This document shows, piece after piece, positions 1 to 64,000 of a DNA stretch of 64,000 bases. The position numbers and the translations under genes were made by a program. The DNA is from Alphaproteobacteria bacterium. GTDB taxonomy: Bacteria > Pseudomonadota > Alphaproteobacteria > UBA7985 > JAUIBT01. The notes beneath the pieces are model-generated. The model was not told where the DNA came from, searched no databases, and saw nothing but the letters and a program-made list of their open reading frames with translations. Location of the stretch: NCBI GenBank assembly GCA_030428255.1, contig JAUIBT010000007.1, positions 62,001 through 126,000 of the forward strand. Reading direction: 5' to 3'. Within the stretch, counting starts at the first letter, position 1. Every line of letters starts with the position of its first letter.

Positions 1-13
1 GGGCTGGTCTAAG

Positions 14-481
14 ATGAGTATCGCTTTGCCTCAGGTCAGTTTGAAGCCCTTTTGCCGGCTTGAGGTCGATCTGGGCCCCTTACAGGAAATGGGGCCAGGT
101 CGCGCAGGACAGCGGCGCATTATCCCGATTATTGGCGGGCAGGTCAGCGGTGAGCTGCAAGGCCGCATCCTCAATCTTGGGGCGGATTGGCAGACCATTT
201 TTGCCGATGGAACCGCAGATCTGGACACGCGTTATGCCTTTGAGACCCACGACGGCGCGCTGATCGAGGTCATCAACAAGGGCGTGCGCCACGGCCCGCC
301 CGAGGTCATAGCGGCCTTGGCACGCGGTGAGGACCAGCCCGCTGACCGCTATTACATGCGCACCCATGCCCGCCTTGAGAGCGGTGATCCGCGCTATGCC
401 TGGGTCAATCGCATGCTGTTTGTCGGGGCTGGCGTGCGCCGGGCCTCGCAAGTCATCATCCAGCTTTATCTTGTGGAGTAA
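14..481 (+). CDS. DUF3237 domain-containing protein
   Basis: A 155-residue protein that is essentially one DUF3237 domain. It has the family's N-terminal pattern around GPLQEMGPGRAGQRRIIPI, followed by the GGQVSG turn and a C-terminal beta-strand run ending in VIIQLYLVE. No signal peptide or membrane segment is visible. The biochemical role of DUF3237 is not established; members often sit beside CoA-dependent catabolic genes. Here it lies 8 bp ahead of an acyl-CoA dehydrogenase on the same strand, so they probably share a transcript. A TAA just before the ATG (bases 10-12) may end an upstream gene outside the window, again suggesting this is an internal operon gene. The family call is confident; the function is unknown. 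Confidence 0.85.
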   Translation: MSIALPQVSLKPFCRLEVDLGPLQEMGPGRAGQRRIIPIIGGQVSGELQGRILNLGADWQTIFADGTADLDTRYAFETHDGALIEVINKGVRHGPPEVIAALARGEDQPADRYYMRTHARLESGDPRYAWVNRMLFVGAGVRRASQVIIQLYLVE

Positions 482-489
482 TCCTTGCG

Positions 490-2094
490 ATGAAAGCCTT
501 TGCCGCCCCGCTCGACGATATTCTATTCAGCCTCACTCATGCCGCGGGTGCCGACCAGCTTGGTGATTGGGACGCTGACTTCGCAGCAGAGATCGCAGGC
601 CATTTCGCGGCCTTTGCCGAGGGGGAGATTGCGCCGCTAGACGAGCCCGGCGACCGCCAAGGCTGCCGGTTAGAACAGGGCCGTGTGGTCATGCCCGATG
701 GCTTTAAGGCCTGCTATGACGCCTATGTTGCACAGGGTTGGTGCGGGCTGACCGCGCCCGAGGCCTTTGGCGGTCAAGGGCTGAGCAGCCTGGCGCTGGC
801 CATGACGTCTGAGATATTTTCGGGTGCCAACCATGCCTTACAAATGGTCACGGGCCTGGTGCCGGGGGCGATCCGCACCCTGCTGAGTTTTGGCAGCGAC
901 GATCAGCAGGCGCGCTTTATCCCGCAACTGGCCTCGGGTCAGGCGCTGGCCACCATGTGCTTGACCGAGCCTGGTGCGGGCTCCGACCTGTCGCGCGTGC
1001 GCTGTAGGGCTGTGCGCGATGGCAACACCTGGCGCATTTCGGGCGAGAAAATCTTCATTTCCGGCGGGGATCAGGACTTGAGCCCCCAGATCCAGCATTT
1101 GGTGCTGGCGCGCACCAGCGACGAGGGCATTAAGGGCTTGTCGCTGTTCATGTGCCACAGCCATAGGGCAGATGGCGCGCGCAATGCGGTCAGCGTCACT
1201 CGCATTGAAGACAAGATGGGCCTGCATGCCTCGCCGACCTGCCAGCTCGCCTTCGACGGTGCTGAGGCTGAGCTGATCGGCAAGGAAGGCCAGGGCCTGA
1301 TGGCTATGTTCACCATGATGAACCATGCCCGCGCTGATGTGGCCTTGCAGGGTGTAGCGCACGCTGCGCGGGCCCGTGACCTGGCCGCTAGTTACGCCGC
1401 CGAGCGCGTGCAAGGACGTGGCGCAGATGGCGCGCCCGCGACCTTGGATCAACACGCTGACGTGCGCCGGCTGCTGGACGAGATCGACGCGCTGGGCGTC
1501 AGCGCGCGGGCGCTGGCCCACCTCTGCTTGGTAATGCTGGAGCGCGGCGATGCGCCCGATCTGGTGGATTTCCTGACCCCCATTGCCAAGGTCACCTGCA
1601 CCGAAGCGGGCATGCGCGCCGCAGAACTGGGCACGCAAGTGCTGGGTGGCTATGGCTATTTGAGCGAATACCGCCTGGAGCAGAGCTATCGCGATGTGCG
1701 CATTACGGCCATCTATGAAGGGGCCAACGCCATTCACGAACGGGTCTTGGCAACGCGCTTGTTGCCGGGCAAAGCGGGGGCCGCTTTTGAGGCCTTCGTT
1801 GCCAGGGAAGCCGCGCGCTTTAGCGGCTCGGACATCGCAGACGGCCTGGCGCTGTGGCAAGCGGCAAAGGCTCGCATCGAGGCGGCGGCGGACGCCACAC
1901 CTGCTGCGCACAGCTTTATGGCGCTGACCAGCGATCTGGTAATGCGCTGCCTTTGGGCCCGAATTGCGGCGGCAGCGGACGCCCACCCGGAGCCAGCGCG
2001 CATGCGCCGGCTGCTGCGTCACGCCCAGATCTACCGCAGCGGCCAGGCGACGGCCCTCGCTGGGGTGATTGACGCTTTGCTCGCCGAGGCCTAA
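490..2094 (+). CDS. Acyl-CoA dehydrogenase, DmdC-like
   Basis: A 534-residue FAD-dependent acyl-CoA dehydrogenase that introduces a C2-C3 double bond into an acyl-CoA. The N-terminal helical domain is followed by the flavin-binding beta domain (CLTEPGAGSDLSRV, then SGEKIFISGGDQDL) and a C-terminal domain with the catalytic-base region ITAIYEGANAIHERV. The ISGGDQDL/HLVLAR pattern and the AMFTMMNHAR segment resemble the long subgroup that includes 3-methylmercaptopropionyl-CoA dehydrogenase (DmdC) and large FadE-type enzymes rather than short-chain dehydrogenases. It follows the DUF3237 gene closely and precedes a sugar epimerase. The substrate cannot be told from sequence. DmdC would place it in DMSP/methylmercaptopropionate degradation, but no other dmd gene is recognisable nearby. 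Confidence 0.88.
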   Translation: MKAFAAPLDDILFSLTHAAGADQLGDWDADFAAEIAGHFAAFAEGEIAPLDEPGDRQGCRLEQGRVVMPDGFKACYDAYVAQGWCGLTAPEAFGGQGLSSLALAMTSEIFSGANHALQMVTGLVPGAIRTLLSFGSDDQQARFIPQLASGQALATMCLTEPGAGSDLSRVRCRAVRDGNTWRISGEKIFISGGDQDLSPQIQHLVLARTSDEGIKGLSLFMCHSHRADGARNAVSVTRIEDKMGLHASPTCQLAFDGAEAELIGKEGQGLMAMFTMMNHARADVALQGVAHAARARDLAASYAAERVQGRGADGAPATLDQHADVRRLLDEIDALGVSARALAHLCLVMLERGDAPDLVDFLTPIAKVTCTEAGMRAAELGTQVLGGYGYLSEYRLEQSYRDVRITAIYEGANAIHERVLATRLLPGKAGAAFEAFVAREAARFSGSDIADGLALWQAAKARIEAAADATPAAHSFMALTSDLVMRCLWARIAAAADAHPEPARMRRLLRHAQIYRSGQATALAGVIDALLAEA

Positions 2095-2127
2095 AGCTTG
2101 CGGACCGATTTTTAGGGTCCAAACGCT

Positions 2128-3426
2128 ATGTCACCAACCAATGCTTCGAGTGCCTTAGGCGCCGCCTCAGCCGAGCTGTCTTGGTTGCAGGACCCGCTGC
2201 ATCGCGCCTGGCTGTTGAGCGACGCCAAGCGCCAACTTAATTTCTTTCAGGCCAGCCTGGCGGCGGACGGCAGCTTCGATCTGTTGGATTGGCAAGGTAA
2301 GGCCCAGGGTCAGGCCCAGAAACAGGCCAAGCCGCGCAGCCCGCAGGAGCTTCACACCACAACGCGTCTGGTTCATTCCTTTGCGCTGGGCAAAGCGGCG
2401 GGCTTTGACGGTTGTGAGGATGTGATTGATGCGGGCATGGCCTGGCTGTGGCACCATCATCGCGACGCAGAGCAGGGCGGTTATCATTGGGCTGTGAGTG
2501 CCGACGGGCCCGTCACACGACCCGGCCAGGCCAGCAAATTGGCCTATGGGCACGTCTTTGTTTTGCTGGCAGCCTCCAGCGCCCTGCAGGTCGGCCACCC
2601 CGACGCTCACCGCCTGTTGGACGATATCCGTAGCGTGATTGACCAGCGCTTTTGGGACCCCGCAGCAGGCCGGCTGAGCGAAGAATACCAGCGCGACTGG
2701 AGCGCCTTTTCAAGCTATCGCGGCATGAACGCAAACATGCATGGCACGGAAGCCTTCTTGGCCGCCTATGAAGCCACGGGCGAGGCTGAATACCTGCAGC
2801 GCGCTGGACAGATCCTGGACTTCTTTTTGGGCGAGATGGCCGCAAACAGTGCTTGGCGCATCCCCGAACACTATCGTGAAGATTGGCGGGTTGATCCAGA
2901 TTATCAGGGCGATCCCATGTTTAGGCCATACGGTACGACGCCGGGGCACTCGCTGGAGTTTGCCCGCTTGGCCTTGCAGTATTGGGATCTTTGCGGGCGT
3001 CCTAGTGAGGGGACGGCCAGCCAGGCCCCTGCTTGGGCGCGCTCGCTGACCCAGCGCGCCTTGGCCGATGCTTGGCGCGCGGACGGCGGCCTTGTCTATA
3101 CCCTGAGCACGGACGGCGGTGTTTCGGTGCCCAACCGCTATTGGTGGCCGGTGACCGAGGGGATTGGTGCGCTGGCCGCACTGCTCAAACTCGCGCCAGA
3201 CCAAGGCTTCGAAGACTGGTATCGCCGCTTGTGGCGCTTCGCCGAGCAGCACTTTGTCGATAGCGAGCGCGGCGGTTGGTTCCCCGAGCTGGACGCGCGC
3301 GGCCGTCCCAGCCAAGGCCAATTCGTCGGCAAGCCGGACCTATACCACGCCCTACAGGCGACGCTCTTGCCTCTGTTGCCCGGGCTCTCGCGCCCGTTTG
3401 AGGACCTTCGGGGGCTTTCAGGCTGA
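2128..3426 (+). CDS. AGE family epimerase/isomerase (N-acylglucosamine 2-epimerase type)
   Basis: A 432-residue cytosolic (alpha/alpha)6-barrel enzyme of the AGE family, which includes N-acetylglucosamine 2-epimerase, aldose-ketose isomerases and mannose isomerases. Visible family features are the TTRLVHSFALG helix near residue 80, SYRGMNANMHGTEAFL near 195-210, the GHSLEFARL helix near 275 carrying a conserved His, and the GGWFPELD strand near 390. The last of these is typical of the mannose/aldose isomerase subgroup. The product is probably an aldose-ketose isomerase, but the sugar is unknown. It is co-directional with the two preceding genes, 33 bp after the dehydrogenase. The gene ends convergently with an SRPBCC gene about 20 bp away. 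Confidence 0.85.
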   Translation: MSPTNASSALGAASAELSWLQDPLHRAWLLSDAKRQLNFFQASLAADGSFDLLDWQGKAQGQAQKQAKPRSPQELHTTTRLVHSFALGKAAGFDGCEDVIDAGMAWLWHHHRDAEQGGYHWAVSADGPVTRPGQASKLAYGHVFVLLAASSALQVGHPDAHRLLDDIRSVIDQRFWDPAAGRLSEEYQRDWSAFSSYRGMNANMHGTEAFLAAYEATGEAEYLQRAGQILDFFLGEMAANSAWRIPEHYREDWRVDPDYQGDPMFRPYGTTPGHSLEFARLALQYWDLCGRPSEGTASQAPAWARSLTQRALADAWRADGGLVYTLSTDGGVSVPNRYWWPVTEGIGALAALLKLAPDQGFEDWYRRLWRFAEQHFVDSERGGWFPELDARGRPSQGQFVGKPDLYHALQATLLPLLPGLSRPFEDLRGLSG

Positions 3427-3445
3427 CGCGGGCTTGTTGCAGAGC

Positions 3446-3877
3446 TCAAGATTCCGCGTTTGCACGCGCCACAATAGCCTTGAAGCGCTCAAGTTGCGGA
3501 CGATCTGTGCGCCAAACGATCAGGCCCAAAATCGGAGCGACCAAGGCCATAAGGCCGCTACCTTGACACGCCACTTCTAAGGTATAACGGCAGCGGTCGG
3601 GTCCTTCGGGTGCAAGCGAATAGGTGTAGCGCGCTGAAAATCTGCCTTGGCGGGCAACCAAGGTCATCATGCTCTCGGGCTTGTAGACTTCGACCTCTGA
3701 GCGATGAGTGGCACCTCGCGCGCGGAAGGTCAAAACGCTGCCTTCACGCAAGGGCTGGCCGTCTTCGGTGGATATCTCGTCGATGCCAGGCATCCAATCT
3801 CGCATGCGCTGGACATCGGTCAACATGGCCCAGGCAAGGTGGATGGAAATCGGCAAATCCGTGTTTTGACTTGGCAT
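3446..3877 (-). CDS. SRPBCC family protein (polyketide cyclase/START-like)
   Basis: A 143-residue single-domain helix-grip protein. The N-terminus gives the typical beta strand and helix (ISIHLAWAMLTDVQRMRDWMPGIDEI), followed by alternating strands such as SVLTFRARG and RYTYSLAPEGPDRCRYTLEV. The C-terminus is a long helix containing LERFKAIVA. These proteins bind hydrophobic ligands, but the ligand here is not predictable. A stretch of G residues just upstream of the ATG serves as the ribosome binding site. It stands alone between the AGE gene (convergent) and ybaN, with about 140 bp on its upstream side. Confidence 0.8.
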   Translation of the reverse strand: MPSQNTDLPISIHLAWAMLTDVQRMRDWMPGIDEISTEDGQPLREGSVLTFRARGATHRSEVEVYKPESMMTLVARQGRFSARYTYSLAPEGPDRCRYTLEVACQGSGLMALVAPILGLIVWRTDRPQLERFKAIVARANAES

Positions 3878-4017
3878 AGTGTCCCCCCAATTGCTTTGCT
3901 GTTTGTCTCAGACATGCCGCACGGGGCCTCTAGTTCATGCTCTCGCGGGGCCTGCTCCAACAGCTAGGATAGCACGCAAGTTGGGCTTGGATCAATTTAC
4001 CCCTTTGGGGCAAGCAC

Positions 4018-4407
4018 CTAGCGTGACGGCCGTGACCAGATGAAGGTCAGGACGGCAGCCAGTCCAAGGGCGATCAGGCCCAGCAGCAAGATGCGCGGCC
4101 AAAATGTCCAAGTCAAAAGGCACATGGAAAATGCGATGCCCAGGGTGGCGGCAATTTTTCCCGCCCGGCCGATTGCGCCGCGCTCAAACCAAGCCCTCAA
4201 ACCAGGGCCAAAGCGCGGGTGATTGAGCAAGGGTGCGGCCATTTGAGGATTGGAGCGCACAAACATATCAACCGCCACGATCCAGAACACCGTCGTTGGC
4301 AGCAGCGGCAAGAAAATGCCAACGAATCCCAGGCCAGCGAACAGCATGCCAAGGCCCAGAAACAGGCCCTTCTTAAAGGTGGCAACAGTAAAACGATCTG
4401 GGCGCAT
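4018..4407 (-). CDS. YbaN/DUF454 family inner-membrane protein
   Basis: A 129-residue membrane protein of the DUF454 family. The signature is an N-terminal transmembrane hairpin containing GLGFVGIFLPLLPTTVFWI, then the cytoplasmic FVRSNPQMAAPLLNHPRFGP segment, then two closely spaced hydrophobic helices (roughly residues 82-100 and 102-122). The function of YbaN proteins is not established. It is on the same strand as the tyrosine-catabolism pair upstream, but the gap of about 110 bp makes operon membership uncertain. Confidence 0.85.
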   Translation of the reverse strand: MRPDRFTVATFKKGLFLGLGMLFAGLGFVGIFLPLLPTTVFWIVAVDMFVRSNPQMAAPLLNHPRFGPGLRAWFERGAIGRAGKIAATLGIAFSMCLLTWTFWPRILLLGLIALGLAAVLTFIWSRPSR

Positions 4408-4515
4408 GGGCGGAAGGGGTCATAAGGCAAGGGGCCAGCGGCGCTGCTAGCCCTTTGGCTATAGCCCAGGTCAGCGGGCCAAAGCAACGATGCGGGCGCG
4501 TTTGTCAGGCCTTGG

Positions 4516-5526
4516 TCACAGCGCCTGCTCGACGCATTGATCAATCGCACCGAACAGGTCTTGGCCGTCGGCATCCAGCATGTCGATCCGCACCCGGTCA
4601 CCGAAGCGCATAAAGGGCGTCTTGGCCGCGCCTTGCTGGATGGTTTCAACCATGCGCAGCTCGGCCAAGCAAGAGTAGCCGACGCCACCCTCGGCGATCA
4701 GCTTGCCAGGCCCGCCGTCCAATTTGTTGGAAACCGTTCCAGACCCGATGATGCTGCCCGCGCTCAAGGGGCGGGTTTTGGCCGCGTGCGCCACCAGCTC
4801 GGGCAAAGTGAAGGTCATATCAACGTTGACCAAGGCGCGCCCAAAGGGCTGGCCATTGTAATCGACCCTCAGCGGCAGCGCGATGCTGCCCCCTTGCCAG
4901 GCCGCACCCAGTTCGTCGGGGGTGATGGCGGTGGGCGAAAAGGCGGTCGGCGGCTTGGATTGGAAAAAGCCGAATCCCTTGGCCAACTCGGGCGCGATGA
5001 GGTTGCGCAAAGAGACATCGTTGACCAGCATCACCAGCTTGATGTGCTGTCCTGCTTCCGCGACGCTAACCCCCATGGGCACGTCGTCCACGATGACCGC
5101 AATCTCGCCCTCCATGTCGATGCCATAGGCTTCATCGTCAACGCGGATGGGATCGCGCGCACCGATCATGACATCCGAGCCGCCCTGATACATCAAGGGA
5201 TCGCTATAGAATGTTTCGGGCACCTTCGCGCCGCGCGCCTGGCGCACCAGCTCGACGTGGTTCAAATAGGCCGAGCCGTCCGCCCATTGGTAGGCGCGGG
5301 GCAAAGGCGCATGCGCTTGGGCCTGGTCAAAGGGCTGCCCCAGGCTGACGTCGGCCTCCAGGGCTGCGGCGACGATCGCGAGCTGCGGTGCGCAGCGCGC
5401 CCAATCGTCCAGCGCAGCTTGCAAAGTGGCGACGATGTTGGGCACGGCTTGGCAGCGGGCAAGGTCGCGGCTGACCACCACCAACCGACCATCGCGCGAG
5501 CCGTCTTTCAGCGTGGCAAGTTTCAC
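4516..5526 (-). CDS. fahA: Fumarylacetoacetate hydrolase family protein
   Basis: A 336-residue FAH-fold hydrolase that probably cleaves fumarylacetoacetate to fumarate and acetoacetate, the last step of tyrosine/homogentisate catabolism. A GTG start at 5526 is chosen because it overlaps the stop of the upstream dioxygenase gene (GTGA) and gives the expected N-terminus [14 protein letters not shown] longer frame upstream only reads through the dioxygenase gene. The metal-binding and catalytic core is visible: [41 protein letters not shown] and the C-terminal [11 protein letters not shown]. Translational coupling to homogentisate dioxygenase supports FahA over a generic FAH-domain isomerase. 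No maleylacetoacetate isomerase is visible nearby. Confidence 0.88.
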
Positions 5527-6887
5527 GACCAATCGCCTTCCGGTGTTCCGTTGAAGCGCTTTTTTAGCCCGGTCCAGCAATCGAAATAGTCGGCCTGCAA
5601 GGGCGCATCCTTGGCGGCATAGTCGCTGAGGATTTGCGCAAAGCGGGTCTCAAACATAAAGGCCAGAGTGTCAGTCAGTTTATGCGGCTTCAGGTCAGCG
5701 CGCGAGGCCCCCTCAAATGCGTTGGTATCGGGACCGTGGGGCATCATTAGGTTATGCAGGCTCATGCCGCCCGGCACGAAGCCCTCTGGCTTGGCGTCGT
5801 AAGCGCCGTAGACGTTGCCCATGAACTCGGACATGATATTGCGGTGGTACCAGGGCGGGCGGAACGAGCCCTCGGCCACCATCCAGCGCTCTGGGAAGAT
5901 CACGAAGTCGATGTTGGCGGTGCCAGCCTCTTCGCTGGGTGCGGTGAGCACGGTGAAGATCGAGGGGTCGGGGTGGTCAAACAAGCTGGCACCGACCGGC
6001 GAGAAGCAGCGCAGGTCGTACTTATAGGGCGCGTAGTTACCGTGCCAGGCCACCACGTCCAGCGGCGACCAGCCAAGCTGGGTCTGGTGGAACTCGCCGC
6101 ACCACTTGACGATCAGGCTGTGGGTCTCTTCTAAATCTTCAAAATAGGCAACTGGGGTCTTGAAGTCGCGCGGATTGGCCAGGCAGTTTGCGCCGATGGG
6201 GCCGCGGCTGGGCAGGGTGAATTTGGCACCGTAGTTCTCGCACATATAACCGCGGGCTTTGCCGTCGGGCGCGGCATAGCGCGCCTTGACCCCGCGCGGT
6301 ATGACGGCGATCTCGCCAGGTTCGATCTCCATGTGGCCCAGTTCAGTGGTGATGGCCAGGCGGCCATCTTGGGCAACGAACATCATCTCACCATCGGCGT
6401 TCCAGAAGATCTCGCGCGGTCGCTCCTCGCTGATGCGGTAGACATGCGCGGCCATGCCGCCCTGGCTGCGGGCATCGCCTGCTGTGGTCATGGTTTGCAT
6501 GCCGTCGATCAGGCCTGTGGGCCGATCGGGATAGGGCAGCGGGTCCCAACGGTATTGCGCCAAAGGCGCGGATGACAAAGCCTGCGGCGCGGTCAGCCAG
6601 CCAGCAACAGTGATGCGCTCAAAATCGCCCGAATGCAGCACCCCGGGGCGGATGCGATAGAGCCAGGAGCGCTCGTTGGTGCCGCGCGGCGCGGTAAAGG
6701 GCGAACCGGACAACTGCTCGGCATAGAGGCCGTAGGTCGCGCGCTGGGGCGAGTTTTGGCCGACGGGCAGCGCACCGGGCAGGGCTTCGGTTTCAAAATC
6801 GTTGCCAAACCCAGGCATATAGCCTTTGGCAGTGGCGGTGCCGGGCTGGCGGTCGCTATCGGATAGGCTGTGTGGTCTGTGGGACAT
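5523..6887 (-). CDS. hmgA: Homogentisate 1,2-dioxygenase
   Basis: A 454-residue non-haem iron dioxygenase that opens the ring of homogentisate to maleylacetoacetate. Start ATG 6887 is chosen because AGGAGG lies six bases ahead; a longer frame adds 21 residues without a ribosome site. Family marks include [19 protein letters not shown] at the N-terminus, the [18 protein letters not shown] block, and the C-terminal iron-binding region around [26 protein letters not shown] and [11 protein letters not shown]. Length and pattern match canonical HmgA. It is the first gene of an hmgA-fahA pair and diverges from a secreted protein gene. A MarR-type palindrome lies in its promoter region. Confidence 0.97.
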
Positions 6888-6942
6888 GGGATGCCTCCTA
6901 GTTCTCTTGCCGCACGGTCGCAGCGAGGGCTTACAAAAATAG

Positions 6943-6958
6943 AGTTGCAAATGAAACT
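6943..6958. promoter_or_regulatory. MarR-type palindrome in the hmgA promoter region
   Basis: The 16-bp imperfect palindrome AGTTGCAAATGAAACT (six of seven half-site pairs match) lies 56-71 bp upstream of the hmgA ATG. It has the AGTTGCA..TG.AACT shape of many MarR-family operators in aromatic catabolism. Repression of hmgA-fahA by an unlinked MarR regulator is an inference; no regulator gene is adjacent. Confidence 0.4.
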
Positions 6959-7184
6959 ATCAGGCTTCTCCCTCGCCAACAAGGTCAGGCTACACATCCC
7001 TGCTTGAGCCTTCCACTTATCAATGGTCGTGGAGCTTCAAGCGGTTTCCAGTGCCGAATTTCCCGCGAAGTCTGAGCCGGTTTGTTTTGCGTTAAGGATA
7101 TATTCAGATCGTCTATGCAAACGTATGTCGATAGCAGACGAACTGCCAACTCACCCAACCCGCCCCAAACTTGGGAGGCCTATC

Positions 7185-7922
7185 ATGAAAAACAATCGAC
7201 CCCTCCATTCGCTCCTGACTGGCATCGCAGTCGGTGTGACTGCTGTCGCGCTGGCCGGACAGGCTTTGGCGCTGTCGTGCTTGCCCGGCTCGGCGCAATC
7301 CAGCTTCAATCAGTATGATCAAGCGCCTGAGAATTACTACATCTTTCAGGGCCGCTTTCAGGCTATCGAGCCCTTGCCGCTCAACAATGTCGTGCCGCGC
7401 CCCACGGTTAATTTCCGCTTTGTCGGCCGCGGCCTTGGCCCCTCTGGGCTGGAGCAGCGCCAAAGCTTTATCGTGCCCGTGACCCCGCAGTGCTTGGGCC
7501 CCTGGTGTGGCGGCTACCCGGATACGCAACGCAAAATCGTCTTCTTGAAGTTCGAGAGCGGGCGCTATCACTTTGAGCCGACGGCTTGCCCAGGTGCGAG
7601 CCTGGAGGCCAACCAAGACAACCGCCGTGCTATCATTGATTGCTTTGCGGGCAACTGTTTTGATCCAAACAGCCCAGTACCACCTGCGCCACCCGCACCA
7701 CCAGTACCGCCAGCACCACCAGCGGGACAGTCGAGCTGTGGCAAAGAGCTGTTGAGCGATTTCTTGGGTCGCCGCGTTGGCCGCCTGCCTGCCTTCGTGC
7801 GCCAGAGCCCGAAAGTTCGCATCATTCGACCCGGCCAACCGGTGACGCTCGATTATCTGACGGATCGCCTCAATATTGAGCTGAACGATCGCAATCGCAT
7901 CATAGATTTGCGCTGCGGCTAA
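7185..7922 (+). CDS. Secreted protein with C-terminal peptidase inhibitor I78 domain
   Basis: A 245-residue exported protein. Start ATG 7185 is chosen because GGGAGG precedes it and it opens a clean signal peptide ending at AGQALA (cleavage near residue 29). The mature N-terminal region (about 32-160) begins with a Cys and has beta-strand patterns (YIFQGRFQAIEP, VNFRFVGRGLG, KIVFLKFESGRYHF) with further Cys residues. This resembles netrin/TIMP-like modules, but only loosely. A Pro-rich linker (about 163-181) follows. The last 60 residues match the I78 inhibitor family, with RIIRPGQPVTLDYLTDRLNI and a terminal RIIDLRCG plus a paired Cys. I78 proteins inhibit serine proteases. The gene is divergent from hmgA and is followed by a strong hairpin. 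Confidence 0.75.
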   Translation: MKNNRPLHSLLTGIAVGVTAVALAGQALALSCLPGSAQSSFNQYDQAPENYYIFQGRFQAIEPLPLNNVVPRPTVNFRFVGRGLGPSGLEQRQSFIVPVTPQCLGPWCGGYPDTQRKIVFLKFESGRYHFEPTACPGASLEANQDNRRAIIDCFAGNCFDPNSPVPPAPPAPPVPPAPPAGQSSCGKELLSDFLGRRVGRLPAFVRQSPKVRIIRPGQPVTLDYLTDRLNIELNDRNRIIDLRCG

Positions 7923-7962
7923 GCAAACCGGAGCAGGGGCCTGCCCCAAAGCAGGTCAAGAC

Positions 7963-8002
7963 GCAAAGAGCGGGTTTCTGCAAGGCGGGGCCCGCTCTTT
8001 GC
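7963..8002. terminator. 12-bp perfect hairpin after the I78 gene
   Basis: GCAAAGAGCGGG and its exact reverse complement CCCGCTCTTTGC are separated by 16 bases, 40 bp after the stop codon. There is no long T run afterwards, so it is a terminator-like or 3'-protecting hairpin. A second small GGGGC/GCCCC palindrome lies just upstream (about 7936-7947). The rest of 7923-8193 holds no gene. Confidence 0.6.
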
Positions 8003-8193
8003 CGTTGGGTCTTGTCGTGATTGCCTGGCCGCTGGACGATGGGATGATAGGCCAGATATTCCGCCTGCCGGAAAAGCGCAGGGATTAGGGTTTGACAGTC
8101 GGCAGAGGCAGGCGCATGCTCCCGCCGATACAGGGCTAGGACTCTGAGCGAACTCGGCAATTTTCCCATACAGAACACGTTAAGTAGGCACCT

Positions 8194-8946
8194 TTGACCC
8201 AGCTTGACCTTCCCAGCGACGCGCTCGCCCGCACGATCCGCGCAAGTTTCTGGCGCGGCGCACGTGCTGGCTTCCCCTTCAATGCGGCGGTCATTCCCTT
8301 TGGCCTGCTGTTTGGCGTGGTGGCTGCCGACGCTGGTTTTGACCTGCTGCAAGCAATGGCCATGAGCATCTTGGTCTTGGCGGGGGCTTCATCGCTGACC
8401 GCAATCGAGTTGCTGACCCAGCAGGCACCCGTCTTCATTGTGCTCTTGACCGCAGCCGCTGTTAACTTGCGCATGGCCATGTATTCGGCCTCTTTGGCGC
8501 CCCATATCTCCTCGGGCCCCTTGTGGCAGCGGGCGGCGGCCGCCTACCTGATGGTTGATCATGCCTATGCCCTGTCGATAGCGGACTATGAGGTGCGCCC
8601 GGACGCGCCCGTGCGCGCCAAGCTGGCTTTCTATCTTGGAGTTTGCCTTGCATCTGTGCCCTCTTGGTTCGTGGCTTGCTTCATCGGCGCTCTTATCGGC
8701 ACGCAGATGCCCGCCAGCCTGGGTTTGGACTACGCCGGTGTGGTGATGTTTGTGTCGCTCTTTGCTCCGGCTGTGCGCGGACTACCGAAAATCGCAGCTC
8801 TGCTGGTGGCTACTCTGGGCTCCTTGCTGTTGGCCTGGATGCCTTACGCGCTGGGTGTCCTGGTAGCCGCCAGCCTTGGTATGGCGACCGGCGCACTGGT
8901 CGAGCGGGCCTTGCAGCGCCGCGCGGCCAGTCAGGAGGCTGTGTGA
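8194..8946 (+). CDS. azlC: AzlC family branched-chain amino acid exporter, large subunit
   Basis: A 250-residue inner-membrane permease of the AzlC family, which works with AzlD to export branched-chain amino acids or their analogues. The family block GFPFNAAVIPFGLLFGVVA near residues 25-45 and ASSLTAIELL are visible, followed by repeated hydrophobic helices. The chosen start is TTG, because no ATG or GTG gives the expected N-terminus; the ribosome site is poor, so expression may be low. Its TGA stop shares one base with the azlD ATG (TGATG), showing translational coupling. Confidence 0.87.
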   Translation: MTQLDLPSDALARTIRASFWRGARAGFPFNAAVIPFGLLFGVVAADAGFDLLQAMAMSILVLAGASSLTAIELLTQQAPVFIVLLTAAAVNLRMAMYSASLAPHISSGPLWQRAAAAYLMVDHAYALSIADYEVRPDAPVRAKLAFYLGVCLASVPSWFVACFIGALIGTQMPASLGLDYAGVVMFVSLFAPAVRGLPKIAALLVATLGSLLLAWMPYALGVLVAASLGMATGALVERALQRRAASQEAV

Positions 8947-9287
8947 TGACCATCTCAACCTTTGATATCTGGCTGACGATCATCGGGCTGGCGATTGCGA
9001 CCTTTCTTATTCGTTTTTCCTTCATCGGGATCTTGGGCGGGCGGCAAATGCCGCCCTGGTTGCTGACTGCGCTGCGCTATGTGCCTGTAACCATCTTGCC
9101 GGCCCTGGTCGCGCCCGCCATCATGTGGCCCGAGGCGACCGGCGGCAGTTTTGATCCCATGCGTGCAGCCGTTGCGATCCTAACCTTTGCTTTGGCTTGG
9201 CAATTGCGCAATCCCATGCTGGGCTTTCTGGGCGGTTTGCTCTGTCTGATCATTTTCATCAACGCAGGCGGGGTATTAGGCCTATGA
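8946..9287 (+). CDS. azlD: AzlD domain-containing protein
   Basis: A 113-residue membrane protein, the small partner of AzlC. The characteristic FLIRFSFIGILGGRQMPPW segment and the following LRYVPVTILPALVAPAIM helix are present, with three to four transmembrane segments in all. Start ATG 8946 overlaps the azlC stop by one base; an earlier in-frame start would lie inside azlC and lacks family residues. The 3' end overlaps the following acetyltransferase start as ATGA, so azlC-azlD-acetyltransferase form one coupled operon. Confidence 0.9.
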   Translation: MTISTFDIWLTIIGLAIATFLIRFSFIGILGGRQMPPWLLTALRYVPVTILPALVAPAIMWPEATGGSFDPMRAAVAILTFALAWQLRNPMLGFLGGLLCLIIFINAGGVLGL

Positions 9288-9748
9288 TTTCGCTGAGACC
9301 TTTGACAAGTGACGATTTTTTCATGATTTGGCACTGGCTGCGTCGCCCGCATGTCAAGCAGTGGTGGGACGATGGCCAGACCTGCGTGGAAGAGGTGGTC
9401 GAGACCTTCAGCGATGAGCCCGAGACCATTCAGCGCTATATCCTTGAGATGGACGAGGCACCTATGGGCTATGGCCAGATCTGCACGCTGGACGATGGCC
9501 GCGTTGGCGTCGATCTGTTTTTGGCGCACGTGGAATGGTTGGCGAAGGGCCTGGGGCAGGCCAGCTTACGCGCCCTAGTGGATGAGGTGGCCCGCCAAGG
9601 TCGAAGCCAGGTGGTGACCATTGATCCGCACCCCGACAATGATCGCGCCATCGCGTGCTATGAGAAAGTTGGCTTTGTCCACCGCCCGAAAGAGTCGAAC
9701 GAGTCGCTCTATTTTATGGCACTTGAGCTGGACCAGATGCGCGGTTAG
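9284..9748 (+). CDS. GNAT family N-acetyltransferase, AAC(6')-like
   Basis: A 154-residue GNAT acetyltransferase using acetyl-CoA. The N-terminal HWLRRPHVKQWWDDG, the middle GVDLFLA...LAKGLGQASL (acetyl-CoA P-loop region) and the C-terminal DPHPDNDRAIACYEKVGF follow the order seen in the aminoglycoside 6'-N-acetyltransferase AAC(6')-Ib and related RimJ/siderophore acetylases. The start overlaps the azlD stop (ATGA). Whether it modifies an antibiotic, a peptide or a metabolite is unknown; chromosomal relatives are common and often do not confer resistance. The next gene follows 4 bp after its stop. Confidence 0.8.
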   Translation: MISLRPLTSDDFFMIWHWLRRPHVKQWWDDGQTCVEEVVETFSDEPETIQRYILEMDEAPMGYGQICTLDDGRVGVDLFLAHVEWLAKGLGQASLRALVDEVARQGRSQVVTIDPHPDNDRAIACYEKVGFVHRPKESNESLYFMALELDQMRG

Positions 9749-9752
9749 ATCC

Positions 9753-10445
9753 ATGGGTGAGCTGCAAACCGGGGGGCCTGAGGCCTACATAGCCGCCCAG
9801 CAAGACGCCTTGCGGCGCGCTATGCGTGAGCGTGCCCGGGCGACGGGGCAAAGCTTGTGGCACCCCGTGCGCTTGCAGACCCTGGGTTGGTATCACTCAC
9901 GACGTGAGCGAATTTGCGATGGCCAGGGCCAAGTTCTGCCCTGGCTGGCCTATGCCGCCACCGCCTGGCTGGAGGCTGCGTTGAAACCCGATTGGCGGGT
10001 GCTGGAGTATGGATTGGGCTCCTCTAGCCTTTGGTGGGCCGCGCGTGTTCAGGATTTGACCGTCATTGAGCACGACCCAGCTTGGGTTGCGCGCCTCGGG
10101 CCACAGTTGCCCAGCCACGTTCGCTTGCTGCACATCGACCAATCCGAGCCAAGGTACCGCGATTTTTGTCGCCAGTCCGGCCAGCGCTGGGACCTGATCT
10201 CGGTCGACGGCAAACGGCGCAATTCGGTGATCAAGCGCGCAGCCGAGGCGTTGGAGCCCGGCGGATTGCTGGTCTTCGACGACAGCCAAAAGGTGCGCTA
10301 TGCCAAGCCCTTGGCTAAGCTGGAGCGGCGCGGCTTTGACCTCATGCATTTCTGGGATGCCAAGCCCTTGCAATCTTATGCGGGGAAGACCACAATTCTG
10401 CGCGCTCCCCAGGTGGAGCCTCGCCAGGAAGAGCCCAAGCAATGA
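9753..10445 (+). CDS. Class I SAM-dependent methyltransferase-like protein
   Basis: A 230-residue protein with a Rossmann-like methyltransferase core. VLEYGLGSSSLWWA (motif I region) is followed by LTVIEHDPAWVARL (acidic residue at the end of strand 2), RWDLISVDGKRRNSV, and ALEPGGLLVFDDSQ. Similar proteins are annotated as FkbM/class I methyltransferases or as hypothetical. The substrate is unknown. Start ATG 9753 is the first in-frame ATG after the acetyltransferase stop, 4 bp downstream. It probably belongs to the azlCD transcript. Confidence 0.68.
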   Translation: MGELQTGGPEAYIAAQQDALRRAMRERARATGQSLWHPVRLQTLGWYHSRRERICDGQGQVLPWLAYAATAWLEAALKPDWRVLEYGLGSSSLWWAARVQDLTVIEHDPAWVARLGPQLPSHVRLLHIDQSEPRYRDFCRQSGQRWDLISVDGKRRNSVIKRAAEALEPGGLLVFDDSQKVRYAKPLAKLERRGFDLMHFWDAKPLQSYAGKTTILRAPQVEPRQEEPKQ

Positions 10446-10470
10446 GCCAAAACAGGAAGGAAACCAGACA

Positions 10471-10950
10471 ATGAGCCAAGACACGGACACCAGCCAAAAT
10501 CCTCATCATGGCGGCTGTTTTTGCGGCCGCGTGAAGTTTCGCATCGACGGCCCCTTGTTTCCAGCATTGCACTGCCACTGTGGCCAGTGCCGAAAAATGA
10601 CCGGCTTTCACATGGCAGCCACGGGGGCCTTGGGCACGGATCTGACCTTTGAGACCGACGAAGGGTTGAGCTGGTTTCGCTCTTCGGATGTGGCAGAGCG
10701 AGGCTTTTGCGGGACCTGCGGTTCGCCGCTGTTTTGGCGCGCGTTTGGCAGCAAATATATCTCCGTGACCATGGGCGCTTTGGACGAACCCGACCGGATC
10801 GAAGCCAAGGCTCATATCTATGTGGCGGATAAGCCCAACTGGTATCAGCTTTGCGATGGACTGCCGCAATATGACGGTGATATGCCCGCCGTTGCCGCAG
10901 CGAGAGACGAGCTGGCCAAGAAGAACGCTCAGGCCGCATCGGACAACTAG
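10471..10950 (+). CDS. GFA family zinc-binding protein
   Basis: A 159-residue protein of the GFA (glutathione-dependent formaldehyde-activating enzyme/centromere V) family. It has the GGCFCGRVKF opening, the LHCHCGQCRKMTG zinc ligands and the GFCGTCGSPLFW knuckle, all with intact cysteines. GFA domains bind Zn and sometimes glutathione; few members have a demonstrated reaction. Start ATG 10471 has AGGAAGG upstream. It lies 25 bp after the methyltransferase gene and may be the last gene of that transcript. Confidence 0.9.
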   Translation: MSQDTDTSQNPHHGGCFCGRVKFRIDGPLFPALHCHCGQCRKMTGFHMAATGALGTDLTFETDEGLSWFRSSDVAERGFCGTCGSPLFWRAFGSKYISVTMGALDEPDRIEAKAHIYVADKPNWYQLCDGLPQYDGDMPAVAAARDELAKKNAQAASDN

Positions 10951-11083
10951 AGCAATCCGGCATCTTGAAACCCAACAAATCATCCCGACATGCTGTCGAG
11001 TTGCGATTGCCTAAGGGCGCTGAGCGTGACGCTCAAATCGAACATCAGACCCAACACAAGCCCGAACACAAAAGGACGAGGCC

Positions 11084-12565
11084 ATGACCGCCACTTCGAT
11101 AAAAGTTTCCTTTAAGCCTGCCGACTACGCTGCCGCTGGCGTGCTGTTGGGCTTTGCCCGCGCGGGCGAAGACGGGGGCCTCTCCTGGTTGGGCCAAGCC
11201 AGCAGTCACGGCGAGTTGCTGGGCCGCGCTGCCCAGTCAAAGCGCTTCAAGGCCGCGGCTTCGTCGGCGCTGGAGGTTGTGCCAGCGGCGGGTTCAGTGG
11301 CCCGCCTGATCGTGTTGGGTGCAGGTGATGAGCTGAGCCACGCGGCAGCCCAAGCCTTGGGCGCCAGCGGTATGGCGGCGGCCGAAACCGGCGGCGATAC
11401 CTGTTTGTGCATCGACGCTGCGGGCCTCAGCAATGACGCCAACACGGCGGCGGCGCTGGCGCTGGGTGCGGTATTGCGTGCCTACCGCTTTGACAAATAC
11501 CGCTCTGAAATGAAGCCGGAGCAAAAGCCGAGCCTGCAAGAAATTCAGGTCTTGGCCCACGATCCTGAGGCGGCGGCTGCGGCCTACGCCGATCTTGAGG
11601 CCGTGGCCGAAGGTGTCTATCACACCCGCGATCTTATCTCTGAGCCCGCCAACGTGCTGTACCCCAAGAGCTTTGCCAAGGACGCGGCGCGCCTGGCTGA
11701 CTTGGGCGTTGAAATCACCGTCATGAAGAAAGACGAGCTGGAGGAGCGCGGTTTTGGCGCTCTGTTGGGCGTTGCGCAAGGTTCGACCCACGATCCGCGC
11801 GTGGTGATTATGCACTGGAAAGGCTCGGACGCACAGCCGGTCGCGCTGGTCGGCAAAGGCGTGACCTTTGATACCGGCGGCATCTCGATCAAGCCCGCCG
11901 CAGGCATGGAAGATATGAAGTGGGATATGGGCGGTGCAGGCGTTGTGGTCGGCACCATGCACGCATTGGCCAAGCGCAAGGCCAAGGCCAACGTCGTCGC
12001 CATCATCGGCTTGGTGGAAAATATGCCCGACGGCAAGGCGCAGCGCCCGGGCGATATCGTCACTTCGCTGTCTGGCAAGACCATCGAGGTTTTGAATACC
12101 GACGCCGAGGGCCGCTTGGTGCTGGCCGATATCTTGTGGCATGTGCAGGAGGTCTATCAGCCCACGGCCATCATTGACCTGGCCACTTTGACCGGCGCTA
12201 TGCTGGTCGCTCTGGGCATGGAACAAGCCGGGCTGTTCTCCAACAACGATGAGTTGGCGGGCCAGCTTGAGGGGGCCTCAAAGACCTCGGGCGATGCGCT
12301 GTGGCGCATGCCCATCGGCCAAGCCTACAACAAGCAATTGGACTCGCCCATTGCCGATATGAAAAACATCGGCGGCGGTCGCTGGGGTGGCTCAATTACT
12401 GCGGCTTGCTTCTTGGAGCGCTTCATCCAAAACGGTACGCCCTGGGCGCATCTGGATATTGCAGGCGTGGTCTGGTCCGACAAGGACCGCGAGGTCAGCC
12501 GTCGCGGTGCCACCGGCTGGGGCGTGCGCCTGCTGGATCAGTGGGTGCGCGACACCCAGGGTTAA
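11084..12565 (+). CDS. pepA: Leucyl aminopeptidase (M17)
   Basis: A 493-residue cytosolic M17 aminopeptidase that removes N-terminal residues from peptides. The N-terminal macro-like domain is followed by the catalytic domain with GKGVTFDTGGISIKPA, MKWDMGGAGVV and the family signature NTDAEGRLVLADIL, carrying the di-metal ligands and catalytic Lys/Arg. The length is typical. GGACGAGG precedes the ATG. It stands as its own unit, followed by a strong hairpin terminator and a dispersed repeat. M17 members in some bacteria also bind DNA; nothing here tests that. Confidence 0.95.
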   Translation: MTATSIKVSFKPADYAAAGVLLGFARAGEDGGLSWLGQASSHGELLGRAAQSKRFKAAASSALEVVPAAGSVARLIVLGAGDELSHAAAQALGASGMAAAETGGDTCLCIDAAGLSNDANTAAALALGAVLRAYRFDKYRSEMKPEQKPSLQEIQVLAHDPEAAAAAYADLEAVAEGVYHTRDLISEPANVLYPKSFAKDAARLADLGVEITVMKKDELEERGFGALLGVAQGSTHDPRVVIMHWKGSDAQPVALVGKGVTFDTGGISIKPAAGMEDMKWDMGGAGVVVGTMHALAKRKAKANVVAIIGLVENMPDGKAQRPGDIVTSLSGKTIEVLNTDAEGRLVLADILWHVQEVYQPTAIIDLATLTGAMLVALGMEQAGLFSNNDELAGQLEGASKTSGDALWRMPIGQAYNKQLDSPIADMKNIGGGRWGGSITAACFLERFIQNGTPWAHLDIAGVVWSDKDREVSRRGATGWGVRLLDQWVRDTQG

Positions 12566-12583
12566 TCTGCGCTGCCTTGCGAC

Positions 12584-12625
12584 AAGAAAAGAGCCGCTCG
12601 GGATGTCCGGGCGGCTCTTTTTCTT
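12584..12625. terminator. Bidirectional hairpin terminator between pepA and betA
   Basis: AAGAAAAGAGCCGC pairs with GCGGCTCTTTTTCTT across a 13-base loop. The right arm supplies a T-run for pepA and the left arm A-run gives T's on the other strand, so it can end transcripts from both sides. Confidence 0.85.
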
Positions 12626-12628
12626 GGC

Positions 12629-12750
12629 CTTAGAGCATATTTGGTTGATTTGCTTTCACACAATACGCTTTAACTATATGATTTTAAAGTAAATGCACCT
12701 TGCGAACCCTTGGCGCGATCGAGGGCGATTGCTCGGGCTATGCGCTAGCG
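12629..12750. repeat. Dispersed intergenic repeat, long copy A
   Basis: This element of about 120 bp aligns along its length with the reverse complement of 59590-59696. Shared blocks include TTAGAGCAT/CTAGAGCAT at one end, a central TAACTATNTGATTTTAAAG and AAATGCACCTT, and GCGATTGCTCGGGCT at the other end. Copy A carries about a dozen extra bases (GCGAACCCTTGGC) after the AAATGCACCTT block. Its right end contains the CTAG that gives betA its TAG stop. Several internal arms can pair. It resembles rhizobial RIME-like intergenic elements in style, but no family is assigned. Confidence 0.8.
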
Positions 12751-14409
12751 CTGCTTGATCTGCCAATCGGGGTGGAACCAGGGCTCAGCGTTGGAGGGTG
12801 GCAGGGGCGTGCGGCCCAGGATGTGATCGCTGGCCTTCTCGCCAGTCATAATTGAGGGGCCATTCAGGTTGCCATTGGTAATGCGCGGGAAAATCGAGCT
12901 GTCGGCGACCCGCAGGCCCTCGACGCCGATCACCCGCAGCTCGGGATCAACCACCGCCATAGGATCATCGGCTCGGCCCATCCGGCAGGTGCCGCAGGGG
13001 TGATAGGCGCTCTCGACGTGCTCTGAAATGAAGGCGTCCAGCTCGGCATCGGATTGCAGCGCGTCGCCCGGCTGAATCTCAAACTTGACATAGGGTTCGA
13101 AGGCCTTTTGGGCAAAGATCTCGCGCGTCAGGCGGATGCAGCGGCGGAAGTCCTCCCAATCCTTGTCGGTGCTCATGTAGTTGAATAGGATCTTTGGCGC
13201 CTCGCGCGGGTCCGGCGACGCCAAGGTCACGCTGCCGCGCGACGGGGAGCGCATAGGACCGACATGGGCCTGAAAGCCGTGACCCTCGGCGGCGGCCTGC
13301 CCATCATAGCGCACGGCAATCGGCAGGAAATGATACTGGATATCTGGATAGTCCAGGCCCGCTTGCGAGCGGATGAAGGCCGCACTTTCAAACTGGTTCG
13401 ATGCGCCCAAGCCGGTGCGGGTAAACAGCCACTGTGCGCCGATCATGGCCTTGCCCAACAGGTTCCAATATTTGAACAGTGTAATCGGCAGCTTGCTGGC
13501 AAATTGAAGGTAGAGCTCAAGGTGGTCTTGCAGGTTTTGCCCGACGCCAGGGCGGTCTGCCACCAGGTCAATGCCATGCTCGGCCAGGTGGGCGGCTGGG
13601 CCAATACCCGACAGCATGAGCAGCTTGGGCGAATTGATCGAGGAGGCGGCTAAGATCACTTCTTTGCCCGCGTGCAGGGTCTCAATCTTGCCGCCATTTT
13701 CGATCTCAACGCCGACCGCGCGGCCGTTTTCGATCACCACTTTGCGCGCCAGCCCTCGGAGCAGCGTCACATTGGGACGCTTGAGCGCGGGTTTAAGGTA
13801 GGCGTTGGCCGCTGACCAACGCTGGCCCTTCCAAACGGTTTGCTCCATGGGGCCAAAGCCCTCTTGCTGGCGACCGTTGTAATCAGGCGTGACCTGATAG
13901 CCCGCCTGTTTGCCTGCCTCGACAAAGGCATGAAACAGCGGGTTTTTGCGCGGACCGCGCGTGACGTGCAGCGGGCCGTCGGTGCCGCGCCAGGCGGCTT
14001 CCTCACTGTCGGGCGCCGCGCCGTGCCAGTGTTCCATGCGCTTGAAGTAGGGCAGCACGTCCGCATAAGACCAACCGTCGGCCCCGCTGTCGGCCCAGTG
14101 GTCATAGTCGCCCGCGTGGCCGCGCACATAGACCATGCCGTTGATCGACGAGGAGCCGCCGATCACCTTGCCACGAGGGGTGGCAAGTTGGCGGCCGCCT
14201 AAGTGCGGCTCGGGTTCGCTGCGATAGCCCCAGTCATAGCGCGGCATGTTCATGGGGTAGGAGAGGGCGGCAGGCATCTGGATCAGCGGCCCCATGTCGC
14301 TGCCGCCGAACTCGATCACCAGCACCGAGGCTCCAGCCTCCGACAAGCGGTAGGCCATGGCGCAGCCAGCAGACCCCGCGCCGACGATGATGTAGTCAGC
14401 CTGTGTCAT
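12745..14409 (-). CDS. betA: Choline dehydrogenase (GMC oxidoreductase)
   Basis: A 554-residue FAD-dependent GMC-family enzyme oxidising choline to betaine aldehyde, probably membrane-associated. It has the N-terminal dinucleotide fold [17 protein letters not shown], the GMC signature [19 protein letters not shown] near residue 80, the second signature [16 protein letters not shown] near 260, and the C-terminal catalytic region [13 protein letters not shown] with [10 protein letters not shown]. Start ATG 14409 is preferred because AAGGAG precedes it; a frame 9 residues longer exists. It is the last gene of betICBA, 10 bp after betB, and its TAG stop lies inside a dispersed repeat. Confidence 0.94.
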
Positions 14410-14419
14410 AGCGGGCTCC

Positions 14420-15889
14420 TTAGAAGGGGGCTTCAACCGGGTTCATGGCCACATAAACCGAGCGCATTTCGGAATAGTGGTTGATGGCGTTCTTGGAGTT
14501 CTCGCGCCCAACGCCCGAGGCCTTAACGCCGCCAAAGGGCGCTTCAACCGGAGCCAGATTGTAGGTGTTGATATAACAGCTTCCCGCGTCGATCTGGCCA
14601 ATCACGCGATGCGCGCGGGTCAAATCGTTGGTGAAGACCCCGGCGGCCAGGCCGAATTCGGTGTTGTTGGCGCGGGCGATCACGTCGGCCTCGTCGTCAA
14701 AATCCAGCACCGACAGGACCGGGCCAAAAATCTCCTCACGGGCGATGGTCATGTCGTCGGTGACATCAGCAAAGACCGTGGGCTGCATGTAAAACCCCGG
14801 GCGATCCAGTTGCTTGCCGCCGTAGACCAGCCGCGCGCCCTCGTCCAAGCCCTTGGCCACATAGCCCATAACGATGTTGATCTGGCTTTGCGAGACTAGG
14901 GGGCCAAAGCTGGTGGCCTCGTCTAGTGGATCGCCAATTACGGCCTGATCTAGACGCTCGGACAGGCGCTTCAAGAAGGCGTCTTTGATGCCGCTTTGGA
15001 CAAAAACCCGCGTACCGTTCGAGCAGACCTGGCCCGAGCTGTAGAAGTTCGCCAAGATGGCGCCGCCCACCGCGTCCTCCAAGTTGGCATCGTCGAAGAT
15101 AATCAGCGGGGATTTGCCGCCCAGCTCCATGGTGACGTGCTTCATGTGCGAGGCTGCTGCGGCGTAGACCTTTTTGCCCGTTGGTACCGAGCCGGTCAGC
15201 GAGACCTTGGCCACGCGCGGATCGTTGACCAGCGCAGAGCCCACGGGGCCCCAGCCTTGGATGACGTTGTAGAGGCCTGCCGGTGCGCCCGCTCTGGTCA
15301 AAATCTCCGCCACTTTTAGGGCGGACAGCGGCGTTGTTTCGGAGGGCTTAAAGACCATGGAATTGCCGCAAGCCAACGCCGGCGCGCCCTTCCAGCAAGC
15401 AATCTGGGTCGGATAGTTCCAGGCCCCCAAGCCGACGCACACGCCCAAGGGCTCGCGCACGGTGTAGACGAAATCGCCGCCGGGCAAGGCGATGTGCTCG
15501 CCAGTCAGGCTGCCCGCCAGGCCGCCGAAGTACTCCAATGCATCCGCGCCGCTGGTGGCATCAGCAACCAGGGTTTCTTGAAGGGGCTTGCCGGTGTCGT
15601 GGGTCTCCAGAACGCTCAGCTCGTGGTTCATGTCGCGCATCATGTCGGCGGCGCGGCGCAGAATCCGGCCGCGTTCGGTCCCTGATAGCTTGGCCCACTC
15701 GATCTGCGCACGGGTGGCGGCGTTCAAGGCCTTGTCGATGATGGCGGGGGTTGCGGCGTGCAGGCGGGCGATGACCGCACCAGTGGCGGGATAGATGACC
15801 TCCAGCAGTTCGCCCGCTGTATCTTCGACGTAGGCGCCGTCAACATAGTGGCTCGCGGGAGGTTGGCAGATCAAGGTTTCATCGGTCAT
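14420..15889 (-). CDS. betB: Betaine aldehyde dehydrogenase
   Basis: A 489-residue NAD(P)-dependent aldehyde dehydrogenase converting betaine aldehyde to glycine betaine. The catalytic Glu lies in [12 protein letters not shown] and the catalytic Cys in [13 protein letters not shown]; the cofactor loop [15 protein letters not shown] is intact. ATG 15889 is preferred over a TTG six codons upstream. It sits between betC and betA in the bet operon, which fixes the substrate better than sequence alone. Confidence 0.93.
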
Positions 15890-15931
15890 GGTTAGCACTC
15901 TGGTCAAAGGGTGAAATTGGCAGGGGCGAAC

Positions 15932-17440
15932 TTATTCGCCGCGTGGGTAGCGCTGGTTTTCCTCCAGCACGTTCAGATCCATGTGATTGCGCATAAAGCG
16001 CTCTGAGGCGCGCAGCAAGGGCTGGTAGTCCCATGGGAAATAGCCCCCCTTGCGCAGCGCTTCATAGACCACCCAGCGGCGGGCTTGGGATTGGCGCACC
16101 TCGGCATCGAAGCGCTCAAGGTCCCAACGTTGGTCGGCCTCAACGCGCAAGGCGGCCAGGGGCTCGCCGTGGGCGGGATCGCCTGCCAAGTTGGTCAGCT
16201 CGTGCGGGTCCGCCTCAAGGTCAAATAGCTGTTCGGGGTCCAGGGCGCAGCGGACGTACTTATAGCGGCCCTTGCGCAGCGCCACCAGGGGGGCATAAGA
16301 GCCCTCGGCGGCGTACTCCATAGCGACCGACGCGGTGCGGGGCTGGCCTTGGGCCAACGGCACCAGGCTTTGGCCCTCGGTCCAGGGCATAACCTCATCC
16401 ATGCTCACGCCTGCAAGCTCGCAATAAGTCGGCGTTAGGTCGATGGTCGAAACAGGCGCCGTGATGCACTGGGGCTCCAGGCCGGGGGCTGCGATCATCA
16501 TCGGCACCCGCGCCGATCCCTCATAAAAGCACATCTTAAACCACAGGCCGCGCTCGCCCAGCATGTCACCGTGGTCGGAGACAAAGACCACGATTGCCTC
16601 CTGGCGGGTGGCTTCCAGGGCGTGCATGATCTCGCCGATCTTGTCGTCCAGGTAGGAGATGTTGGCGAAGTAGGCGCGGCGCGAGCGGCGGATGTCGTCT
16701 TCGGTGATGTCGAACGAGCGCCAATCGTTGGCGTCAAATATGCGCTGAGCGTGCGGGTCGTGCTGCGCATAGTCAAAGGCGGGCACTTCGGGCAACAGGT
16801 GCGCGCAATCCTCGTACAGATCCCAGTATTTTCGGCGCGCAACATAGGGGTCGTGCGGGTGGGTGAAGCTGACAGTCAGGCTCCAGGGGCGCTGGTCCAG
16901 GCCGCGCCCCAGATCATAGATCTTGCGCACAGCGTTGTAGGCAACCTCGTCGTCGTACTCCATTTGGTTGGAGATTTCGGCTACGCCCGCGCCCGTCACC
17001 GAGCCCATGTTGTGATACCACCAATCGATGCGCTCACCCGGTTTGCGGTAGTCTGGGGTCCAGCCAAAGTCGGCGGGGTAAATGTCGGTGGTCAGTCGCT
17101 CTTCAAAGCCGTGCAGTTGGTCGGGTCCCACAAAGTGCATCTTGCCCGACAGGGCGGTTTGATAGCCCGCACGACGCAGGTGGTGCGCGTAGGTAGGAAT
17201 GTCCGAGCAAAATTCGGCAGCGTTGTCATAGACCCGCGTTTTCGACGGCAACTGGCCGGACATATAGCTGGCACGGCCAGGCGCGCAGAGCGGCGAAGCG
17301 GTGTAGGCGTTGGCAAAGCGCAGCGACCGGGTGGCCAGGGCCTTTAGGTTCGGGGCGTGCAACCAGTCTGCAGGACCGTCAGGAAACAACGTGCCGTTGA
17401 GCTGGTCAACCATAAGAATCAAGATGTTGGGCTTGGTCAT
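15932..17440 (-). CDS. betC: Choline-sulfatase
   Basis: A 502-residue type I sulfatase that hydrolyses choline-O-sulfate to choline and sulfate. The metal-binding start NILILMVDQLNGTLFP is followed by the sulfatase motif SPLCAPGRASYMSGQLPS, whose Cys is the residue converted to formylglycine (CxPxR form). Further ligands lie in FVSDHGDMLGERGLW near residue 295. The C-terminal region is of the choline-sulfatase type. There is no signal peptide, as in Sinorhizobium BetC. Its start overlaps the betI stop (ATGA), and the product feeds BetA. A formylglycine-generating enzyme must be encoded elsewhere. Confidence 0.93.
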   Translation of the reverse strand: MTKPNILILMVDQLNGTLFPDGPADWLHAPNLKALATRSLRFANAYTASPLCAPGRASYMSGQLPSKTRVYDNAAEFCSDIPTYAHHLRRAGYQTALSGKMHFVGPDQLHGFEERLTTDIYPADFGWTPDYRKPGERIDWWYHNMGSVTGAGVAEISNQMEYDDEVAYNAVRKIYDLGRGLDQRPWSLTVSFTHPHDPYVARRKYWDLYEDCAHLLPEVPAFDYAQHDPHAQRIFDANDWRSFDITEDDIRRSRRAYFANISYLDDKIGEIMHALEATRQEAIVVFVSDHGDMLGERGLWFKMCFYEGSARVPMMIAAPGLEPQCITAPVSTIDLTPTYCELAGVSMDEVMPWTEGQSLVPLAQGQPRTASVAMEYAAEGSYAPLVALRKGRYKYVRCALDPEQLFDLEADPHELTNLAGDPAHGEPLAALRVEADQRWDLERFDAEVRQSQARRWVVYEALRKGGYFPWDYQPLLRASERFMRNHMDLNVLEENQRYPRGE

Positions 17441-18018
17441 GCGGCGGCCTTCAGGCTTGCGGTGAGGTAGGCTTGCGCTATGGCGCAGGCTGTCTGCGGA
17501 TTGGGTGCGCCTGGCGCTGTGACCTGGCGAATGTAGAGCCCATCTATCAAGGCAGCCAGCCCGTCCGCGACGGTTGGGGCGTCGTCCCCAAGCAAGGGGT
17601 GCAGGCCCACCAGAAGGTTCGAACGTAAACGGCGCTGATAGATAGCCAGCAAGCGCGCGGCTTCAGGGCTCTTGCGAGCTTGGACATAGAAATTCAGCCA
17701 GGCGGTGATGATGGCCGGCTCGAAATTCGGGCTGGCAAAGCTGGCGCGAATGATGGCGCCTAGCCGTTGGTCAGGTTGGCGGACCGCCGCCAGCTCTCGG
17801 CGGACTTCAACGGCATAAAGCGTTAGGATGTGCCGCAAGGCCGACAGCAGAATTTGGTCCTTGCTGCCGAAATAGTGGTGGGCCAAGGCACTGGAAACGC
17901 CCGCCCGTTTTGCGATCTGGCTGACGGTCACATCAAGCGAGCCGACACGCCCCACTTCTTGGATGGCAGCGTCGATCAGGCTCGAACGGCGTAGGGGTTC
18001 CATGCCGATTTTGGGCAT
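17437..18018 (-). CDS. betI: TetR-family repressor BetI
   Basis: A 193-residue TetR regulator. It opens with the BetI-typical MPKIGMEPLRRSSLIDAAI and has an N-terminal helix-turn-helix (VSQIAKRAGVSSALAHHYF) followed by a ligand-binding domain. BetI represses choline-to-betaine genes and is relieved by choline. It is the first gene of the betICBA operon, and a perfect palindrome that fits a BetI operator lies 45-62 bp upstream, consistent with autoregulation. Confidence 0.95.
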   Translation of the reverse strand: MPKIGMEPLRRSSLIDAAIQEVGRVGSLDVTVSQIAKRAGVSSALAHHYFGSKDQILLSALRHILTLYAVEVRRELAAVRQPDQRLGAIIRASFASPNFEPAIITAWLNFYVQARKSPEAARLLAIYQRRLRSNLLVGLHPLLGDDAPTVADGLAALIDGLYIRQVTAPGAPNPQTACAIAQAYLTASLKAAA

Positions 18019-18062
18019 GTGGGGGGCTCCAGAGGTGGACAGCTCCCGTCGATTTATTCTTG

Positions 18063-18080
18063 ATTGACTGCTCAGTCAAT
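18063..18080. promoter_or_regulatory. Putative BetI operator
   Basis: ATTGACTG-CT-CAGTCAAT is a perfect 8-bp inverted repeat with a 2-bp spacer, in the gap between betI and the end of the SHMT-like gene. It has the ATTGA...TCAAT ends of known BetI sites and is positioned to overlap the bet promoter. Confidence 0.7.
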
Positions 18081-18107
18081 AAAAACCGTGGCGCCAGTTC
18101 CGTCGAG

Positions 18108-19430
18108 CTAGTGAACAATAAAATTGTAGCCCAAGAAGTCCTTGCGCCAATCGGCGGTCGCTGCGCCCAGGGTCTCGGGCCTATCGCTGCGCAGGGCTTC
18201 AGCCACGCGATCCGCCAACTCTGCTGCATGGTCGGCGGTCATCCCGCGGCGCACCAGCTCTGGCGTGCCAAGGCGCAACCCGTTCATGTCGTTTGTCACG
18301 GCCGCGATCGGCAGGCCGATGCCGCAGGCCAAGAACCCGGCCTTGCGCAGATGTTTTGAGGCCGCTTGACCGCCCCCAAAAGCCGCCGCCTCAAGCGCGA
18401 ATTGGTGCGAGGTGGTGCCGCCTTTGGCCGCCGCAAACACCGGCAGATCCAAGTCAATGAAGCGCTGAGCCATGGCGCGGGCCATGGCGATCATGGCCGC
18501 CGCATAGTCGCGACCGTATTCGCGCCAATCCAACAGGCTCATTGCCAGGGCTGCGGACTTGGCGGCGTCGAAATTGGCGGTCATGCCAGGGAAGGCAATG
18601 GTGTCCAGGCGCTCGGCGATGGTGGCCTCGTTGGTAACGATCAGTCCACCTGCGGGCCCGCCAAGGCTCTTGTAGGTGCTCATGGTCATGAGATCCGCGC
18701 CTTGCGTCAGGGGATTGGTCCATGCGCGGCCCGCGATGACGCCGCACTGGTGGGCAGCGTCGAACAGCACCTTGGCACCGACCGCGCGGGCAATCTCGGC
18801 GATCTCGGCAACCGGGTGCTCGAACAGATTGAGGCTGCCACCAACGGTGATCAGAGCTGGTTTCGCCTCTTGCGCCAGCTCAGCCAAGCCCGCTAGGTCA
18901 TAGGAGTAGCCATCGGCATCGACCGGCGCGGGCAAGGTGGTGAGGCCATAGAGACCTGCACAACCGGCGCCGTGGTGGGTGACGTGACCACCAATGCTGG
19001 CGGGTGGCGCGATGATGGTATCGCCCGGCTTGGTCAGCGCCATGAAGGCGTAGAGGTTGGCAATCGCGCCGGACGGCACGCGAATTTCGGCATAGCGCGC
19101 TTGGAAAATCTCTGCGGCCAACTCGGCGGCGATGACCTCGATGGCTTCGATGGCTTCTAAGCCCATTTCGTACTTGTCGCCCGGATATCCCAAAGAGGGC
19201 CGCGAACCCAAGCCGGTGGACAGCAGCGCCTCTGCACGCGGGTTCATGACGTTTGTCGCCGGGTTCAAATTGAAACAATCGTGATCGTGGATTTGTTGGT
19301 TTTCGCGCGCCAAAGCCTCCAGCAGCTCGGCCAGATCAAGCGAACCGCTGATGTTGGTTTGTGTGGCCAGCTCATGGACACGAGTTTCACAGGTTTCGGG
19401 GACCCAGGGGCGGTGGTTTAGGGACGGCAT
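18108..19430 (-). CDS. Serine hydroxymethyltransferase family PLP enzyme
   Basis: A 440-residue fold-type I PLP enzyme of the SHMT family. GYPGDKYEMG, IRVPSGAIANLYAF, PASIGGHVTHHGAG, VLFDAAHQCGVIAG and the Schiff-base lysine region MTMSTYKSLGGPAGG are all seen. It differs from housekeeping GlyA: GlyA has THKTLRGPRGG at the lysine, and here TYKSLGGPAGG is used, with IGGHVTHH in place of SGGHLTHG. It may be a paralogue acting on another hydroxymethyl amino acid, such as an alpha-methylserine or threonine-aldolase-like activity. Start 19430 follows GGAGAAA. It lies directly upstream of betI on the same strand; a role in using glycine derived from betaine is possible. Confidence 0.75.
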   Translation of the reverse strand: MPSLNHRPWVPETCETRVHELATQTNISGSLDLAELLEALARENQQIHDHDCFNLNPATNVMNPRAEALLSTGLGSRPSLGYPGDKYEMGLEAIEAIEVIAAELAAEIFQARYAEIRVPSGAIANLYAFMALTKPGDTIIAPPASIGGHVTHHGAGCAGLYGLTTLPAPVDADGYSYDLAGLAELAQEAKPALITVGGSLNLFEHPVAEIAEIARAVGAKVLFDAAHQCGVIAGRAWTNPLTQGADLMTMSTYKSLGGPAGGLIVTNEATIAERLDTIAFPGMTANFDAAKSAALAMSLLDWREYGRDYAAAMIAMARAMAQRFIDLDLPVFAAAKGGTTSHQFALEAAAFGGGQAASKHLRKAGFLACGIGLPIAAVTNDMNGLRLGTPELVRRGMTADHAAELADRVAEALRSDRPETLGAATADWRKDFLGYNFIVH

Positions 19431-19554
19431 GCTTGATTTCTCCGGCAAGGTGGCGCGCAGCCAAGTTGTAGCGGCAGCAAAGCGGGCCGCAGCGCGCTTG
19501 TCGAGCCATACTTTTGTCGCTTGCCGAATGTTTGAGGCCAAGGGCGGGTTTCGC

Positions 19555-20211
19555 CTAGCCGAATAGTGCCAAGACCCGCCCTAAAGGATCGCGGCCAAAC
19601 AGCACGGGATGCAGCAGCAGCAAGCCCGCCCAGGCCAACAGGCCCAGGCCCCCGCCGACCAGAGCGCGCTGGTCAAAATGCCCGCGACCAGACGTGAGCT
19701 GTTGCCATTGCCCAGCACCCAGCCGCTTGCGAATGCGTCGTTCTGTCGTCCAGGTTCCCACCAAGCCAAACAACGCCGAGCCCCCGAACAGGGCCAAGCT
19801 GGGCCAGGTGCCATTGGCGGGCACGTGGGCCAGCCCCCACAAGCTGAGCCCCCAAATCACCGGATGGCGCAGCCAACCCACCAAGCCCGGGCACGTGGGG
19901 TCGAATCCCTGCTTGCGGAAGCTGACCGACAGTGGGTTAGGGGTCAATGCGCCCGCGCCCAGCAACACAAAGGCCGCCAAGGAGACGAGCAGGGCAAAGG
20001 GGTAGGCGGCGTCCGGCGCAATCCAGAGCGTCACGGGCTGGGACTGCAAGACCGCCAGCACCACCCAAGCCAGCAGTAAAAGTGACAGCAGGGAGTAGAG
20101 CATCAGGTAGCCGCGCTCGCCCAGCCGGGCAATCAGCGCTGGCTTGATGCCGCTGCGGGCAATAACCACGTGGCTCAGCACGAACAGCGTCATGGCGAAC
20201 AGCACCATCAT
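19555..20211 (-). CDS. nnrU: NnrU family membrane protein
   Basis: A 218-residue inner-membrane protein of the NnrU/MethylT family, related to NnrU of denitrifiers. About six hydrophobic helices are visible, with the conserved loop between helices containing LTPNPLSVS and CPGLVGWLRHPVIWGLSLWGLAH. NnrU is associated with nitrite/nitric-oxide reductase function, but its exact activity is unknown. It overlaps the Rrf2 regulator (ATGA), so it is probably controlled by that protein. No nitrite or nitric oxide reductase gene is in view. Confidence 0.88.
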   Translation of the reverse strand: MMVLFAMTLFVLSHVVIARSGIKPALIARLGERGYLMLYSLLSLLLLAWVVLAVLQSQPVTLWIAPDAAYPFALLVSLAAFVLLGAGALTPNPLSVSFRKQGFDPTCPGLVGWLRHPVIWGLSLWGLAHVPANGTWPSLALFGGSALFGLVGTWTTERRIRKRLGAGQWQQLTSGRGHFDQRALVGGGLGLLAWAGLLLLHPVLFGRDPLGRVLALFG

Positions 20212-20696
20212 GGTCCGGCGCTTTCGACCTGTGCTGAAGGTAAGGCATGTGTTGAGGGTAAGGCCTGGCTCGCGTCGCTTGCGGTTGGCTGGAGCGGCAG
20301 GGCAATGTCAGCCAGCGTGCTGCGGTCCAACTCGGCCAAAAAGGCGGCCTCTCCCGCGCGCAATCGCGCCTTGAGGCGGCACTGGCCTGACAGGGTACAG
20401 CCGTTCGCTGAGGGATCGGCAAAGCAGGCCACTAAACCTCGATCTTGCTCCAGCAGAGCGACCAGCGCGCCCAACCGCACCTGCTGCGGGGGCTTGGCCA
20501 GGCGCAGGCCGCCGTTACCGCCGCGTTTGGTTTCGACCATCCCGGCTTGCGACAAATGCTGGATGATCTTGGCCAAGTGATTGCGCGACAGGGCCAGCGT
20601 GCTCGCCAGCTCGGCCGAAGAGGTGCCGCGCTCGGGATCGGCTGCCAGCAGCATTAGCATGCGCAGACCGTAATCGGTGAAGTTTGATAGCCGCAA
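20208..20696 (-). CDS. nsrR: Rrf2 family transcriptional regulator, NsrR-like
   Basis: A 162-residue Rrf2 regulator with an N-terminal winged helix (MRLSNFTDYGLRMLMLLA, then LALSRNHLAKIIQHL) and three cysteines (LVACFAD, then NGCTLSGQCRL) in the C-x8-C-x5-C arrangement of NsrR, which holds a nitric-oxide-sensitive Fe-S cluster. The start is TTG at 20696, giving the family N-terminus, with a weak AAAGG upstream. The last 35 residues are low-complexity (Ser/Ala/Pro). It is coupled to nnrU and divergent from a truncated haemoglobin, with a long inverted repeat between them. NsrR identity is strongly supported but not proven. Confidence 0.87.
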   Translation of the reverse strand: MRLSNFTDYGLRMLMLLAADPERGTSSAELASTLALSRNHLAKIIQHLSQAGMVETKRGGNGGLRLAKPPQQVRLGALVALLEQDRGLVACFADPSANGCTLSGQCRLKARLRAGEAAFLAELDRSTLADIALPLQPTASDASQALPSTHALPSAQVESAGP

Positions 20697-20707
20697 AATT
20701 TCGCGCC

Positions 20708-20742
20708 TTTATGAATTGGTATTTTCAATGCCTATTCATAAA
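20708..20742. promoter_or_regulatory. 35-bp inverted repeat, probable NsrR operator
   Basis: The arms TTTATGAAT-GG-ATT and AAT-CC-ATTCATAAA form a 35-bp inverted repeat with 14 of 17 base pairs matching. It fills the gap between the divergent nsrR-like gene (12 bp from its TTG) and the truncated haemoglobin. The site could control both directions. It does not follow the enteric 11-1-11 NsrR consensus exactly. Confidence 0.65.
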
Positions 20743-20784
20743 CCTAGACTGGCACTTCGACAAGAGGTCAAACAGAGAGCCCCC

Positions 20785-21243
20785 ATGACTAGCAGCAGCG
20801 CGCCCATCACCATAACCTCTTCAGCGCGGCCTGAAATCAGCGCTGCCATAATGGAGCAGACTGGGCTCAGTGAAGCGCTTTTGCGTCAGGTGGTGACGGC
20901 ATTCTATGATCGCGTGCGAGACGATGATCTGTTGGGCCCAATCTTCGCTGAGCGCATTGCCGACTGGGGACCGCACCTGGAGCGCATGACCGCCTTTTGG
21001 TCGTCGGTGACGCTGAAGACCGGTCGCTATCACGGGCGGCCCGTGCCAGCTCACCTGCCTTTGCCGATCGCAGGGCAGCATTTCGAGCGCTGGCTTGTGC
21101 TGTTTCGCCAGACAGCAGGCGAGCTGTGCAGCCCTGAGGGCGCGGCCTGCATGATCGAAGCCGCCGAGCGCATTGCCCGCTCCTTACGCATGTCGATTGA
21201 GATTGCTCGCTCCATGCCCGGTGCGGCACCGGTCTTGCGTTAG
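20785..21243 (+). CDS. Group III truncated haemoglobin
   Basis: A 152-residue haem protein of the group III truncated haemoglobin family. Start ATG 20785 is chosen as the first ATG downstream of the inverted repeat that gives a family-like N-terminus. LRQVVTAFYDRVRDDDLLGPIFAE forms helices A/B, ERMTAFWSSVTLKTGRYHGRP the E helix and FG region, and AGQHFERWLVLFRQT carries the proximal His in helix F. Truncated haemoglobins often oxidise or bind NO. Divergence from an NsrR-like regulator supports an NO-protection role. Confidence 0.88.
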   Translation: MTSSSAPITITSSARPEISAAIMEQTGLSEALLRQVVTAFYDRVRDDDLLGPIFAERIADWGPHLERMTAFWSSVTLKTGRYHGRPVPAHLPLPIAGQHFERWLVLFRQTAGELCSPEGAACMIEAAERIARSLRMSIEIARSMPGAAPVLR

Positions 21244-21252
21244 GGCAGGGAA

Positions 21253-21957
21253 ATGGCTGGCGACGACGATGATCGCCCCTCTGGCTATGCATCACCGCCC
21301 TGTTTGGCCAGCGAGATCGCGCCCGAATATTTTGATCCCCTAGGCGCATTGCAGCCGCAGTTGGACCCGCAACAGGCGCTGGATGTGGCGCGCTGGCGGC
21401 GTGCGCAGCGCAGCGGGTTGTTGGCAGCGCGCCAAGCTCTGTCGGTGGATCAGCGCCTGGCCGTATCGCAGAGCATCGCCCGCCATCTGGCGGCGGCCCT
21501 GCAAGCGCCGATTCAGGCCGGGGCGCAGGTTGTTGCCGTCTATTGGCCCATTCGCGGCGAGCCCGATTTGCGACCCATAATGCGCGCGCTGCACGACCAA
21601 GGCCTGCGCGTTGCCCTGCCACTGGTCGAGGCGCCCAAAACGCCGCTGGCCTTTCGCCGTTGGACTCCGCAGACGGTCATGCAACGCGGCCACTGGAATA
21701 TCCCTGTGCCACCGCCTGAAGCCGAGTCGCTCCAGCCAGATATCGCCATTGCGCCGCTGGTCGGCTGGGATCGCGCGGCCTATCGTTTGGGCTATGGTGG
21801 CGGCTATTTTGACCGAACATTGGCTGCCCAACAGCCACGCCCCTTTGTCATCGGCGTCGGCTATCAGCAGGCAGAGCTGGCAACGATCTACCCACAGCCG
21901 CACGACATCTCACTTAATTGCATCATCACCGAAGATGGAGCGCAGGTCACGGTCTGA
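21253..21957 (+). CDS. fau: 5-formyltetrahydrofolate cyclo-ligase family protein
   Basis: A 234-residue protein that uses ATP to convert 5-formyl-THF to 5,10-methenyl-THF. The family core begins at WRRAQRSGLLAARQAL near residue 46; a 45-residue N-terminal extension precedes it. The C-terminal signature DRAAYRLGYGGGYFDRTLA and FVIGVGYQQAEL are present. It starts 9 bp after the haemoglobin stop, so co-transcription is likely. In other proteobacteria this gene adjoins ssrS (6S RNA), but no such RNA is evident in the 108-bp gap after it. Confidence 0.88.
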   Translation: MAGDDDDRPSGYASPPCLASEIAPEYFDPLGALQPQLDPQQALDVARWRRAQRSGLLAARQALSVDQRLAVSQSIARHLAAALQAPIQAGAQVVAVYWPIRGEPDLRPIMRALHDQGLRVALPLVEAPKTPLAFRRWTPQTVMQRGHWNIPVPPPEAESLQPDIAIAPLVGWDRAAYRLGYGGGYFDRTLAAQQPRPFVIGVGYQQAELATIYPQPHDISLNCIITEDGAQVTV

Positions 21958-22065
21958 ATGACTTTCGCGCGCCAAGCGGTAGATGGGCGCGCTTTGGGGT
22001 TGGCAAAGGCCCTGCGAACGTCCTAGGCTCGCGGCCCAGGTCACGCTTCGGAGCTTTGCTGCGCC

Positions 22066-23025
22066 ATGAGCACTTCTTTCTTTCAACCCATCTCAGGCAT
22101 GGATTTGCCGCGCTTCGCGGGTGTGCCAACCTTTATGCGCTTGCCGCACGTGCCGTTAGACAGCGCCCGGCTGGCCGAGGTTGACGTGGGCTTGGTCGGC
22201 CTGCCATGGGACAGCGGCACCACCAATCGCCCCGGACCACGCCATGGCCCGCGGCAAATGCGAGACACCTCGACCATGATCCGCGCTCAACACGGGATTA
22301 CGGGCGTGCGACCGTTTGAGCTGGCCAACTGTGCCGATCTGGGCGACGTGCCGCCAAACCCGGCCGACATCCAGGACAGCATGACCCGCATCACCGCGTT
22401 CTATAGCCGCTTGATGGCGGCGGGCGTGCGCCCCCTGACGGCGGGCGGTGATCACCTTTGCTCACTGCCGATTCTGCGCGCGCTGGCCAAAGATCAGGCG
22501 CTGGCGATGATCCACTTCGACAGCCACACCGATCTGTTCCACTCCTATTTCGGTGGCATGATGTACACCCACGGCACGCCCTTCCGCCGAGCTGTCGAGG
22601 AGGGCCTGTTGGAGCCGACAAAGGTGGTGCAGATTGGTATTCGTGGCACTTGCTATGATTCCGAAGACCGTGACTTTGCCAAGTCTGTTGGCATTCGCGT
22701 CATCCCGATTGAAGAGTTCCACGCGCGCGGCGTTCAAGATGTGATGCAAGAAGCGCTGGAGATCGTCGGCCGCCATCCTTGCTATGTCTCTTATGACATC
22801 GACTTTGTGGACCCGGCCTTTGCGCCCGGCACCGGCACGCCCGAGCTGGGCGGCCCGAACTCCTATCAGGCATTGCAGGTTGCGCAGGCCTTGGCGGGCG
22901 TGAATATTGTCGGCGCTGACTTGGTGGAGGTCTCGCCGCCCTTCGACGCCTCGGGGGCAACCGCCTATCTGGGCGTTTCCATCATGTTCGAAATTCTTTG
23001 CAATATGGTGCAGCAGCCTGCCTAG
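22066..23025 (+). CDS. Agmatinase family ureohydrolase
   Basis: A 319-residue binuclear Mn ureohydrolase. The metal motifs are complete: AGGDHLC, HFDSHTDLF and SYDIDFVDPAFAPGTGTPE. These enzymes release urea from agmatine, guanidinobutyrate, guanidinopropionate or guanidine. DSHTD replaces the more common DAHTD, and YTHGTPFRRAVEEGLLEP fits agmatinase/guanidinobutyrase subgroups. The substrate is not certain. It is followed 38 bp later by an SDR gene on the same strand, and by kbl-tdh beyond. Confidence 0.88.
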   Translation: MSTSFFQPISGMDLPRFAGVPTFMRLPHVPLDSARLAEVDVGLVGLPWDSGTTNRPGPRHGPRQMRDTSTMIRAQHGITGVRPFELANCADLGDVPPNPADIQDSMTRITAFYSRLMAAGVRPLTAGGDHLCSLPILRALAKDQALAMIHFDSHTDLFHSYFGGMMYTHGTPFRRAVEEGLLEPTKVVQIGIRGTCYDSEDRDFAKSVGIRVIPIEEFHARGVQDVMQEALEIVGRHPCYVSYDIDFVDPAFAPGTGTPELGGPNSYQALQVAQALAGVNIVGADLVEVSPPFDASGATAYLGVSIMFEILCNMVQQPA

Positions 23026-23063
23026 GGTGCTGTGCAATACCTTAAAAACAGGACAAAAGACCT

Positions 23064-23900
23064 ATGAAAAAGAAGCTTGTATTGACCGGAGCCGCTGGCC
23101 GTCTGGGCGGTTATTTGCGCGGACCCCTGAGCCAGATTGCCGACACTCTGGTGTCAACCGACCTGGCCCCCAGCGTTGAAAATCTGGCCGCCAATGAGAC
23201 CTACGTGCAGGCCGATTTGTCCGATCTGGAGGCCATGAAGGCGCTGACCAAGGGCGCGGACATGGTGGTGCATTTCGGTGCGATTGGCGATGAGGCTCCC
23301 TTTGACGATATCCTAAAGTCCAACATCGTTGGCGCTTACAACGTGTGGGAGGCTGCCCACCTGAACGGCCTGAAGCGCGTGGTCTACGCCAGCTCGATCC
23401 ACGCGGTCGGCATGCACCCCAAGACCAAGCGCATTGATACCGAAGTGGCGCATCGCCCCGACACCTATTACGGGCTGGCTAAGTGCTTTGCTGAGGATCT
23501 TGGCAGCCTTTATTGGGATAAGCGCGGGCTGGAATCGGTCTGCATGCGCATCCTGTCCTGCGCCAAGGTCAACAATGCGCGCGCGCTGGGCTCCTGGCTC
23601 TCCTATGGCGATCTGGAGCGTATGGTTAAGGCGGCCATTGATACGCCAGTTACCGGCTTCTCGATCGTCTACGGCGTGTCAAACAACGACCGCGCGCCGG
23701 TGGACAACCACAAGGCACACTTCCTGGGCTACAAGCCGCAGGACAACGCCGAGGTCTTCGCTGAAGAGGTGCTGGCCAATGAACCGCCCGCCAACCCGCA
23801 CGACCCGGCCGCTATGTGCCACGGCGGTCCCTTTGCGACGGTTGAGCTGGGCCACTCAGGCACCGCAGGCATGAACATTGAGGACGAGCTGAAGGGCTAA
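23064..23900 (+). CDS. NAD-dependent SDR, uronate dehydrogenase-like
   Basis: A 278-residue extended short-chain dehydrogenase. The Rossmann motif LTGAAGRLGGYLRG is at the N-terminus, VVHFGAIGDEAPFDDILKSNI follows, and the catalytic YYGLAKCFAEDL (YxxxK) lies near residue 153. Whole-length pattern (DIL..NI.G.YN..EAA, SWLSYGDL, NDRAPVDNHKAHFLGYKPQDNAEVF) matches uronate dehydrogenase of Agrobacterium type, which oxidises glucuronate/galacturonate to aldarolactones. It ends with about 30 residues beyond the usual Udh length. No other uronate gene is adjacent; placement before kbl-tdh leaves the real substrate open. Confidence 0.78.
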   Translation: MKKKLVLTGAAGRLGGYLRGPLSQIADTLVSTDLAPSVENLAANETYVQADLSDLEAMKALTKGADMVVHFGAIGDEAPFDDILKSNIVGAYNVWEAAHLNGLKRVVYASSIHAVGMHPKTKRIDTEVAHRPDTYYGLAKCFAEDLGSLYWDKRGLESVCMRILSCAKVNNARALGSWLSYGDLERMVKAAIDTPVTGFSIVYGVSNNDRAPVDNHKAHFLGYKPQDNAEVFAEEVLANEPPANPHDPAAMCHGGPFATVELGHSGTAGMNIEDELKG

Positions 23901-23942
23901 GCTGCCTTTCTGCTGCCCACACACAACAAGGAGGCGCGCGCC

Positions 23943-25133
23943 ATGGACCAGGGCTTTGACGCACATGTAAAACGCGAGCTTGAAGGCCTGCGCGACGCCG
24001 GGCTGTTCAAGCGCGAAAGGGTGATCACCAGCCCGCAAGCCGGCAGCGTCAGCCTGCAAACTGGCGCGCAGCTAATCAATCTTTGCGCCAATAACTACTT
24101 AGGCTTGGCAGATAATGCCGAGCTGATCGCCGAAGGGCAGGCGGCGCTGGACCGCTATGGTTATGGGATGTCCTCGGTGCGCTTCATCTGCGGCACGCAA
24201 GAAGAGCACAAGCAGTTGGAAGGCCGCATTGCGGGCTTCTTGGGCATGGAAGACTGCATCCTCTATGCCTCGTGCTTCGACGCTAATACGGGCCTGTTTG
24301 AAACGCTGCTGGGCCCCGAAGATGCGATCATCTCGGACGCGCTCAATCACGCCTCGATCATTGACGGTGTGCGGCTGTGCAAGGCCAAGCGCTTTCGCTA
24401 TGCCAACTCCGATATGGCCGATCTGGAGGCTCAGCTTCAGGCTGCCGCCGACTGCCGCTTTAAGATGATTGCCACCGACGGCGTTTTCTCCATGGACGGT
24501 TATATCGCCAAGCTGGAGGCGATTTGCGACCTGGCCGAGCGCTATGGGGCGATGGTTATGGTGGATGATAGCCACGCGGTGGGCTTCGTTGGGGCCAGCG
24601 GGCGCGGCACGCCTGAGCACTGTGGCGTCCTGGGGCGGGTGGACATCCTGACCGGTACGCTGGGCAAGGCGCTGGGTGGCGCTTCGGGCGGCTACACGGC
24701 GGCCAGCGCTGCGGTGGTGGAGATGTTGCGCCAGCGCTCGCGGCCCTATCTGTTTTCCAACACGCTGGCGCCTATGATTGCGGCGACCTCGATCAAAGTG
24801 CTGGACATGCTGGAAGGCTCGACCGAGCGCTTGGAGCGGCTGCGGCGCAATGCGGCGCATTTCCGCCAACACATGAGCGCGGCGGGCTTTGACTTGCTGC
24901 CTGGCGAGCACCCCATCATCCCGGTCATGCTGCGCGACCCCAAGCTGGCGCAGGCTATGGCGGCCAAGCTGGACGCGCGCGGGGTCTATGTCGCAGCCTT
25001 CAGCTTCCCGGTGGTGCCCAAGGGTCAAGACCGCATTCGCACCCAGATGTCAGCAGCCCACAGCCTGGACGAGCTGGACCAAGCCATCGCTGCTTTCATC
25101 GCAGTTGGCAAAGAGCTGGAGATCATCGCATGA
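23943..25133 (+). CDS. kbl: Glycine C-acetyltransferase (2-amino-3-ketobutyrate CoA ligase)
   Basis: A 396-residue PLP enzyme that splits 2-amino-3-ketobutyrate with CoA into glycine and acetyl-CoA. The block [18 protein letters not shown], the [18 protein letters not shown] segment, [18 protein letters not shown] and the PLP-lysine region [15 protein letters not shown] are characteristic of KBL. GGAGGCGCGCGCC precedes the ATG. Its stop overlaps the tdh start (ATGA), forming the classical threonine-to-glycine operon. Confidence 0.96.
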
Positions 25134-26167
25134 GCAACCTGATGAAGGCTCTGGTCAAGGCCGAGCCCCGTGAAGGCTTGGTGATGGAGCGCGTCGCGGT
25201 GCCCGATCCTGGCCCCAACGAGGTGCTGATCAAGGTCAAGAAGTCCGCCATCTGCGGGACCGATGTCCACATTTGGAAGTGGGACGAGTGGTCGGTGAAG
25301 ACCGTGCCCGTGCCCATGGTCGTCGGCCACGAGTTCTGCGGTGAGATCGTGCAGCGCGGCTCGGCAGCACGCAAATACGATCTGGGACAGCGGGTATCAG
25401 GCGAAGGGCACATCGTCTGCGGCATCTGCCGCAATTGCCGCGCCGGGCGCGGGCATCTGTGTCACAACACGCTGGGCGTCGGCGTGCATCGCCCCGGGTC
25501 GTTCGCGGAATACGTCTGCATCCCTGAGCACAATGTTGTGGCCATCCCCGATGACATCCCGGACGAGATCGCAGCCATCTTTGACCCCTTCGGCAATGCG
25601 GTTCACACCGCTCTCAGCTTTGATTTGGTGGGCGAGGATGTGCTGGTTACAGGCGCTGGCCCGATTGGCATCATGGGCGCGCTGGTGGCGCAAAAGGTCG
25701 GTGCGCGCAAGGTGGTGATCACCGACCTCAGTCCCTTTCGATTGGAACTGGCGCGCAAGCTGGGCCTCCAGACCGTAGTCGATGCGAGCCAAGAAAACTT
25801 GCGCGATGTCATGGACCGTTTGGGCATGACCGAAGGCTTTGACGTGGGGCTGGAGATGTCGGGCGCGGCACCGGCCATGCGCGATATGATCGCGGTGATG
25901 AACAACGGCGGCAAGATCGCTCTGCTGGGGATTGCGCCGACCGAATTTGCTGTCGATTGGAACAAGATCATATTTAAGATGCTGAATATAAAAGGTATTT
26001 ATGGCCGCGAGATGTTCGAGACCTGGTATAAGATGATTGCCCTGGTGCAAAGCGGACTGGATCTGACGGATCTGATTACCCACCGCATTGCGATTGATGA
26101 CTATCAGCAAGGTTTTGAGGCTATGCTGTCCGGTAGGGCGGGCAAGGTAGTGATGGACTGGGGCTAA
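25130..26167 (+). CDS. tdh: L-threonine 3-dehydrogenase (zinc MDR)
   Basis: A 345-residue zinc-dependent medium-chain dehydrogenase oxidising L-threonine to 2-amino-3-ketobutyrate with NAD. The catalytic zinc ligands ([26 protein letters not shown]), the structural zinc loop ([15 protein letters not shown]) and the cofactor fold [15 protein letters not shown] are all intact. TDH-specific [10 protein letters not shown] is diagnostic. It is coupled to kbl. The stop codon lies in the first unit of a four-unit 15-bp tandem array. Confidence 0.96.
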
Positions 26168-26217
26168 TTGGCCTGGGGGTATTTGGCCAGGGGGTAATTG
26201 GCCTGGGGATAATTAGC
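26158..26217. repeat. Four-unit 15-bp tandem repeat over the tdh stop
   Basis: The units are CTGGGGCTAATTGGC, CTGGGGGTATTTGGC, CAGGGGGTAATTGGC and CTGGGGATAATTAGC. The first contains the last codons and TAA of tdh. Because the unit is a multiple of three, the second TAA-bearing unit stays in frame, giving three in-frame TAAs across the array. Confidence 0.9.
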
Positions 26218-26235
26218 TCCTGCGGTCTGTCGGAA

Positions 26236-26271
26236 CAAAAAAGAGCCGCAGGCGGGTTGCCAGCGGCTCTT
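26236..26271. terminator. Terminator between tdh and hflC
   Basis: AAGAGCCGC and GCGGCTCTT form a 9-bp stem with a 13-base loop. Six A's on the tdh side become a T-run for the minus strand, so it terminates hflKC well and probably tdh less strongly. Confidence 0.8.
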
Positions 26272-26296
26272 GTCGGTAAAGCGCGTGTCGCTCGGT

Positions 26297-27157
26297 TTAG
26301 TTCGCCGACTTCAAGCGCTTTAAGAACTCTGAGTCGGTGCTCAAGATCTTGTAACTGTCCTTGCCAGCAATGGTTGCGCGATAAGCGTCCATCGAGCGCA
26401 AGAAGCTGAAGAACTCAGGATCTTGGCCATAAGCCTCGCTCAAAATGCGCTGAGCTTGGGCTTCGGCTTGACCGCGGATTTCTTGCTCGGCCCGGCGGGC
26501 TTCTGCCAAGATCTCTTCTGCGTCCAAGTCAGCCTTAGAACGCTCACGGCTCAAGATCTCCGTACCTTCGGCGCGGGCCAGGGCTGCCAGCCGCTCACGT
26601 TCGGCACGCATGCGTTCATAGACGTTCTGCGAAATTTGGATCGGCAGATCGGCCTTGCCGATACGCACGTCGATAATCTCGAGACCGAAACGCTTAGAGT
26701 CTTCGGAAACAGAGGCTTGAATGCCTTCCAAGATGCGCTGGCGCTCAGAGGACAAGATGTTTTCCAGCGTTTCTTGACCCAAAGCCGCACGCATCTGAGC
26801 GTTGACCGACTTGCGCAAGCGCGACTCAGCGCCAGAACGGGTGCGCACAGACTCAAAGAAAGCCAGCGGGTCGTTGATGCGGTAAGGGACGAAGTAGTCC
26901 ACTTCTAAGGGGCGCTGATCCACCAGCAAGAAGCTTTCAGAGCCCGGGTCCAGGTTCAAAATCCGCTTGGGGAACTTTGTCACCGATTGATAGGGCAGCT
27001 TGACGTAGAGGCCCGGTTCGGTCTTGGCATTGCCAACCGGCTTACCAAACTCAAGCAAGATGGCCTGCTCTTCTTCGTTGACGATATACAGCGATGTATA
27101 GGCACCCACGACGCCGAGGCCGATCAGGACCAGCAGAAAGAAACCAAAAATTCTCAT
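26297..27157 (-). CDS. hflC: Protease modulator HflC
   Basis: A 286-residue SPFH/band-7 membrane protein that forms a complex with HflK and regulates the FtsH protease. A single N-terminal transmembrane helix (about residues 3-25) leads into the SPFH domain (VNEEEQAILLEFGKPVG, GLYVKLPYQSVTKFPKRIL). A long helical region (ERMRAERERLAALARAEG...) follows, as usual. It is 22 bp downstream of hflK in the same operon. Confidence 0.95.
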   Translation of the reverse strand: MRIFGFFLLVLIGLGVVGAYTSLYIVNEEEQAILLEFGKPVGNAKTEPGLYVKLPYQSVTKFPKRILNLDPGSESFLLVDQRPLEVDYFVPYRINDPLAFFESVRTRSGAESRLRKSVNAQMRAALGQETLENILSSERQRILEGIQASVSEDSKRFGLEIIDVRIGKADLPIQISQNVYERMRAERERLAALARAEGTEILSRERSKADLDAEEILAEARRAEQEIRGQAEAQAQRILSEAYGQDPEFFSFLRSMDAYRATIAGKDSYKILSTDSEFLKRLKSAN

Positions 27158-27179
27158 GTCTTTTCTCCGTTCTTTCTGA

Positions 27180-28355
27180 TTAGCGGGTCTGGTCGGTCAA
27201 GCCGGGAAGCGGCAGGTAGGGCAGCGGGCTGGCCCCATTGGCGCCATCAATGATCAGCGTTCTGCCGTTGCCGTAGACCTCTTGCATGGTGTCCAAGAAG
27301 ATCCGCTCGCGGGTAATGGCAGGGGCTTCACGATAGGCTGACAGCAGCTCGATAAAGCGCTGGGCCTCACCTTCGGCGCGTTTGGTCTCGCGCTGGAAAT
27401 AGGCCAGGGCACCGTTGCGAATGCGCTCCGCGTTACCACGCGCTTCTGGAATGCGCTGGTTGCGGTAGGCTTCGGCCTTGTTTGCGGCCTTGTCCCGATC
27501 CTGTTGAGCGGACTGCACGTCGTCGAAGGCTTGCTTGACCTCCTTGGGCGGCTGCACGTTCTGCAACTGCACTTCGTCGATATCAATGCCGGCTTGGTAT
27601 TGGTTCAAGGTGTCTTGCAGCAATTCCAACGTGGCAATCTCGATCCGCTGACGGCCGATAGACAAAGCGTCCTGGATCGGTGTGCGGCCCACAACTTCAC
27701 GCACCGCAGACTCGGCTGCGATTTGCACAGTCTGCACCGGGTCATCGACGTTGAACAGATAGTCTTCTGGGCGCGCTGCACGCCATTGGACGTTCACGCG
27801 CATATCGACGATGTTTTGGTCACCGGTGATCATCAAGCTGTCCGAGCGCGCTGCGTTGCGCGGGTTTTCCGAAAAGCCGACGGTCGTTTCACGGACTTTT
27901 GCCACGGATACTTTGGCGACTGTCTCAAACGGAGAGGGCAGCTTGAACTGCAAGCCCGGTCCTTCGATGCGAGCACGTTCGCCAAAGCGCTTGACCACGG
28001 CCTGTTCGCCGGGCTGCACCTGGTAGACCGAGTTCAGCGCGAACCAGCCGCCGACCAGCACTATTGCGCCAAGGGCGATCAAACGCCCCATACCAGAACC
28101 GCCGGGGCCGCCTTGACCGCCACGTCGCTGAGCGTGACGGCGCGCGCGGGTCACAAAATCTTCGGGGCCTGAACCGCGACCTGAGCCGCCGCCTGAGCCG
28201 CCACCTGAGCCCCAAGGGCTTTGGCCGCGACCGCCGTTATTGTTGGAGCCTCCTGGGTTTCCACCAGAGTTACCACCAGGTTTTCCACCGGGATTTCCAC
28301 CAGGGTTTCCCCAAGGGCCTTGTCCGCCACCTGAGTTATTTTGTTGCCAAGGCAT
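27180..28355 (-). CDS. hflK: FtsH protease activity modulator HflK
   Basis: A 391-residue partner of HflC. The start MPWQQNN at 28355 is preferred, with GGAGAGG upstream; a longer frame adds 19 unsupported residues. The cytoplasmic N-terminus is Gly/Asn/Pro-rich with repeated PGGNPGGKPGGNSGG units (about residues 10-60), then a transmembrane helix (about 90-110) and the SPFH domain starting at YQVQPGEQAVVKRFGERA. Gly-rich N-termini are normal for HflK, but this 12-bp repeat is long. It ends in a Pro-rich tail. Confidence 0.95.
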   Translation of the reverse strand: MPWQQNNSGGGQGPWGNPGGNPGGKPGGNSGGNPGGSNNNGGRGQSPWGSGGGSGGGSGRGSGPEDFVTRARRHAQRRGGQGGPGGSGMGRLIALGAIVLVGGWFALNSVYQVQPGEQAVVKRFGERARIEGPGLQFKLPSPFETVAKVSVAKVRETTVGFSENPRNAARSDSLMITGDQNIVDMRVNVQWRAARPEDYLFNVDDPVQTVQIAAESAVREVVGRTPIQDALSIGRQRIEIATLELLQDTLNQYQAGIDIDEVQLQNVQPPKEVKQAFDDVQSAQQDRDKAANKAEAYRNQRIPEARGNAERIRNGALAYFQRETKRAEGEAQRFIELLSAYREAPAITRERIFLDTMQEVYGNGRTLIIDGANGASPLPYLPLPGLTDQTR

Positions 28356-28543
28356 AGCCTCTCCGTTCTTAGCTGGACTGGGTGCGGTGAGCGTCCGCGC
28401 CCAGGTATGCACCAGAATTGCATAGGTGTTGCTTACCTGCGTAGTGCGGAGGCAAAAATCAAGCGGCCGGGGCGAATTGTGACGATTTTCTTGCTGTCGT
28501 TCGTGTCGTTAAAGCGTCGCACAAGGATTGCTCCGCGTTTTGA

Positions 28544-28903
28544 CTAGCGCTTTGCATTTTGGGCCGCGCGCAAGGCTTGCTCTGCATAGGGGCGCAGCGC
28601 CTGCGGATCGTCCAATATCGCTTGCGGCAAAGAGCGGTAGGGCATGGTCATGGTCTTGCCCGCCCGGTGATAGGTGAAGGCAGTCCCGCCGACCGCTTCA
28701 AAGGCGTCACGGCTCTGATCGTCCACTCTCAGCATTAAGCAGCGTTGCTCGCTGTCATCGGGCATCCAGCCCGCGATCATCACGCCCTCACAGCGCAGGC
28801 CAAAGCTCCCGAACATGGCTTTGACCTCTACGGGGCGTTCTAGTGCCTGCTCCAGGGCCGCTTGACCTTGCAGGACGCCTTGTGGGATGGGTTTCTTGGC
28901 CAT
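28544..28903 (-). CDS. TfoX/Sxy N-terminal domain protein
   Basis: A 119-residue protein matching the TfoX N-terminal domain: VEVKAMFGSFGLRCEGVMIAG near residue 25-45, a central MLRVDDQSRDAFEA, then GTAFTYHRAGKTMTMPYRSLP. TfoX/Sxy in gamma-proteobacteria activates competence; stand-alone N-domain proteins in other groups have unknown function. The start at 28903 gives the family N-terminus and has AAAGGAT upstream. It is divergent from a DUF599 gene with 79 bp between starts. Confidence 0.82.
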   Translation of the reverse strand: MAKKPIPQGVLQGQAALEQALERPVEVKAMFGSFGLRCEGVMIAGWMPDDSEQRCLMLRVDDQSRDAFEAVGGTAFTYHRAGKTMTMPYRSLPQAILDDPQALRPYAEQALRAAQNAKR

Positions 28904-28982
28904 GGGATCGGATCCTTTCTTGGTCGCAGCCAGCCGTCGCGCTATGCCGGAGGGCAAGCTTCACGCCTGGGGAGAGCGCGCA

Positions 28983-29690
28983 ATGACCTTTAGCAGCATG
29001 GATTGGCTGGCAACCGGCGACTGGTTCGCTTTGTGCTGGTTTGGCCTCAACGTAGCACTCTACGCCTTTCTCGTCGATTGGGGGCCGACGCGGGTCTTTA
29101 CGCTGACCACGCACATGGGCTTTGAGCGCCGCCGCTGGCTGGAAGTCATGGCCGAGCGCGAAACCCGCATTATGGACATCAACATCAGCCAGGGCCTGTT
29201 GAGTGGTTCGGCCTTCTTTGCCTCCACCTCCTTGCTGGCGATTGGCGGTGCTTTTACGCTGTTGACCAGTGACCTCGATCTGGATGCGCTGATGACCAGC
29301 ATCGGCTTGCCGCACGCCACCACGCCTTGGGAGCCAAAAGCCTTGTTGCTGATGGCGGTCTATGGCTATGCCTTCTTCAAGTTCGGCTGGGGCTATCGCT
29401 TGTTCACCTACAGCGCGATCTTGATGGGCGCGGTCACGCCCTTTGACGCCGAAGACCGGGCCGAGCGCCGCTTGCGCCTGGAAAAAGCGATCCGCATGAA
29501 TATCGTTGCCGCCGGGCAGTTTACCCGCGGCCTGCGAGCGATTTTCATGTCTGTGCCGCTGCTGCTGTGGTTCGCCGGGCCTTGGTTTTTGGCGGCCAGC
29601 ATGACCCTGGTGACGGGCGTGTTGTTACATCGCCAGTTCCTGTCACCGCCGCTCAAGTTGTTGAAGCTCGAGGTTGGACGGGACGGCTAG
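28983..29690 (+). CDS. DUF599 family membrane protein
   Basis: A 235-residue inner-membrane protein of DUF599. Hydrophobic helices lie near residues 11-30, 65-90, 108-130 and 185-220. The family loop RRWLEVMAERETRIMDINISQGLL and the C-terminal RGLRAIFMSVPLLLWFAGPW match. ATG 28983 has GGGGAGAG upstream. Function is unknown. Its TAG stop shares the palindrome CTAG with the convergent ubiG gene, so the two coding ends overlap by four bases. Confidence 0.82.
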   Translation: MTFSSMDWLATGDWFALCWFGLNVALYAFLVDWGPTRVFTLTTHMGFERRRWLEVMAERETRIMDINISQGLLSGSAFFASTSLLAIGGAFTLLTSDLDLDALMTSIGLPHATTPWEPKALLLMAVYGYAFFKFGWGYRLFTYSAILMGAVTPFDAEDRAERRLRLEKAIRMNIVAAGQFTRGLRAIFMSVPLLLWFAGPWFLAASMTLVTGVLLHRQFLSPPLKLLKLEVGRDG

Positions 29691-30514
29691 CTCAAGTCCC
29701 AACCCGCAGGTGGGGACATGGGGCCTGGACCATCGGCGGGTAGAAACTGGCTGATGTAGTTGACCTCGGTGCGCCCAGCCGCCAGCCGCCAATCGGCGCG
29801 CAGTGGATCAAACACCATGCCGGCGGTCTCATGGTGCGCAAGGCCCGCATCGGCGGCCATAGCGCTGAGTTCGTCGGGCTTGATGAAGGCCTTGATGTCG
29901 TGGGTGCCCTTGGGCAGCAGGCGCAAGAGCCGCTCGGCAGCTACAATCGCGAAGGCATAGGCCTGAGGGCTGCGATTCAGCGTCGAGACGATAAGCGTGC
30001 CGTTTGGCTCCAGGTGGTCGTGCAAACTGGACAAGAACGCGGGCACATCGGGCAGGTGCTCAAGCACTTCCAGCGAGATAATGGCGTCGTAACGCCCCTT
30101 GACCTCCTCCAGCGCTTGGCAGCGGTAGTCGATGTCAAGGCCCATGGCGTCGGCGTGGAGCTTGGCGGCCTCGATCATGTCGGGTGCCAGGTCAATGGCG
30201 GTCACGCTGGCGCCTAGGCGAGCCAGGGGCTCAGACGCTAGGCCGCCACCGCAGCCCACGTCCAAGATGGCCAGCCCAGCCAAGGGCCGCGGGCTCTTTT
30301 GATCGCGACCAAAATGCTGGCAAAGACGCGAGGCGATGAAGGCCATGCGCACCGAAGTCATGTGATGCAGGGGGCGAAACGAGCCTTTGGGGTCCCAGAC
30401 ATCGCGCGCTAGAGCTTGAAACTTGGCGATTTCCTCTGGACTGACGTTGTGGGCGGGCATGGCACCAGCCTGCCAAGGGCTTTCGGGCTGAAAATGGGGT
30501 CTCGGGTTTTGCAT
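29687..30514 (-). CDS. ubiG: Ubiquinone biosynthesis O-methyltransferase UbiG
   Basis: A 275-residue SAM methyltransferase carrying out the two O-methylations of ubiquinone synthesis. The start MQNPRPHF at 30514 follows GGGAGG. The UbiG pattern VSPEEIAKFQALARDVWDP, the SAM motif ILDVGCGGGLASEPLARLG, VTAIDLAPDMIEAAK and ISLEVLEHLPDVPAFLSS are complete. It diverges from lysC, and overlaps DUF599 at its 3' end. Confidence 0.95.
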   Translation of the reverse strand: MQNPRPHFQPESPWQAGAMPAHNVSPEEIAKFQALARDVWDPKGSFRPLHHMTSVRMAFIASRLCQHFGRDQKSPRPLAGLAILDVGCGGGLASEPLARLGASVTAIDLAPDMIEAAKLHADAMGLDIDYRCQALEEVKGRYDAIISLEVLEHLPDVPAFLSSLHDHLEPNGTLIVSTLNRSPQAYAFAIVAAERLLRLLPKGTHDIKAFIKPDELSAMAADAGLAHHETAGMVFDPLRADWRLAAGRTEVNYISQFLPADGPGPMSPPAGWDLS

Positions 30515-30661
30515 GCGGCCTCCCTGTCCTTGCGGCGCAGCGCAAATAGCGCTAGAGCCCTTCAAACTTATGCAATCTGCGGACCGCGCGCAATGCGCAG
30601 GGGCTCGCGACATATTGGCCAAGCCGGTCAGGGGCGGTCAGGAGAGGATACATTACGGCTT

Positions 30662-31894
30662 ATGGCTCGCGTGGTTATGAAATTCGGCGGCACCTCAGTC
30701 GCGAATTTAGAGCGTATTCACAACGTGGCGCGCTTGGTCAAAGAGCAAGTGGACAAGGGCGATCAGGTCGCCGTGGTGGTGTCGGCCATGTCGGGCGAGA
30801 CCAACCGCTTGGTCGCCTTGTGCGAAGAGGCCAACACGCTCTTTGACCCCCAAGAATACGACACGGTGGTCTCAACGGGCGAGCAAGTCACCGTTGGTTT
30901 GCTGGCGATCGTCCTGCAGAAGATGGGGCTGAACGCGCGCTCTTGGCTGGGCTGGCAAATGCCCTTCGTCACCAGCCGCCACCATAGCCGTGCGCAGATT
31001 GAGGAGATCGACGGCAGCGATATCGTGGCAGGGCTGGAACGCGGCCAGGTGGCTGTGTGTGCGGGCTTCCAGGGCGTGACGCCCGACAGCCGTATTTCGA
31101 CGCTGGGACGCGGCGGTTCGGATACCTCAGCAGTGGCGCTGGCCATCGCGGTTCAAGCTGACCTGTGCGACATCTATACCGACGTCGACGGGGTCTATAC
31201 CACCGACCCGCGCGTTGTGCCGCGAGCGCGCAAAATCGACCGCATTTCGCACGAAGAAATGCTGGAGCTGGCCTCTTTGGGTGCCAAGGTCTTGCAGACC
31301 CGCTCGGTCTCTTTGGCGGCGCGTTATGACATGCCGCTGCGTGTGCTGTCCTCTCTGGAGTCCAAGCCCGGAACTACCGTTTGTAAGGAAGAAGATATCA
31401 TGGAAACCAAAGTTGTTTCAGGCGTTGCCTTCAGTCGTGACGAAGCCAAGATCACCCTGGTTGATATTCCAGACCGTCCGGGTGTAGCCAGCGCGATCTT
31501 CAACGCCCTGGGTGCTATCAACGTCGATATGATCGTCCAATCGCGCACCGAAAAGGACGACACCACCGACATGACCTTTACCGTCAGCCGAGCCGACTTC
31601 TCGCGCGCGCAAGACCAACTGATCGCCGCCGCTGATGAGATTGGCTATGAGCTGATGGACACCGACAACAAGGTCTGCAAGGTGTCAATCGTCGGCACGG
31701 GCATGAAGTCGGCAACCGGGGTTGCGCAAACCATGTTCCGCGAACTGGCTGCCAAGGGCATCAACATCCAGGTCATCTCGACTTCAGAGATCAAGATTTC
31801 GGTCTTGGTTGCTGAAGAGTATCTGGAGTTGGCGGTTCGCTCGCTGCACACTGCTTTTGCGCTGGACTCTGAAGAGGCTGACGCGGCGGAATAA
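30662..31894 (+). CDS. lysC: Aspartate kinase
   Basis: A 410-residue monofunctional aspartokinase catalysing the first step to lysine, threonine and methionine. The start MARVVMKFGGTSVANLERIH contains the kinase Lys/Gly motif. TLGRGGSDTSAVALA and DIYTDVDGVYTTDPR are the nucleotide and aspartate sites. Two C-terminal ACT domains (from about residue 265) give allosteric control by lysine and threonine. A longer frame upstream overlaps the ubiG promoter and is not needed. The opposite-strand ubiG start is about 150 bp away. Confidence 0.96.
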   Translation: MARVVMKFGGTSVANLERIHNVARLVKEQVDKGDQVAVVVSAMSGETNRLVALCEEANTLFDPQEYDTVVSTGEQVTVGLLAIVLQKMGLNARSWLGWQMPFVTSRHHSRAQIEEIDGSDIVAGLERGQVAVCAGFQGVTPDSRISTLGRGGSDTSAVALAIAVQADLCDIYTDVDGVYTTDPRVVPRARKIDRISHEEMLELASLGAKVLQTRSVSLAARYDMPLRVLSSLESKPGTTVCKEEDIMETKVVSGVAFSRDEAKITLVDIPDRPGVASAIFNALGAINVDMIVQSRTEKDDTTDMTFTVSRADFSRAQDQLIAAADEIGYELMDTDNKVCKVSIVGTGMKSATGVAQTMFRELAAKGINIQVISTSEIKISVLVAEEYLELAVRSLHTAFALDSEEADAAE

Positions 31895-31907
31895 GCCCGC
31901 GACGACT

Positions 31908-31948
31908 TTGGCACAATCCAGGGCGATTGCTCGGGCTCTGCGTTAGCG
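31908..31948. repeat. Dispersed repeat, half copy C
   Basis: This 41-bp segment is identical at 36 of 41 positions to the right end of copy A (12710-12750). It keeps the GGGCGATTGCTCGGGCT core and ends in GTTAGCG where copy A has GCTAGCG. It lies between convergent lysC and an FG-GAP protein gene and contains that gene's TAA stop. The other half of the element is missing. Confidence 0.8.
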
Positions 31949-32695
31949 GCAGGCCAAAGCTGCCAGAGCTTGGTCGCGATCGCCGCGCAGCGTGCGTGTC
32001 ATCGTAAGCGCACCGTGAGCGCTGAGGCCGTCAACGATAAACCAAGCCGTTTGCCGGCTTGGGTCCTGCGTCCAGGCTAGGTTGATACCCTGCGCAGAGG
32101 CGCACCAGGCGGCATTGTCCAGCGCCAAGCTGCCGTAGGCGTGGTTGCTGCCCGCTGGCAAGTCGCGGGTCGAGACAAGCTCCAAGCTTTCGCCTTGCCA
32201 GCTCAAAATCTGCAAACGCGGGCGGATGTGGGGCGTTAGAATGCTGGCCACCTCGTCGATGCCATTGCCCGTCACATCGGCTTGGCCGATCACCGGCGCT
32301 TGCCAGCGGTGGCCTTGACCGATTTTGGGGCCTGAGGCCAGCCGCACCAACCGTCCGCCAGCATCTAAGCCGAACAGTGCCAGACCCGCGCCTAGCCCTG
32401 CTTGAGACACCACGACCAAGATTTCGGGCTGGCCGTCGTGGTTCAGATCGACCAGACGCGGGCGGCGATCTTCGAAGACCTCGGGCTCGGCCAGGCGCAG
32501 GCTTTGGCCGAAGGCGTTGAGCGTCGCGTATTCATAGTCCTGCCCAAACACGCCGTGCTGGTAGGTGCGGGTCGGCTCGCTAAAGCTGGGACCGGCGGCG
32601 CTTTCGGGGCCTTTTTGGCTCTGTGCGAAAGCGGGCGCGGCCAGCGCGAAGGTCAGGGCCAAAAGAGCGGTCGTAAGAGGCGCGACGTGGAACAT
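31943..32695 (-). CDS. Secreted FG-GAP/VCBS-like protein
   Basis: A 250-residue exported protein of unknown function. The signal peptide (LLALTFALAAPAFA, cleavage near residue 24) precedes a region with a calcium-loop-like strand PRLVDLNHDGQPEILVVVSQ and a second IGQADVTGNGIDEVASILT, the paired strand-loop pattern of FG-GAP/VCBS beta-propeller repeats. Relatives are annotated as VCBS-repeat proteins. The frame ends with a TAA that lies inside a repeat half copy. Confidence 0.65.
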   Translation of the reverse strand: MFHVAPLTTALLALTFALAAPAFAQSQKGPESAAGPSFSEPTRTYQHGVFGQDYEYATLNAFGQSLRLAEPEVFEDRRPRLVDLNHDGQPEILVVVSQAGLGAGLALFGLDAGGRLVRLASGPKIGQGHRWQAPVIGQADVTGNGIDEVASILTPHIRPRLQILSWQGESLELVSTRDLPAGSNHAYGSLALDNAAWCASAQGINLAWTQDPSRQTAWFIVDGLSAHGALTMTRTLRGDRDQALAALACR

Positions 32696-32818
32696 GGGGT
32701 GGGCCTTGGTCTGGTTGATTCTGCCTTCGCTCTAGCGCTGCCAAGCTGCGCTGACTAGGCCAAGACTGGTCACGTCACCGCATCGTTACGTCGCGCGACC
32801 ACCACGGCGCAACCCGCA

Positions 32819-33715
32819 CTAGCCGAAGATGATCATCGCAGTGCCGCTGAAGGCCAAGGCGGCCCCAACGAAGGCCATGAGCGCCGGACGCTCGCGGGTG
32901 GTGAGCCACAAGAGCGGCAAGGTTAGGACCGGGACAGTCGAGGACAAGATCGCCACGTTGCCCGCCGAGGTATAGGTCAGGCCGATCATATATAAGCTCA
33001 TGCCCAGCCCCATGCCCAAGAAGCCCGACAGCGCCGCCAGCCAAAACAGCCTGGGCGTAAGTGGCGTCTGTGCCCGCACCGCAGCGAAGGGTAAGACCCG
33101 GATCACCGACAGGCAGAAGCCCGCAGCACCGACTCGCAAAGCGGCAGCGGCCAGCGGGTCAACGCCGGTATCCATCAGGGGCTTGGCGATCAGAACGCCC
33201 AGCGCTTGGCCTGAAGCCGCAAGCAGGCCAAACGCGACGCCGATCCACAAAGGTCCGCGCACTTGCTCCCAAGTGTGGAGCTGCGCTCGGCGCTTTCCAT
33301 AGACAATGGCGATCCAAATGCCCACCACCACCAGCAAGGAGCCTAGGCCAGATTTGAGCGAGAGGCTCTCGCCCAAAAACAGCAGGCCCAGCAGGACCGT
33401 TAAGGGAGCGTGAGACGAGAACACGAGCTGCGTGCGCCGGGGGCCCAAGCGCGCCAGGGTGGCAAACAGAGCCGTATCACCCAGAAAGATGCCCATCAGG
33501 CCTGACGCAACCATGATAAGTGCGTCGCGGGTATCCATGGACTGCCAGCGCCCGAGCAGGGTCACGAGACCGGCAAGCATGACAAAGACGACAAGCTGGC
33601 GAATGCGATTGAAAGGCAGGCTGCCCAATGCGCGCGCTGGCGTTGTTGAGACCAAAGAAGAGATGGCCCAGACCACCGCCGTTCCCAGCGCAGCCGCCAA
33701 ACCGATAATTTCCAC
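32819..33715 (-). CDS. DMT superfamily transporter (EamA family)
   Basis: A 298-residue inner-membrane permease with ten predicted helices in two EamA halves. The first opens with AAALGTAVVWAISSLVSTTPARALG and has SHAPLTVLLGLLFLGESLSL; the second has LSSTVPVLTLPLLWLTTRERP and ends in VGAALAFSGTAMIIFG. EamA proteins export metabolites such as amino acids; the substrate here is unknown. It stands alone, about 54 bp from the ubiH-like gene upstream. Confidence 0.88.
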   Translation of the reverse strand: MEIIGLAAALGTAVVWAISSLVSTTPARALGSLPFNRIRQLVVFVMLAGLVTLLGRWQSMDTRDALIMVASGLMGIFLGDTALFATLARLGPRRTQLVFSSHAPLTVLLGLLFLGESLSLKSGLGSLLVVVGIWIAIVYGKRRAQLHTWEQVRGPLWIGVAFGLLAASGQALGVLIAKPLMDTGVDPLAAAALRVGAAGFCLSVIRVLPFAAVRAQTPLTPRLFWLAALSGFLGMGLGMSLYMIGLTYTSAGNVAILSSTVPVLTLPLLWLTTRERPALMAFVGAALAFSGTAMIIFG

Positions 33716-33769
33716 GAAGGACCCCCGCCACGCACAAGCGATGAGCCGGTTGGGCCGGGGCTTGTGGTG

Positions 33770-34963
33770 CTATAAAAATGAAGGAAGGCGAAGGGGTCTG
33801 GAACCGGCCCGCATGGCCAACTGGCGCAGCGTTGCAGAGCTTCTCAGGCTTTGCAAGCCCAATTGTTGCATGTGGCGCACAGGGGGCAAGTGCGAGGTGG
33901 TGATGCGATCTAGCGCGTTGGTGCCGTGGAAGCGGAAGCGCGCGTCGGGCAAGCGGCGCGCCTGGTAGGCGGCCAGGGCTTGGGTCTCGCCTGGGTCGTT
34001 GCGCGCTTGCAGGGCTTCCGCCAGCGCCTGCACATCGCCAATCGACAGGTTGAGGCCTTGCGCGCCAATTGGCGGCAGGGCGTGCGCCGCTTCGGCCATC
34101 AGGGCGACGCGCCCCTTGACGTAAGCGCGGGTCAAAACGGGCTCTTGAGCAACGGCGACCGGCGGCAACGACAGGTCAAGGCGGCCCAAAATGCCGTGGG
34201 TAGCGTGCTGGAGTGCCGCCAAAAAGGTTTCGGGCGCTGCGGCTTGCAATTCGGCTGCGCGCTGGGGGTTATGGCTCCAGACGACGGCGGACTCTTGGCC
34301 CGGCATGGGCACCAAGGTCAAGGGACCGTCATCATAGTGGAACTCGGTGGAGACGAAGTTGTGCGGCAGGCTGTGGGCCACGGCCAGCGTGAAGGTCAGG
34401 CGGTCCGTTTCACGTTTGTAGGTTGCAAACCCCACGGCCTGACGAACAAACGAGGTCTTGCCGTCCGCTCCGATCAGCAGGCGCCCTTGCAGACTTTGGC
34501 CGTCGTCTAGGGTAATGCGCAGGCCTGCTTCCTGCACGTCAACCGAAGTCAGCTTGCGGCCCTCAAAGGCGCTGACTTGGGGCTCTTCGGCCAGGGCAGC
34601 AAAGGTCTGCGCAAGCAAGGGCGCGTTGGGTATGTTGAGCGCAAAAGACTCCAGGCCGATCTCGCGCGCGTCGAAGGTGATGATGTCCGGCTTGCCAGCG
34701 CGCGCACCTATGCCGTCGATCAGGCGCATTTTTTGCAAGGGCGCACAGCGGTTGCGGATGGGCTCCAGCAGGCCGAGCTGAGAGAGAAAGCCCAGGCCGT
34801 CGTTCATGATGGCGGCGGTGCGGCCATGGTCGATGATAGCCTCGGCCTTAAATGAGGGGCGGGGGTCGATCAAGGCGATGCGCCAACCCTGCCGCGCCAG
34901 CGCCAGAGCCGCAAGGCTGCCCGCTTGGCCAGCGCCAGCGATAAGAACGTCAAAATCTTGCAT
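33770..34963 (-). CDS. UbiH/UbiF/Coq6 family FAD monooxygenase
   Basis: A 397-residue flavoprotein hydroxylase of ubiquinone synthesis. The FAD fold VLIAGAGQAGSLAALALARQG begins at residue 6, LLIGADGKTSFVRQAVGF follows near 165, and ALMAEAAHALPPIGAQGLNL near 285 is the second FAD motif. The AEAAH form with PPIGAQGLNL is usual for alphaproteobacterial UbiH/UbiL/UbiM-type enzymes. Which ring position it hydroxylates is not decidable. It starts after a 15-bp tandem array region and probably stands alone. Confidence 0.88.
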   Translation of the reverse strand: MQDFDVLIAGAGQAGSLAALALARQGWRIALIDPRPSFKAEAIIDHGRTAAIMNDGLGFLSQLGLLEPIRNRCAPLQKMRLIDGIGARAGKPDIITFDAREIGLESFALNIPNAPLLAQTFAALAEEPQVSAFEGRKLTSVDVQEAGLRITLDDGQSLQGRLLIGADGKTSFVRQAVGFATYKRETDRLTFTLAVAHSLPHNFVSTEFHYDDGPLTLVPMPGQESAVVWSHNPQRAAELQAAAPETFLAALQHATHGILGRLDLSLPPVAVAQEPVLTRAYVKGRVALMAEAAHALPPIGAQGLNLSIGDVQALAEALQARNDPGETQALAAYQARRLPDARFRFHGTNALDRITTSHLPPVRHMQQLGLQSLRSSATLRQLAMRAGSRPLRLPSFL

Positions 34964-35073
34964 GATGCTCTCCTATCTGTCGGTGGGCTGGCGGACAAGC
35001 GCCGCCCGGACCGTGCTGTGAGCCTACACCTGACAGAGGCCAGGCGATAGCGGCCCGGCTGACGCGTCTGGTC

Positions 35074-35163
35074 GCAGGAGTTTTGCCGACAGGAGTTTTG
35101 GGAACAGGGGCTTTGGGCACAGGGGCTTTGGGAACAGGGGCTTTGGGCACAGGGGTTTGCGGT
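35074..35163. repeat. Six-unit 15-bp tandem repeat upstream of tRNA-Pro
   Basis: Six units of the form ACAGGGGCTTTGGGA/C begin at 35074, 35089, 35104, 35119, 35134 and 35149; the first two are diverged (CAGGAGTTTTG). Odd and even central units alternate in their last bases (GGGAAC and GGGCAC), suggesting duplication of a 30-bp block. One frame on the minus strand would read PVPKA repeats in a 91-residue frame overlapping the ubiH-like start, but nothing shows it is translated. The rest of 34964-35260 holds no gene. Confidence 0.9.
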
Positions 35164-35260
35164 GCGTGTCTCAAGGTCCAGGTCGGCGGAAAAATCTTCG
35201 CATCAGGCTGCCTTTGGGCTTGCATCGGCCTGGCGATAGGTCTAAGCAGGCGGCCTGGTA

Positions 35261-35337
35261 CGGGGCGTAGCTCAGCCTGGTAGAGCGCCTGCTTTGGGAG
35301 CAGGATGTCGGAGGTTCGAATCCTTTCGCCCCGACCA
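35261..35337 (+). tRNA. tRNA-Pro (anticodon TGG)
   Basis: The 77-nt cloverleaf has acceptor arms CGGGGCG/CGCCCCG, D arm GCTC..GAGC, anticodon arm CCTGC-TTTGGGA-GCAGG with TGG at positions 34-36, T arm GGAGG-TTCGAAT-CCTTT (with two G-T pairs) and an encoded CCA. The tRNA is complete and directly precedes a patch of mobile-element and pseudogene debris. Confidence 0.97.
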
Positions 35338-35499
35338 GAAAAATCAAGAATTCGAATTGGTTATCGACCGTGGGGGGCCAGGCGAAGGTCTGCTTGCACT
35401 CAGGCCCTTTGATCGGCGCGCCCAGCAGCCCTTCCCAATACCCCATCTCCATATACCTGATCTCAGGTCAGGTCGCGTCACAAGCTTGGCCGCAGAGAC

Positions 35500-35780
35500 C
35501 GATCGGCGCCAGCGCCACTTGCTTGCAGGATCGACAATCTTCAACTCAACACCAGGCAAGGGAAAGCCGACGGTTCCCGCCCGCCGCTCTTCGGCCTAGG
35601 GGGGGGGAGGCGTTCATGTTGGTCTCGGTCATGCCGTAAAGCTCAAGAATGCGGTGGCCGGTTCGCTTTTCAAATTCGCGACGAGGCTCGGCCAGTAGGG
35701 GCGCCGCCGGAGACAGACAGCCTCATGTGCGAAGTCACCGCTTTCGTAAAGCGCGGATCGCTCAGCAACCCGTCATAGGA
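35500..35780 (-). pseudogene. Malonyl-CoA/acyl-CoA synthetase fragment (matB-like), frameshifted
   Basis: In three consecutive frames the minus strand encodes parts of an AMP-binding enzyme like malonyl-CoA synthetase: YDGLLSDPRFTKAVTSHMRL and SVSGGAP (from 35777), then PLLAEPRREFEKRTGHRIL and ELYGMTETNMNA (from 35701), then EERRAGTVGFPLPGVELKIV (from 35592). Together these are the substrate/AMP motif block of such enzymes, in the right order. The second frame change coincides with a run of about nine G's (35599-35607). Both ends of the gene are missing, and the first fragment is fused to a transposase fragment. Sequence further downstream (to about 35390) is too degraded to assign. Confidence 0.8.
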
Positions 35781-35969
35781 CGCCAACTTGCCTGTTCCGT
35801 TCGGCCGACCCAAGCGCTGAACGTCAAACCTGCCACCTTGCCCATGCTTCTGGGCCCAGCGCCCCCCGGTCGCTGCTGACCCTTTGAGCCGCCGGGCAGT
35901 GGCGCGTGCGCAGTAGCCTTCTTCGATCAAGGCATGGAACCGCTCGCGTAGCGCCATGGGTAAAGCGAT
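35780..35969 (-). pseudogene. IS630-family transposase N-terminal fragment
   Basis: About 63 residues on the minus strand match the helix-turn-helix N-terminus of IS630-type transposases: IALPMALRERFHALIEEG, then ARATARRLKGSAATGGRWAQ and the linker LGRPNGTGKLAS. The expected first Met is ATC here. After GKLAS the frame passes straight into the acyl-CoA synthetase fragment, so the catalytic DDE domain is gone. Bases 35970-36058 show nothing recognisable. This marks past insertion and deletion next to the tRNA-Pro gene. Confidence 0.72.
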
Positions 35970-36058
35970 CGTGTCCCTTCCTCGTGCAAGGAGGGGATCA
36001 CAGATCAAGACAAAAGGGAATCCCACGACTCGCACAATCAATGAATGAATTTAGTACG

Positions 36059-37459
36059 TTATGGGCTGCAACACGGAAGGACCGTTGAGCCGACCAAAGC
36101 TTCACCAGCATCAAGCAAAAGGTCTTCGCGGAACTGATTGGCCACCAGTTGCACGCCAATCGGTGACGGGCCATGATCGCCCTGCACCGTGCCCGTCGTG
36201 ACCGTCAGGCCGGGAAGGCCCATGAAGGGCAGGCCGATCTGTGTCATCTGTGCGGCGATAATAGCATCAAAATCTTCAATGGAATCCAGGTCGCGGTGAT
36301 TGCGAAATGGCAATTCGCCCGACACGGGGCAAAGCAAGACCGGCCAATCGCTGAGAAACTGGCGCCAAAGCCGCGTCAGTCGCGCGCGGTCTTGCAGGGC
36401 GTCAAGCAGCCCGTTGATATCAACCGGCGCGCTGAGGGTTGACAAGCGCTGGTAGACCAACAGCGAGTCAGGGTCATTTTCTTGGCGGATGGCCGCATCA
36501 CCGCCGCGCCGCGTTTCAGCAAGCCACAAAGTGAGCTGGTTCCTGACAGCATCCTGCAGAGGCGGGGTATCGCATTCCTCCACGAGCCAGCCTGCTGCCT
36601 CAAGCTTTTTTCCAGCCTGGCGCAGGGCGTCTTTTATGGCGGCGTCCACCGACATGCCGTCTGGAGCAAGACAAAGCGCAACGCGCCGAGGCACCTCAGC
36701 CCCGCGAAAGGCCACCGGCATGTACCAAGGATCGCGCAGATCTGCTGCGCACATTGCTTGAAGGCCAAGGCGGAGATCAGCCATCGAACGTGCAATTGGA
36801 CCCGACACCGCCATAAGCTGTGCGCCGATGTGACGATCAGGAGCTGAGAAGTTTATCGCTGGCACGCGCCCCAAGGAGGGACGGAGCCCGTGCAGGCCGC
36901 ACGCGTAGGCCGGGTAGCGAATCGAGCCTGCGATATCTGTGCCGTGACCAATAGCCCCCATGCCTGCCGCTGTTGCGCTTGCAGCCCCGCCGGAGGAGCC
37001 GCCGGGCGTCAGCGCAGGATTGCGCGGGTTTGTCGTCGCACCGTGCAGGCTGTTGCGCGTGAACCAACGCAAGGAAAAGGCTGGCGTGTTGGTTCGCCCG
37101 ACGATCACCGCACCAGCCTTGCGGAGATTGGCGACAACCGGGCTGTCTTCTTTGGCGATCAAGGATTCCTGCAAGCGCAAACCGTTGGTGGTGGCCATGC
37201 CGACCTGATCGACGTTGACCTTAATCGTCACTGGGACGCCAGCCAGTGGGCCGAGTTGCTGCCCGGCGGCCCGCGCTGCATCAATGGCGCCCGCCGCTGC
37301 CAGCGCCTGGTCATCGCAGCGCGCAACGATGGCGTTGAGCGTGGAGTTTGCCGCGTCGATGCGCGTCAAGGTGCTTTTTGCGATGTCGCGCGCCGAGACT
37401 TGGCCTGCTTGCAAGTACGCTCTGATTTCGGCTGCTGTCAGTTCGCAGAGGTCGGTCAT
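36059..37459 (-). CDS. Amidase (amidase signature family)
   Basis: A 466-residue amidase signature enzyme hydrolysing an amide. The catalytic triad residues are visible: Lys in GVPVTIKVNVDQVG, cis-Ser in TPGGSSGGAASATAAG and Ser in GHGTDIAGSIRYPAYACG. Start ATG 37459 gives MTDLCELTAAEIRAYLQAG, the usual opening. The substrate is unknown. Its C-terminus (ALVGSTVLPCCSP) abuts the degraded patch; the last few residues may be altered by that rearrangement. It has no close partner gene; the next gene upstream is over 100 bp away. Confidence 0.88.
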   Translation of the reverse strand: MTDLCELTAAEIRAYLQAGQVSARDIAKSTLTRIDAANSTLNAIVARCDDQALAAAGAIDAARAAGQQLGPLAGVPVTIKVNVDQVGMATTNGLRLQESLIAKEDSPVVANLRKAGAVIVGRTNTPAFSLRWFTRNSLHGATTNPRNPALTPGGSSGGAASATAAGMGAIGHGTDIAGSIRYPAYACGLHGLRPSLGRVPAINFSAPDRHIGAQLMAVSGPIARSMADLRLGLQAMCAADLRDPWYMPVAFRGAEVPRRVALCLAPDGMSVDAAIKDALRQAGKKLEAAGWLVEECDTPPLQDAVRNQLTLWLAETRRGGDAAIRQENDPDSLLVYQRLSTLSAPVDINGLLDALQDRARLTRLWRQFLSDWPVLLCPVSGELPFRNHRDLDSIEDFDAIIAAQMTQIGLPFMGLPGLTVTTGTVQGDHGPSPIGVQLVANQFREDLLLDAGEALVGSTVLPCCSP

Positions 37460-37574
37460 GGTGCAGGCTTTCTGTGTATCGAGACGGAGGACTGTGCCTG
37501 CCATTGAGCCGCAATGCCGGAATTTTTGTCAAGGCCAGCTCTCGTCGACAAGCGAGTTTACCAGATCCGAGGCG

Positions 37575-38336
37575 CTAGAAGGCCTTGAGCAGCCGGGTGG
37601 TCTCTGGGTCCATAAAGCCCGCGACCGTGGCCTCGGTCTCCAGCTCAAGAGCTTTGGTCAAGCCGCCCGCTGTGGCCTGGTTGAGAACGCGCTTCATGGC
37701 GCGCACCGACAAGACCGGCAGGGCCGCCAGCCGCGCGGCAACTGCCCCGGCCTCGGTCAGGAGTTGTTCGTCGGCCACAACCTGCCAGGCGACGCCAGCC
37801 TCGCGCAGTTGCTCGGCTGAATATCGGTCGCCGAAATAGAGCATCTCGCGGGCTTTGACCGGGCCTACCAGCGCCGGCAAGATAGAGGTCACCGCGCCGG
37901 TTACAAACAAATTGAGCGAGACTTCGGGGAAGAAGCCGCGCGCGCTTTCGGCCCAGATCGGGAAGTCGCAGTTGATGGCCCACTCGAAACCGCCGCCAAC
38001 GGCCCAGCCGTTGATCGCGCCGACGACAGGTTTGGCACCGAACACAATGGCCACCGTCGCGCGCTGGATCGCGTCCACCATGGCGCGGGCCTCTTGCTCG
38101 TTTTGCGGATGGACGTGCTGATTGCGATCATCGCCGGCGCAAAACGCGCGGCCTTCGCCGGTGAAAATGATGGCGCGGGTGTCCGGGTCGCGGTTGGCGT
38201 CATCAAAGGCGCTGGCCACATCCTCGATCAGCCGCAAGTTCATGGCATTCATGGCCTGTGGGCGGTTGAGCCAGATGGTACGCACACCCTCTGCGGTCAT
38301 CTCTGAGCGGACGGTCTCATAGGAAAACTGTGTCAT
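37575..38336 (-). CDS. Enoyl-CoA hydratase/isomerase family protein
   Basis: A 253-residue crotonase-fold enzyme. The oxyanion-hole segments are GEGRAFCAGDDRNQHVHP near residue 65 and NGWAVGGGFEWAINCD near 110. The second usual catalytic Glu region reads ARGFFPEVSLNLFVTGAV, keeping a Glu. It could be a hydratase, isomerase or hydrolase. Its start overlaps the PaaK-like ligase stop (ATGA), indicating a two-gene pathway in which the ligase makes the CoA ester and this enzyme acts on it. Confidence 0.88.
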   Translation of the reverse strand: MTQFSYETVRSEMTAEGVRTIWLNRPQAMNAMNLRLIEDVASAFDDANRDPDTRAIIFTGEGRAFCAGDDRNQHVHPQNEQEARAMVDAIQRATVAIVFGAKPVVGAINGWAVGGGFEWAINCDFPIWAESARGFFPEVSLNLFVTGAVTSILPALVGPVKAREMLYFGDRYSAEQLREAGVAWQVVADEQLLTEAGAVAARLAALPVLSVRAMKRVLNQATAGGLTKALELETEATVAGFMDPETTRLLKAF

Positions 38337-39637
38337 TGATGCCTCCGAATGACCCGTTTTGTTTTGCCCTCGGTGCGCGGGAAAGCGCCATGAGGGCGGA
38401 GCGTGGCGCGCACGGTGGCGCCCAATGCTTTCTTGAAGGCGGCCTCCAGACGTTGGGCGAGGCTGTCGTCGTCTTGTTGGTCGCTGGCAAGCTCGACCTC
38501 GACTGGCAGATAGTCGTAGGGCGGCGGCGTATCCAAGATGATGCGGTAGTCGCCGCTGAGCGCGTCAAAGCTGGCCACGACGGCGGCGACCATGGTTGGG
38601 AACAGGTTCAGGCCGCGCACAACCACCATGTCGTCGGATCGGCCAACCACGCGAAAGCGAAATCCCGTGCTGTCGCATTGGCATGGCTCGGTTGCCTCGA
38701 TGCGGATAATGTCACCGGTGCGAAAACGCACCAGCGGCTGGCAGTCGCGCACCAAGTGGGTGAGCACCAGTTCGCCCTCGTGTCCCGCCGCCAGAGGCTT
38801 TGGCTCGGCCGTGTCGGGATCGATCAGTTCGGCATGCAGCACGTCGTGCGCCAGGAAGTGCAGGGCGGTGTCGTGCGGGCATTCGGCCGCAAAGTTGCAG
38901 AACACGTCTGAGACGCCATAGTTGGCGTTGCGCGGCTGCATGCCCCAGGTCTCTTGGAAACGGGCTCGAAAGGCGGGGTCATCGACGCCGGGCTCGCCAC
39001 CAAACAGCCCCAACGTCAATCCAAGATCGCGCGGCAGCAACCCAGAAAAGCGCTCGCGTAGAACCTGCTCCAAAACCGCCGGATAGGAGGGGGTGCAGGA
39101 CATGGCCGTGATTTGGGTTTCAAGGATGGTGTTGATCAACAATTCCGTCGATCCAACCCCAAAGGGGACCACGGTTGCGCCCGTGCGCTCCAGGGTCATG
39201 TGGTCGGTCAGGCCGCCCATCCACATCTGGTAGTTTAGGCAGTGCACGACGGTCATGCCCGGCCCTAAGCCCGCAAGCGCTTGAGCGCGCGCGCCGACGG
39301 TCTCGGTGATCCGGCAGTCGCTGGCGCTAAGGGCGAGGTTCATGGCTTGCCCCGTGGTGCCCGACGTTCGGTGAAGGCGGGACACCGCGTGTCGCGGGGC
39401 GGCCAGATAGTCGCCAAAGGGTGGGTGCGCTGGCTGAGACAGCCGCAGGCCGGCCTTGTCCGAAAAAGGCAGCTCGGGCAGGTCTTCCAGGGCCCTGGGA
39501 GGTTCGCGGCCTTGCCACACCCGCTGATAGAAGGGCGAGTTCTGCCAAACGTATTGGCGCTGCCTGTCCCAAGCCGCCTGGCGATGGCTTGCAAGCGCGG
39601 CCAGGGAAATGCGGTGCCCATCGTCTAGCAATGTCAT
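38333..39637 (-). CDS. Phenylacetate-CoA ligase family (PaaK-like) AMP-forming enzyme
   Basis: A 434-residue adenylate-forming CoA ligase of the PaaK group, shorter than typical acyl-CoA synthetases. The P-loop-like LHRTSGTTGQAMNLALS lies near residue 88, followed by YGVSDVFCNFAAEC near 238, the VRFRTGDIIRIE block near 305 and GRSDDMVVVRGLNLFPTMV near 335. It probably activates an aromatic or short carboxylic acid; the exact acid is unknown. First gene of a ligase-hydratase pair. Confidence 0.87.
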   Translation of the reverse strand: MTLLDDGHRISLAALASHRQAAWDRQRQYVWQNSPFYQRVWQGREPPRALEDLPELPFSDKAGLRLSQPAHPPFGDYLAAPRHAVSRLHRTSGTTGQAMNLALSASDCRITETVGARAQALAGLGPGMTVVHCLNYQMWMGGLTDHMTLERTGATVVPFGVGSTELLINTILETQITAMSCTPSYPAVLEQVLRERFSGLLPRDLGLTLGLFGGEPGVDDPAFRARFQETWGMQPRNANYGVSDVFCNFAAECPHDTALHFLAHDVLHAELIDPDTAEPKPLAAGHEGELVLTHLVRDCQPLVRFRTGDIIRIEATEPCQCDSTGFRFRVVGRSDDMVVVRGLNLFPTMVAAVVASFDALSGDYRIILDTPPPYDYLPVEVELASDQQDDDSLAQRLEAAFKKALGATVRATLRPHGAFPRTEGKTKRVIRRHQ

Positions 39638-39818
39638 TGGCCATGCCCTTATTCTACAGACCTGTGATGGTATCGCCCACGACTGCGGGCTGCAACGACA
39701 GCTTTGCCTTGCGGGGATGAAGTTTGAAAATTGGTTGCTTCAGAGCGCCGCGCTGGCCGCTGGGGTGCGCACCACTGGCACCTGTTCGGTGGTGTGGCGG
39801 CCTGTCGGGCTGTCCTGC

Positions 39819-40529
39819 TTAGTGGTAGGAACGCATCAAGCCGCGCAGCTTACCTTGCACGGACACGCGGCCCGGCTCTAGCACGCGGGTTTCAAAGCGC
39901 GAATTCGCGGGCTCTAGGGCAACAAAGTTCTCGTGCTTGCGCCAGCGCTTGAGCGTCACCTCGTGGCCATCGACCAGCGCGACAACGATCTCGCCATTGC
40001 GGGCAACTTCGCCACGCTCAATCACCACCAAGTCCCCGTCGTGAATGCCCGCTTCGATCATGGAATCGCCATCGACTTCCAACACGTAGTGATCGCCGCG
40101 ACCAAACAGGTGGGAGGGGACATCGACGTGGTTTTCGGTCTGCTCAATGGCCTCGATTGGCAAGCCTGCCGCAATGCGCCCGACCAAGGGAAGCTGGTTG
40201 TCGTTCTGCACAGCCGGCACTCCGCGCGGCGCCTGATAGCGTTCGCTGGGGTCGCGCAGGCCAGCATGCAGCGCGCCCAGCGCTAGGCTGGGTCGATAGG
40301 CGGACTGCGGCTGGTCTTCCGGCAGGCGCAGCACTTCCAAGGCACGCGCACGGTGGGGCATGCGTTTCAAGAAACCGCGTTCTTCAAGGCCGGTAATGAG
40401 TCGATGAATGCCGGATTTGGACTTTAAGCCCAGAGCGTCCTTCATTTCATCAAAGGACGGGGGCACACCCATTTCGGTCATACGTTCATGAATAAACAGA
40501 AGAAGGGCGCGCTGTTTGTGCGTAAGCAT
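39819..40529 (-). CDS. lexA: SOS repressor LexA
   Basis: A 236-residue LexA. The N-terminal winged helix (MLTHKQRALLLFIHERM, PSFDEMKDALGLKSKSGIHRLI) has the alphaproteobacterial LKSKSGIHRL recognition helix. The Ala-Gly self-cleavage site lies in VGRIAAGLPIEA, the nucleophile in VDGDSMIEAGIHDGD, and the catalytic Lys in GHEVTLKRWRK. Start ATG 40529 gives the standard N-terminus. A GTTC-N7-GTTC box lies about 90 bp upstream, so it is autoregulated. Confidence 0.97.
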   Translation of the reverse strand: MLTHKQRALLLFIHERMTEMGVPPSFDEMKDALGLKSKSGIHRLITGLEERGFLKRMPHRARALEVLRLPEDQPQSAYRPSLALGALHAGLRDPSERYQAPRGVPAVQNDNQLPLVGRIAAGLPIEAIEQTENHVDVPSHLFGRGDHYVLEVDGDSMIEAGIHDGDLVVIERGEVARNGEIVVALVDGHEVTLKRWRKHENFVALEPANSRFETRVLEPGRVSVQGKLRGLMRSYH

Positions 40530-40617
40530 AGCTCGATAACTCCAACCCTGGCGAGTCAAACCAATCCGGCAATAATCGCCAAGGTGGCTGTGGATGTTTT
40601 TATTAGATACGTATCGT

Positions 40618-40632
40618 GTTCTATCTTAGTTC
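40618..40632. promoter_or_regulatory. SOS box (GTTC-N7-GTTC)
   Basis: GTTC-TATCTTA-GTTC exactly fits the direct-repeat LexA site of Alphaproteobacteria. It lies between moeA and lexA, about 90 bp ahead of the lexA start, giving lexA its own promoter in addition to any read-through from moeA. Confidence 0.88.
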
Positions 40633-40667
40633 TGATAAGCCGTCAAGTTGGAGTCGCTTATTTCTGG

Positions 40668-41864
40668 TTACAAAAGCGGGTTTATATCCAAGTAATCCAC
40701 AGTTGTACCGCTCTGCCAAGCAGGTGCATGTACTGGTCGTCGGATTAATCCATCAGCCTGCGCGAGCACGCGCGACATGGCGCTATCTTGACGATTAAAG
40801 GCCTCAACACGTCCGTCATCTAGCAGGCGCGCGCGCAAGAACTCCAGCCGTTCGTCATTAGCGGGCAGGGGAGAGGCCAGGCGGCGAGGCTGCCAGGCGT
40901 CGGTCGGGTCGTCTTGGGCCAGCATGCGCGCCAGCAAGGGCACCAAGAACATCAGCCCACCCATCAAGGCCGACACGGGGTTGCCCGGCAGGCCCAAGAA
41001 GAGCCGCTGGTTATAGTCCCCAAAGATCAGCGGTTTGCCAGGGCGCATGGCGATTTTCCAAAAATCCACCGCCAGGCCGTGATCGCGCAAGATGCCGCCG
41101 ACCAAATCATGGTCGCCGACCGACGCTCCGCCGCTGGTGACGATTACATCGGCGACCGAGGCCGCTGCGAGGCTTTCCAGCAGGTCGTCTTTCTTGTCAG
41201 GGGTTGCGCCCAGCACCAATGCCTCGCCGCCGTGCCGGGCCACCAGGGCCGCCAGCGCCGAACAATTGGCAGAGATGATTTGCCCAGCTCCCAAAGGTTC
41301 GCCCGGATGCACCAGCTCGTCCCCGGTGGAGATCAACGCCACGCGCGGACGGCGGCGCAGCTTCAGCCAGGGGTAATTCATAGCCGCCGCTAGGCCGATG
41401 TGGCGCGCCTGCAAGCGCGTGTTGACCGCGATGCCTTCTTGACCGCGCGCAAAATCCTGTCCCGCCGCGCGGACATAGCGGCCAGGCTCCAGTACGGCAT
41501 CGCTTGTGATGCTGTCCTGGCCAAGGCCGTGTACCAGCTCTTGAATCAAAATCGCATCGGCGCCGTCAGGCAGGGGTGCACCGGTAAAGATGCGCGCGGC
41601 CTGGCCAGGCTGCAAGGCTGATGCGGGCAGGCCGCCAGCGGCAATGGTCTGCGTAACGGTTAGCCGGGTTTGTGGTGCCTTCATGTCGCTGGCGCGTACG
41701 GCATATCCGTCCATAGCAGAGACGGCCTGCGGCGGCTGATCGCGGCGTGCGGTTACGGGTTCGGCCAGGATGCGTCCAGCGGCCTCGTGCAGCCCCACAA
41801 GCTCGGCGGGCATAAGCGGCGCGCGCTCTAAAATGCGCTGCTTCGCCTGCTCAAAGCTCATCAT
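40668..41864 (-). CDS. moeA: Molybdopterin molybdenumtransferase MoeA
   Basis: A 398-residue enzyme inserting molybdenum into adenylylated molybdopterin. The start [13 protein letters not shown] at 41864 overlaps the moaC stop (ATGA); a longer frame reads over moaC. The conserved [31 protein letters not shown] and [13 protein letters not shown] are complete. It is the last gene of trpGDC-moaC-moeA. Moco made here can serve the SoeA molybdoenzyme nearby. Confidence 0.96.
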
Positions 41865-42355
41865 GGGGCGCGATACAGGCCAGATCGCCCGCCCTCTTTT
41901 TCCAGCAAGCGAATGCCGGTGATGATCATGTCCTTTTGCACTGCCTTGCACATGTCATAGACGGTCAGGCAGGCAACGCTGACGGCGGTCAGGGCCTCCA
42001 TTTCGACCCCGGTCTGGCCGCTGGTCTTGGCTTCGGCTTCGACCAAGACAGCGGCAGGATCGTCTTGCAGGCTAAGGCGCAGCTTGACGCTGGTCAGCGG
42101 CAGCGGATGACACAGGGGGATCAAGGTGGCGGTTTGCTTGGCCGCCATGATGCCCGCCAGTTGTGCGATCGAGAGCACGTCGCCCTTTTTGAAGCCACCG
42201 CTCTTGATCAGCGCCAGCGTCTCAGACGAGACCTCGACCTGGCCACAGGCCAGCGCCCGACGCGCGGTGTGGGCCTTGTTGCCTACGTCGACCATGGTGG
42301 CCGCGCCGCTCTCGTCGAAGTGGCTAAAGTCGGGGCCTTGCGCACTCTGGCTCAT
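41861..42355 (-). CDS. moaC: Cyclic pyranopterin monophosphate synthase MoaC
   Basis: A 164-residue enzyme that converts the MoaA product 3',8-cH2GTP into cyclic pyranopterin monophosphate. The active-site segments [13 protein letters not shown] and [20 protein letters not shown] are intact. It is translationally coupled to trpC (ATGA) and to moeA (ATGA), so a cofactor gene is embedded in the tryptophan operon, as is common in this class. Confidence 0.97.
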
Positions 42356-43149
42356 GCGATAATCCCGAGTAGGGCGCGGGTGGCGGCGGTGACATTGTCT
42401 TTGCGCATCAGGCTTTCGCCGACTAGATAGGCCCCCGCGCCGTGCGCTGACATTTCGACCAGGTCGTCGTGGCTATACAGACCGCTTTCGGCGACCAGCA
42501 AGCGGTTCGGCGGGACGCTGCGGGCCAATGACTTGAAGGTCTCCAGGCTCACCTCAAGCGTCTTAAGATTGCGGTTGTTGACGCCAATCAGCGGGCTCGG
42601 AAGAGCCAAAGCGCGGTCAAGCTCCTCGCGATTGTGGACCTCGATCAGGGCATCCATGCCCAGTTCGCTCGCCAGGCCCAGCAGATCCTGGGCTTGGCCG
42701 TCACCGAGGCAAGCCATGATCAGCAATATGCAGTCAGCGCCCAGCACGCGGCTTTCATAAATCTGGTAGGGGTCCAGCATGAAGTCTTTGCGCAGGCAGG
42801 GCAGATCGACCGCCGCGCGCGCCTCTTGTAGGTAGCTATCCTGGCCCTGGAAATAGGGTTCGTCGGTCAAGACGGACAGGCAAGTAGCGCCGCCCGCCTT
42901 ATAGGCTTCGGCCAGCAACGGCGGGTCAAAGTCGGGACGTATGAGCCCCTTAGACGGCGAGGCCTTTTTGATCTCGGCAATCAGCGCCAGGCCGCCTTTG
43001 CTGTGGGTGGCCTGAAGGGCGGCGGTAAAGCCGCGCGGGGCCGCACCTTCGCCCAAGCGGGCTTGCAGTTCCGCCAGGGGTGTCGCGGTCTGGGCGGCGT
43101 CGATGTGTTCGCGTTTGGTGGCACAAATTTTGGCCAGAGTATCGCTCAT
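42352..43149 (-). CDS. trpC: Indole-3-glycerol phosphate synthase
   Basis: A 265-residue TIM-barrel enzyme of tryptophan synthesis. Conserved active-site strands are visible: [46 protein letters not shown] and [14 protein letters not shown]. The gene follows trpD by 48 bp and overlaps moaC at its end. Monofunctional, not fused to trpF. Confidence 0.97.
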
Positions 43150-43197
43150 GGAACTAGGGTCTCGTTCGGTTTTGTAGCGGGCGTCTTGCCCAGGGCG

Positions 43198-44214
43198 TTA
43201 GGCGTTGGTGAAGGCGCGCAGTTTGGCCAGCACGTTTGCAGCCGAACCATCGCCCAGCGCTTGGCGGGCCATTGCGCAGCCTTCGGCGTGGCTGGCCGCG
43301 CGCTTGGCGACGAACAGGGCCGCGCCAGCGTTCAACTCGACGGTCTGGGCATAAGCGTTGCGCTCGCCGCTGAATATGGCCTCCAGCGCACTAGCATTTT
43401 CCTCGGGCGTGCCGCCGCGCAGATCGTCAAGGCTACAGGTATCATACCCCAAACTTGTAGGGTCGATAGTCAAGGCCTCGACGCGGCCGTCGGTCAAGTA
43501 AGCGGCTTGGGTGGGGCCGGTCAGCGTCACTTCATCCAGACCGTCGTCGCCATGCACCACCAGCGCGCGTTCGCTGCCCAGCTTGGCCAGAGCCTCGGCC
43601 ATCGGCTGCACTAGGGCGCGATCATAGACGCCGATCAGTTGAAACTTGCAGCGCGCCGGGTTGGCCAGCGGGCCCAGAATGTTGAAGATCGTGCGCGTGC
43701 CCAACTCAATGCGCGTCGGCATAACGTGGCGCACCGCCGCGTGGTGCTTGGGGGCCATCATGAAACCCATGCCGGTGGCCTCAATCGACGGCCCGATGCG
43801 ATCTAAGGCCTGATCAATGTTGATGCCCAAGGCGGTCAGCACGTCGGCGGCACCAGAGCGGCTTGAGACGCTGCGGTTGCCGTGCTTGGCGACGGGTACA
43901 CCACAGGCGGCGGTCACAAAAGCCGAGGCGGTGGAGATGTTATAGGTGTGGGCGCCATCGCCGCCTGTTCCCACCAGATCAATCGCACCGTCAGGGGCCT
44001 GAACGCTCGACATGACCGCGCGCATGGCCTGAACTGCGCCTGTGATTTCATCAACGGTTTCGCCACGCACCCGCAGCGCCATCAGAAAGCCGCCCATCTG
44101 TGAGGGCGTCGGCTCGCCAGCCATCAGCAGGTCAAAGGCAGCCCGTGCCTGGTCTTGGCTCAAGGACTGGCCGTCTGCCACTTGGGCGAGGAAGGATTTG
44201 AAAGCGTCAGACAT
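43198..44214 (-). CDS. trpD: Anthranilate phosphoribosyltransferase
   Basis: A 338-residue enzyme joining anthranilate to PRPP. DLVGTGGDGAHTYNIST is the PRPP-binding motif, KHGNRSVSSRSGAADVL and the metal-binding VHGDDGLDEVTL follow. Its ATG abuts the TAG of trpG directly, so the two are coupled. Confidence 0.97.
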   Translation of the reverse strand: MSDAFKSFLAQVADGQSLSQDQARAAFDLLMAGEPTPSQMGGFLMALRVRGETVDEITGAVQAMRAVMSSVQAPDGAIDLVGTGGDGAHTYNISTASAFVTAACGVPVAKHGNRSVSSRSGAADVLTALGINIDQALDRIGPSIEATGMGFMMAPKHHAAVRHVMPTRIELGTRTIFNILGPLANPARCKFQLIGVYDRALVQPMAEALAKLGSERALVVHGDDGLDEVTLTGPTQAAYLTDGRVEALTIDPTSLGYDTCSLDDLRGGTPEENASALEAIFSGERNAYAQTVELNAGAALFVAKRAASHAEGCAMARQALGDGSAANVLAKLRAFTNA

Positions 44215-44805
44215 CTAGGCGGCCTTTTGGCTGGGACGAGACAGGGACAGGAAATTCGCGAGCATATCTTTGCCGCGCTGGCTGGCGATGCTCTCGGGGT
44301 GAAATTGCAGGCCGTGGATTGGCAGGCTTTTGTGCTGCACACCTTGGATCACGCCATCGTCGGAGCGGGCCGTCACCTCTAGGCAATCTGGCAGGCTCGC
44401 GGGATCGATGGTCAGCGAGTGGTAGCGCGTGACCTTCAGCGGATTGGGCAGGCCCGCGAACAGGCCTTTGTTTTCGTGGCTGATCTCAGAGATCTTGCCG
44501 TGCATGACCTGTTGCGCACGCACGATCTGGCCGCCAAAGGCTTGGCCGATGGATTGATGGCCCAGGCAAACGCCCAGCAGAGGTAGGCTGCGCTCCGCAC
44601 ACGCCTGCACCATCTCCAGGCAGATGCCAGCCTCGTTGGGCGTGCAGGGGCCGGGCGACAAAATCACGCCTTCGGGCTGCATGGCCAGCGCGTCGGCAAC
44701 GCTAATCTGGTCGTTGCGCACCACCTCCATCTCTGCCCCGACCTCACCCAGGTAGTGGTAGAGATTGTAGGTAAAGGAATCGTAGTTATCGATCAGCAAG
44801 TACAT
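44215..44805 (-). CDS. trpG: Anthranilate synthase component II (glutamine amidotransferase)
   Basis: A 196-residue class I amidotransferase supplying ammonia to anthranilate (or aminodeoxychorismate) synthase. The start [15 protein letters not shown] at 44805 is standard. The nucleophile lies in [17 protein letters not shown], and the His-Glu pair in [11 protein letters not shown]. It heads the trpGDC-moaC-moeA unit. trpE is not present upstream, where a HI0933-family flavoprotein gene is found, so component I must be elsewhere or this subunit may be shared with pabB. Confidence 0.93.
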
Positions 44806-44916
44806 GGCGAAGACTTTGTAGCAGGAGCGCGCGACTGGAAGGCCACTTAAAGCAAGGCTTGGCCGCCCTGGCAAGGGGCAGCTGGCGGTCGCATGGACGC
44901 GGCGGCGGCTTTGCGA

Positions 44917-46155
44917 TCAGCTTGGGCCTTGCTGCGCGATGGCATCGGCGGCGGCCGCAGCACTGGCCCAGGCCCACTGGAAGTTATGGCCGCCCAAATG
45001 CCCGGTCACATCCAGCACCTCGCCGATGAAATAAAGGCCAGGATGCAGCAAGCTTTCAAAGCTTTGGCTTGAGACCTGGCGCGTATCCAGGCCGCCCAAA
45101 GTCACCTCGGCGGTGCGATAACCTTCGGTGCCGCTGGGCAGCAGGCTGAAGCGCTGAAGCCGCTCTTCAAGCTGGCCTAGTGCCTTGTCAGGGATGTCGG
45201 CTAGGTTCTTAGCGGCCAGCGGCTCACCCAGCAACCAGAGCGCCAAAGCTTTGGGCAAGGTTTCGCACACAATGTCCAGCGCTCGCCGCTTGCCCTGGCT
45301 GTGCTTCAGGGCGCGCCAGGCCTCGAAGACTGGCGGTTGGCCGGGTAAGAAATTGACGCTGACCGCCTGACCCTCGCGCCAATAGGAGCTGAGTTGCAAC
45401 ACCACTGGGCCCGAGACGCCACGATGGGTGAACAACAAGCCCTCCTCAAAGCGGGTCTTGCCGACCTTGGCTTCCACGTTCACGGCCACACCGGCCAGCG
45501 CCTTGCAGTCGTCTAGCAGCGCACCTTGCAGGGTAAAGGGCACCAGGCCAGGGCGCGGCTCGATCAGGCTGTGGCCGAACTGCGCGCCGATCTGATAGCC
45601 GATGCTTGACGCACCCATTTTGGGGATGGATTTGCCGCCCGTAGCCACGACGAGCCGCGCCGCCTGGTAAACTTGTCCGCTCGCCGTCACGGCAAAGCCG
45701 CCTTCGGGCAGCGCCGCGACGTCTTCAATCGGGCTGGACAAGGCAATCTCAGAGCCTGCCTGACGCAGCGGTTCCAACAGCATGGCGATGATCTCCAGCG
45801 CCGAGCCGTCACAAAAGAGTTGGCCTAGGGCGCGCTCGTCGCCAGAGCCCAAGGCCGGCGATTTCTCGTGATAGGCGATGCCGGCCGCCTCAACCAAGGC
45901 GATGAAGTCGGCAGGCGTAAAGCGCTTGAGCGCTGAAATGCAGAACTTTGGGTTGGCCGACAGGAAGTTGGCGTGCGTCGAAAAGCGGTTGGTGAAGTTA
46001 CAACGTCCGCCGCCGGATATGCGCACCTTTTCGGCGGGTTTGCGGGCTTGGTCGATCACCGCGACCTGCTGGCCTGCTTGCGCTAAGCGCCCGGCGCAAA
46101 ACAAACCTGCAGCGCCCGCGCCCAGCACCAGCGTATCAAAGCGCCTAGGGGTCAC
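44917..46155 (-). CDS. HI0933/BaiN-family flavoprotein
   Basis: A 412-residue FAD-binding protein of the HI0933 (TIGR00275) group. The dinucleotide fold TLVLGAGAAGLFCAGRLAQ begins near residue 9 and the group-specific KVRISGGGRCNFTNR near 43. A second ATGGKSIPKMGASS segment lies near 165, with the C-terminal GLYFIGEVLDVTGHLGGHNFQ. Activity is not established. It overlaps the DUF971 gene upstream by 11 bp, suggesting one transcript. Confidence 0.9.
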   Translation of the reverse strand: MTPRRFDTLVLGAGAAGLFCAGRLAQAGQQVAVIDQARKPAEKVRISGGGRCNFTNRFSTHANFLSANPKFCISALKRFTPADFIALVEAAGIAYHEKSPALGSGDERALGQLFCDGSALEIIAMLLEPLRQAGSEIALSSPIEDVAALPEGGFAVTASGQVYQAARLVVATGGKSIPKMGASSIGYQIGAQFGHSLIEPRPGLVPFTLQGALLDDCKALAGVAVNVEAKVGKTRFEEGLLFTHRGVSGPVVLQLSSYWREGQAVSVNFLPGQPPVFEAWRALKHSQGKRRALDIVCETLPKALALWLLGEPLAAKNLADIPDKALGQLEERLQRFSLLPSGTEGYRTAEVTLGGLDTRQVSSQSFESLLHPGLYFIGEVLDVTGHLGGHNFQWAWASAAAAADAIAQQGPS

Positions 46156-46537
46156 GGCTGAGGCCCTGCGCGTCGAGCGCGCTCAGGTAGTCGCGCCAAA
46201 TCTGATCTTGATCACGGCCCAGGCGATACAGCGTTGCCCAGGTATACAGGCCGGTGTCGTGCAGATCATCGAACACCAGCCGCACCGCATAGTGGCCCAC
46301 AGTCTCGATATCCATGATGGCGACATGGCGGCGACCTGGGACGGTGACTTTTTGGCTGGGGCCATGGCCCTGAACCTCCGCCGAGGGGCTTTCGACCCGC
46401 AGCAGTTCGGCGGGGATGGCAAAGCTTTGGCCGTCCTCAAAGCTGACAGTGAGCAGCTTTTCGCTGCGATTGTAGTCGAGCGCGGTGGGGACGGGATCGC
46501 TGGGCAGGGGAGCAGCGGCGGGGGAGTGGCTTGGCAT
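46145..46537 (-). CDS. DUF971 domain-containing protein
   Basis: A 130-residue small protein with one DUF971 domain, the N-terminal domain of gamma-butyrobetaine hydroxylases. Strands LLTVSFEDGQSFAIPAELLR and VAIMDIETVGHYAVRLVFDD, then TGLYTWATLYRLG, are diagnostic. Stand-alone DUF971 proteins commonly neighbour Mrp/ApbC Fe-S genes, as here: mrp starts divergently about 150 bp away. Function is unknown; a link to Fe-S assembly has been suggested by such context. Confidence 0.88.
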   Translation of the reverse strand: MPSHSPAAAPLPSDPVPTALDYNRSEKLLTVSFEDGQSFAIPAELLRVESPSAEVQGHGPSQKVTVPGRRHVAIMDIETVGHYAVRLVFDDLHDTGLYTWATLYRLGRDQDQIWRDYLSALDAQGLSRDP

Positions 46538-46690
46538 GGTGGCTTATGGTTGCTTTGCGCTTGGGTTTGGGGCACGAAGGCCTACATCTAGCAGGTAGCC
46601 CAAGGGCGCGCCGGGCTCAAGGCCGCGATTGCGCGCTAGGCTGCGGCCTGTTCGGCGATCTGCCGCCCCTTCATCCCTTTCGGAGCTTCT

Positions 46691-47809
46691 ATGAGCCTGA
46701 CATCTGACGACGTGCTGCGCCACCTACAAAGCCTTGAGATCAAGGGCTGGAACCCCAAGCTGATTGGCGGACTGCATGTCGATCAGGCGCGCGTTATGCT
46801 GGCGCTGCAAGTTGACCCGGCTCTGGCCTCGGGGCTGGAGCCCCTGCGCGCGGAGGTCGAAGCCTCTCTTGCAAGCCTGGAGGGCGTGGAGACTGTCCAA
46901 GTTGTGCTGACCGCAGAAGCAGGGCCCGGCAAAGCCAGTACGCCTACGCAGGCGCAGCGCCCGGCTCAGCAAGCTGCCCCAGCTCAACAGCCGCAGCGCG
47001 GCGGACCGATCCCGGGCGTGCAAACGATTATCGCCGTGGCCAGCGGCAAGGGCGGGGTGGGCAAGTCCACGACGGCTGTCAACTTGGCGCTGGCGCTGCA
47101 GGCGCGCGGCAAGGCGGTGGGCATCTTGGACGCCGACATCTATGGCCCGTCAATGCCCAAGCTGTTGGGGCTGGACGGCAAGCCAGAGGTCGAAGATAAC
47201 CGCATGAAGCCGAAAGAAAAAATCGGTATCAAGGTCATGTCCATGGGCTTCTTGATCGAAGAAGATACGGCCATGATCTGGCGCGGGCCTATGGTTCAAT
47301 CTGCCCTGCTGCAGATGATGCGTCAGGTTGATTGGGGGCCGCTGGATGTGTTGGTGGTGGACATGCCGCCGGGCACGGGCGATGTGCAGTTGACCATGGC
47401 TCAGCAGGTGCCTTTGGCAGGCGCGGTCATCGTCTCGACCCCCCAAGACCTAGCGCTGCTGGACGCCAAGAAGGGCATCACCATGTTCCGCAAGGTCAAC
47501 GTGCCGGTCTTAGGTTTGATCGAAAATATGAGCAGCTTCATCTGCCCCAACTGCCAGCACGAAAGCCCGATCTTCGGCCACGGCGGCGCTGAGCGCGAAG
47601 CCAAGCGTCTGTCGATCCCCTTCTTAGGTGCTGTGCCGCTGGAGATGGCCATTCGCGAGACCTCGGACAGCGGTCAGCCCATTGTGGCCAGCGATGCACA
47701 AGGCCCGCATGCGGCGGCCTACCTGGCCATAGCCGACGCTTTGCTGGCGCAGTTGGATGGCGGCAAGAAATCTTGGTTCAAGCTGCCCAAGATCAGCTTT
47801 TCGGGCTGA
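46691..47809 (+). CDS. apbC: Iron-sulfur cluster carrier protein Mrp/ApbC
   Basis: A 372-residue P-loop NTPase that binds and transfers Fe-S clusters. An N-terminal MIP18/DUF59 domain (about residues 5-75) and a Pro/Gln-rich linker (80-105) precede the nucleotide-binding core with the deviant Walker [31 protein letters not shown] and the cluster-binding CPNC motif in [22 protein letters not shown] precedes the ATG. It could serve the many Fe-S sites in SoeAB and NsrR. Confidence 0.95.
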
Positions 47810-47830
47810 TCCGGCGAAGTCCCTAAATGT

Positions 47831-49225
47831 TTAGTCTTGGCGCACCAGAGGCTCCAGGGCCGCTGCGGCATTCAGCAAGCGGCGGTCGTCATATGGGCCT
47901 GCTGAGACCAACAAGCCGGTAAAGCGGCCGTCTGCGGCGCGGCCATTGGGCAGCGAGACGCCTGGCAGGTTATAGAAGTTGCCAATGGTGGTATTGCGCA
48001 AGGCCAGCACATTTTGCTGATGGAACAGCTCCTTATCGGCCTCTAGCGGCGCGATTTCTGGTGCAAGGCTTGGCACGCTCGGCATGAGCAGCAAGCCGTC
48101 TTGCAGCTTGCGCGCCAGGCTCTTTTGACCGGCATGACGCGCCATGTGCAGGCGCGCGACATCGCGGGCGCTCATGGTTTGGGCGCGTTGCATGCGATCC
48201 ACCACGCGTTCGTCCATGGCGGCCAGGCGCTCAGGCGTCAAGCGGTCGGCGTAGGTCTGTGACACCTCAATCGCCGTCAGCGTGCCGCAGTCCTGGGACA
48301 GTTGCACTGCCAAATCGAATTCGGGCAGGTGGATATCTTCCAGCACATAGCCCGCAGCCTCGATGCGGCGCAACGAGGTCTGGTAGGCCTGGGCGACGGC
48401 TGGTGCTAGCTCTTCTAGGACTTGGTTTTGCAAGCAATAAAAGCGATGCGGCTGAGAGCTCTGGCTGGCCGTCGCCTCGACCCAAGGCTGGGCGAAGTGG
48501 GGGTCTAGGGCCAGGCAATCGGCCATCGAGCGGGTCAAGAGCCCCACGGTATCCAACGTGCTGCACAGGCTGACCACACCGTCGCGCGCATAGCGGCCTT
48601 CGGACGATTTATACCCGACCAACCCGTTGTAGGCAGCGGGCAGTCGCACGGAACCGCCGGTGTCGGTGCCAAAGGCAAAGGGCATCCAGCCGCGCGCTAC
48701 GGCAACCGCCGAGCCTGAAGACGAGCCGCCTGGCACATAGGCCACGCTGTCGCTGCACGGGTTGGCGGGGGTGTTGAAATGCGGGTTCAGGCCCATACCC
48801 GAATAGGCCATTTCGCTCATGTTGAGGCGGCCCAGCGAGACAAAGCCCAGTGCGGCGGTCGTGGCGACCACGGCTGCATCGTGCTCGGCAGACGGCATGC
48901 CTTCCAGCAGTTTGGAGGCCGCCAGGTTGGGTTCGCCTGCCATGGCGAACAGGTCTTTCCAGGCCGTTGGGATGCCGTCAAAGGGCGAGGCGGGCCTGCT
49001 CGCATCAAGACGCCGGTCCGCCGCCTCAGCTTCAGCGAAGGCGCGCTCCTTGGTCAAACTGACAAAGACGTGTGGCGCACCAGCGGCGATGCAGGCGTAG
49101 AGACGCTCGACCAGATCGACCGCGCGCAGCTCGCGCCCGTGCAGCTTGGCCCCTATGTCTCGCAGACCCATGGGCCAGCCCTGCTCATCCAATAGGGGCG
49201 AGGCGGCGTCCCAAGGCTGGATCAT
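47831..49225 (-). CDS. Amidase (amidase signature family), coupled to soeC
   Basis: A 464-residue amidase signature enzyme. The Lys region GIPTAWKDLFAMAG, the YVPGGSSSGSAVAVARG cis-Ser and FGTDTGGSVRLPAAYNG Ser are intact. The arrangement resembles the allophanate-hydrolase/aspartyl-tRNA amidotransferase-like AS subgroup. Its start overlaps the soeC stop (ATGA), so it is translated with the sulfite dehydrogenase operon. That suggests its amide substrate yields a sulfonate, but this is inference only. Confidence 0.85.
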   Translation of the reverse strand: MIQPWDAASPLLDEQGWPMGLRDIGAKLHGRELRAVDLVERLYACIAAGAPHVFVSLTKERAFAEAEAADRRLDASRPASPFDGIPTAWKDLFAMAGEPNLAASKLLEGMPSAEHDAAVVATTAALGFVSLGRLNMSEMAYSGMGLNPHFNTPANPCSDSVAYVPGGSSSGSAVAVARGWMPFAFGTDTGGSVRLPAAYNGLVGYKSSEGRYARDGVVSLCSTLDTVGLLTRSMADCLALDPHFAQPWVEATASQSSQPHRFYCLQNQVLEELAPAVAQAYQTSLRRIEAAGYVLEDIHLPEFDLAVQLSQDCGTLTAIEVSQTYADRLTPERLAAMDERVVDRMQRAQTMSARDVARLHMARHAGQKSLARKLQDGLLLMPSVPSLAPEIAPLEADKELFHQQNVLALRNTTIGNFYNLPGVSLPNGRAADGRFTGLLVSAGPYDDRRLLNAAAALEPLVRQD

Positions 49226-50124
49226 GCTTGGGCTCCATAGTAGAGCGCAACGACATGTTCTGCTTGAGCGTAAAATAGCCAGCGTGCGGCGATCAGACCG
49301 ACGATGTGGCTGGCGCTCGCGGCCAGCAAAGACAGGGGGGTTAAGCTGGCGCCCAGGCCTTGGGTCAAGATTGCCAGCACCACGAACAACAAGGGCAGGG
49401 CGATGCCCAGGACCCAGAACAGGCGGCGCAGCGCCACAACACGGCGGCGTCCGACCTGGAACATCATCTCCTTGGTCAGATAGGAGGCGCCGGTGTGCGG
49501 GCGCTCCAGCAGCCGCACACTTCCCGCGCGTCCCAGGCCGGTCGCGCTGGTCATATCACTGCCAGAGGCGGCAAACAGGCCGTCACCCAGGTGCCAATAG
49601 GCGGCTTGCAGTCCGCCTAGGACGACCAGAAAGAGCGCGGCCGCAGCGGTTTGACCGCTCAACAGCGCTCCGCCAGTCAGCGTGGAGGCTAGAAAGACCG
49701 CAGGAACCAGCGGATGATGCCAGCGCGGCACGGTGCGCAACTGAGCATAGATCATGGCGGTGGCAAAGACCGTCGTCAGCGCCAGCAGGCTGGCGACCAC
49801 CGCCAGAAGGGGCAGGTCGGTCAGCCACCAAATGCGGGCCATTGCCACGGGCGCAAAGGCCATCAGCGTTGCAATCGCCAGCACACCTTCGCGCGACAGC
49901 CAAGAGCTGCGCCATTGCGACAGGGCGCGCCAGGCGCGCTGCGGGTTGCCCAGGTGCAAGAGGGACGACAGCAGGCCGCCGCACGCCAAGCCAAAGGCCA
50001 GCGCAAAGGCGAGGAAGGCGTGCCAGCCGACAAGCCCAGGGGTCGCCAGGCCCAAGAAGGTCAAAAGGCCAAAGCCAAGGCCGGACAAGCTGGTGAATAG
50101 GATCAGCGATGGTGCGGGATGCAT
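49222..50124 (-). CDS. soeC: Sulfite dehydrogenase membrane anchor SoeC (DmsC-like)
   Basis: A 300-residue integral membrane protein of the DmsC family with about eight helices (for example residues 6-28, 40-58, 90-110, 115-130). It has GHAFLAFALAFGLACGGLLSSLLHLGNPQRAW-type N-terminal features of DMSO-reductase anchors. It would hold the SoeAB enzyme on the membrane and pass electrons to quinone. AGGGAGG precedes the ATG. It lies 12 bp after soeB. Confidence 0.88.
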   Translation of the reverse strand: MHPAPSLILFTSLSGLGFGLLTFLGLATPGLVGWHAFLAFALAFGLACGGLLSSLLHLGNPQRAWRALSQWRSSWLSREGVLAIATLMAFAPVAMARIWWLTDLPLLAVVASLLALTTVFATAMIYAQLRTVPRWHHPLVPAVFLASTLTGGALLSGQTAAAALFLVVLGGLQAAYWHLGDGLFAASGSDMTSATGLGRAGSVRLLERPHTGASYLTKEMMFQVGRRRVVALRRLFWVLGIALPLLFVVLAILTQGLGASLTPLSLLAASASHIVGLIAARWLFYAQAEHVVALYYGAQA

Positions 50125-50136
50125 GGTCGATCCTCC

Positions 50137-50925
50137 CTATGCAGTCTTGTCGGAACTGGAGCCCTCAAGGCGCGACAACGCCCCGTCGAGCCAAGCAAGG
50201 AAGCCGGTCGGGCTGGCGGTCTCCGGTGCGCTCTTGGCTTGCACTGCGCTGGCCGTGTGGCCGCAGGCCTGCTGTTTGGGGCGCGGCGGCAGGTAGGCGT
50301 TGACCGGTTTGGTCTCCATCTCTGGCATCAAGGTGATGCTGCCGCGCTCGCGCACAAGCTGAGAGACCTGAGAGCCAGGGTCCGCGAAATCGCCGAAGTG
50401 GCGCGCACCGGCGGGGCAGGTGCGCACGCAAGCAGGCTCGCGGTCAACTTCGGGCAGGTTTTCGTTATAGATGCGATCAACGCAGAGCGTGCATTTTTTC
50501 ATGACGCCTGCGGTAGCGTCCAGCTCGCGCGCGCCATAGGGGCAAGCCCAGGCGCAAAGGCCGCAGCCGATGCAGGCCTCTTCGTTGACCAAGACAATGC
50601 CGTCTTCGCTGCGCTTATAGGAGGCACCAGTCGGACAGACCGTGACGCAAGGCGCATCCTCGCAATGCAGGCAGGATTTGGGGAAGTGGGTAACCTGGAA
50701 GTCCAGGCTGTCGCTGTCAGCCGGTTGATACTCATAGGTATGGACGCGGTTCAGGAAGGTGCCGACCGGGTCGCTGCCGTAGGCATCCCGATCCGATAGG
50801 GGCGCACCATAGTTGGCGGTGTTCCACTCCTTACAAGCGATAATGCAGGCATGGCAGCCCACACAGGTGTCGAGGTCGATGGCAAGGCCCAGGGCGCGCT
50901 GGGTGCTGGCTGGCAAGCTGGTCAT
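50137..50925 (-). CDS. soeB: Sulfite dehydrogenase Fe-S subunit SoeB
   Basis: A 262-residue ferredoxin-like subunit with four [4Fe-4S] clusters. Cysteine blocks are CVGCHACIIACKEWN, CLHCEDAPCVTVCPTGASY, CIGCGLCAWACPYGA and CTLCVDR...CVRTCPAGARHFGD, in the order of DmsB/PsrB. It transfers electrons from SoeA to SoeC. The C-terminal 40 residues are low-complexity. Its start overlaps the soeA stop (ATGA). Confidence 0.92.
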   Translation of the reverse strand: MTSLPASTQRALGLAIDLDTCVGCHACIIACKEWNTANYGAPLSDRDAYGSDPVGTFLNRVHTYEYQPADSDSLDFQVTHFPKSCLHCEDAPCVTVCPTGASYKRSEDGIVLVNEEACIGCGLCAWACPYGARELDATAGVMKKCTLCVDRIYNENLPEVDREPACVRTCPAGARHFGDFADPGSQVSQLVRERGSITLMPEMETKPVNAYLPPRPKQQACGHTASAVQAKSAPETASPTGFLAWLDGALSRLEGSSSDKTA

Positions 50926-53795
50926 TCTGCGGCCTCCTGGGTCTCAACGTTGACGGTCTGGTCGCTGCCGGGGTGATCGAAGGCCTGCCCAAAAGCCAGG
51001 TCTTGTGGCGCAGGCGGAACAGGCGAGGTCTGGGCGCCCATATCCGGCAGGCTGCGCGCAGGCGGCACGGTCTTGGCGATCGAGACCCGCAGATCGAACC
51101 AGGCCGCTTGCCCAGTGATGGGGTCAGAGTTGGACCATCGCAGACCGTCACCCTTGGGTGGCAGCAGCTCCGAGATCAGGTGATTGAGCAAGAAGCCACG
51201 CTTGACCTCGGGCGCGTCGGGCGACAAGGCCCAAGCCCCAGAGCGCTTGCCGATGGCGTTCCAGGTCCAAACTGTGTTCTCGTTCAGCGATTCCATCAGA
51301 GCCACGGGTACAGTGATCGAGCCGTGCGGCGAAGATAGGCAAGCCCAGTCGCCGGGCCTAAAGCCCTGTTCGTCCCAGACCTTGCGCGGCACATAGAGCG
51401 GATTTTCGCCGTGGATTTGCCGCAGCCAAGCGTTCTGCGATCCCCAAGAGTGGTACATAGCCGCTGGGCGTTGGGTCAGGGCGTGCAGCGGGTAAGATTC
51501 GGCTTGCTCTTCATCGCCGCAGCTCGGCCACCAGGTCGGCAGCGGCGCAAAGCGCTGGCGAACCTGCTCGCGCAAATGGTCCGGCGGCTGGCGTTCGCCA
51601 AAGCCCTCGGCAGCCAATTGGAAGCGGCGCAACGGTTCCAGATAGAGCTGGAAAACATAGGGTTGGGGCTTGTCGAAGAAGCCCAGCTCGACCGCCCAAT
51701 CTTGGTAGGCCTGGTTCCAAGGCTTATAGAACAGAGCCTCGTCAGGGATGTGAGCGCTCCAAAAGCCGCCGTTGTCGATATAGGCTTGAAGCTGGTCGGG
51801 GTTGGGCTCGCCGCGCCCGCCCTGGTCGCCATTTGCGCCCCGGAAGCCCGCCAACGGGCCGACGCCCGGGCGGCGCTGGTGGTTGACCATATAGTCGGCG
51901 TAGTCCTTGTAGAGCGGCTGGCCATCGTCGCTCACAAAGCCCTTAAGGCCCAGGCGCGCGCCCAAATCCAGCAAGACTGACTGGAACCCGCGCACCTCGC
52001 GGCCTGGCTCGACCACCGGCCAGCGGATGGCGTCGGCGGCCATGTCGGCCTCGCAAATTGGCCGATCGAGCAAGGAGATGCAGTCGTGTCGCTCAAGGTA
52101 GGTGGTGTCGGGCAGGATCAGGTCCGCGTAGGCCACGGTCTCTGAGGCGTAGGCATCCGAATAGATAAAGTGCGGAATGCGATAGCTGCCGTCCTCTTTC
52201 TTGTCGGTCAGCATGTCCATGACCGCACCCGTGTTCATGCTGGAGTTCCAAGCCATGTTGGCCATGTACATGAACAAGGTGTCGATCTCGTAGGGATCGC
52301 CCGCGTGGGCGTTTGAAATCACCATGTGCATCAGGCCGTGGGCGGACAGTGGGTTTTCCCAAGTGAAGGCCTTGTCGATACGCATGGGTTTGCCCTGGTC
52401 GTCCAGCGCTAAATCGTCGGGGCAGGTCACAAAGCCCAGGTGCGGGCCGGACAAGGGCGCGCCAGGGGTCCAAGAAGCATGCGGCTTGGGGTGCGCTTCC
52501 ATCGGCTTAGGGTAGGGCGGCTTGAAGCGGAAACCACCCGGCGTTTCGACCGATCCCAGCAGGATTTGCAACACGTGCAAGGCGCGGCAGGTCTGGAAGC
52601 CGTTGGCATGGGCCGAGATTCCGCGCATGGCGTGGAAGGCCACTGGTCGCCCGATCATGCTCTCGTGGCGCTGGCCGCGAAAGTCGGTCCAGGGCTGTTT
52701 GATCTCGATGCTTTGGCTAAAGGCGACCTCGGCCAACTCTTGCGCCAGGCCGCGAATGCGCTCCGGGGTCAGGCCGCAGACGGACGAAACGGCCTCGGGC
52801 GCATACTCGTCGATCAGGTAGGCTTCGGCCAGATGCTGGAAGGCTGTGCGGTGGGTTTGGCCTGCTGCATCGCTGTAGCTGGCAGACAAGTCAGGCTGAC
52901 AGTCCGGGGTGTCAAAGGCGACCAGTTCGCCGCTCCTGCGGTCCTTGACCAGCGGCTTGCCAGCTTCGTCGCGCAAGAACAGACCCTTGGTCTCGCCCTT
53001 GGTCTCATCGATCAAGAAGGGGGCGTTGGTGTAGCGCGCCAAGTAGTCCAAATCGACCTGACCAGCTGCCAGCAGCTCGCGGATTAGCGAGAGGATCAAC
53101 AGGCCGTCGGTGCCCGGCGTAATGGCCACCCACTCGTCCGCAACGGCGTTATAGCCCGAGCGCACCGGATTGACGCCGATCACTTTGGCGCCGCGCGCTT
53201 TCATCTGGCCAAGGCCGATTTTGATGGGGTTGGAATCGTGATCCTCGGCCACGCCAAAGATCATCAGCAGCTTGGCGCGCTCCCAGTCGGGCTGGCCGAA
53301 CTCCCAAAATGCGCCGCCCATGGTATAGATGCCCGCAGTGGCCATATTGACTGAACAAAAGCCGCCGTGTGCCGCATAGTTGGGCGTGCCAAAAGCCTGC
53401 GCCCAAAAGCTGGTGAAGGACTGGCTCTGGTCGCGGCCGGTAAAGAAGGCCAGCTTGTTCGGCGAGTCCTTGTGTAGGGGCGCGAGCCACGTGGCGGCGA
53501 GGCTCAGCGCTTCTTCCCATGAGATTTCTTTGAATTCGCCCGCCCCGCGCTCGCCGGTGCGCAACAGCGGCGTGCGCAGCCGCGCGGGCGAGAGGTGTTG
53601 CATAATGCCCGCCGAGCCTTTGGCGCAAAGCACGCCCCGATTAACCGGGTGATCGCGGTTGCCCTCGATGTACTTCACCGCACCATCCTGCAAGTGTACG
53701 TTGATCCCGCAGCGACAGGCGCACATATAGCAAGTGGTTCTTCGAATCTCGTCGCTGACCTTTGGATTAAGATCGAGGTCGGGCTGTTTTGCCAT
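50922..53795 (-). CDS. soeA: Sulfite dehydrogenase molybdopterin subunit SoeA
   Basis: A 957-residue molybdopterin-guanine-dinucleotide oxidoreductase. The start MAKQPDLDLNPKVSDEI at 53795 leads directly into the Fe-S site TTCYMCACRCGINV (C-x2-C-x3-C) and GVLCAKGSAGIMQH. AAHGGFCSVNMATAG carries the likely molybdenum Cys ligand, as in PsrA/PhsA-type enzymes. MGD-binding segments such as LLMIFGVAEDHDSNP and VIGVNPVRSG follow. There is no twin-arginine signal, as expected for cytoplasmic SoeA. With SoeB and SoeC it oxidises sulfite to sulfate with quinone. Polysulfide or thiosulfate reductase is the alternative, but size, lack of signal and CYMCACRCG favour Soe. Confidence 0.87.
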   Translation of the reverse strand: MAKQPDLDLNPKVSDEIRRTTCYMCACRCGINVHLQDGAVKYIEGNRDHPVNRGVLCAKGSAGIMQHLSPARLRTPLLRTGERGAGEFKEISWEEALSLAATWLAPLHKDSPNKLAFFTGRDQSQSFTSFWAQAFGTPNYAAHGGFCSVNMATAGIYTMGGAFWEFGQPDWERAKLLMIFGVAEDHDSNPIKIGLGQMKARGAKVIGVNPVRSGYNAVADEWVAITPGTDGLLILSLIRELLAAGQVDLDYLARYTNAPFLIDETKGETKGLFLRDEAGKPLVKDRRSGELVAFDTPDCQPDLSASYSDAAGQTHRTAFQHLAEAYLIDEYAPEAVSSVCGLTPERIRGLAQELAEVAFSQSIEIKQPWTDFRGQRHESMIGRPVAFHAMRGISAHANGFQTCRALHVLQILLGSVETPGGFRFKPPYPKPMEAHPKPHASWTPGAPLSGPHLGFVTCPDDLALDDQGKPMRIDKAFTWENPLSAHGLMHMVISNAHAGDPYEIDTLFMYMANMAWNSSMNTGAVMDMLTDKKEDGSYRIPHFIYSDAYASETVAYADLILPDTTYLERHDCISLLDRPICEADMAADAIRWPVVEPGREVRGFQSVLLDLGARLGLKGFVSDDGQPLYKDYADYMVNHQRRPGVGPLAGFRGANGDQGGRGEPNPDQLQAYIDNGGFWSAHIPDEALFYKPWNQAYQDWAVELGFFDKPQPYVFQLYLEPLRRFQLAAEGFGERQPPDHLREQVRQRFAPLPTWWPSCGDEEQAESYPLHALTQRPAAMYHSWGSQNAWLRQIHGENPLYVPRKVWDEQGFRPGDWACLSSPHGSITVPVALMESLNENTVWTWNAIGKRSGAWALSPDAPEVKRGFLLNHLISELLPPKGDGLRWSNSDPITGQAAWFDLRVSIAKTVPPARSLPDMGAQTSPVPPAPQDLAFGQAFDHPGSDQTVNVETQEAAE

Positions 53796-54287
53796 GGGGT
53801 ATACTTGCTCGCTCGCAGTGAATGTAAGCGCTCTCATTGGGAGCGCCGCTTGCTGTGCCAAAAGCTCAGCGTGCCGACATTGGCACTGCAAACTCGTGCT
53901 GTAAAGGGGGCATCGACGGACGGAAACACGGAAGTTCGTTTGCGGGTTTTGACGCTCAAACCGGCAGATAAACCGATGCGTTACCGCACAAATCAACCCT
54001 AGGCTGTATGGCGACGGCCTGAGCAATGGTAGGCTTGGACCTAGCCAAAAGGTACCTGCGAGCTGCCCATTCGATTCTCCGAACACACGTCCGGCCTGCC
54101 TAAAGGGAGGGCTGACGCGCAAGGATTTCCTTGGCAATGTGCGAGCTGATTTGCAGGTTGCAGCCCAAATGGCACCCGGGAAGCGCGAAAAGGGCGATTT
54201 CCGAGCCCGGGGTGCCTTTTTCTAAACCTCTAGCCAGTCTTTGTGTAGGATGTCACGACTGGCCAACCAAAGAGTTGAATAAATCCA
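53796..54287. other. 492-bp intergenic region with possible structured leader RNA
   Basis: No convincing coding frame is seen. The left part should hold the soeA promoter. The right part shows pairing: ACCTGCGAG (54054-54062) with TTTGCAGGT (54150-54158) including two G-T pairs, a CAAGG-ATTT-CCTTG hairpin (about 54119-54132), a direct repeat TGCGAGCTG, and an intrinsic terminator ending 67 bp before the vWA gene. This could be a small RNA or a regulated leader. Confidence 0.4.
54171..54221 (+). terminator. Intrinsic terminator ahead of the vWA gene
   Basis: GGCACCC pairs with GGGTGCC (7 bp) with three more G-C pairs after a one-base bulge, and TTTTT follows. It points along the plus strand, where no coding gene precedes it, so it must end a non-coding RNA or act in the leader of the following gene. 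Confidence 0.75.
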
Positions 54288-56948
54288 ATGGCAAAAACCC
54301 TGCTTCGGTTTCTCGCATCACTTATCTTGGTTCTGGGGCTGAGCACAGCTGCTCGGGCGCAGACGCCCGCCGTAAACCCCGACATGACCGCAGTGTGTGG
54401 TGAGTTGGATATCGGCGTTGTGATTGATACCTCCGGCTCGATCTCCGCCTCGGACTATGATGCAATTATCGACTCACTCGAATCGTTCCTGAATGCCTTG
54501 GCCAACACTGGCAACGCGGCTTCGATCGTGACCTTCTCGACCACCGGCACGGTCCAGACTGACTATTTCGATATCACAACCGCCAATATTGGCCCCGTCA
54601 TCACCCAGCTTCGCGCCGTCACCACCGGCGGCAATACCAACTATGAAGCTGGCTTTCGCGCGCTGCTGCACTCGCTCGACGGCGACGGCGCCACAACATT
54701 TGGCACGGGCGGAACACTGAACAACGGCAATGTGACGCGTTATCCTGATCTGCTGATGTTCTTTACCGACGGCTTTCCAAACACCGTCAACGCCAGTGAC
54801 GACATCACCAGCAACGATGCCACCACTTCCTCGGCTGGCAATCAGACCGCTGCGAACGCCGCTATCAACGAAGTCAACGCCTTCAAAGCTAACGGGACTC
54901 ACGTCTTTTCTTTGACCTTTGACCACGGAAGCGGAAGCGGCCTTCTTGGCAACCTGTTGTTGGTGTTGGAATTTGGCATCAACCTCTTGTTCCCCACAAC
55001 TCCAGACTACGCGCAGTACATTATTACTGAGATCACCGGACCGGGCGAAACCGAATGGAACGGTGCGGCCAACACCTTGGCGACTGCTGATTATGTTCTG
55101 GTCGACAACTTTGCGACGGTGTTTGATGGTGTGGCCGATGCCTGTTTGCGCGATCTGTCCTTGACCAAGACCGTGGACAATGGTGCTGCCAACTCAGGTG
55201 AGTTTGTCAACTTCACTCTGACCGTGAATAACGCCAGCTTGGAAGCGGCAACTGGTGTTCAAGTCACAGATCTTCTGCCGACTCCACCCAATGGGTTTGA
55301 CACCATCAGCGGGGTCACTTCAACCGGCACCTATAATTCTGCAACAGGATTGTGGGATATTGGGACCATTGCTGCCAGTGGCAGCGCCACCTTGACGATT
55401 ACGGCTCGGGTCCAATCCAATACGACCGTCACCAATGTCGCGGAGATTACCGCTGCGGATCAAAACGACCCAGACTCGACCCCGAACAACGGTGTCCCCA
55501 CTGAGGATGATTACGCCACGGCGACCGTCAAGCCGTCAGCCGACAACCCTGATCTGGTTGGGATCTGTGAAAACTTAGATATCGGGGTTATCCTCGACAC
55601 ATCCGGCTCAATCAGCTCTACCGAATATTCCGACATGATCGACTCGCTTGAGCAGTTCATGCTGCAGTATTCCGACCGTGGAAACGCCATTGCCATTGCC
55701 ACCTTCGCCAACTCTGGCAACCTTGAGCAGAGCTACATCCCCCTGACCACCGTAAATTCGACCCTGATTGCGACAAATCTGCGGACTGTCGGCACCGGCG
55801 GCGGCACCAACTACGAAGCTGGCCTACGGACGATGTTACATAGCGTTGATGGCGTAGCGGGAACCAGCTATGGCCTTGACGCGGGCGAGAATTTGGGCAG
55901 CGCGCGCTATCCTGACCTGCTGTTGTTCTTCACTGATGGCGTCCCGAATGTCGAGATGGTGGTTGACGATTCCAGCGACAATGGCACCGCGACCGTCGCG
56001 CAGGGTGAGGCGAGCGCTGCGGCTGCCATGGTCGATGAAGCCAACGCATTTAAGAACAACGCGACGCATATTTTTGCGATCGTTTTCAACAGCGGTGGCA
56101 GCACCAATGAGCAGTACATCGTTACAGAAATGACGGGGCCCGGTGCAGTCGAATGGGACGGATCGCCCTTGACCTTCCAGGCCGCGGACTACGATCTTGT
56201 CACAAGCTTTGCCAATGTGTTCGCTGATATCGGCTCGATCTGTGTCACGGATCTGGCGTTGTCGAAGACGGTAGACAACCCAACGCCCACCTTAGGCAGC
56301 CAGGTGGTGTTTACCGTGACCGTCACCAACCAAAGCGCTGTTAGCGAGGCGACCAATGTTGTTGTGCGCGATCTCCTACCGGTTGGTCTGGGATATGCCT
56401 CGGATGACGCGGCGCTACCCCAAACCTACAACAGCGTAACAGGCGATTGGACGATTGGCACCCTGGCGGCGGGCGCGACGACGACGCTGAATATCACCGC
56501 GGACGTCGATGCCGTCGGCGTCTTTGTGAACGAGGCGGAGGTCTGGAGCCTAGATCAAACCGACGTCGATTCTACGCCTGGCAACGGCGGTGTAGTTGGG
56601 GCTGGCGAAGACGACTACGACACCGCAACGGTTGTGTCCGCTGATGTGACGATTGACTTGTCCATCGCCAAGACCGTGGACAACGCGGCGCCGGGACCAG
56701 GGGATACCGTGACCTTCACCGTTACGGTGACCAACAATGATCCAAGCCTTGACGCCACCAGCGTGATTGTCACCGACGTGCTGCCGCCTGAAACAGTCCA
56801 CGACTCCAATACGCCTTCGACCGGAAGTACCAGCTATAGCGCAGGCCCACCGGAGACCCTGACTTGGACAATTCCGACGCTTGCAGCCGGGGCAAGCGCG
56901 ACGTGGACCATCGTCACCACCACCATTGATCCTCCTCCGATACCCTAA
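54288..56948 (+). CDS. Secreted protein with two vWA and three DUF11 domains
   Basis: An 886-residue exported protein. The signal peptide ends near residue 24 (TAARA-QT). Order: vWA-1 (about 37-280), DUF11-1 (about 287-410), vWA-2 (about 422-650), DUF11-2 (about 655-775), DUF11-3 (about 780-882). Each vWA begins with a Cys and a complete MIDAS: DTSGSIS, TNYEAG and FFTDG. Each DUF11 repeat starts with a variant of SKTVDN and has a V.DLLP or V.DVLP strand. The two vWA-DUF11 halves are clearly duplicated. No C-terminal anchor or known secretion tail is seen. vWA plus DUF11 suggests surface adhesion or extracellular matrix. Ser/Thr/Asn-rich, acidic. Followed by a strong terminator. Confidence 0.85.
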   Translation: MAKTLLRFLASLILVLGLSTAARAQTPAVNPDMTAVCGELDIGVVIDTSGSISASDYDAIIDSLESFLNALANTGNAASIVTFSTTGTVQTDYFDITTANIGPVITQLRAVTTGGNTNYEAGFRALLHSLDGDGATTFGTGGTLNNGNVTRYPDLLMFFTDGFPNTVNASDDITSNDATTSSAGNQTAANAAINEVNAFKANGTHVFSLTFDHGSGSGLLGNLLLVLEFGINLLFPTTPDYAQYIITEITGPGETEWNGAANTLATADYVLVDNFATVFDGVADACLRDLSLTKTVDNGAANSGEFVNFTLTVNNASLEAATGVQVTDLLPTPPNGFDTISGVTSTGTYNSATGLWDIGTIAASGSATLTITARVQSNTTVTNVAEITAADQNDPDSTPNNGVPTEDDYATATVKPSADNPDLVGICENLDIGVILDTSGSISSTEYSDMIDSLEQFMLQYSDRGNAIAIATFANSGNLEQSYIPLTTVNSTLIATNLRTVGTGGGTNYEAGLRTMLHSVDGVAGTSYGLDAGENLGSARYPDLLLFFTDGVPNVEMVVDDSSDNGTATVAQGEASAAAAMVDEANAFKNNATHIFAIVFNSGGSTNEQYIVTEMTGPGAVEWDGSPLTFQAADYDLVTSFANVFADIGSICVTDLALSKTVDNPTPTLGSQVVFTVTVTNQSAVSEATNVVVRDLLPVGLGYASDDAALPQTYNSVTGDWTIGTLAAGATTTLNITADVDAVGVFVNEAEVWSLDQTDVDSTPGNGGVVGAGEDDYDTATVVSADVTIDLSIAKTVDNAAPGPGDTVTFTVTVTNNDPSLDATSVIVTDVLPPETVHDSNTPSTGSTSYSAGPPETLTWTIPTLAAGASATWTIVTTTIDPPPIP

Positions 56949-57020
56949 GCGACGGTTCCAATCTTTAGGAACTTTGGCGTGCGCATATCGCGCGATGGCA
57001 AGCAGCCTTACCGTCAACGA

Positions 57021-57056
57021 CGGGCTCGGTTCCAGGTGCGGAGCCGAGCCCGTTTT
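57021..57056 (+). terminator. Intrinsic terminator after the vWA gene
   Basis: CGGGCTCGG and CCGAGCCCG form a perfect 9-bp stem with a 14-base loop, followed by TTTT. It ends the vWA gene transcript. The remaining sequence to 57238 holds no gene but should carry the promoter of the next operon (AT-rich around 57101-57130). Confidence 0.92.
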
Positions 57057-57238
57057 GCATTGCTAACCACGACTTGGCGGGCAGGACCTTGGTGTGGTTT
57101 TGATAACGTGTTAATTAATCATTGATCATAGCTGCTGGCTTGCTAGGCTTTGGCCGTGACCTGCGGGCCAATCGTTTAGAGCGCGTCCGCATGGCCATTC
57201 GGTCCCATCGCCGCCTGCCAGCAGAAACGAGCCGCCCT

Positions 57239-58555
57239 ATGCCTCAGCAATCCGACCCCCAGGACACACGCAGCTTGCTGGAGCGCCGCGCGCGCTTGCT
57301 CGGCCCCAATCTGCCCACCTTCTATGATCAACCGCTACACATCGTGCGGGGCGAGGGCGTGTGGCTGTGGGACGCCGACGGCCGCAAGTACCTGGATTGC
57401 TATAACAATGTGCCCCACGTTGGCCACTGCAACCCGCGTGTGGTCAAGGCCATCTGCGACCAAGCAGCAAGGCTCAACACCCACACCCGCTATTTGCACC
57501 AAGGTATCTTGGACTATACAGAGCGCCTAACCGCCAGTTTTGCGCCCGCACTGGATACAGCCCTCATGACCTGCACGGGCTCTGAGGCCAACGATGTCGC
57601 CCTGCGCATGGCCACCGCGATGACCGGTAAGACCGGCATCATCGCCAGCGATGCCACCTATCACGGCAACACAACAGCGGTGGCCAAATTGTCTGCCAAC
57701 AACCGGTCGCCTTATGGGCAGGCCAGCCATATCCGCTGGGTCAGCGCCCCGGATTCCTACCGCCCGTTGGGAGGAGTGGCAGGGCAAGCGCACGCCGAGG
57801 CCTTCGCCAAGCAGGTTGGCCAGGCCATCGCCGAACTTGAGGCCAGCGAGCACGGCTTTGCGGGCCTGATCCTCTGCCCGCATTTTGTCAACGAGGGCTT
57901 TCCTGATCTGGCGCCGGGCTGGCTCGCGCCCGCAATCGAACGGGTTCATGCTGCCGGGGGGCTGTTTATCGCCGATGAGGTCCAACCTGGCTTTGGCCGC
58001 CTTGGCTCGCACATGTGGGGGCACCAGCGTCAAGGCGTGACGCCCGATGTCGTGACCCTTGGCAAGCCCATGGCGAACGGCCACCCAGTCGGCGGTCTGG
58101 TCACCCGCGCAGAGATCATGGCGGCCTTCCGCGACACCTACCGCTATTTCAATACCTTTGGCGGCAATCCCGTGTCCTGCGCGGCTGCCATGGCGGTGCT
58201 CGACGAGTTGGCGGAGCGCGATCTCATGGCCCAAGCGCTCGAGGTTGGCAGTTATGCCAAGCAACAGCTACAGGCGCTGGCGACCCAGCACAGCGTGATC
58301 GGCGATGTGCGCGGTCAAGGGCTGATCTTTGGCGCGGAAATGGTGCTGGATCGCCTGAGCAAAGAGCCTGCGGCCGATTTTACCGATCGCGTCATCAATG
58401 CCATGCGCCAGCGCGGCATCATTCTCAGTAAGCTCGGGCTACATAAGAACACGCTCAAGATCCGCCCGCCCATGCCCTTTGCGCGCCAACAGGTTGATCT
58501 CTTAATCGACACTCTTGACGCTGTGTTGCGGGCCACCCCTTTTGAAGCGCGCTGA
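57239..58555 (+). CDS. Class III PLP enzyme, amino-alcohol-phosphate phospho-lyase-like
   Basis: A 438-residue fold-type I PLP enzyme of aminotransferase class III. The N-terminal YLDCYNNVPHVGHCNPRVVK and RLNTHTRYLHQGILDY, and CTGSEANDVALRMATAM, closely follow ethanolamine-phosphate phospho-lyase and 5-phosphohydroxylysine phospho-lyase (AGXT2L1/L2) rather than ordinary omega-transaminases. FIADEVQPGFGRLG and the PLP lysine in VTLGKPMANGHPVGG are present. The start at 57239 (MPQQSDPQDT) is preferred; in-frame starts up to 39 codons upstream exist. The next gene, 3 bp away, is a kinase of the matching type, so a kinase/phospho-lyase pair is likely. Confidence 0.78.
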   Translation: MPQQSDPQDTRSLLERRARLLGPNLPTFYDQPLHIVRGEGVWLWDADGRKYLDCYNNVPHVGHCNPRVVKAICDQAARLNTHTRYLHQGILDYTERLTASFAPALDTALMTCTGSEANDVALRMATAMTGKTGIIASDATYHGNTTAVAKLSANNRSPYGQASHIRWVSAPDSYRPLGGVAGQAHAEAFAKQVGQAIAELEASEHGFAGLILCPHFVNEGFPDLAPGWLAPAIERVHAAGGLFIADEVQPGFGRLGSHMWGHQRQGVTPDVVTLGKPMANGHPVGGLVTRAEIMAAFRDTYRYFNTFGGNPVSCAAAMAVLDELAERDLMAQALEVGSYAKQQLQALATQHSVIGDVRGQGLIFGAEMVLDRLSKEPAADFTDRVINAMRQRGIILSKLGLHKNTLKIRPPMPFARQQVDLLIDTLDAVLRATPFEAR

Positions 58556-58558
58556 GGC

Positions 58559-59593
58559 ATGAACGAGGCGCGCACCCGACCTGACACGCTGATCTTACAA
58601 GCTGCGCTGGAACTGTGGGGCCTGCAAGACAGCAGCCCTGTGTTGATCGCTGAGCGTGAGAACCAAGTTTTTCGGGTCGATGCCCCTAAGGCTGACACGG
58701 TTCACGAGGCCAGTAGGACAGACATAAACAAGGGCCTGCGCTACGCCCTGCGGTTTCATCGCCCTGGCTATCGCAAGACCAGCGAACTGCTGAGCGAATT
58801 GACTTGGACGCGGGCCTTGGCCGACCGTGGTATGGCGGTCGCTGAGGCGGTCACGAGTCGATCTGGCCGCCTGATAGAGGAGGTGGCGGGCTGGCAAGTT
58901 GATCTGCTGACCTGGCTTGACGGTGCGCCCATGGGCCAGAGCTACCAGCCGCTCCCTTATCCAGACAGCAGCGCGATCTATCGCGACCTTGGCCGGACCA
59001 TGGCGCGCTTGCACGTCATTAGCGACGACTGGCAGCCGCCCGAAGGGTTTGAGCGCTGGGCCTGGGATTGCGACGGCCTGCTGGGCGAACAACCGCTGTG
59101 GGGTCGATTCTGGGATAATCCGCGCCTTGATCCCGCAGATCGCTCCCTGATGCTCAGCTTTCGCGAGCAAGCGCAAAGCGCGCTGGCAGCGGCGGGCGCG
59201 CAGCTCGACTACGGCTTGATCCATGCCGATTTGGTGCGTGAGAATGTCATGCTGGCGGGGCAGGGACGCGAACGACGGCTCAGCCTGATCGATTTTGACG
59301 ACGGCGGCTATGGCTATCGGTTGTTTGAGATCGCCACGGCCCTGTTGAAGGTCCAGGCAGAGCCCAACTTTGCCTCAAATAAGCAAGCGCTGCTTGAAGG
59401 CTATGCCGAAGTAAGGAGGTTGGATTTAGGCCTCTTGTCATTGTTTATGGCCCTGCGCGCGGTGACTTACCTGGGTTGGATCGTGCCGCGCCTTAGCGAA
59501 CAGGGCGCGGACCAGCGTCAGGCGCGCTTTGTGAAGACTGCGCGGTCCGCCATTTTGGCCTACCTTGAGCAGGCCCATCTACCAGGCCGCTAG
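58559..59593 (+). CDS. APH/choline-kinase-like phosphotransferase
   Basis: A 344-residue protein-kinase-fold phosphotransferase. The catalytic Brenner loop GLIHADLVRENVML (HxDxxxxN) and the metal-binding LIDFDDGGYGYRLFEIA are intact. An N-lobe with a Lys-poor ALRFHRPGYR strand precedes it. This layout fits hydroxylysine kinase and its bacterial relatives (APH family). It is probably the partner of the preceding phospho-lyase-like enzyme: phosphorylate an amino alcohol, then eliminate phosphate. Homoserine kinase II and aminoglycoside kinases are more distant options. The TAG stop lies in the left CTAG of a dispersed repeat. Confidence 0.78.
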   Translation: MNEARTRPDTLILQAALELWGLQDSSPVLIAERENQVFRVDAPKADTVHEASRTDINKGLRYALRFHRPGYRKTSELLSELTWTRALADRGMAVAEAVTSRSGRLIEEVAGWQVDLLTWLDGAPMGQSYQPLPYPDSSAIYRDLGRTMARLHVISDDWQPPEGFERWAWDCDGLLGEQPLWGRFWDNPRLDPADRSLMLSFREQAQSALAAAGAQLDYGLIHADLVRENVMLAGQGRERRLSLIDFDDGGYGYRLFEIATALLKVQAEPNFASNKQALLEGYAEVRRLDLGLLSLFMALRAVTYLGWIVPRLSEQGADQRQARFVKTARSAILAYLEQAHLPGR

Positions 59594-59696
59594 AGCAAAG
59601 CCCGAGCAATCGCTCTCGATTGTGAAGGTGCATTTGCTTTAAAATCAAATAGTTAGAGCGCGTTGAGTGAATGCAAGCCAACGATACATGCTCTAG
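59590..59696. repeat. Dispersed intergenic repeat, long copy B
   Basis: This 107-bp element is bounded by CTAGAGC at the left (59590) and GCTCTAG at the right, followed by AGCG. It aligns with copy A in inverted orientation. Internally TAGAGC-CGTTG and CAACG-GCTCTA form a long hairpin, ATTTG-CTTTAAAAT-CAAAT a second, and GAGC-AATC-GCTC a third. Because CTAG is a palindrome, its TAG is the stop of the kinase gene on one side and of the convergent SCO gene on the other. Confidence 0.9.
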
Positions 59697-60322
59697 AGCG
59701 TTTGCTTTAAGAAGTCGGCCAAGCCTGCGACGCCGTCTGCTTCTGAGAAGTGTTTAAGATATTCGCCGTTCGGCGCCATGAGATAGAGTAAGGAGGTGTG
59801 ATCCATCAAGTAGTCGCTCGAATCGTCGCGCTCTGACTTTGCGTAGTAAATGCGGTAGGCCTTGGCGGCCGCCTTAGTCTGCTCGATGGTGCCGGTCAAA
59901 CCGATGAGCTTGGGGTGAAACAAGCTCACGTAACCCTCCAGGGCCTCGACCGTATCCCGCTCGGGGTCGAAGGTGATGAAAAGCGGTTGAACCTTGGCGA
60001 GTTGGGCCTCGTCAAGCTGGCCCAGGGCTTGGGTCATGATCCCCAGCGCCGACGGGCAGACATCGGGGCAATAGGTGTAGCCAAAATAGATCAGGCTGTA
60101 TTTTCCCAAGAAATCAGTATGACTGCGGACTTGGCCGGTGTGATCGACAAGAGTAAAGGGGCCGCCGATCAAGCTGGTTCCGCTGCTGGTATCTTGGCGG
60201 GTTTGCGGGCTGTTGGGGGCCAGGCCCAAGGTGACCACCACACCCAGAAAAACGGCAACACATCCCAATGCTGCCAGCCATAGGAGCGCGCGGGGAGAAG
60301 AGAAGACACTTTTCATGATCAT
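59693..60322 (-). CDS. SCO1/SenC family copper chaperone
   Basis: A 209-residue protein with an N-terminal membrane anchor (about residues 12-34) and a thioredoxin-like domain facing the periplasm. The copper ligands are the CxxxC in YCPDVCPSALG and the His in YLMDHTSLLYL. It helps assemble the CuA centre of cytochrome c oxidase. The start at 60322 (MIMKSVF) is chosen; the next Met is two codons inside. Its stop lies in the CTAG end of the dispersed repeat. No oxidase gene is adjacent. Confidence 0.92.
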   Translation of the reverse strand: MIMKSVFSSPRALLWLAALGCVAVFLGVVVTLGLAPNSPQTRQDTSSGTSLIGGPFTLVDHTGQVRSHTDFLGKYSLIYFGYTYCPDVCPSALGIMTQALGQLDEAQLAKVQPLFITFDPERDTVEALEGYVSLFHPKLIGLTGTIEQTKAAAKAYRIYYAKSERDDSSDYLMDHTSLLYLMAPNGEYLKHFSEADGVAGLADFLKQTL

Positions 60323-60686
60323 CGTCCAGATCGAGCGAACGGCTAGCCGTAACCGCGGATCTCCTGCTGTGGTCAGGGTGACCAAGACAGGGGCCGCGCG
60401 TCGGGTACCGGCATGACCGCTGGCACTTCAAGCAAGAAGCAAGCCAACACCAAAGAACAAAAGGTGCCGCGCGATTTGCGCCACACCCTGCTGCATCACC
60501 ATAGGAAGAAGCGAGCCAGCGGCCAATGCTTGCGCCTGCGACACGACGCCATGGCGACGCAAAAACGCCCGCAAACCGGTGCGCGCGGATTGTCGCGCAG
60601 CCATGCCGATGCGCAGGCTCTCTCTGGAAACGCGGTTATTCGGCCAAGCTGTATGGCAACATCATTTGGCTGTGTTGGGGTGTCGC
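60323..60686. other. 364-bp region without a supported gene
   Basis: Short frames exist on both strands (for example 60413-60760 on the plus strand), but they are rich in Arg/Ser/Gln, lack ribosome sites and overlap the nuclease gene. Nothing is called. Confidence 0.5.
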
Positions 60687-61214
60687 TCAGTGGCAGTCGC
60701 GCCAGGGGGTCTTGCTGGCGCCAGGAAAATAGGCGCGGGCTTGCCCTTGCGCCAGCATGAGGCTGCTCAGCGAGCGACCGTCCATGCGCCGCACATCGGC
60801 CAGCCACCGTTTGCCAATGCGCTCTTGAATGCGCACCTCGACCATGAATTCAGACGGCACCAGAGCGTCGAACAGGGCGCGGCTGGCTTGCGCGGCACGC
60901 TGTGGGCAGGCGGTTCGGCCAAATTTCTCGGGTGTGTCGATGCCCGCCAAGCGCAGGCGGCGCGCAAAAGGGCTCCAGCCGCTTAGGGGCCGCACGTCCA
61001 GGGTGTCGCCGTCAACAATCCGCGCCACGCTGGCGACGTAGACCTCTTGCGCGGGCCGCGCCAAGGCCAGCTCACCGACCAGGCGGCTGGGAATGTCGGT
61101 GTAGGCGGACAGGCCGCCAAACAGCACGACCATCAGCATGCCCCAACGGCTCCAAATCATCCGCCAAATCAAAGAATAGAGCAGGCCCATCAACAGGCTT
61201 CGCAAGAATCTCAT
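60687..61214 (-). CDS. Staphylococcal nuclease-like protein, membrane-anchored
   Basis: A 175-residue protein with a hydrophobic N-terminus (about residues 8-40) and a thermonuclease (SNase) domain. ARIVDGDTLDVRPL carries the calcium Asp region, RRLRLAGIDTPEKFG the catalytic Arg/Asp/Glu segment, and VRIQERIGKRWLADVRRMDG the later strands. It would be a secreted or periplasm-facing nuclease or a related non-catalytic form. The C-terminus WRDCH looks typical of short alphaproteobacterial members. Confidence 0.82.
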   Translation of the reverse strand: MRFLRSLLMGLLYSLIWRMIWSRWGMLMVVLFGGLSAYTDIPSRLVGELALARPAQEVYVASVARIVDGDTLDVRPLSGWSPFARRLRLAGIDTPEKFGRTACPQRAAQASRALFDALVPSEFMVEVRIQERIGKRWLADVRRMDGRSLSSLMLAQGQARAYFPGASKTPWRDCH

Positions 61215-61585
61215 TGCTATCGAATATGCCTTGCAGGCGAGCGCTCAAATGCGCACGCGCCGGGAAAAGTGCGTCTAGTATGTCTGCAGGCGAAGTCAGC
61301 GCCGAGCCTGCCGCTCGGGGCACCGCAACCCCTGCTGGTGAATGCGCGAACATTAGCCGAACATCGTGACCTCTTTGTGGCGCATTCGCATAGCCTGACT
61401 GCAAGATACTGGAGATTAATCAAATTTTATCCACATTTCTTGGCTAAGGCTTGGGATAACTAAAAATAGCAATCGCAATTTTGGCGACTGTGACACGGAT
61501 TTTTTTGAACAGGCTTGCCGCTCATTGCACATCGACCGATTTTTGGTCGGGCGAGAGGTGGGCCCCATTTGATGGAAGAGCTTTT
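61215..61585. other. 371-bp promoter/intergenic region
   Basis: The region lies between divergent genes. The stretch 61400-61520 is more AT-rich than its surroundings (TTAATCAAATTTTATCC, TAAAAATAGCAATCGC), and likely promoter sequence. A CGACC/GGTCG hairpin lies near 61538-61554. No gene is supported. Confidence 0.5.
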
Positions 61586-64000
61586 ATGGCTAAGGGGTTG
61601 CGTATTTCGCCTATGGTCGGAGTCTTTTTGTCCCTGACTTGGACCGCCTTTTTCCTCTCATACGCGATGTTTTCGGGTGCTGCTGCCAGCTTGCTGCAAG
61701 CCAGCTTGCCAGAGCTGTGTATGGTCGTTGCGGGGTTTTCTGCACCGCTGGTGCTGATCCGCAGCATGACGCGCAGCTTGCTTCAGGGCGCGCAAGCCCC
61801 TGGGAGCGCTGGGCAGCCAAGCGGCTTGACGACGGATCAATTCGCGGCGTTGAGCGAGCAGATCGATGCGCTCAAACGCGTGCAGCTTCTGCCCGAGAAT
61901 ACCGACAACCACATCAAAGCGATTACCAAAGCGTTTCGACAGCAGACCAAGGGCTTTGAGGCTTCGTGCAAGGGCCTGGCCGAGACGCTCGAGAAGATGA
62001 ACGGTGACATCGACACCGGCCGCTCAAAGGTTGAGGCCTTGCAATCGAGCTTGGTGGAGCAATCAGCCACCATTACCAAGACTTTGGACGCCCAGGCCAA
62101 GACCCTGGCGAGTAACAAGGAAAGCACCGAGGGCTTGCTGACCAGCCTGGAAGGGGCCACTGCCAAGAGCCGCGAGGCCACCGCTGAGGTGATCGAGCGC
62201 CTGGCTGACCCAATCAAGCTGGTTGAAGAGCGCATCGCCAAGAGCAGCAGCGAAATGGCCGCTTTGATCCAGGCGTTGGAAACCCAGTTGGATGAGACCG
62301 CTGAGGGCTTTGAAGCCGCGCGCCTGCTATCAGAAGACACCAAGCAAGCCGTGGCTTACCAGAGCCAAGAGCTGGCCGCTGTCGTGACCCACACCAACAA
62401 GCAGTTGGCGCACTTGGGCAGCAGCCTGCCGCAGCAGATCGACGCCATTGAAAAGCTGGGCGCTACCGCATCGGGCAAGGCCGCGGAACTCGAAGACCGC
62501 TTGACCCACCAACTCAACATTGCCGTGGACACTGCCCACGCTATGGCCGAGCGCAGCCAAACCATGCAGCAGACCTTCGCTCAGCAGGCCCAGCAGCTCG
62601 ACCAGCTTGCGGGCATGTTGGATGAGCTGTCAAACGGCGCTTCTAAGTCGATCGCTAAGGATCTGCGCAGCCTGATCGCTGAGTCCCAGCACGCCGCAAA
62701 GGCCTTGGGCCAAAGCAGCCATTCGGCGCGCGGCATGATGCAAGCCGTCTTTGATCGCCAGAACGATCTGGCCGCTCAGGCCATGCACGAGCTGAACAGC
62801 CGCATGGAGCGCATGATCGCCAGCATTCGTGACAGCTTTGCGGGTGCCGAATATGACGCTGGTCGTTTGGAGGAGGCTCTGGCCACCCTGGCGCAACGCG
62901 TCACCCATAGCATTGCCGAAAACGGGGATCGCATCGTTGGAGATCTGGAGCAGCGCATGGGCGGACTGCGTGAGCAGTCAGACTATTTGGGCGCGAGCCT
63001 GATGAACCACACCCATGAGGCCACCAAGGCCATGGACATGCGCTTGATGGGCTTTGACAAGCGCCGCCAGCAGTTGGATCACCACTTGAACGGCCTGACC
63101 GAAAACATGGCTCAGCAGATTGAGGGCCAAATGGGCGAGGTCATCGCCATGATCGGCCACAAGATGCAGTCGGTTGGTGGGGAGATCGACACGCTGCGCC
63201 AGACCTTGCAGCAGGTCGACCAAGTCAACCAGCAAGCCATCGATGCCGCCGCAGAGGCTTGGTTCCACAAGCTGCGCAACGCCACAGACCAGGTGTTGGG
63301 TGCGGCCGAGCAAGCCTTGCTTGAGTTCGAAGCCGAAGTGGCGAATTCGGCCTACCGCGTCAGCCATGCCGTTGAGCAGCAGACCGAAGTGGCCGCGCGT
63401 CAGAGCGAGCATCTGGCTGATCGTGCTGCCGAACGGGTCTCTGCCCGCCTGGTCAATCTGTTCGATACCGTCGAGGAGCGCGCGCGCTTGACCGAAGAGT
63501 CCGTGGCACGCACCGAAGCGGGCATGCGCGAAGGCATCAACAAGGTGGCCGACGATATGCGCCGCCTGCTGAACAGCTTTGCGGTCGATATGTCTGAAGC
63601 CAGCGACTCTGCGATCTCCAAGCTGATCGCTCAAGGTCGCGAGGTGCCTGAATTGGCAGAGCGCATGGCGGTCAGCGCACAAGAAGCGCTGTCGGTCCTG
63701 AAGCAAACCGGTGAGTCCTATGGCTCGCAGCGCCAACAAATCCGCAGCATCGTTAACGAGCTGGAGGAGATGGCAGGGCGCATCGAGCGGCGCGTCGCAG
63801 CGGTTGACGAGCAAGTGGATCGCGTTGGTGAAAACCTGGACAACCAGACCGATACCGTGCGCAGCCAGGTCGATCAGCTGCAGTCGTTGCTCACCAGCTT
63901 CCACGCCACAGGCGGCGAGCTGACCCGCGCCATCGAAGAGCGTGCCGCCCTGTTGGCCGAGAGCACCGAGCAAACCGGACACGTTGTCGAGAACGTTGAA
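61586..64000 (+). CDS. Large membrane-anchored coiled-coil protein (3' end outside window)
   Basis: Open from ATG 61586 (GGAAGAG upstream) to the last base, giving at least 805 residues. Two hydrophobic segments (about residues 9-30 and 38-60) lie at the N-terminus. The rest is an almost unbroken helical coiled coil rich in Ala, Gln, Glu, Leu and Ser, with repeats of about 35-40 residues such as LEEALATLAQRVTHSIAENG and FDTVEERARLTEESVARTE, of the kind seen in apolipoprotein-like or methyl-accepting-type rods. There is no recognisable enzymatic domain so far. The topology resembles polar scaffold proteins such as TipN, but homology is not claimed. A C-terminal domain beyond the window could change the picture. 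Confidence 0.8.
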   Translation, partial: MAKGLRISPMVGVFLSLTWTAFFLSYAMFSGAAASLLQASLPELCMVVAGFSAPLVLIRSMTRSLLQGAQAPGSAGQPSGLTTDQFAALSEQIDALKRVQLLPENTDNHIKAITKAFRQQTKGFEASCKGLAETLEKMNGDIDTGRSKVEALQSSLVEQSATITKTLDAQAKTLASNKESTEGLLTSLEGATAKSREATAEVIERLADPIKLVEERIAKSSSEMAALIQALETQLDETAEGFEAARLLSEDTKQAVAYQSQELAAVVTHTNKQLAHLGSSLPQQIDAIEKLGATASGKAAELEDRLTHQLNIAVDTAHAMAERSQTMQQTFAQQAQQLDQLAGMLDELSNGASKSIAKDLRSLIAESQHAAKALGQSSHSARGMMQAVFDRQNDLAAQAMHELNSRMERMIASIRDSFAGAEYDAGRLEEALATLAQRVTHSIAENGDRIVGDLEQRMGGLREQSDYLGASLMNHTHEATKAMDMRLMGFDKRRQQLDHHLNGLTENMAQQIEGQMGEVIAMIGHKMQSVGGEIDTLRQTLQQVDQVNQQAIDAAAEAWFHKLRNATDQVLGAAEQALLEFEAEVANSAYRVSHAVEQQTEVAARQSEHLADRAAERVSARLVNLFDTVEERARLTEESVARTEAGMREGINKVADDMRRLLNSFAVDMSEASDSAISKLIAQGREVPELAERMAVSAQEALSVLKQTGESYGSQRQQIRSIVNELEEMAGRIERRVAAVDEQVDRVGENLDNQTDTVRSQVDQLQSLLTSFHATGGELTRAIEERAALLAESTEQTGHVVENVE

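What the first reader, a model, noticed from the sequence alone, without database searches (positions are those of the whole stretch)
59590..59696. Repeat element whose CTAG ends supply the stop codons of both flanking convergent genes
Seen: a 107-bp element starts and ends with CTAG. The TAG of the left CTAG is the stop of the kinase gene (plus strand) and the TAG of the right CTAG, read on the minus strand, is the stop of the SCO gene. The inside can fold into three hairpins (TAGAGC-CGTTG/CAACG-GCTCTA and others). Inference: insertion with a palindromic CTAG target would create a stop on both strands in any frame that reads TAG there, letting the element land harmlessly at gene ends and act as a bidirectional 3' end.
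Basis: partly seen in the sequence, partly recalled or inferred. Interest (0 to 1): 0.72.

Follow-up and report, generated by a model that had tools for sequence, protein, structure and literature searches.

The report
Mini-transposon that rebuilds stop codons
The 107-bp sequence is one of dozens of copies of a small jumping DNA repeat that inserts at short TA-centred sites, often inside the stop codon of a gene, and whose own first base rebuilds a stop codon so that the gene is not harmed; such repeats are a known kind, but I found no earlier description of this stop-rebuilding rule.

Summary
Observation confirmed: 59590-59696 starts and ends with CTAG, and both TAGs are the stop codons of the flanking convergent genes. 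It is a dispersed repeat: 74 copies in its own genome, 71 and 19 in two same-genus genomes, and related families with the same layout (left arm, A-rich linker, 44-bp right palindrome) in another alphaproteobacterial family. Of 88 full-length copies, 44 carry a gene's stop codon exactly in an end, three in both. Flanks show target YTAR. At nuoN-coaX, relatives lack the element and end nuoN with TAA; here the stop is TAG, and a second TA plus the old A lie at the far end. So TA is duplicated and the element's terminal G...C rebuilds TAG on either strand. A null model (YTAR sites outside coding sequence) predicts about 34 stop hits against 43 seen, so target preference plus selection largely suffices. 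The proposed bidirectional 3'-end function is not supported: no intrinsic terminator in the element, a native terminator beyond it at one site, one copy inside an operon, no covariation. Closest kinds: CIR, Bru-RS, RIME, RUP, MITEPsy1. A known kind of mobile element with an elegant insertion rule.

The parts
59590..59696 (+). Element copy (short 107-bp form, lacks the 13-nt CCAAAGGTTCGCA-like segment of most copies)
59590..59593 (+). Left YTAR site CTAG; TAG is the stop codon of the kinase gene
59591..59652 (+). Left arm TAGAGCAAAGCCCGAGCAATCG...ATTTGC plus A-rich linker
   Evidence: homologous left arm in G159
59653..59696 (+). Right arm, 44-bp imperfect palindrome TTAGAGC...GCTCTAG
59693..59696 (-). 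Right YTAR site CTAG; TAG on the minus strand is the stop codon of the SCO1/SenC gene
58559..59593 (+). APH-type phosphotransferase (kinase) gene, convergent neighbour
59693..60322 (-). SCO1/SenC gene, convergent neighbour; orthologues in G001/G002 end at the same residue with TGA
12631..12748 (-). Second full-length copy in the window; its left-end TAG is the stop of the neighbouring gene; a native terminator lies beyond it
31890..31945 (-). Partial copy (left arm only); its end CTAA is the stop of the neighbouring gene

Best explanation
A non-autonomous mobile repeat (MITE-like) of about 104-119 bp with two arms and an A-rich linker. An IS transposase acting in trans inserts it at YTAR sites and duplicates the central TA. 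Because the element proper begins with G and ends with C, every insertion reads Y-TA-G...C-TA-R. Insertion into the TA of a stop codon TAA or TAG therefore regenerates TAG for the upstream gene, on either strand, and insertion into a YTAR shared by two tail-to-tail genes regenerates both stops, as in the window. Copies that hit coding sequence are lost, so the survivors lie downstream of genes and about half lie exactly on stop codons. Shown: repeat family, YTAR logo, TA duplication and TAA-to-TAG change at nuoN, stop positions. Inferred: the transposase (IS630-type is the best candidate), and that the window site was a 4-nt CTAG overlap of two genes before insertion.
For: Copies. Strict stop coincidence in 44 of 88 full copies (35 left ends, 12 right ends, 3 both). 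YTAR logo at both ends. nuoN-coaX: G001 and G002 have GGC-TAA, a short gap, then ATG; G000 reads GGC-TAG[element]TAA-ggagacgcggct-ATG. L011 and L030 likewise have A at the far end where a relative has TAA. HtpG stop: C-TAG in both relatives, two CTAGs here. Null model: about 50% of convergent and 34% of tandem YTAR sites outside coding sequence are on stops against 28/44 and 15/34 seen. Homologous two-arm families with stops at ends in G159. IS630 in the own genome with termini CTAGAGCGTTTTCC at a CTAG target with TA duplicated; its end matches the G159 right arm at 18 of 23 positions beyond NTAGAGC.
Against: No pair of strains differing only by this insertion was available; the kinase and SCO genes are not neighbours in either relative, so the window's own empty site is not seen. 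The terminal inverted repeat of the element is only about 6 bp and its match to the IS630 end is weak (11 of 23; not significant by gapped alignment). In the main family the left end is on stops more often than the right (35 to 13, p 0.002), which a symmetric insertion rule does not explain; sibling families do not share the bias (9 to 13, and 6 to 4).
Confidence: 0.85

Rival explanations
1. The element is kept as a bidirectional transcription terminator or 3' processing site between convergent genes, and was selected for there.
For: Half of full-length copies lie between convergent genes (44 of 88); the window copy is the whole intergenic region; the single strand folds well.
Against: No intrinsic terminator in 87 of 88 copies on either strand (one weak terminator-like pattern inside the window copy on the minus strand). 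A native hairpin-plus-T terminator remains beyond the element at L011, and relatives of L030 have one. One copy sits inside nuoN-coaX. No covariation. Convergent enrichment is usual for small mobile repeats such as RUP (PMC3049150).
Confidence: 0.1
2. The transposition machinery actively seeks stop codons or gene 3' ends.
For: 43 on-stop copies against about 34 expected (z about 2.2); left-end orientation bias in the main family; 8 of 11 copies on stops in G159.
Against: The excess is small and the null ignores selection against insertion near promoters and ribosome-binding sites; flanks beyond YTAR show no preference; orientation bias absent in sibling families.
Confidence: 0.08
3. The CTAG ends are part of the element, and the stops arise because insertion truncates reading frames.
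For: Some relatives run further (L009 by 38-56 aa, L022 by 15-21, L023 by 4, L170 by 4-8).
Against: For most tested genes (L001R, L003R, L005L, L008R, L010L, L011L, L024L/R, L030R) at least one relative stops at the same residue; genes rarely run into the element (1 of 62 and 1 of 66).
Confidence: 0.1

Closest known systems
CIR sequences of Caulobacter and Brucella (methyltransferase-site-associated intergenic repeats; PMC2229807)
   Same: Alphaproteobacteria, about 110 bp, two independent stem arms joined by a linker, TA at termini, intergenic, many copies
   Different: CIR carry a conserved GANTC; here only 10 of 88 copies have any GANTC. Target duplication of CIR was listed as unknown; here TA is inferred from empty sites
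Bru-RS1/Bru-RS2 of Brucella (103-106 bp; PMC10800456, PMC3163539)
   Same: Size, palindromic, intergenic, alphaproteobacterial
   Different: Sequence not held, so homology not tested; stop-codon rule not described in the passages read
RIME1 of Rhizobium (108 bp, two palindromes; from memory)
   Same: Size and two-palindrome layout
   Different: Sequence not held; recalled, not tested
RUP of Streptococcus pneumoniae (107 bp; PMC3049150, PMC2229807)
   Same: 107 bp, TA target, proposed IS630-type mobiliser, enriched between convergent genes
   Different: Firmicute; terminal repeats paired with one another in one duplex; no sequence relation known
MITEPsy1 of Pseudomonas syringae (PMC3189936)
   Same: 100 nt, inserts at CTAG or YTAA
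   Different: 18-bp inverted repeats, IS5-like, 4-nt duplication reported
IS711 of Brucella (PMC3163539)
   Same: Insertion at YTAR with TA duplication
   Different: Autonomous 842-bp IS; ends not compared

Membership tests
MITE (miniature inverted-repeat transposable element) | Short, non-coding, many dispersed copies | tested here: met
   104-119 bp, 74/71/19 copies
MITE (miniature inverted-repeat transposable element) | Target-site duplication | tested here: met
   TA in YTAR; nuoN-coaX, L011, L030, htpG
MITE (miniature inverted-repeat transposable element) | Terminal inverted repeats shared with a resident IS | tested here: inconclusive
   About 6 bp TAGAGC/GCTCTA; weak match to resident IS630 ends for this subfamily, strong for the G159 family
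CIR (Caulobacter/Brucella) | About 110 bp, two arms plus linker, TA termini | tested here: met
   compared with PMC2229807
CIR (Caulobacter/Brucella) | Conserved GANTC methylation site | tested here: not met
   10 of 88 copies, below the 34% expected by shuffling
Bru-RS / RIME | Sequence homology | not testable with these tools
   Reference sequences not held; searches of plasmid records with the G159 and G063 family consensus gave no match
Intrinsic terminator | GC stem followed by T run | tested here: not met
   1 of 88 copies per strand

The most novel reading that the evidence does not exclude
A class-wide superfamily of alphaproteobacterial two-arm elements has terminal bases G...C and a YTAR target that together make insertion into TAA or TAG stop codons silent on both strands: a built-in safe-landing adaptation that lets the elements accumulate at gene ends and shifts stop usage to TAG.
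Probability: 0.3. Interest if true: 0.62.

Novelty: new member of a known kind. Interest (0 to 1): 0.42.

Why it matters
It gives a simple rule for why small repeats pile up exactly at gene ends: the target sequence overlaps stop codons and the element's own first base restores them. It supplies a target duplication for a layout (CIR-like) whose mobility was listed as unknown, and it predicts TAA-to-TAG changes that can be counted in any alphaproteobacterial genome.

Tried and rejected
Conserved RNA structure: RNAalifold none, no covariation. Rfam: no match. Intrinsic terminator in the element: not found. Methylation site GANTC: not conserved. Annotated plasmid records: no match. Autonomous parent with the same two ends: not found; IS630 at C39 and an IS5-type IS at C31 (termini GGGCCTGTGGAC, TA flanks) follow the same target rule but neither has both ends of the element. 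Orthologous shared copies: one clear case (L161/L239) and one possible (L163/L207) between G000 and G001, so most copies seen are lineage-specific. Gene calls rest on a home-made codon-usage caller, as no gene finder was at hand; the null sample comes from the window and the fetched loci, not the whole genome.

Full report
Observation. The 107-bp stretch 59590-59696 begins and ends with CTAG. The kinase gene (58559-59593, +, PF01636) ends in the TAG of the left CTAG, and the SCO1/SenC gene (minus strand, PF02630) ends in the TAG of the right CTAG. The strand folds into two arms (z -3.0), not three separate hairpins.

Repeat family. blastn finds 44 matches in the own genome, itself included, and a profile finds 74, with 71 and 19 in the two same-genus genomes. 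Fifty-eight other genomes of the order and class gave no blastn match. The consensus is about 119 bp; the window copy is a short form without a 13-nt segment. Three copies carry about 103 nt extra between the arms.

Position. Of 88 full-length copies, 44 lie between convergent genes, 34 between tandem and 3 between divergent genes; the rest are at contig or locus edges. Of 62 genes facing the left end, 35 have the stop codon exactly in the end; of 66 facing the right end, 12; three copies have both.

Insertion rule. Flanking bases are C or T before TAG and G or A after CTA, with no further preference: the target is YTAR. The cleanest empty site is nuoN-coaX (genes named). In G001 and G002 nuoN ends GGC-TAA, followed after a short gap by coaX with no element. 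In the own genome nuoN ends GGC-TAG with the element, and the far end reads TAA-ggagacgcggct-ATG. TA is thus duplicated, the old third base A is left at the far end, and the element's first base makes the new stop. L011 and L030 show the same far-end A where a relative has TAA, and htpG ends C-TAG in both relatives. Most tested orthologues stop at the same residue, so most genes were not truncated.

Is the stop coincidence special? Among YTAR sites outside coding sequence, about half in convergent regions and a third in tandem regions already lie on stop codons. This predicts about 34 on-stop copies against 43 seen. Target preference plus loss of harmful insertions explains most of it.

Wider family. 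Palindromes YTAGAGC...GCTCTAR exceed their control in several alphaproteobacterial genomes. In G002 they are the right arm of a sibling family with a 104-bp unit, and in G159, from another family of the class, of a roughly 104-bp element with a recognisable left arm. The own-genus profile hits the G159 copies over nearly their whole length (E down to 6e-8 in 32 kb) and the interior alignment scores z 7.2. Stops fall on element ends in 20 of 43 copies of the sibling family and 8 of 11 G159 copies, with both ends in two each: the window's configuration recurs.

Mobiliser. The own genome holds one IS630-type IS, with CTAGAGCGTTTTCC ends and TA duplicated at CTAG. Its end matches a G159 right arm at 18 of 23 positions beyond NTAGAGC (0 of 5000 shuffles) but the own subfamily only weakly (11 of 23). 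An IS630-type transposase is the best candidate, not proven.

3'-end function. No intrinsic terminator in the element, a native terminator beyond it at L011, and one copy in an operon speak against it. Rho-dependent ends or RNA processing are not excluded.

Known relatives. The layout matches CIR (PMC2229807), but the defining GANTC is absent. Bru-RS and RIME could not be compared by sequence. RUP (PMC3049150), MITEPsy1 (PMC3189936) and IS711 (PMC3163539) share the target rule or the distribution.

Noticed in passing
L038:2256-2492 and L029 (reverse strand, about 1861-2124): Tandem arrays of the left arm alone (GCAAACCCCGAGCAATCG...GGTGGATTTGCG, about 45-56 bp units) downstream of genes.
   Followed up: no
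L364 (G002:C102:2701-3055): Four tandem copies of the sibling element at about 104-bp spacing between convergent genes.
   Followed up: no
L031, L034, L040 (G000 C47, C52, C32): Long form of the element with about 103 nt of conserved extra sequence between left and right arms.
   Followed up: partly
L271:94-1147 (G000:C39): IS630-type IS with its transposase split over two frames (possibly frameshifting), next to a gene that by eye looks like a phage tail-sheath gene.
   Followed up: partly
own-genus copies: Left end sits on stops nearly three times as often as the right end in the main family, not in the sibling families; unexplained.
   Followed up: partly
L257 (G001 htpG 3' end): The htpG stop codon that carries the element in the own genome carries a CTAG-ended 44-bp palindrome of the sibling type in G001: apparently independent insertions at the same stop.
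   Followed up: no
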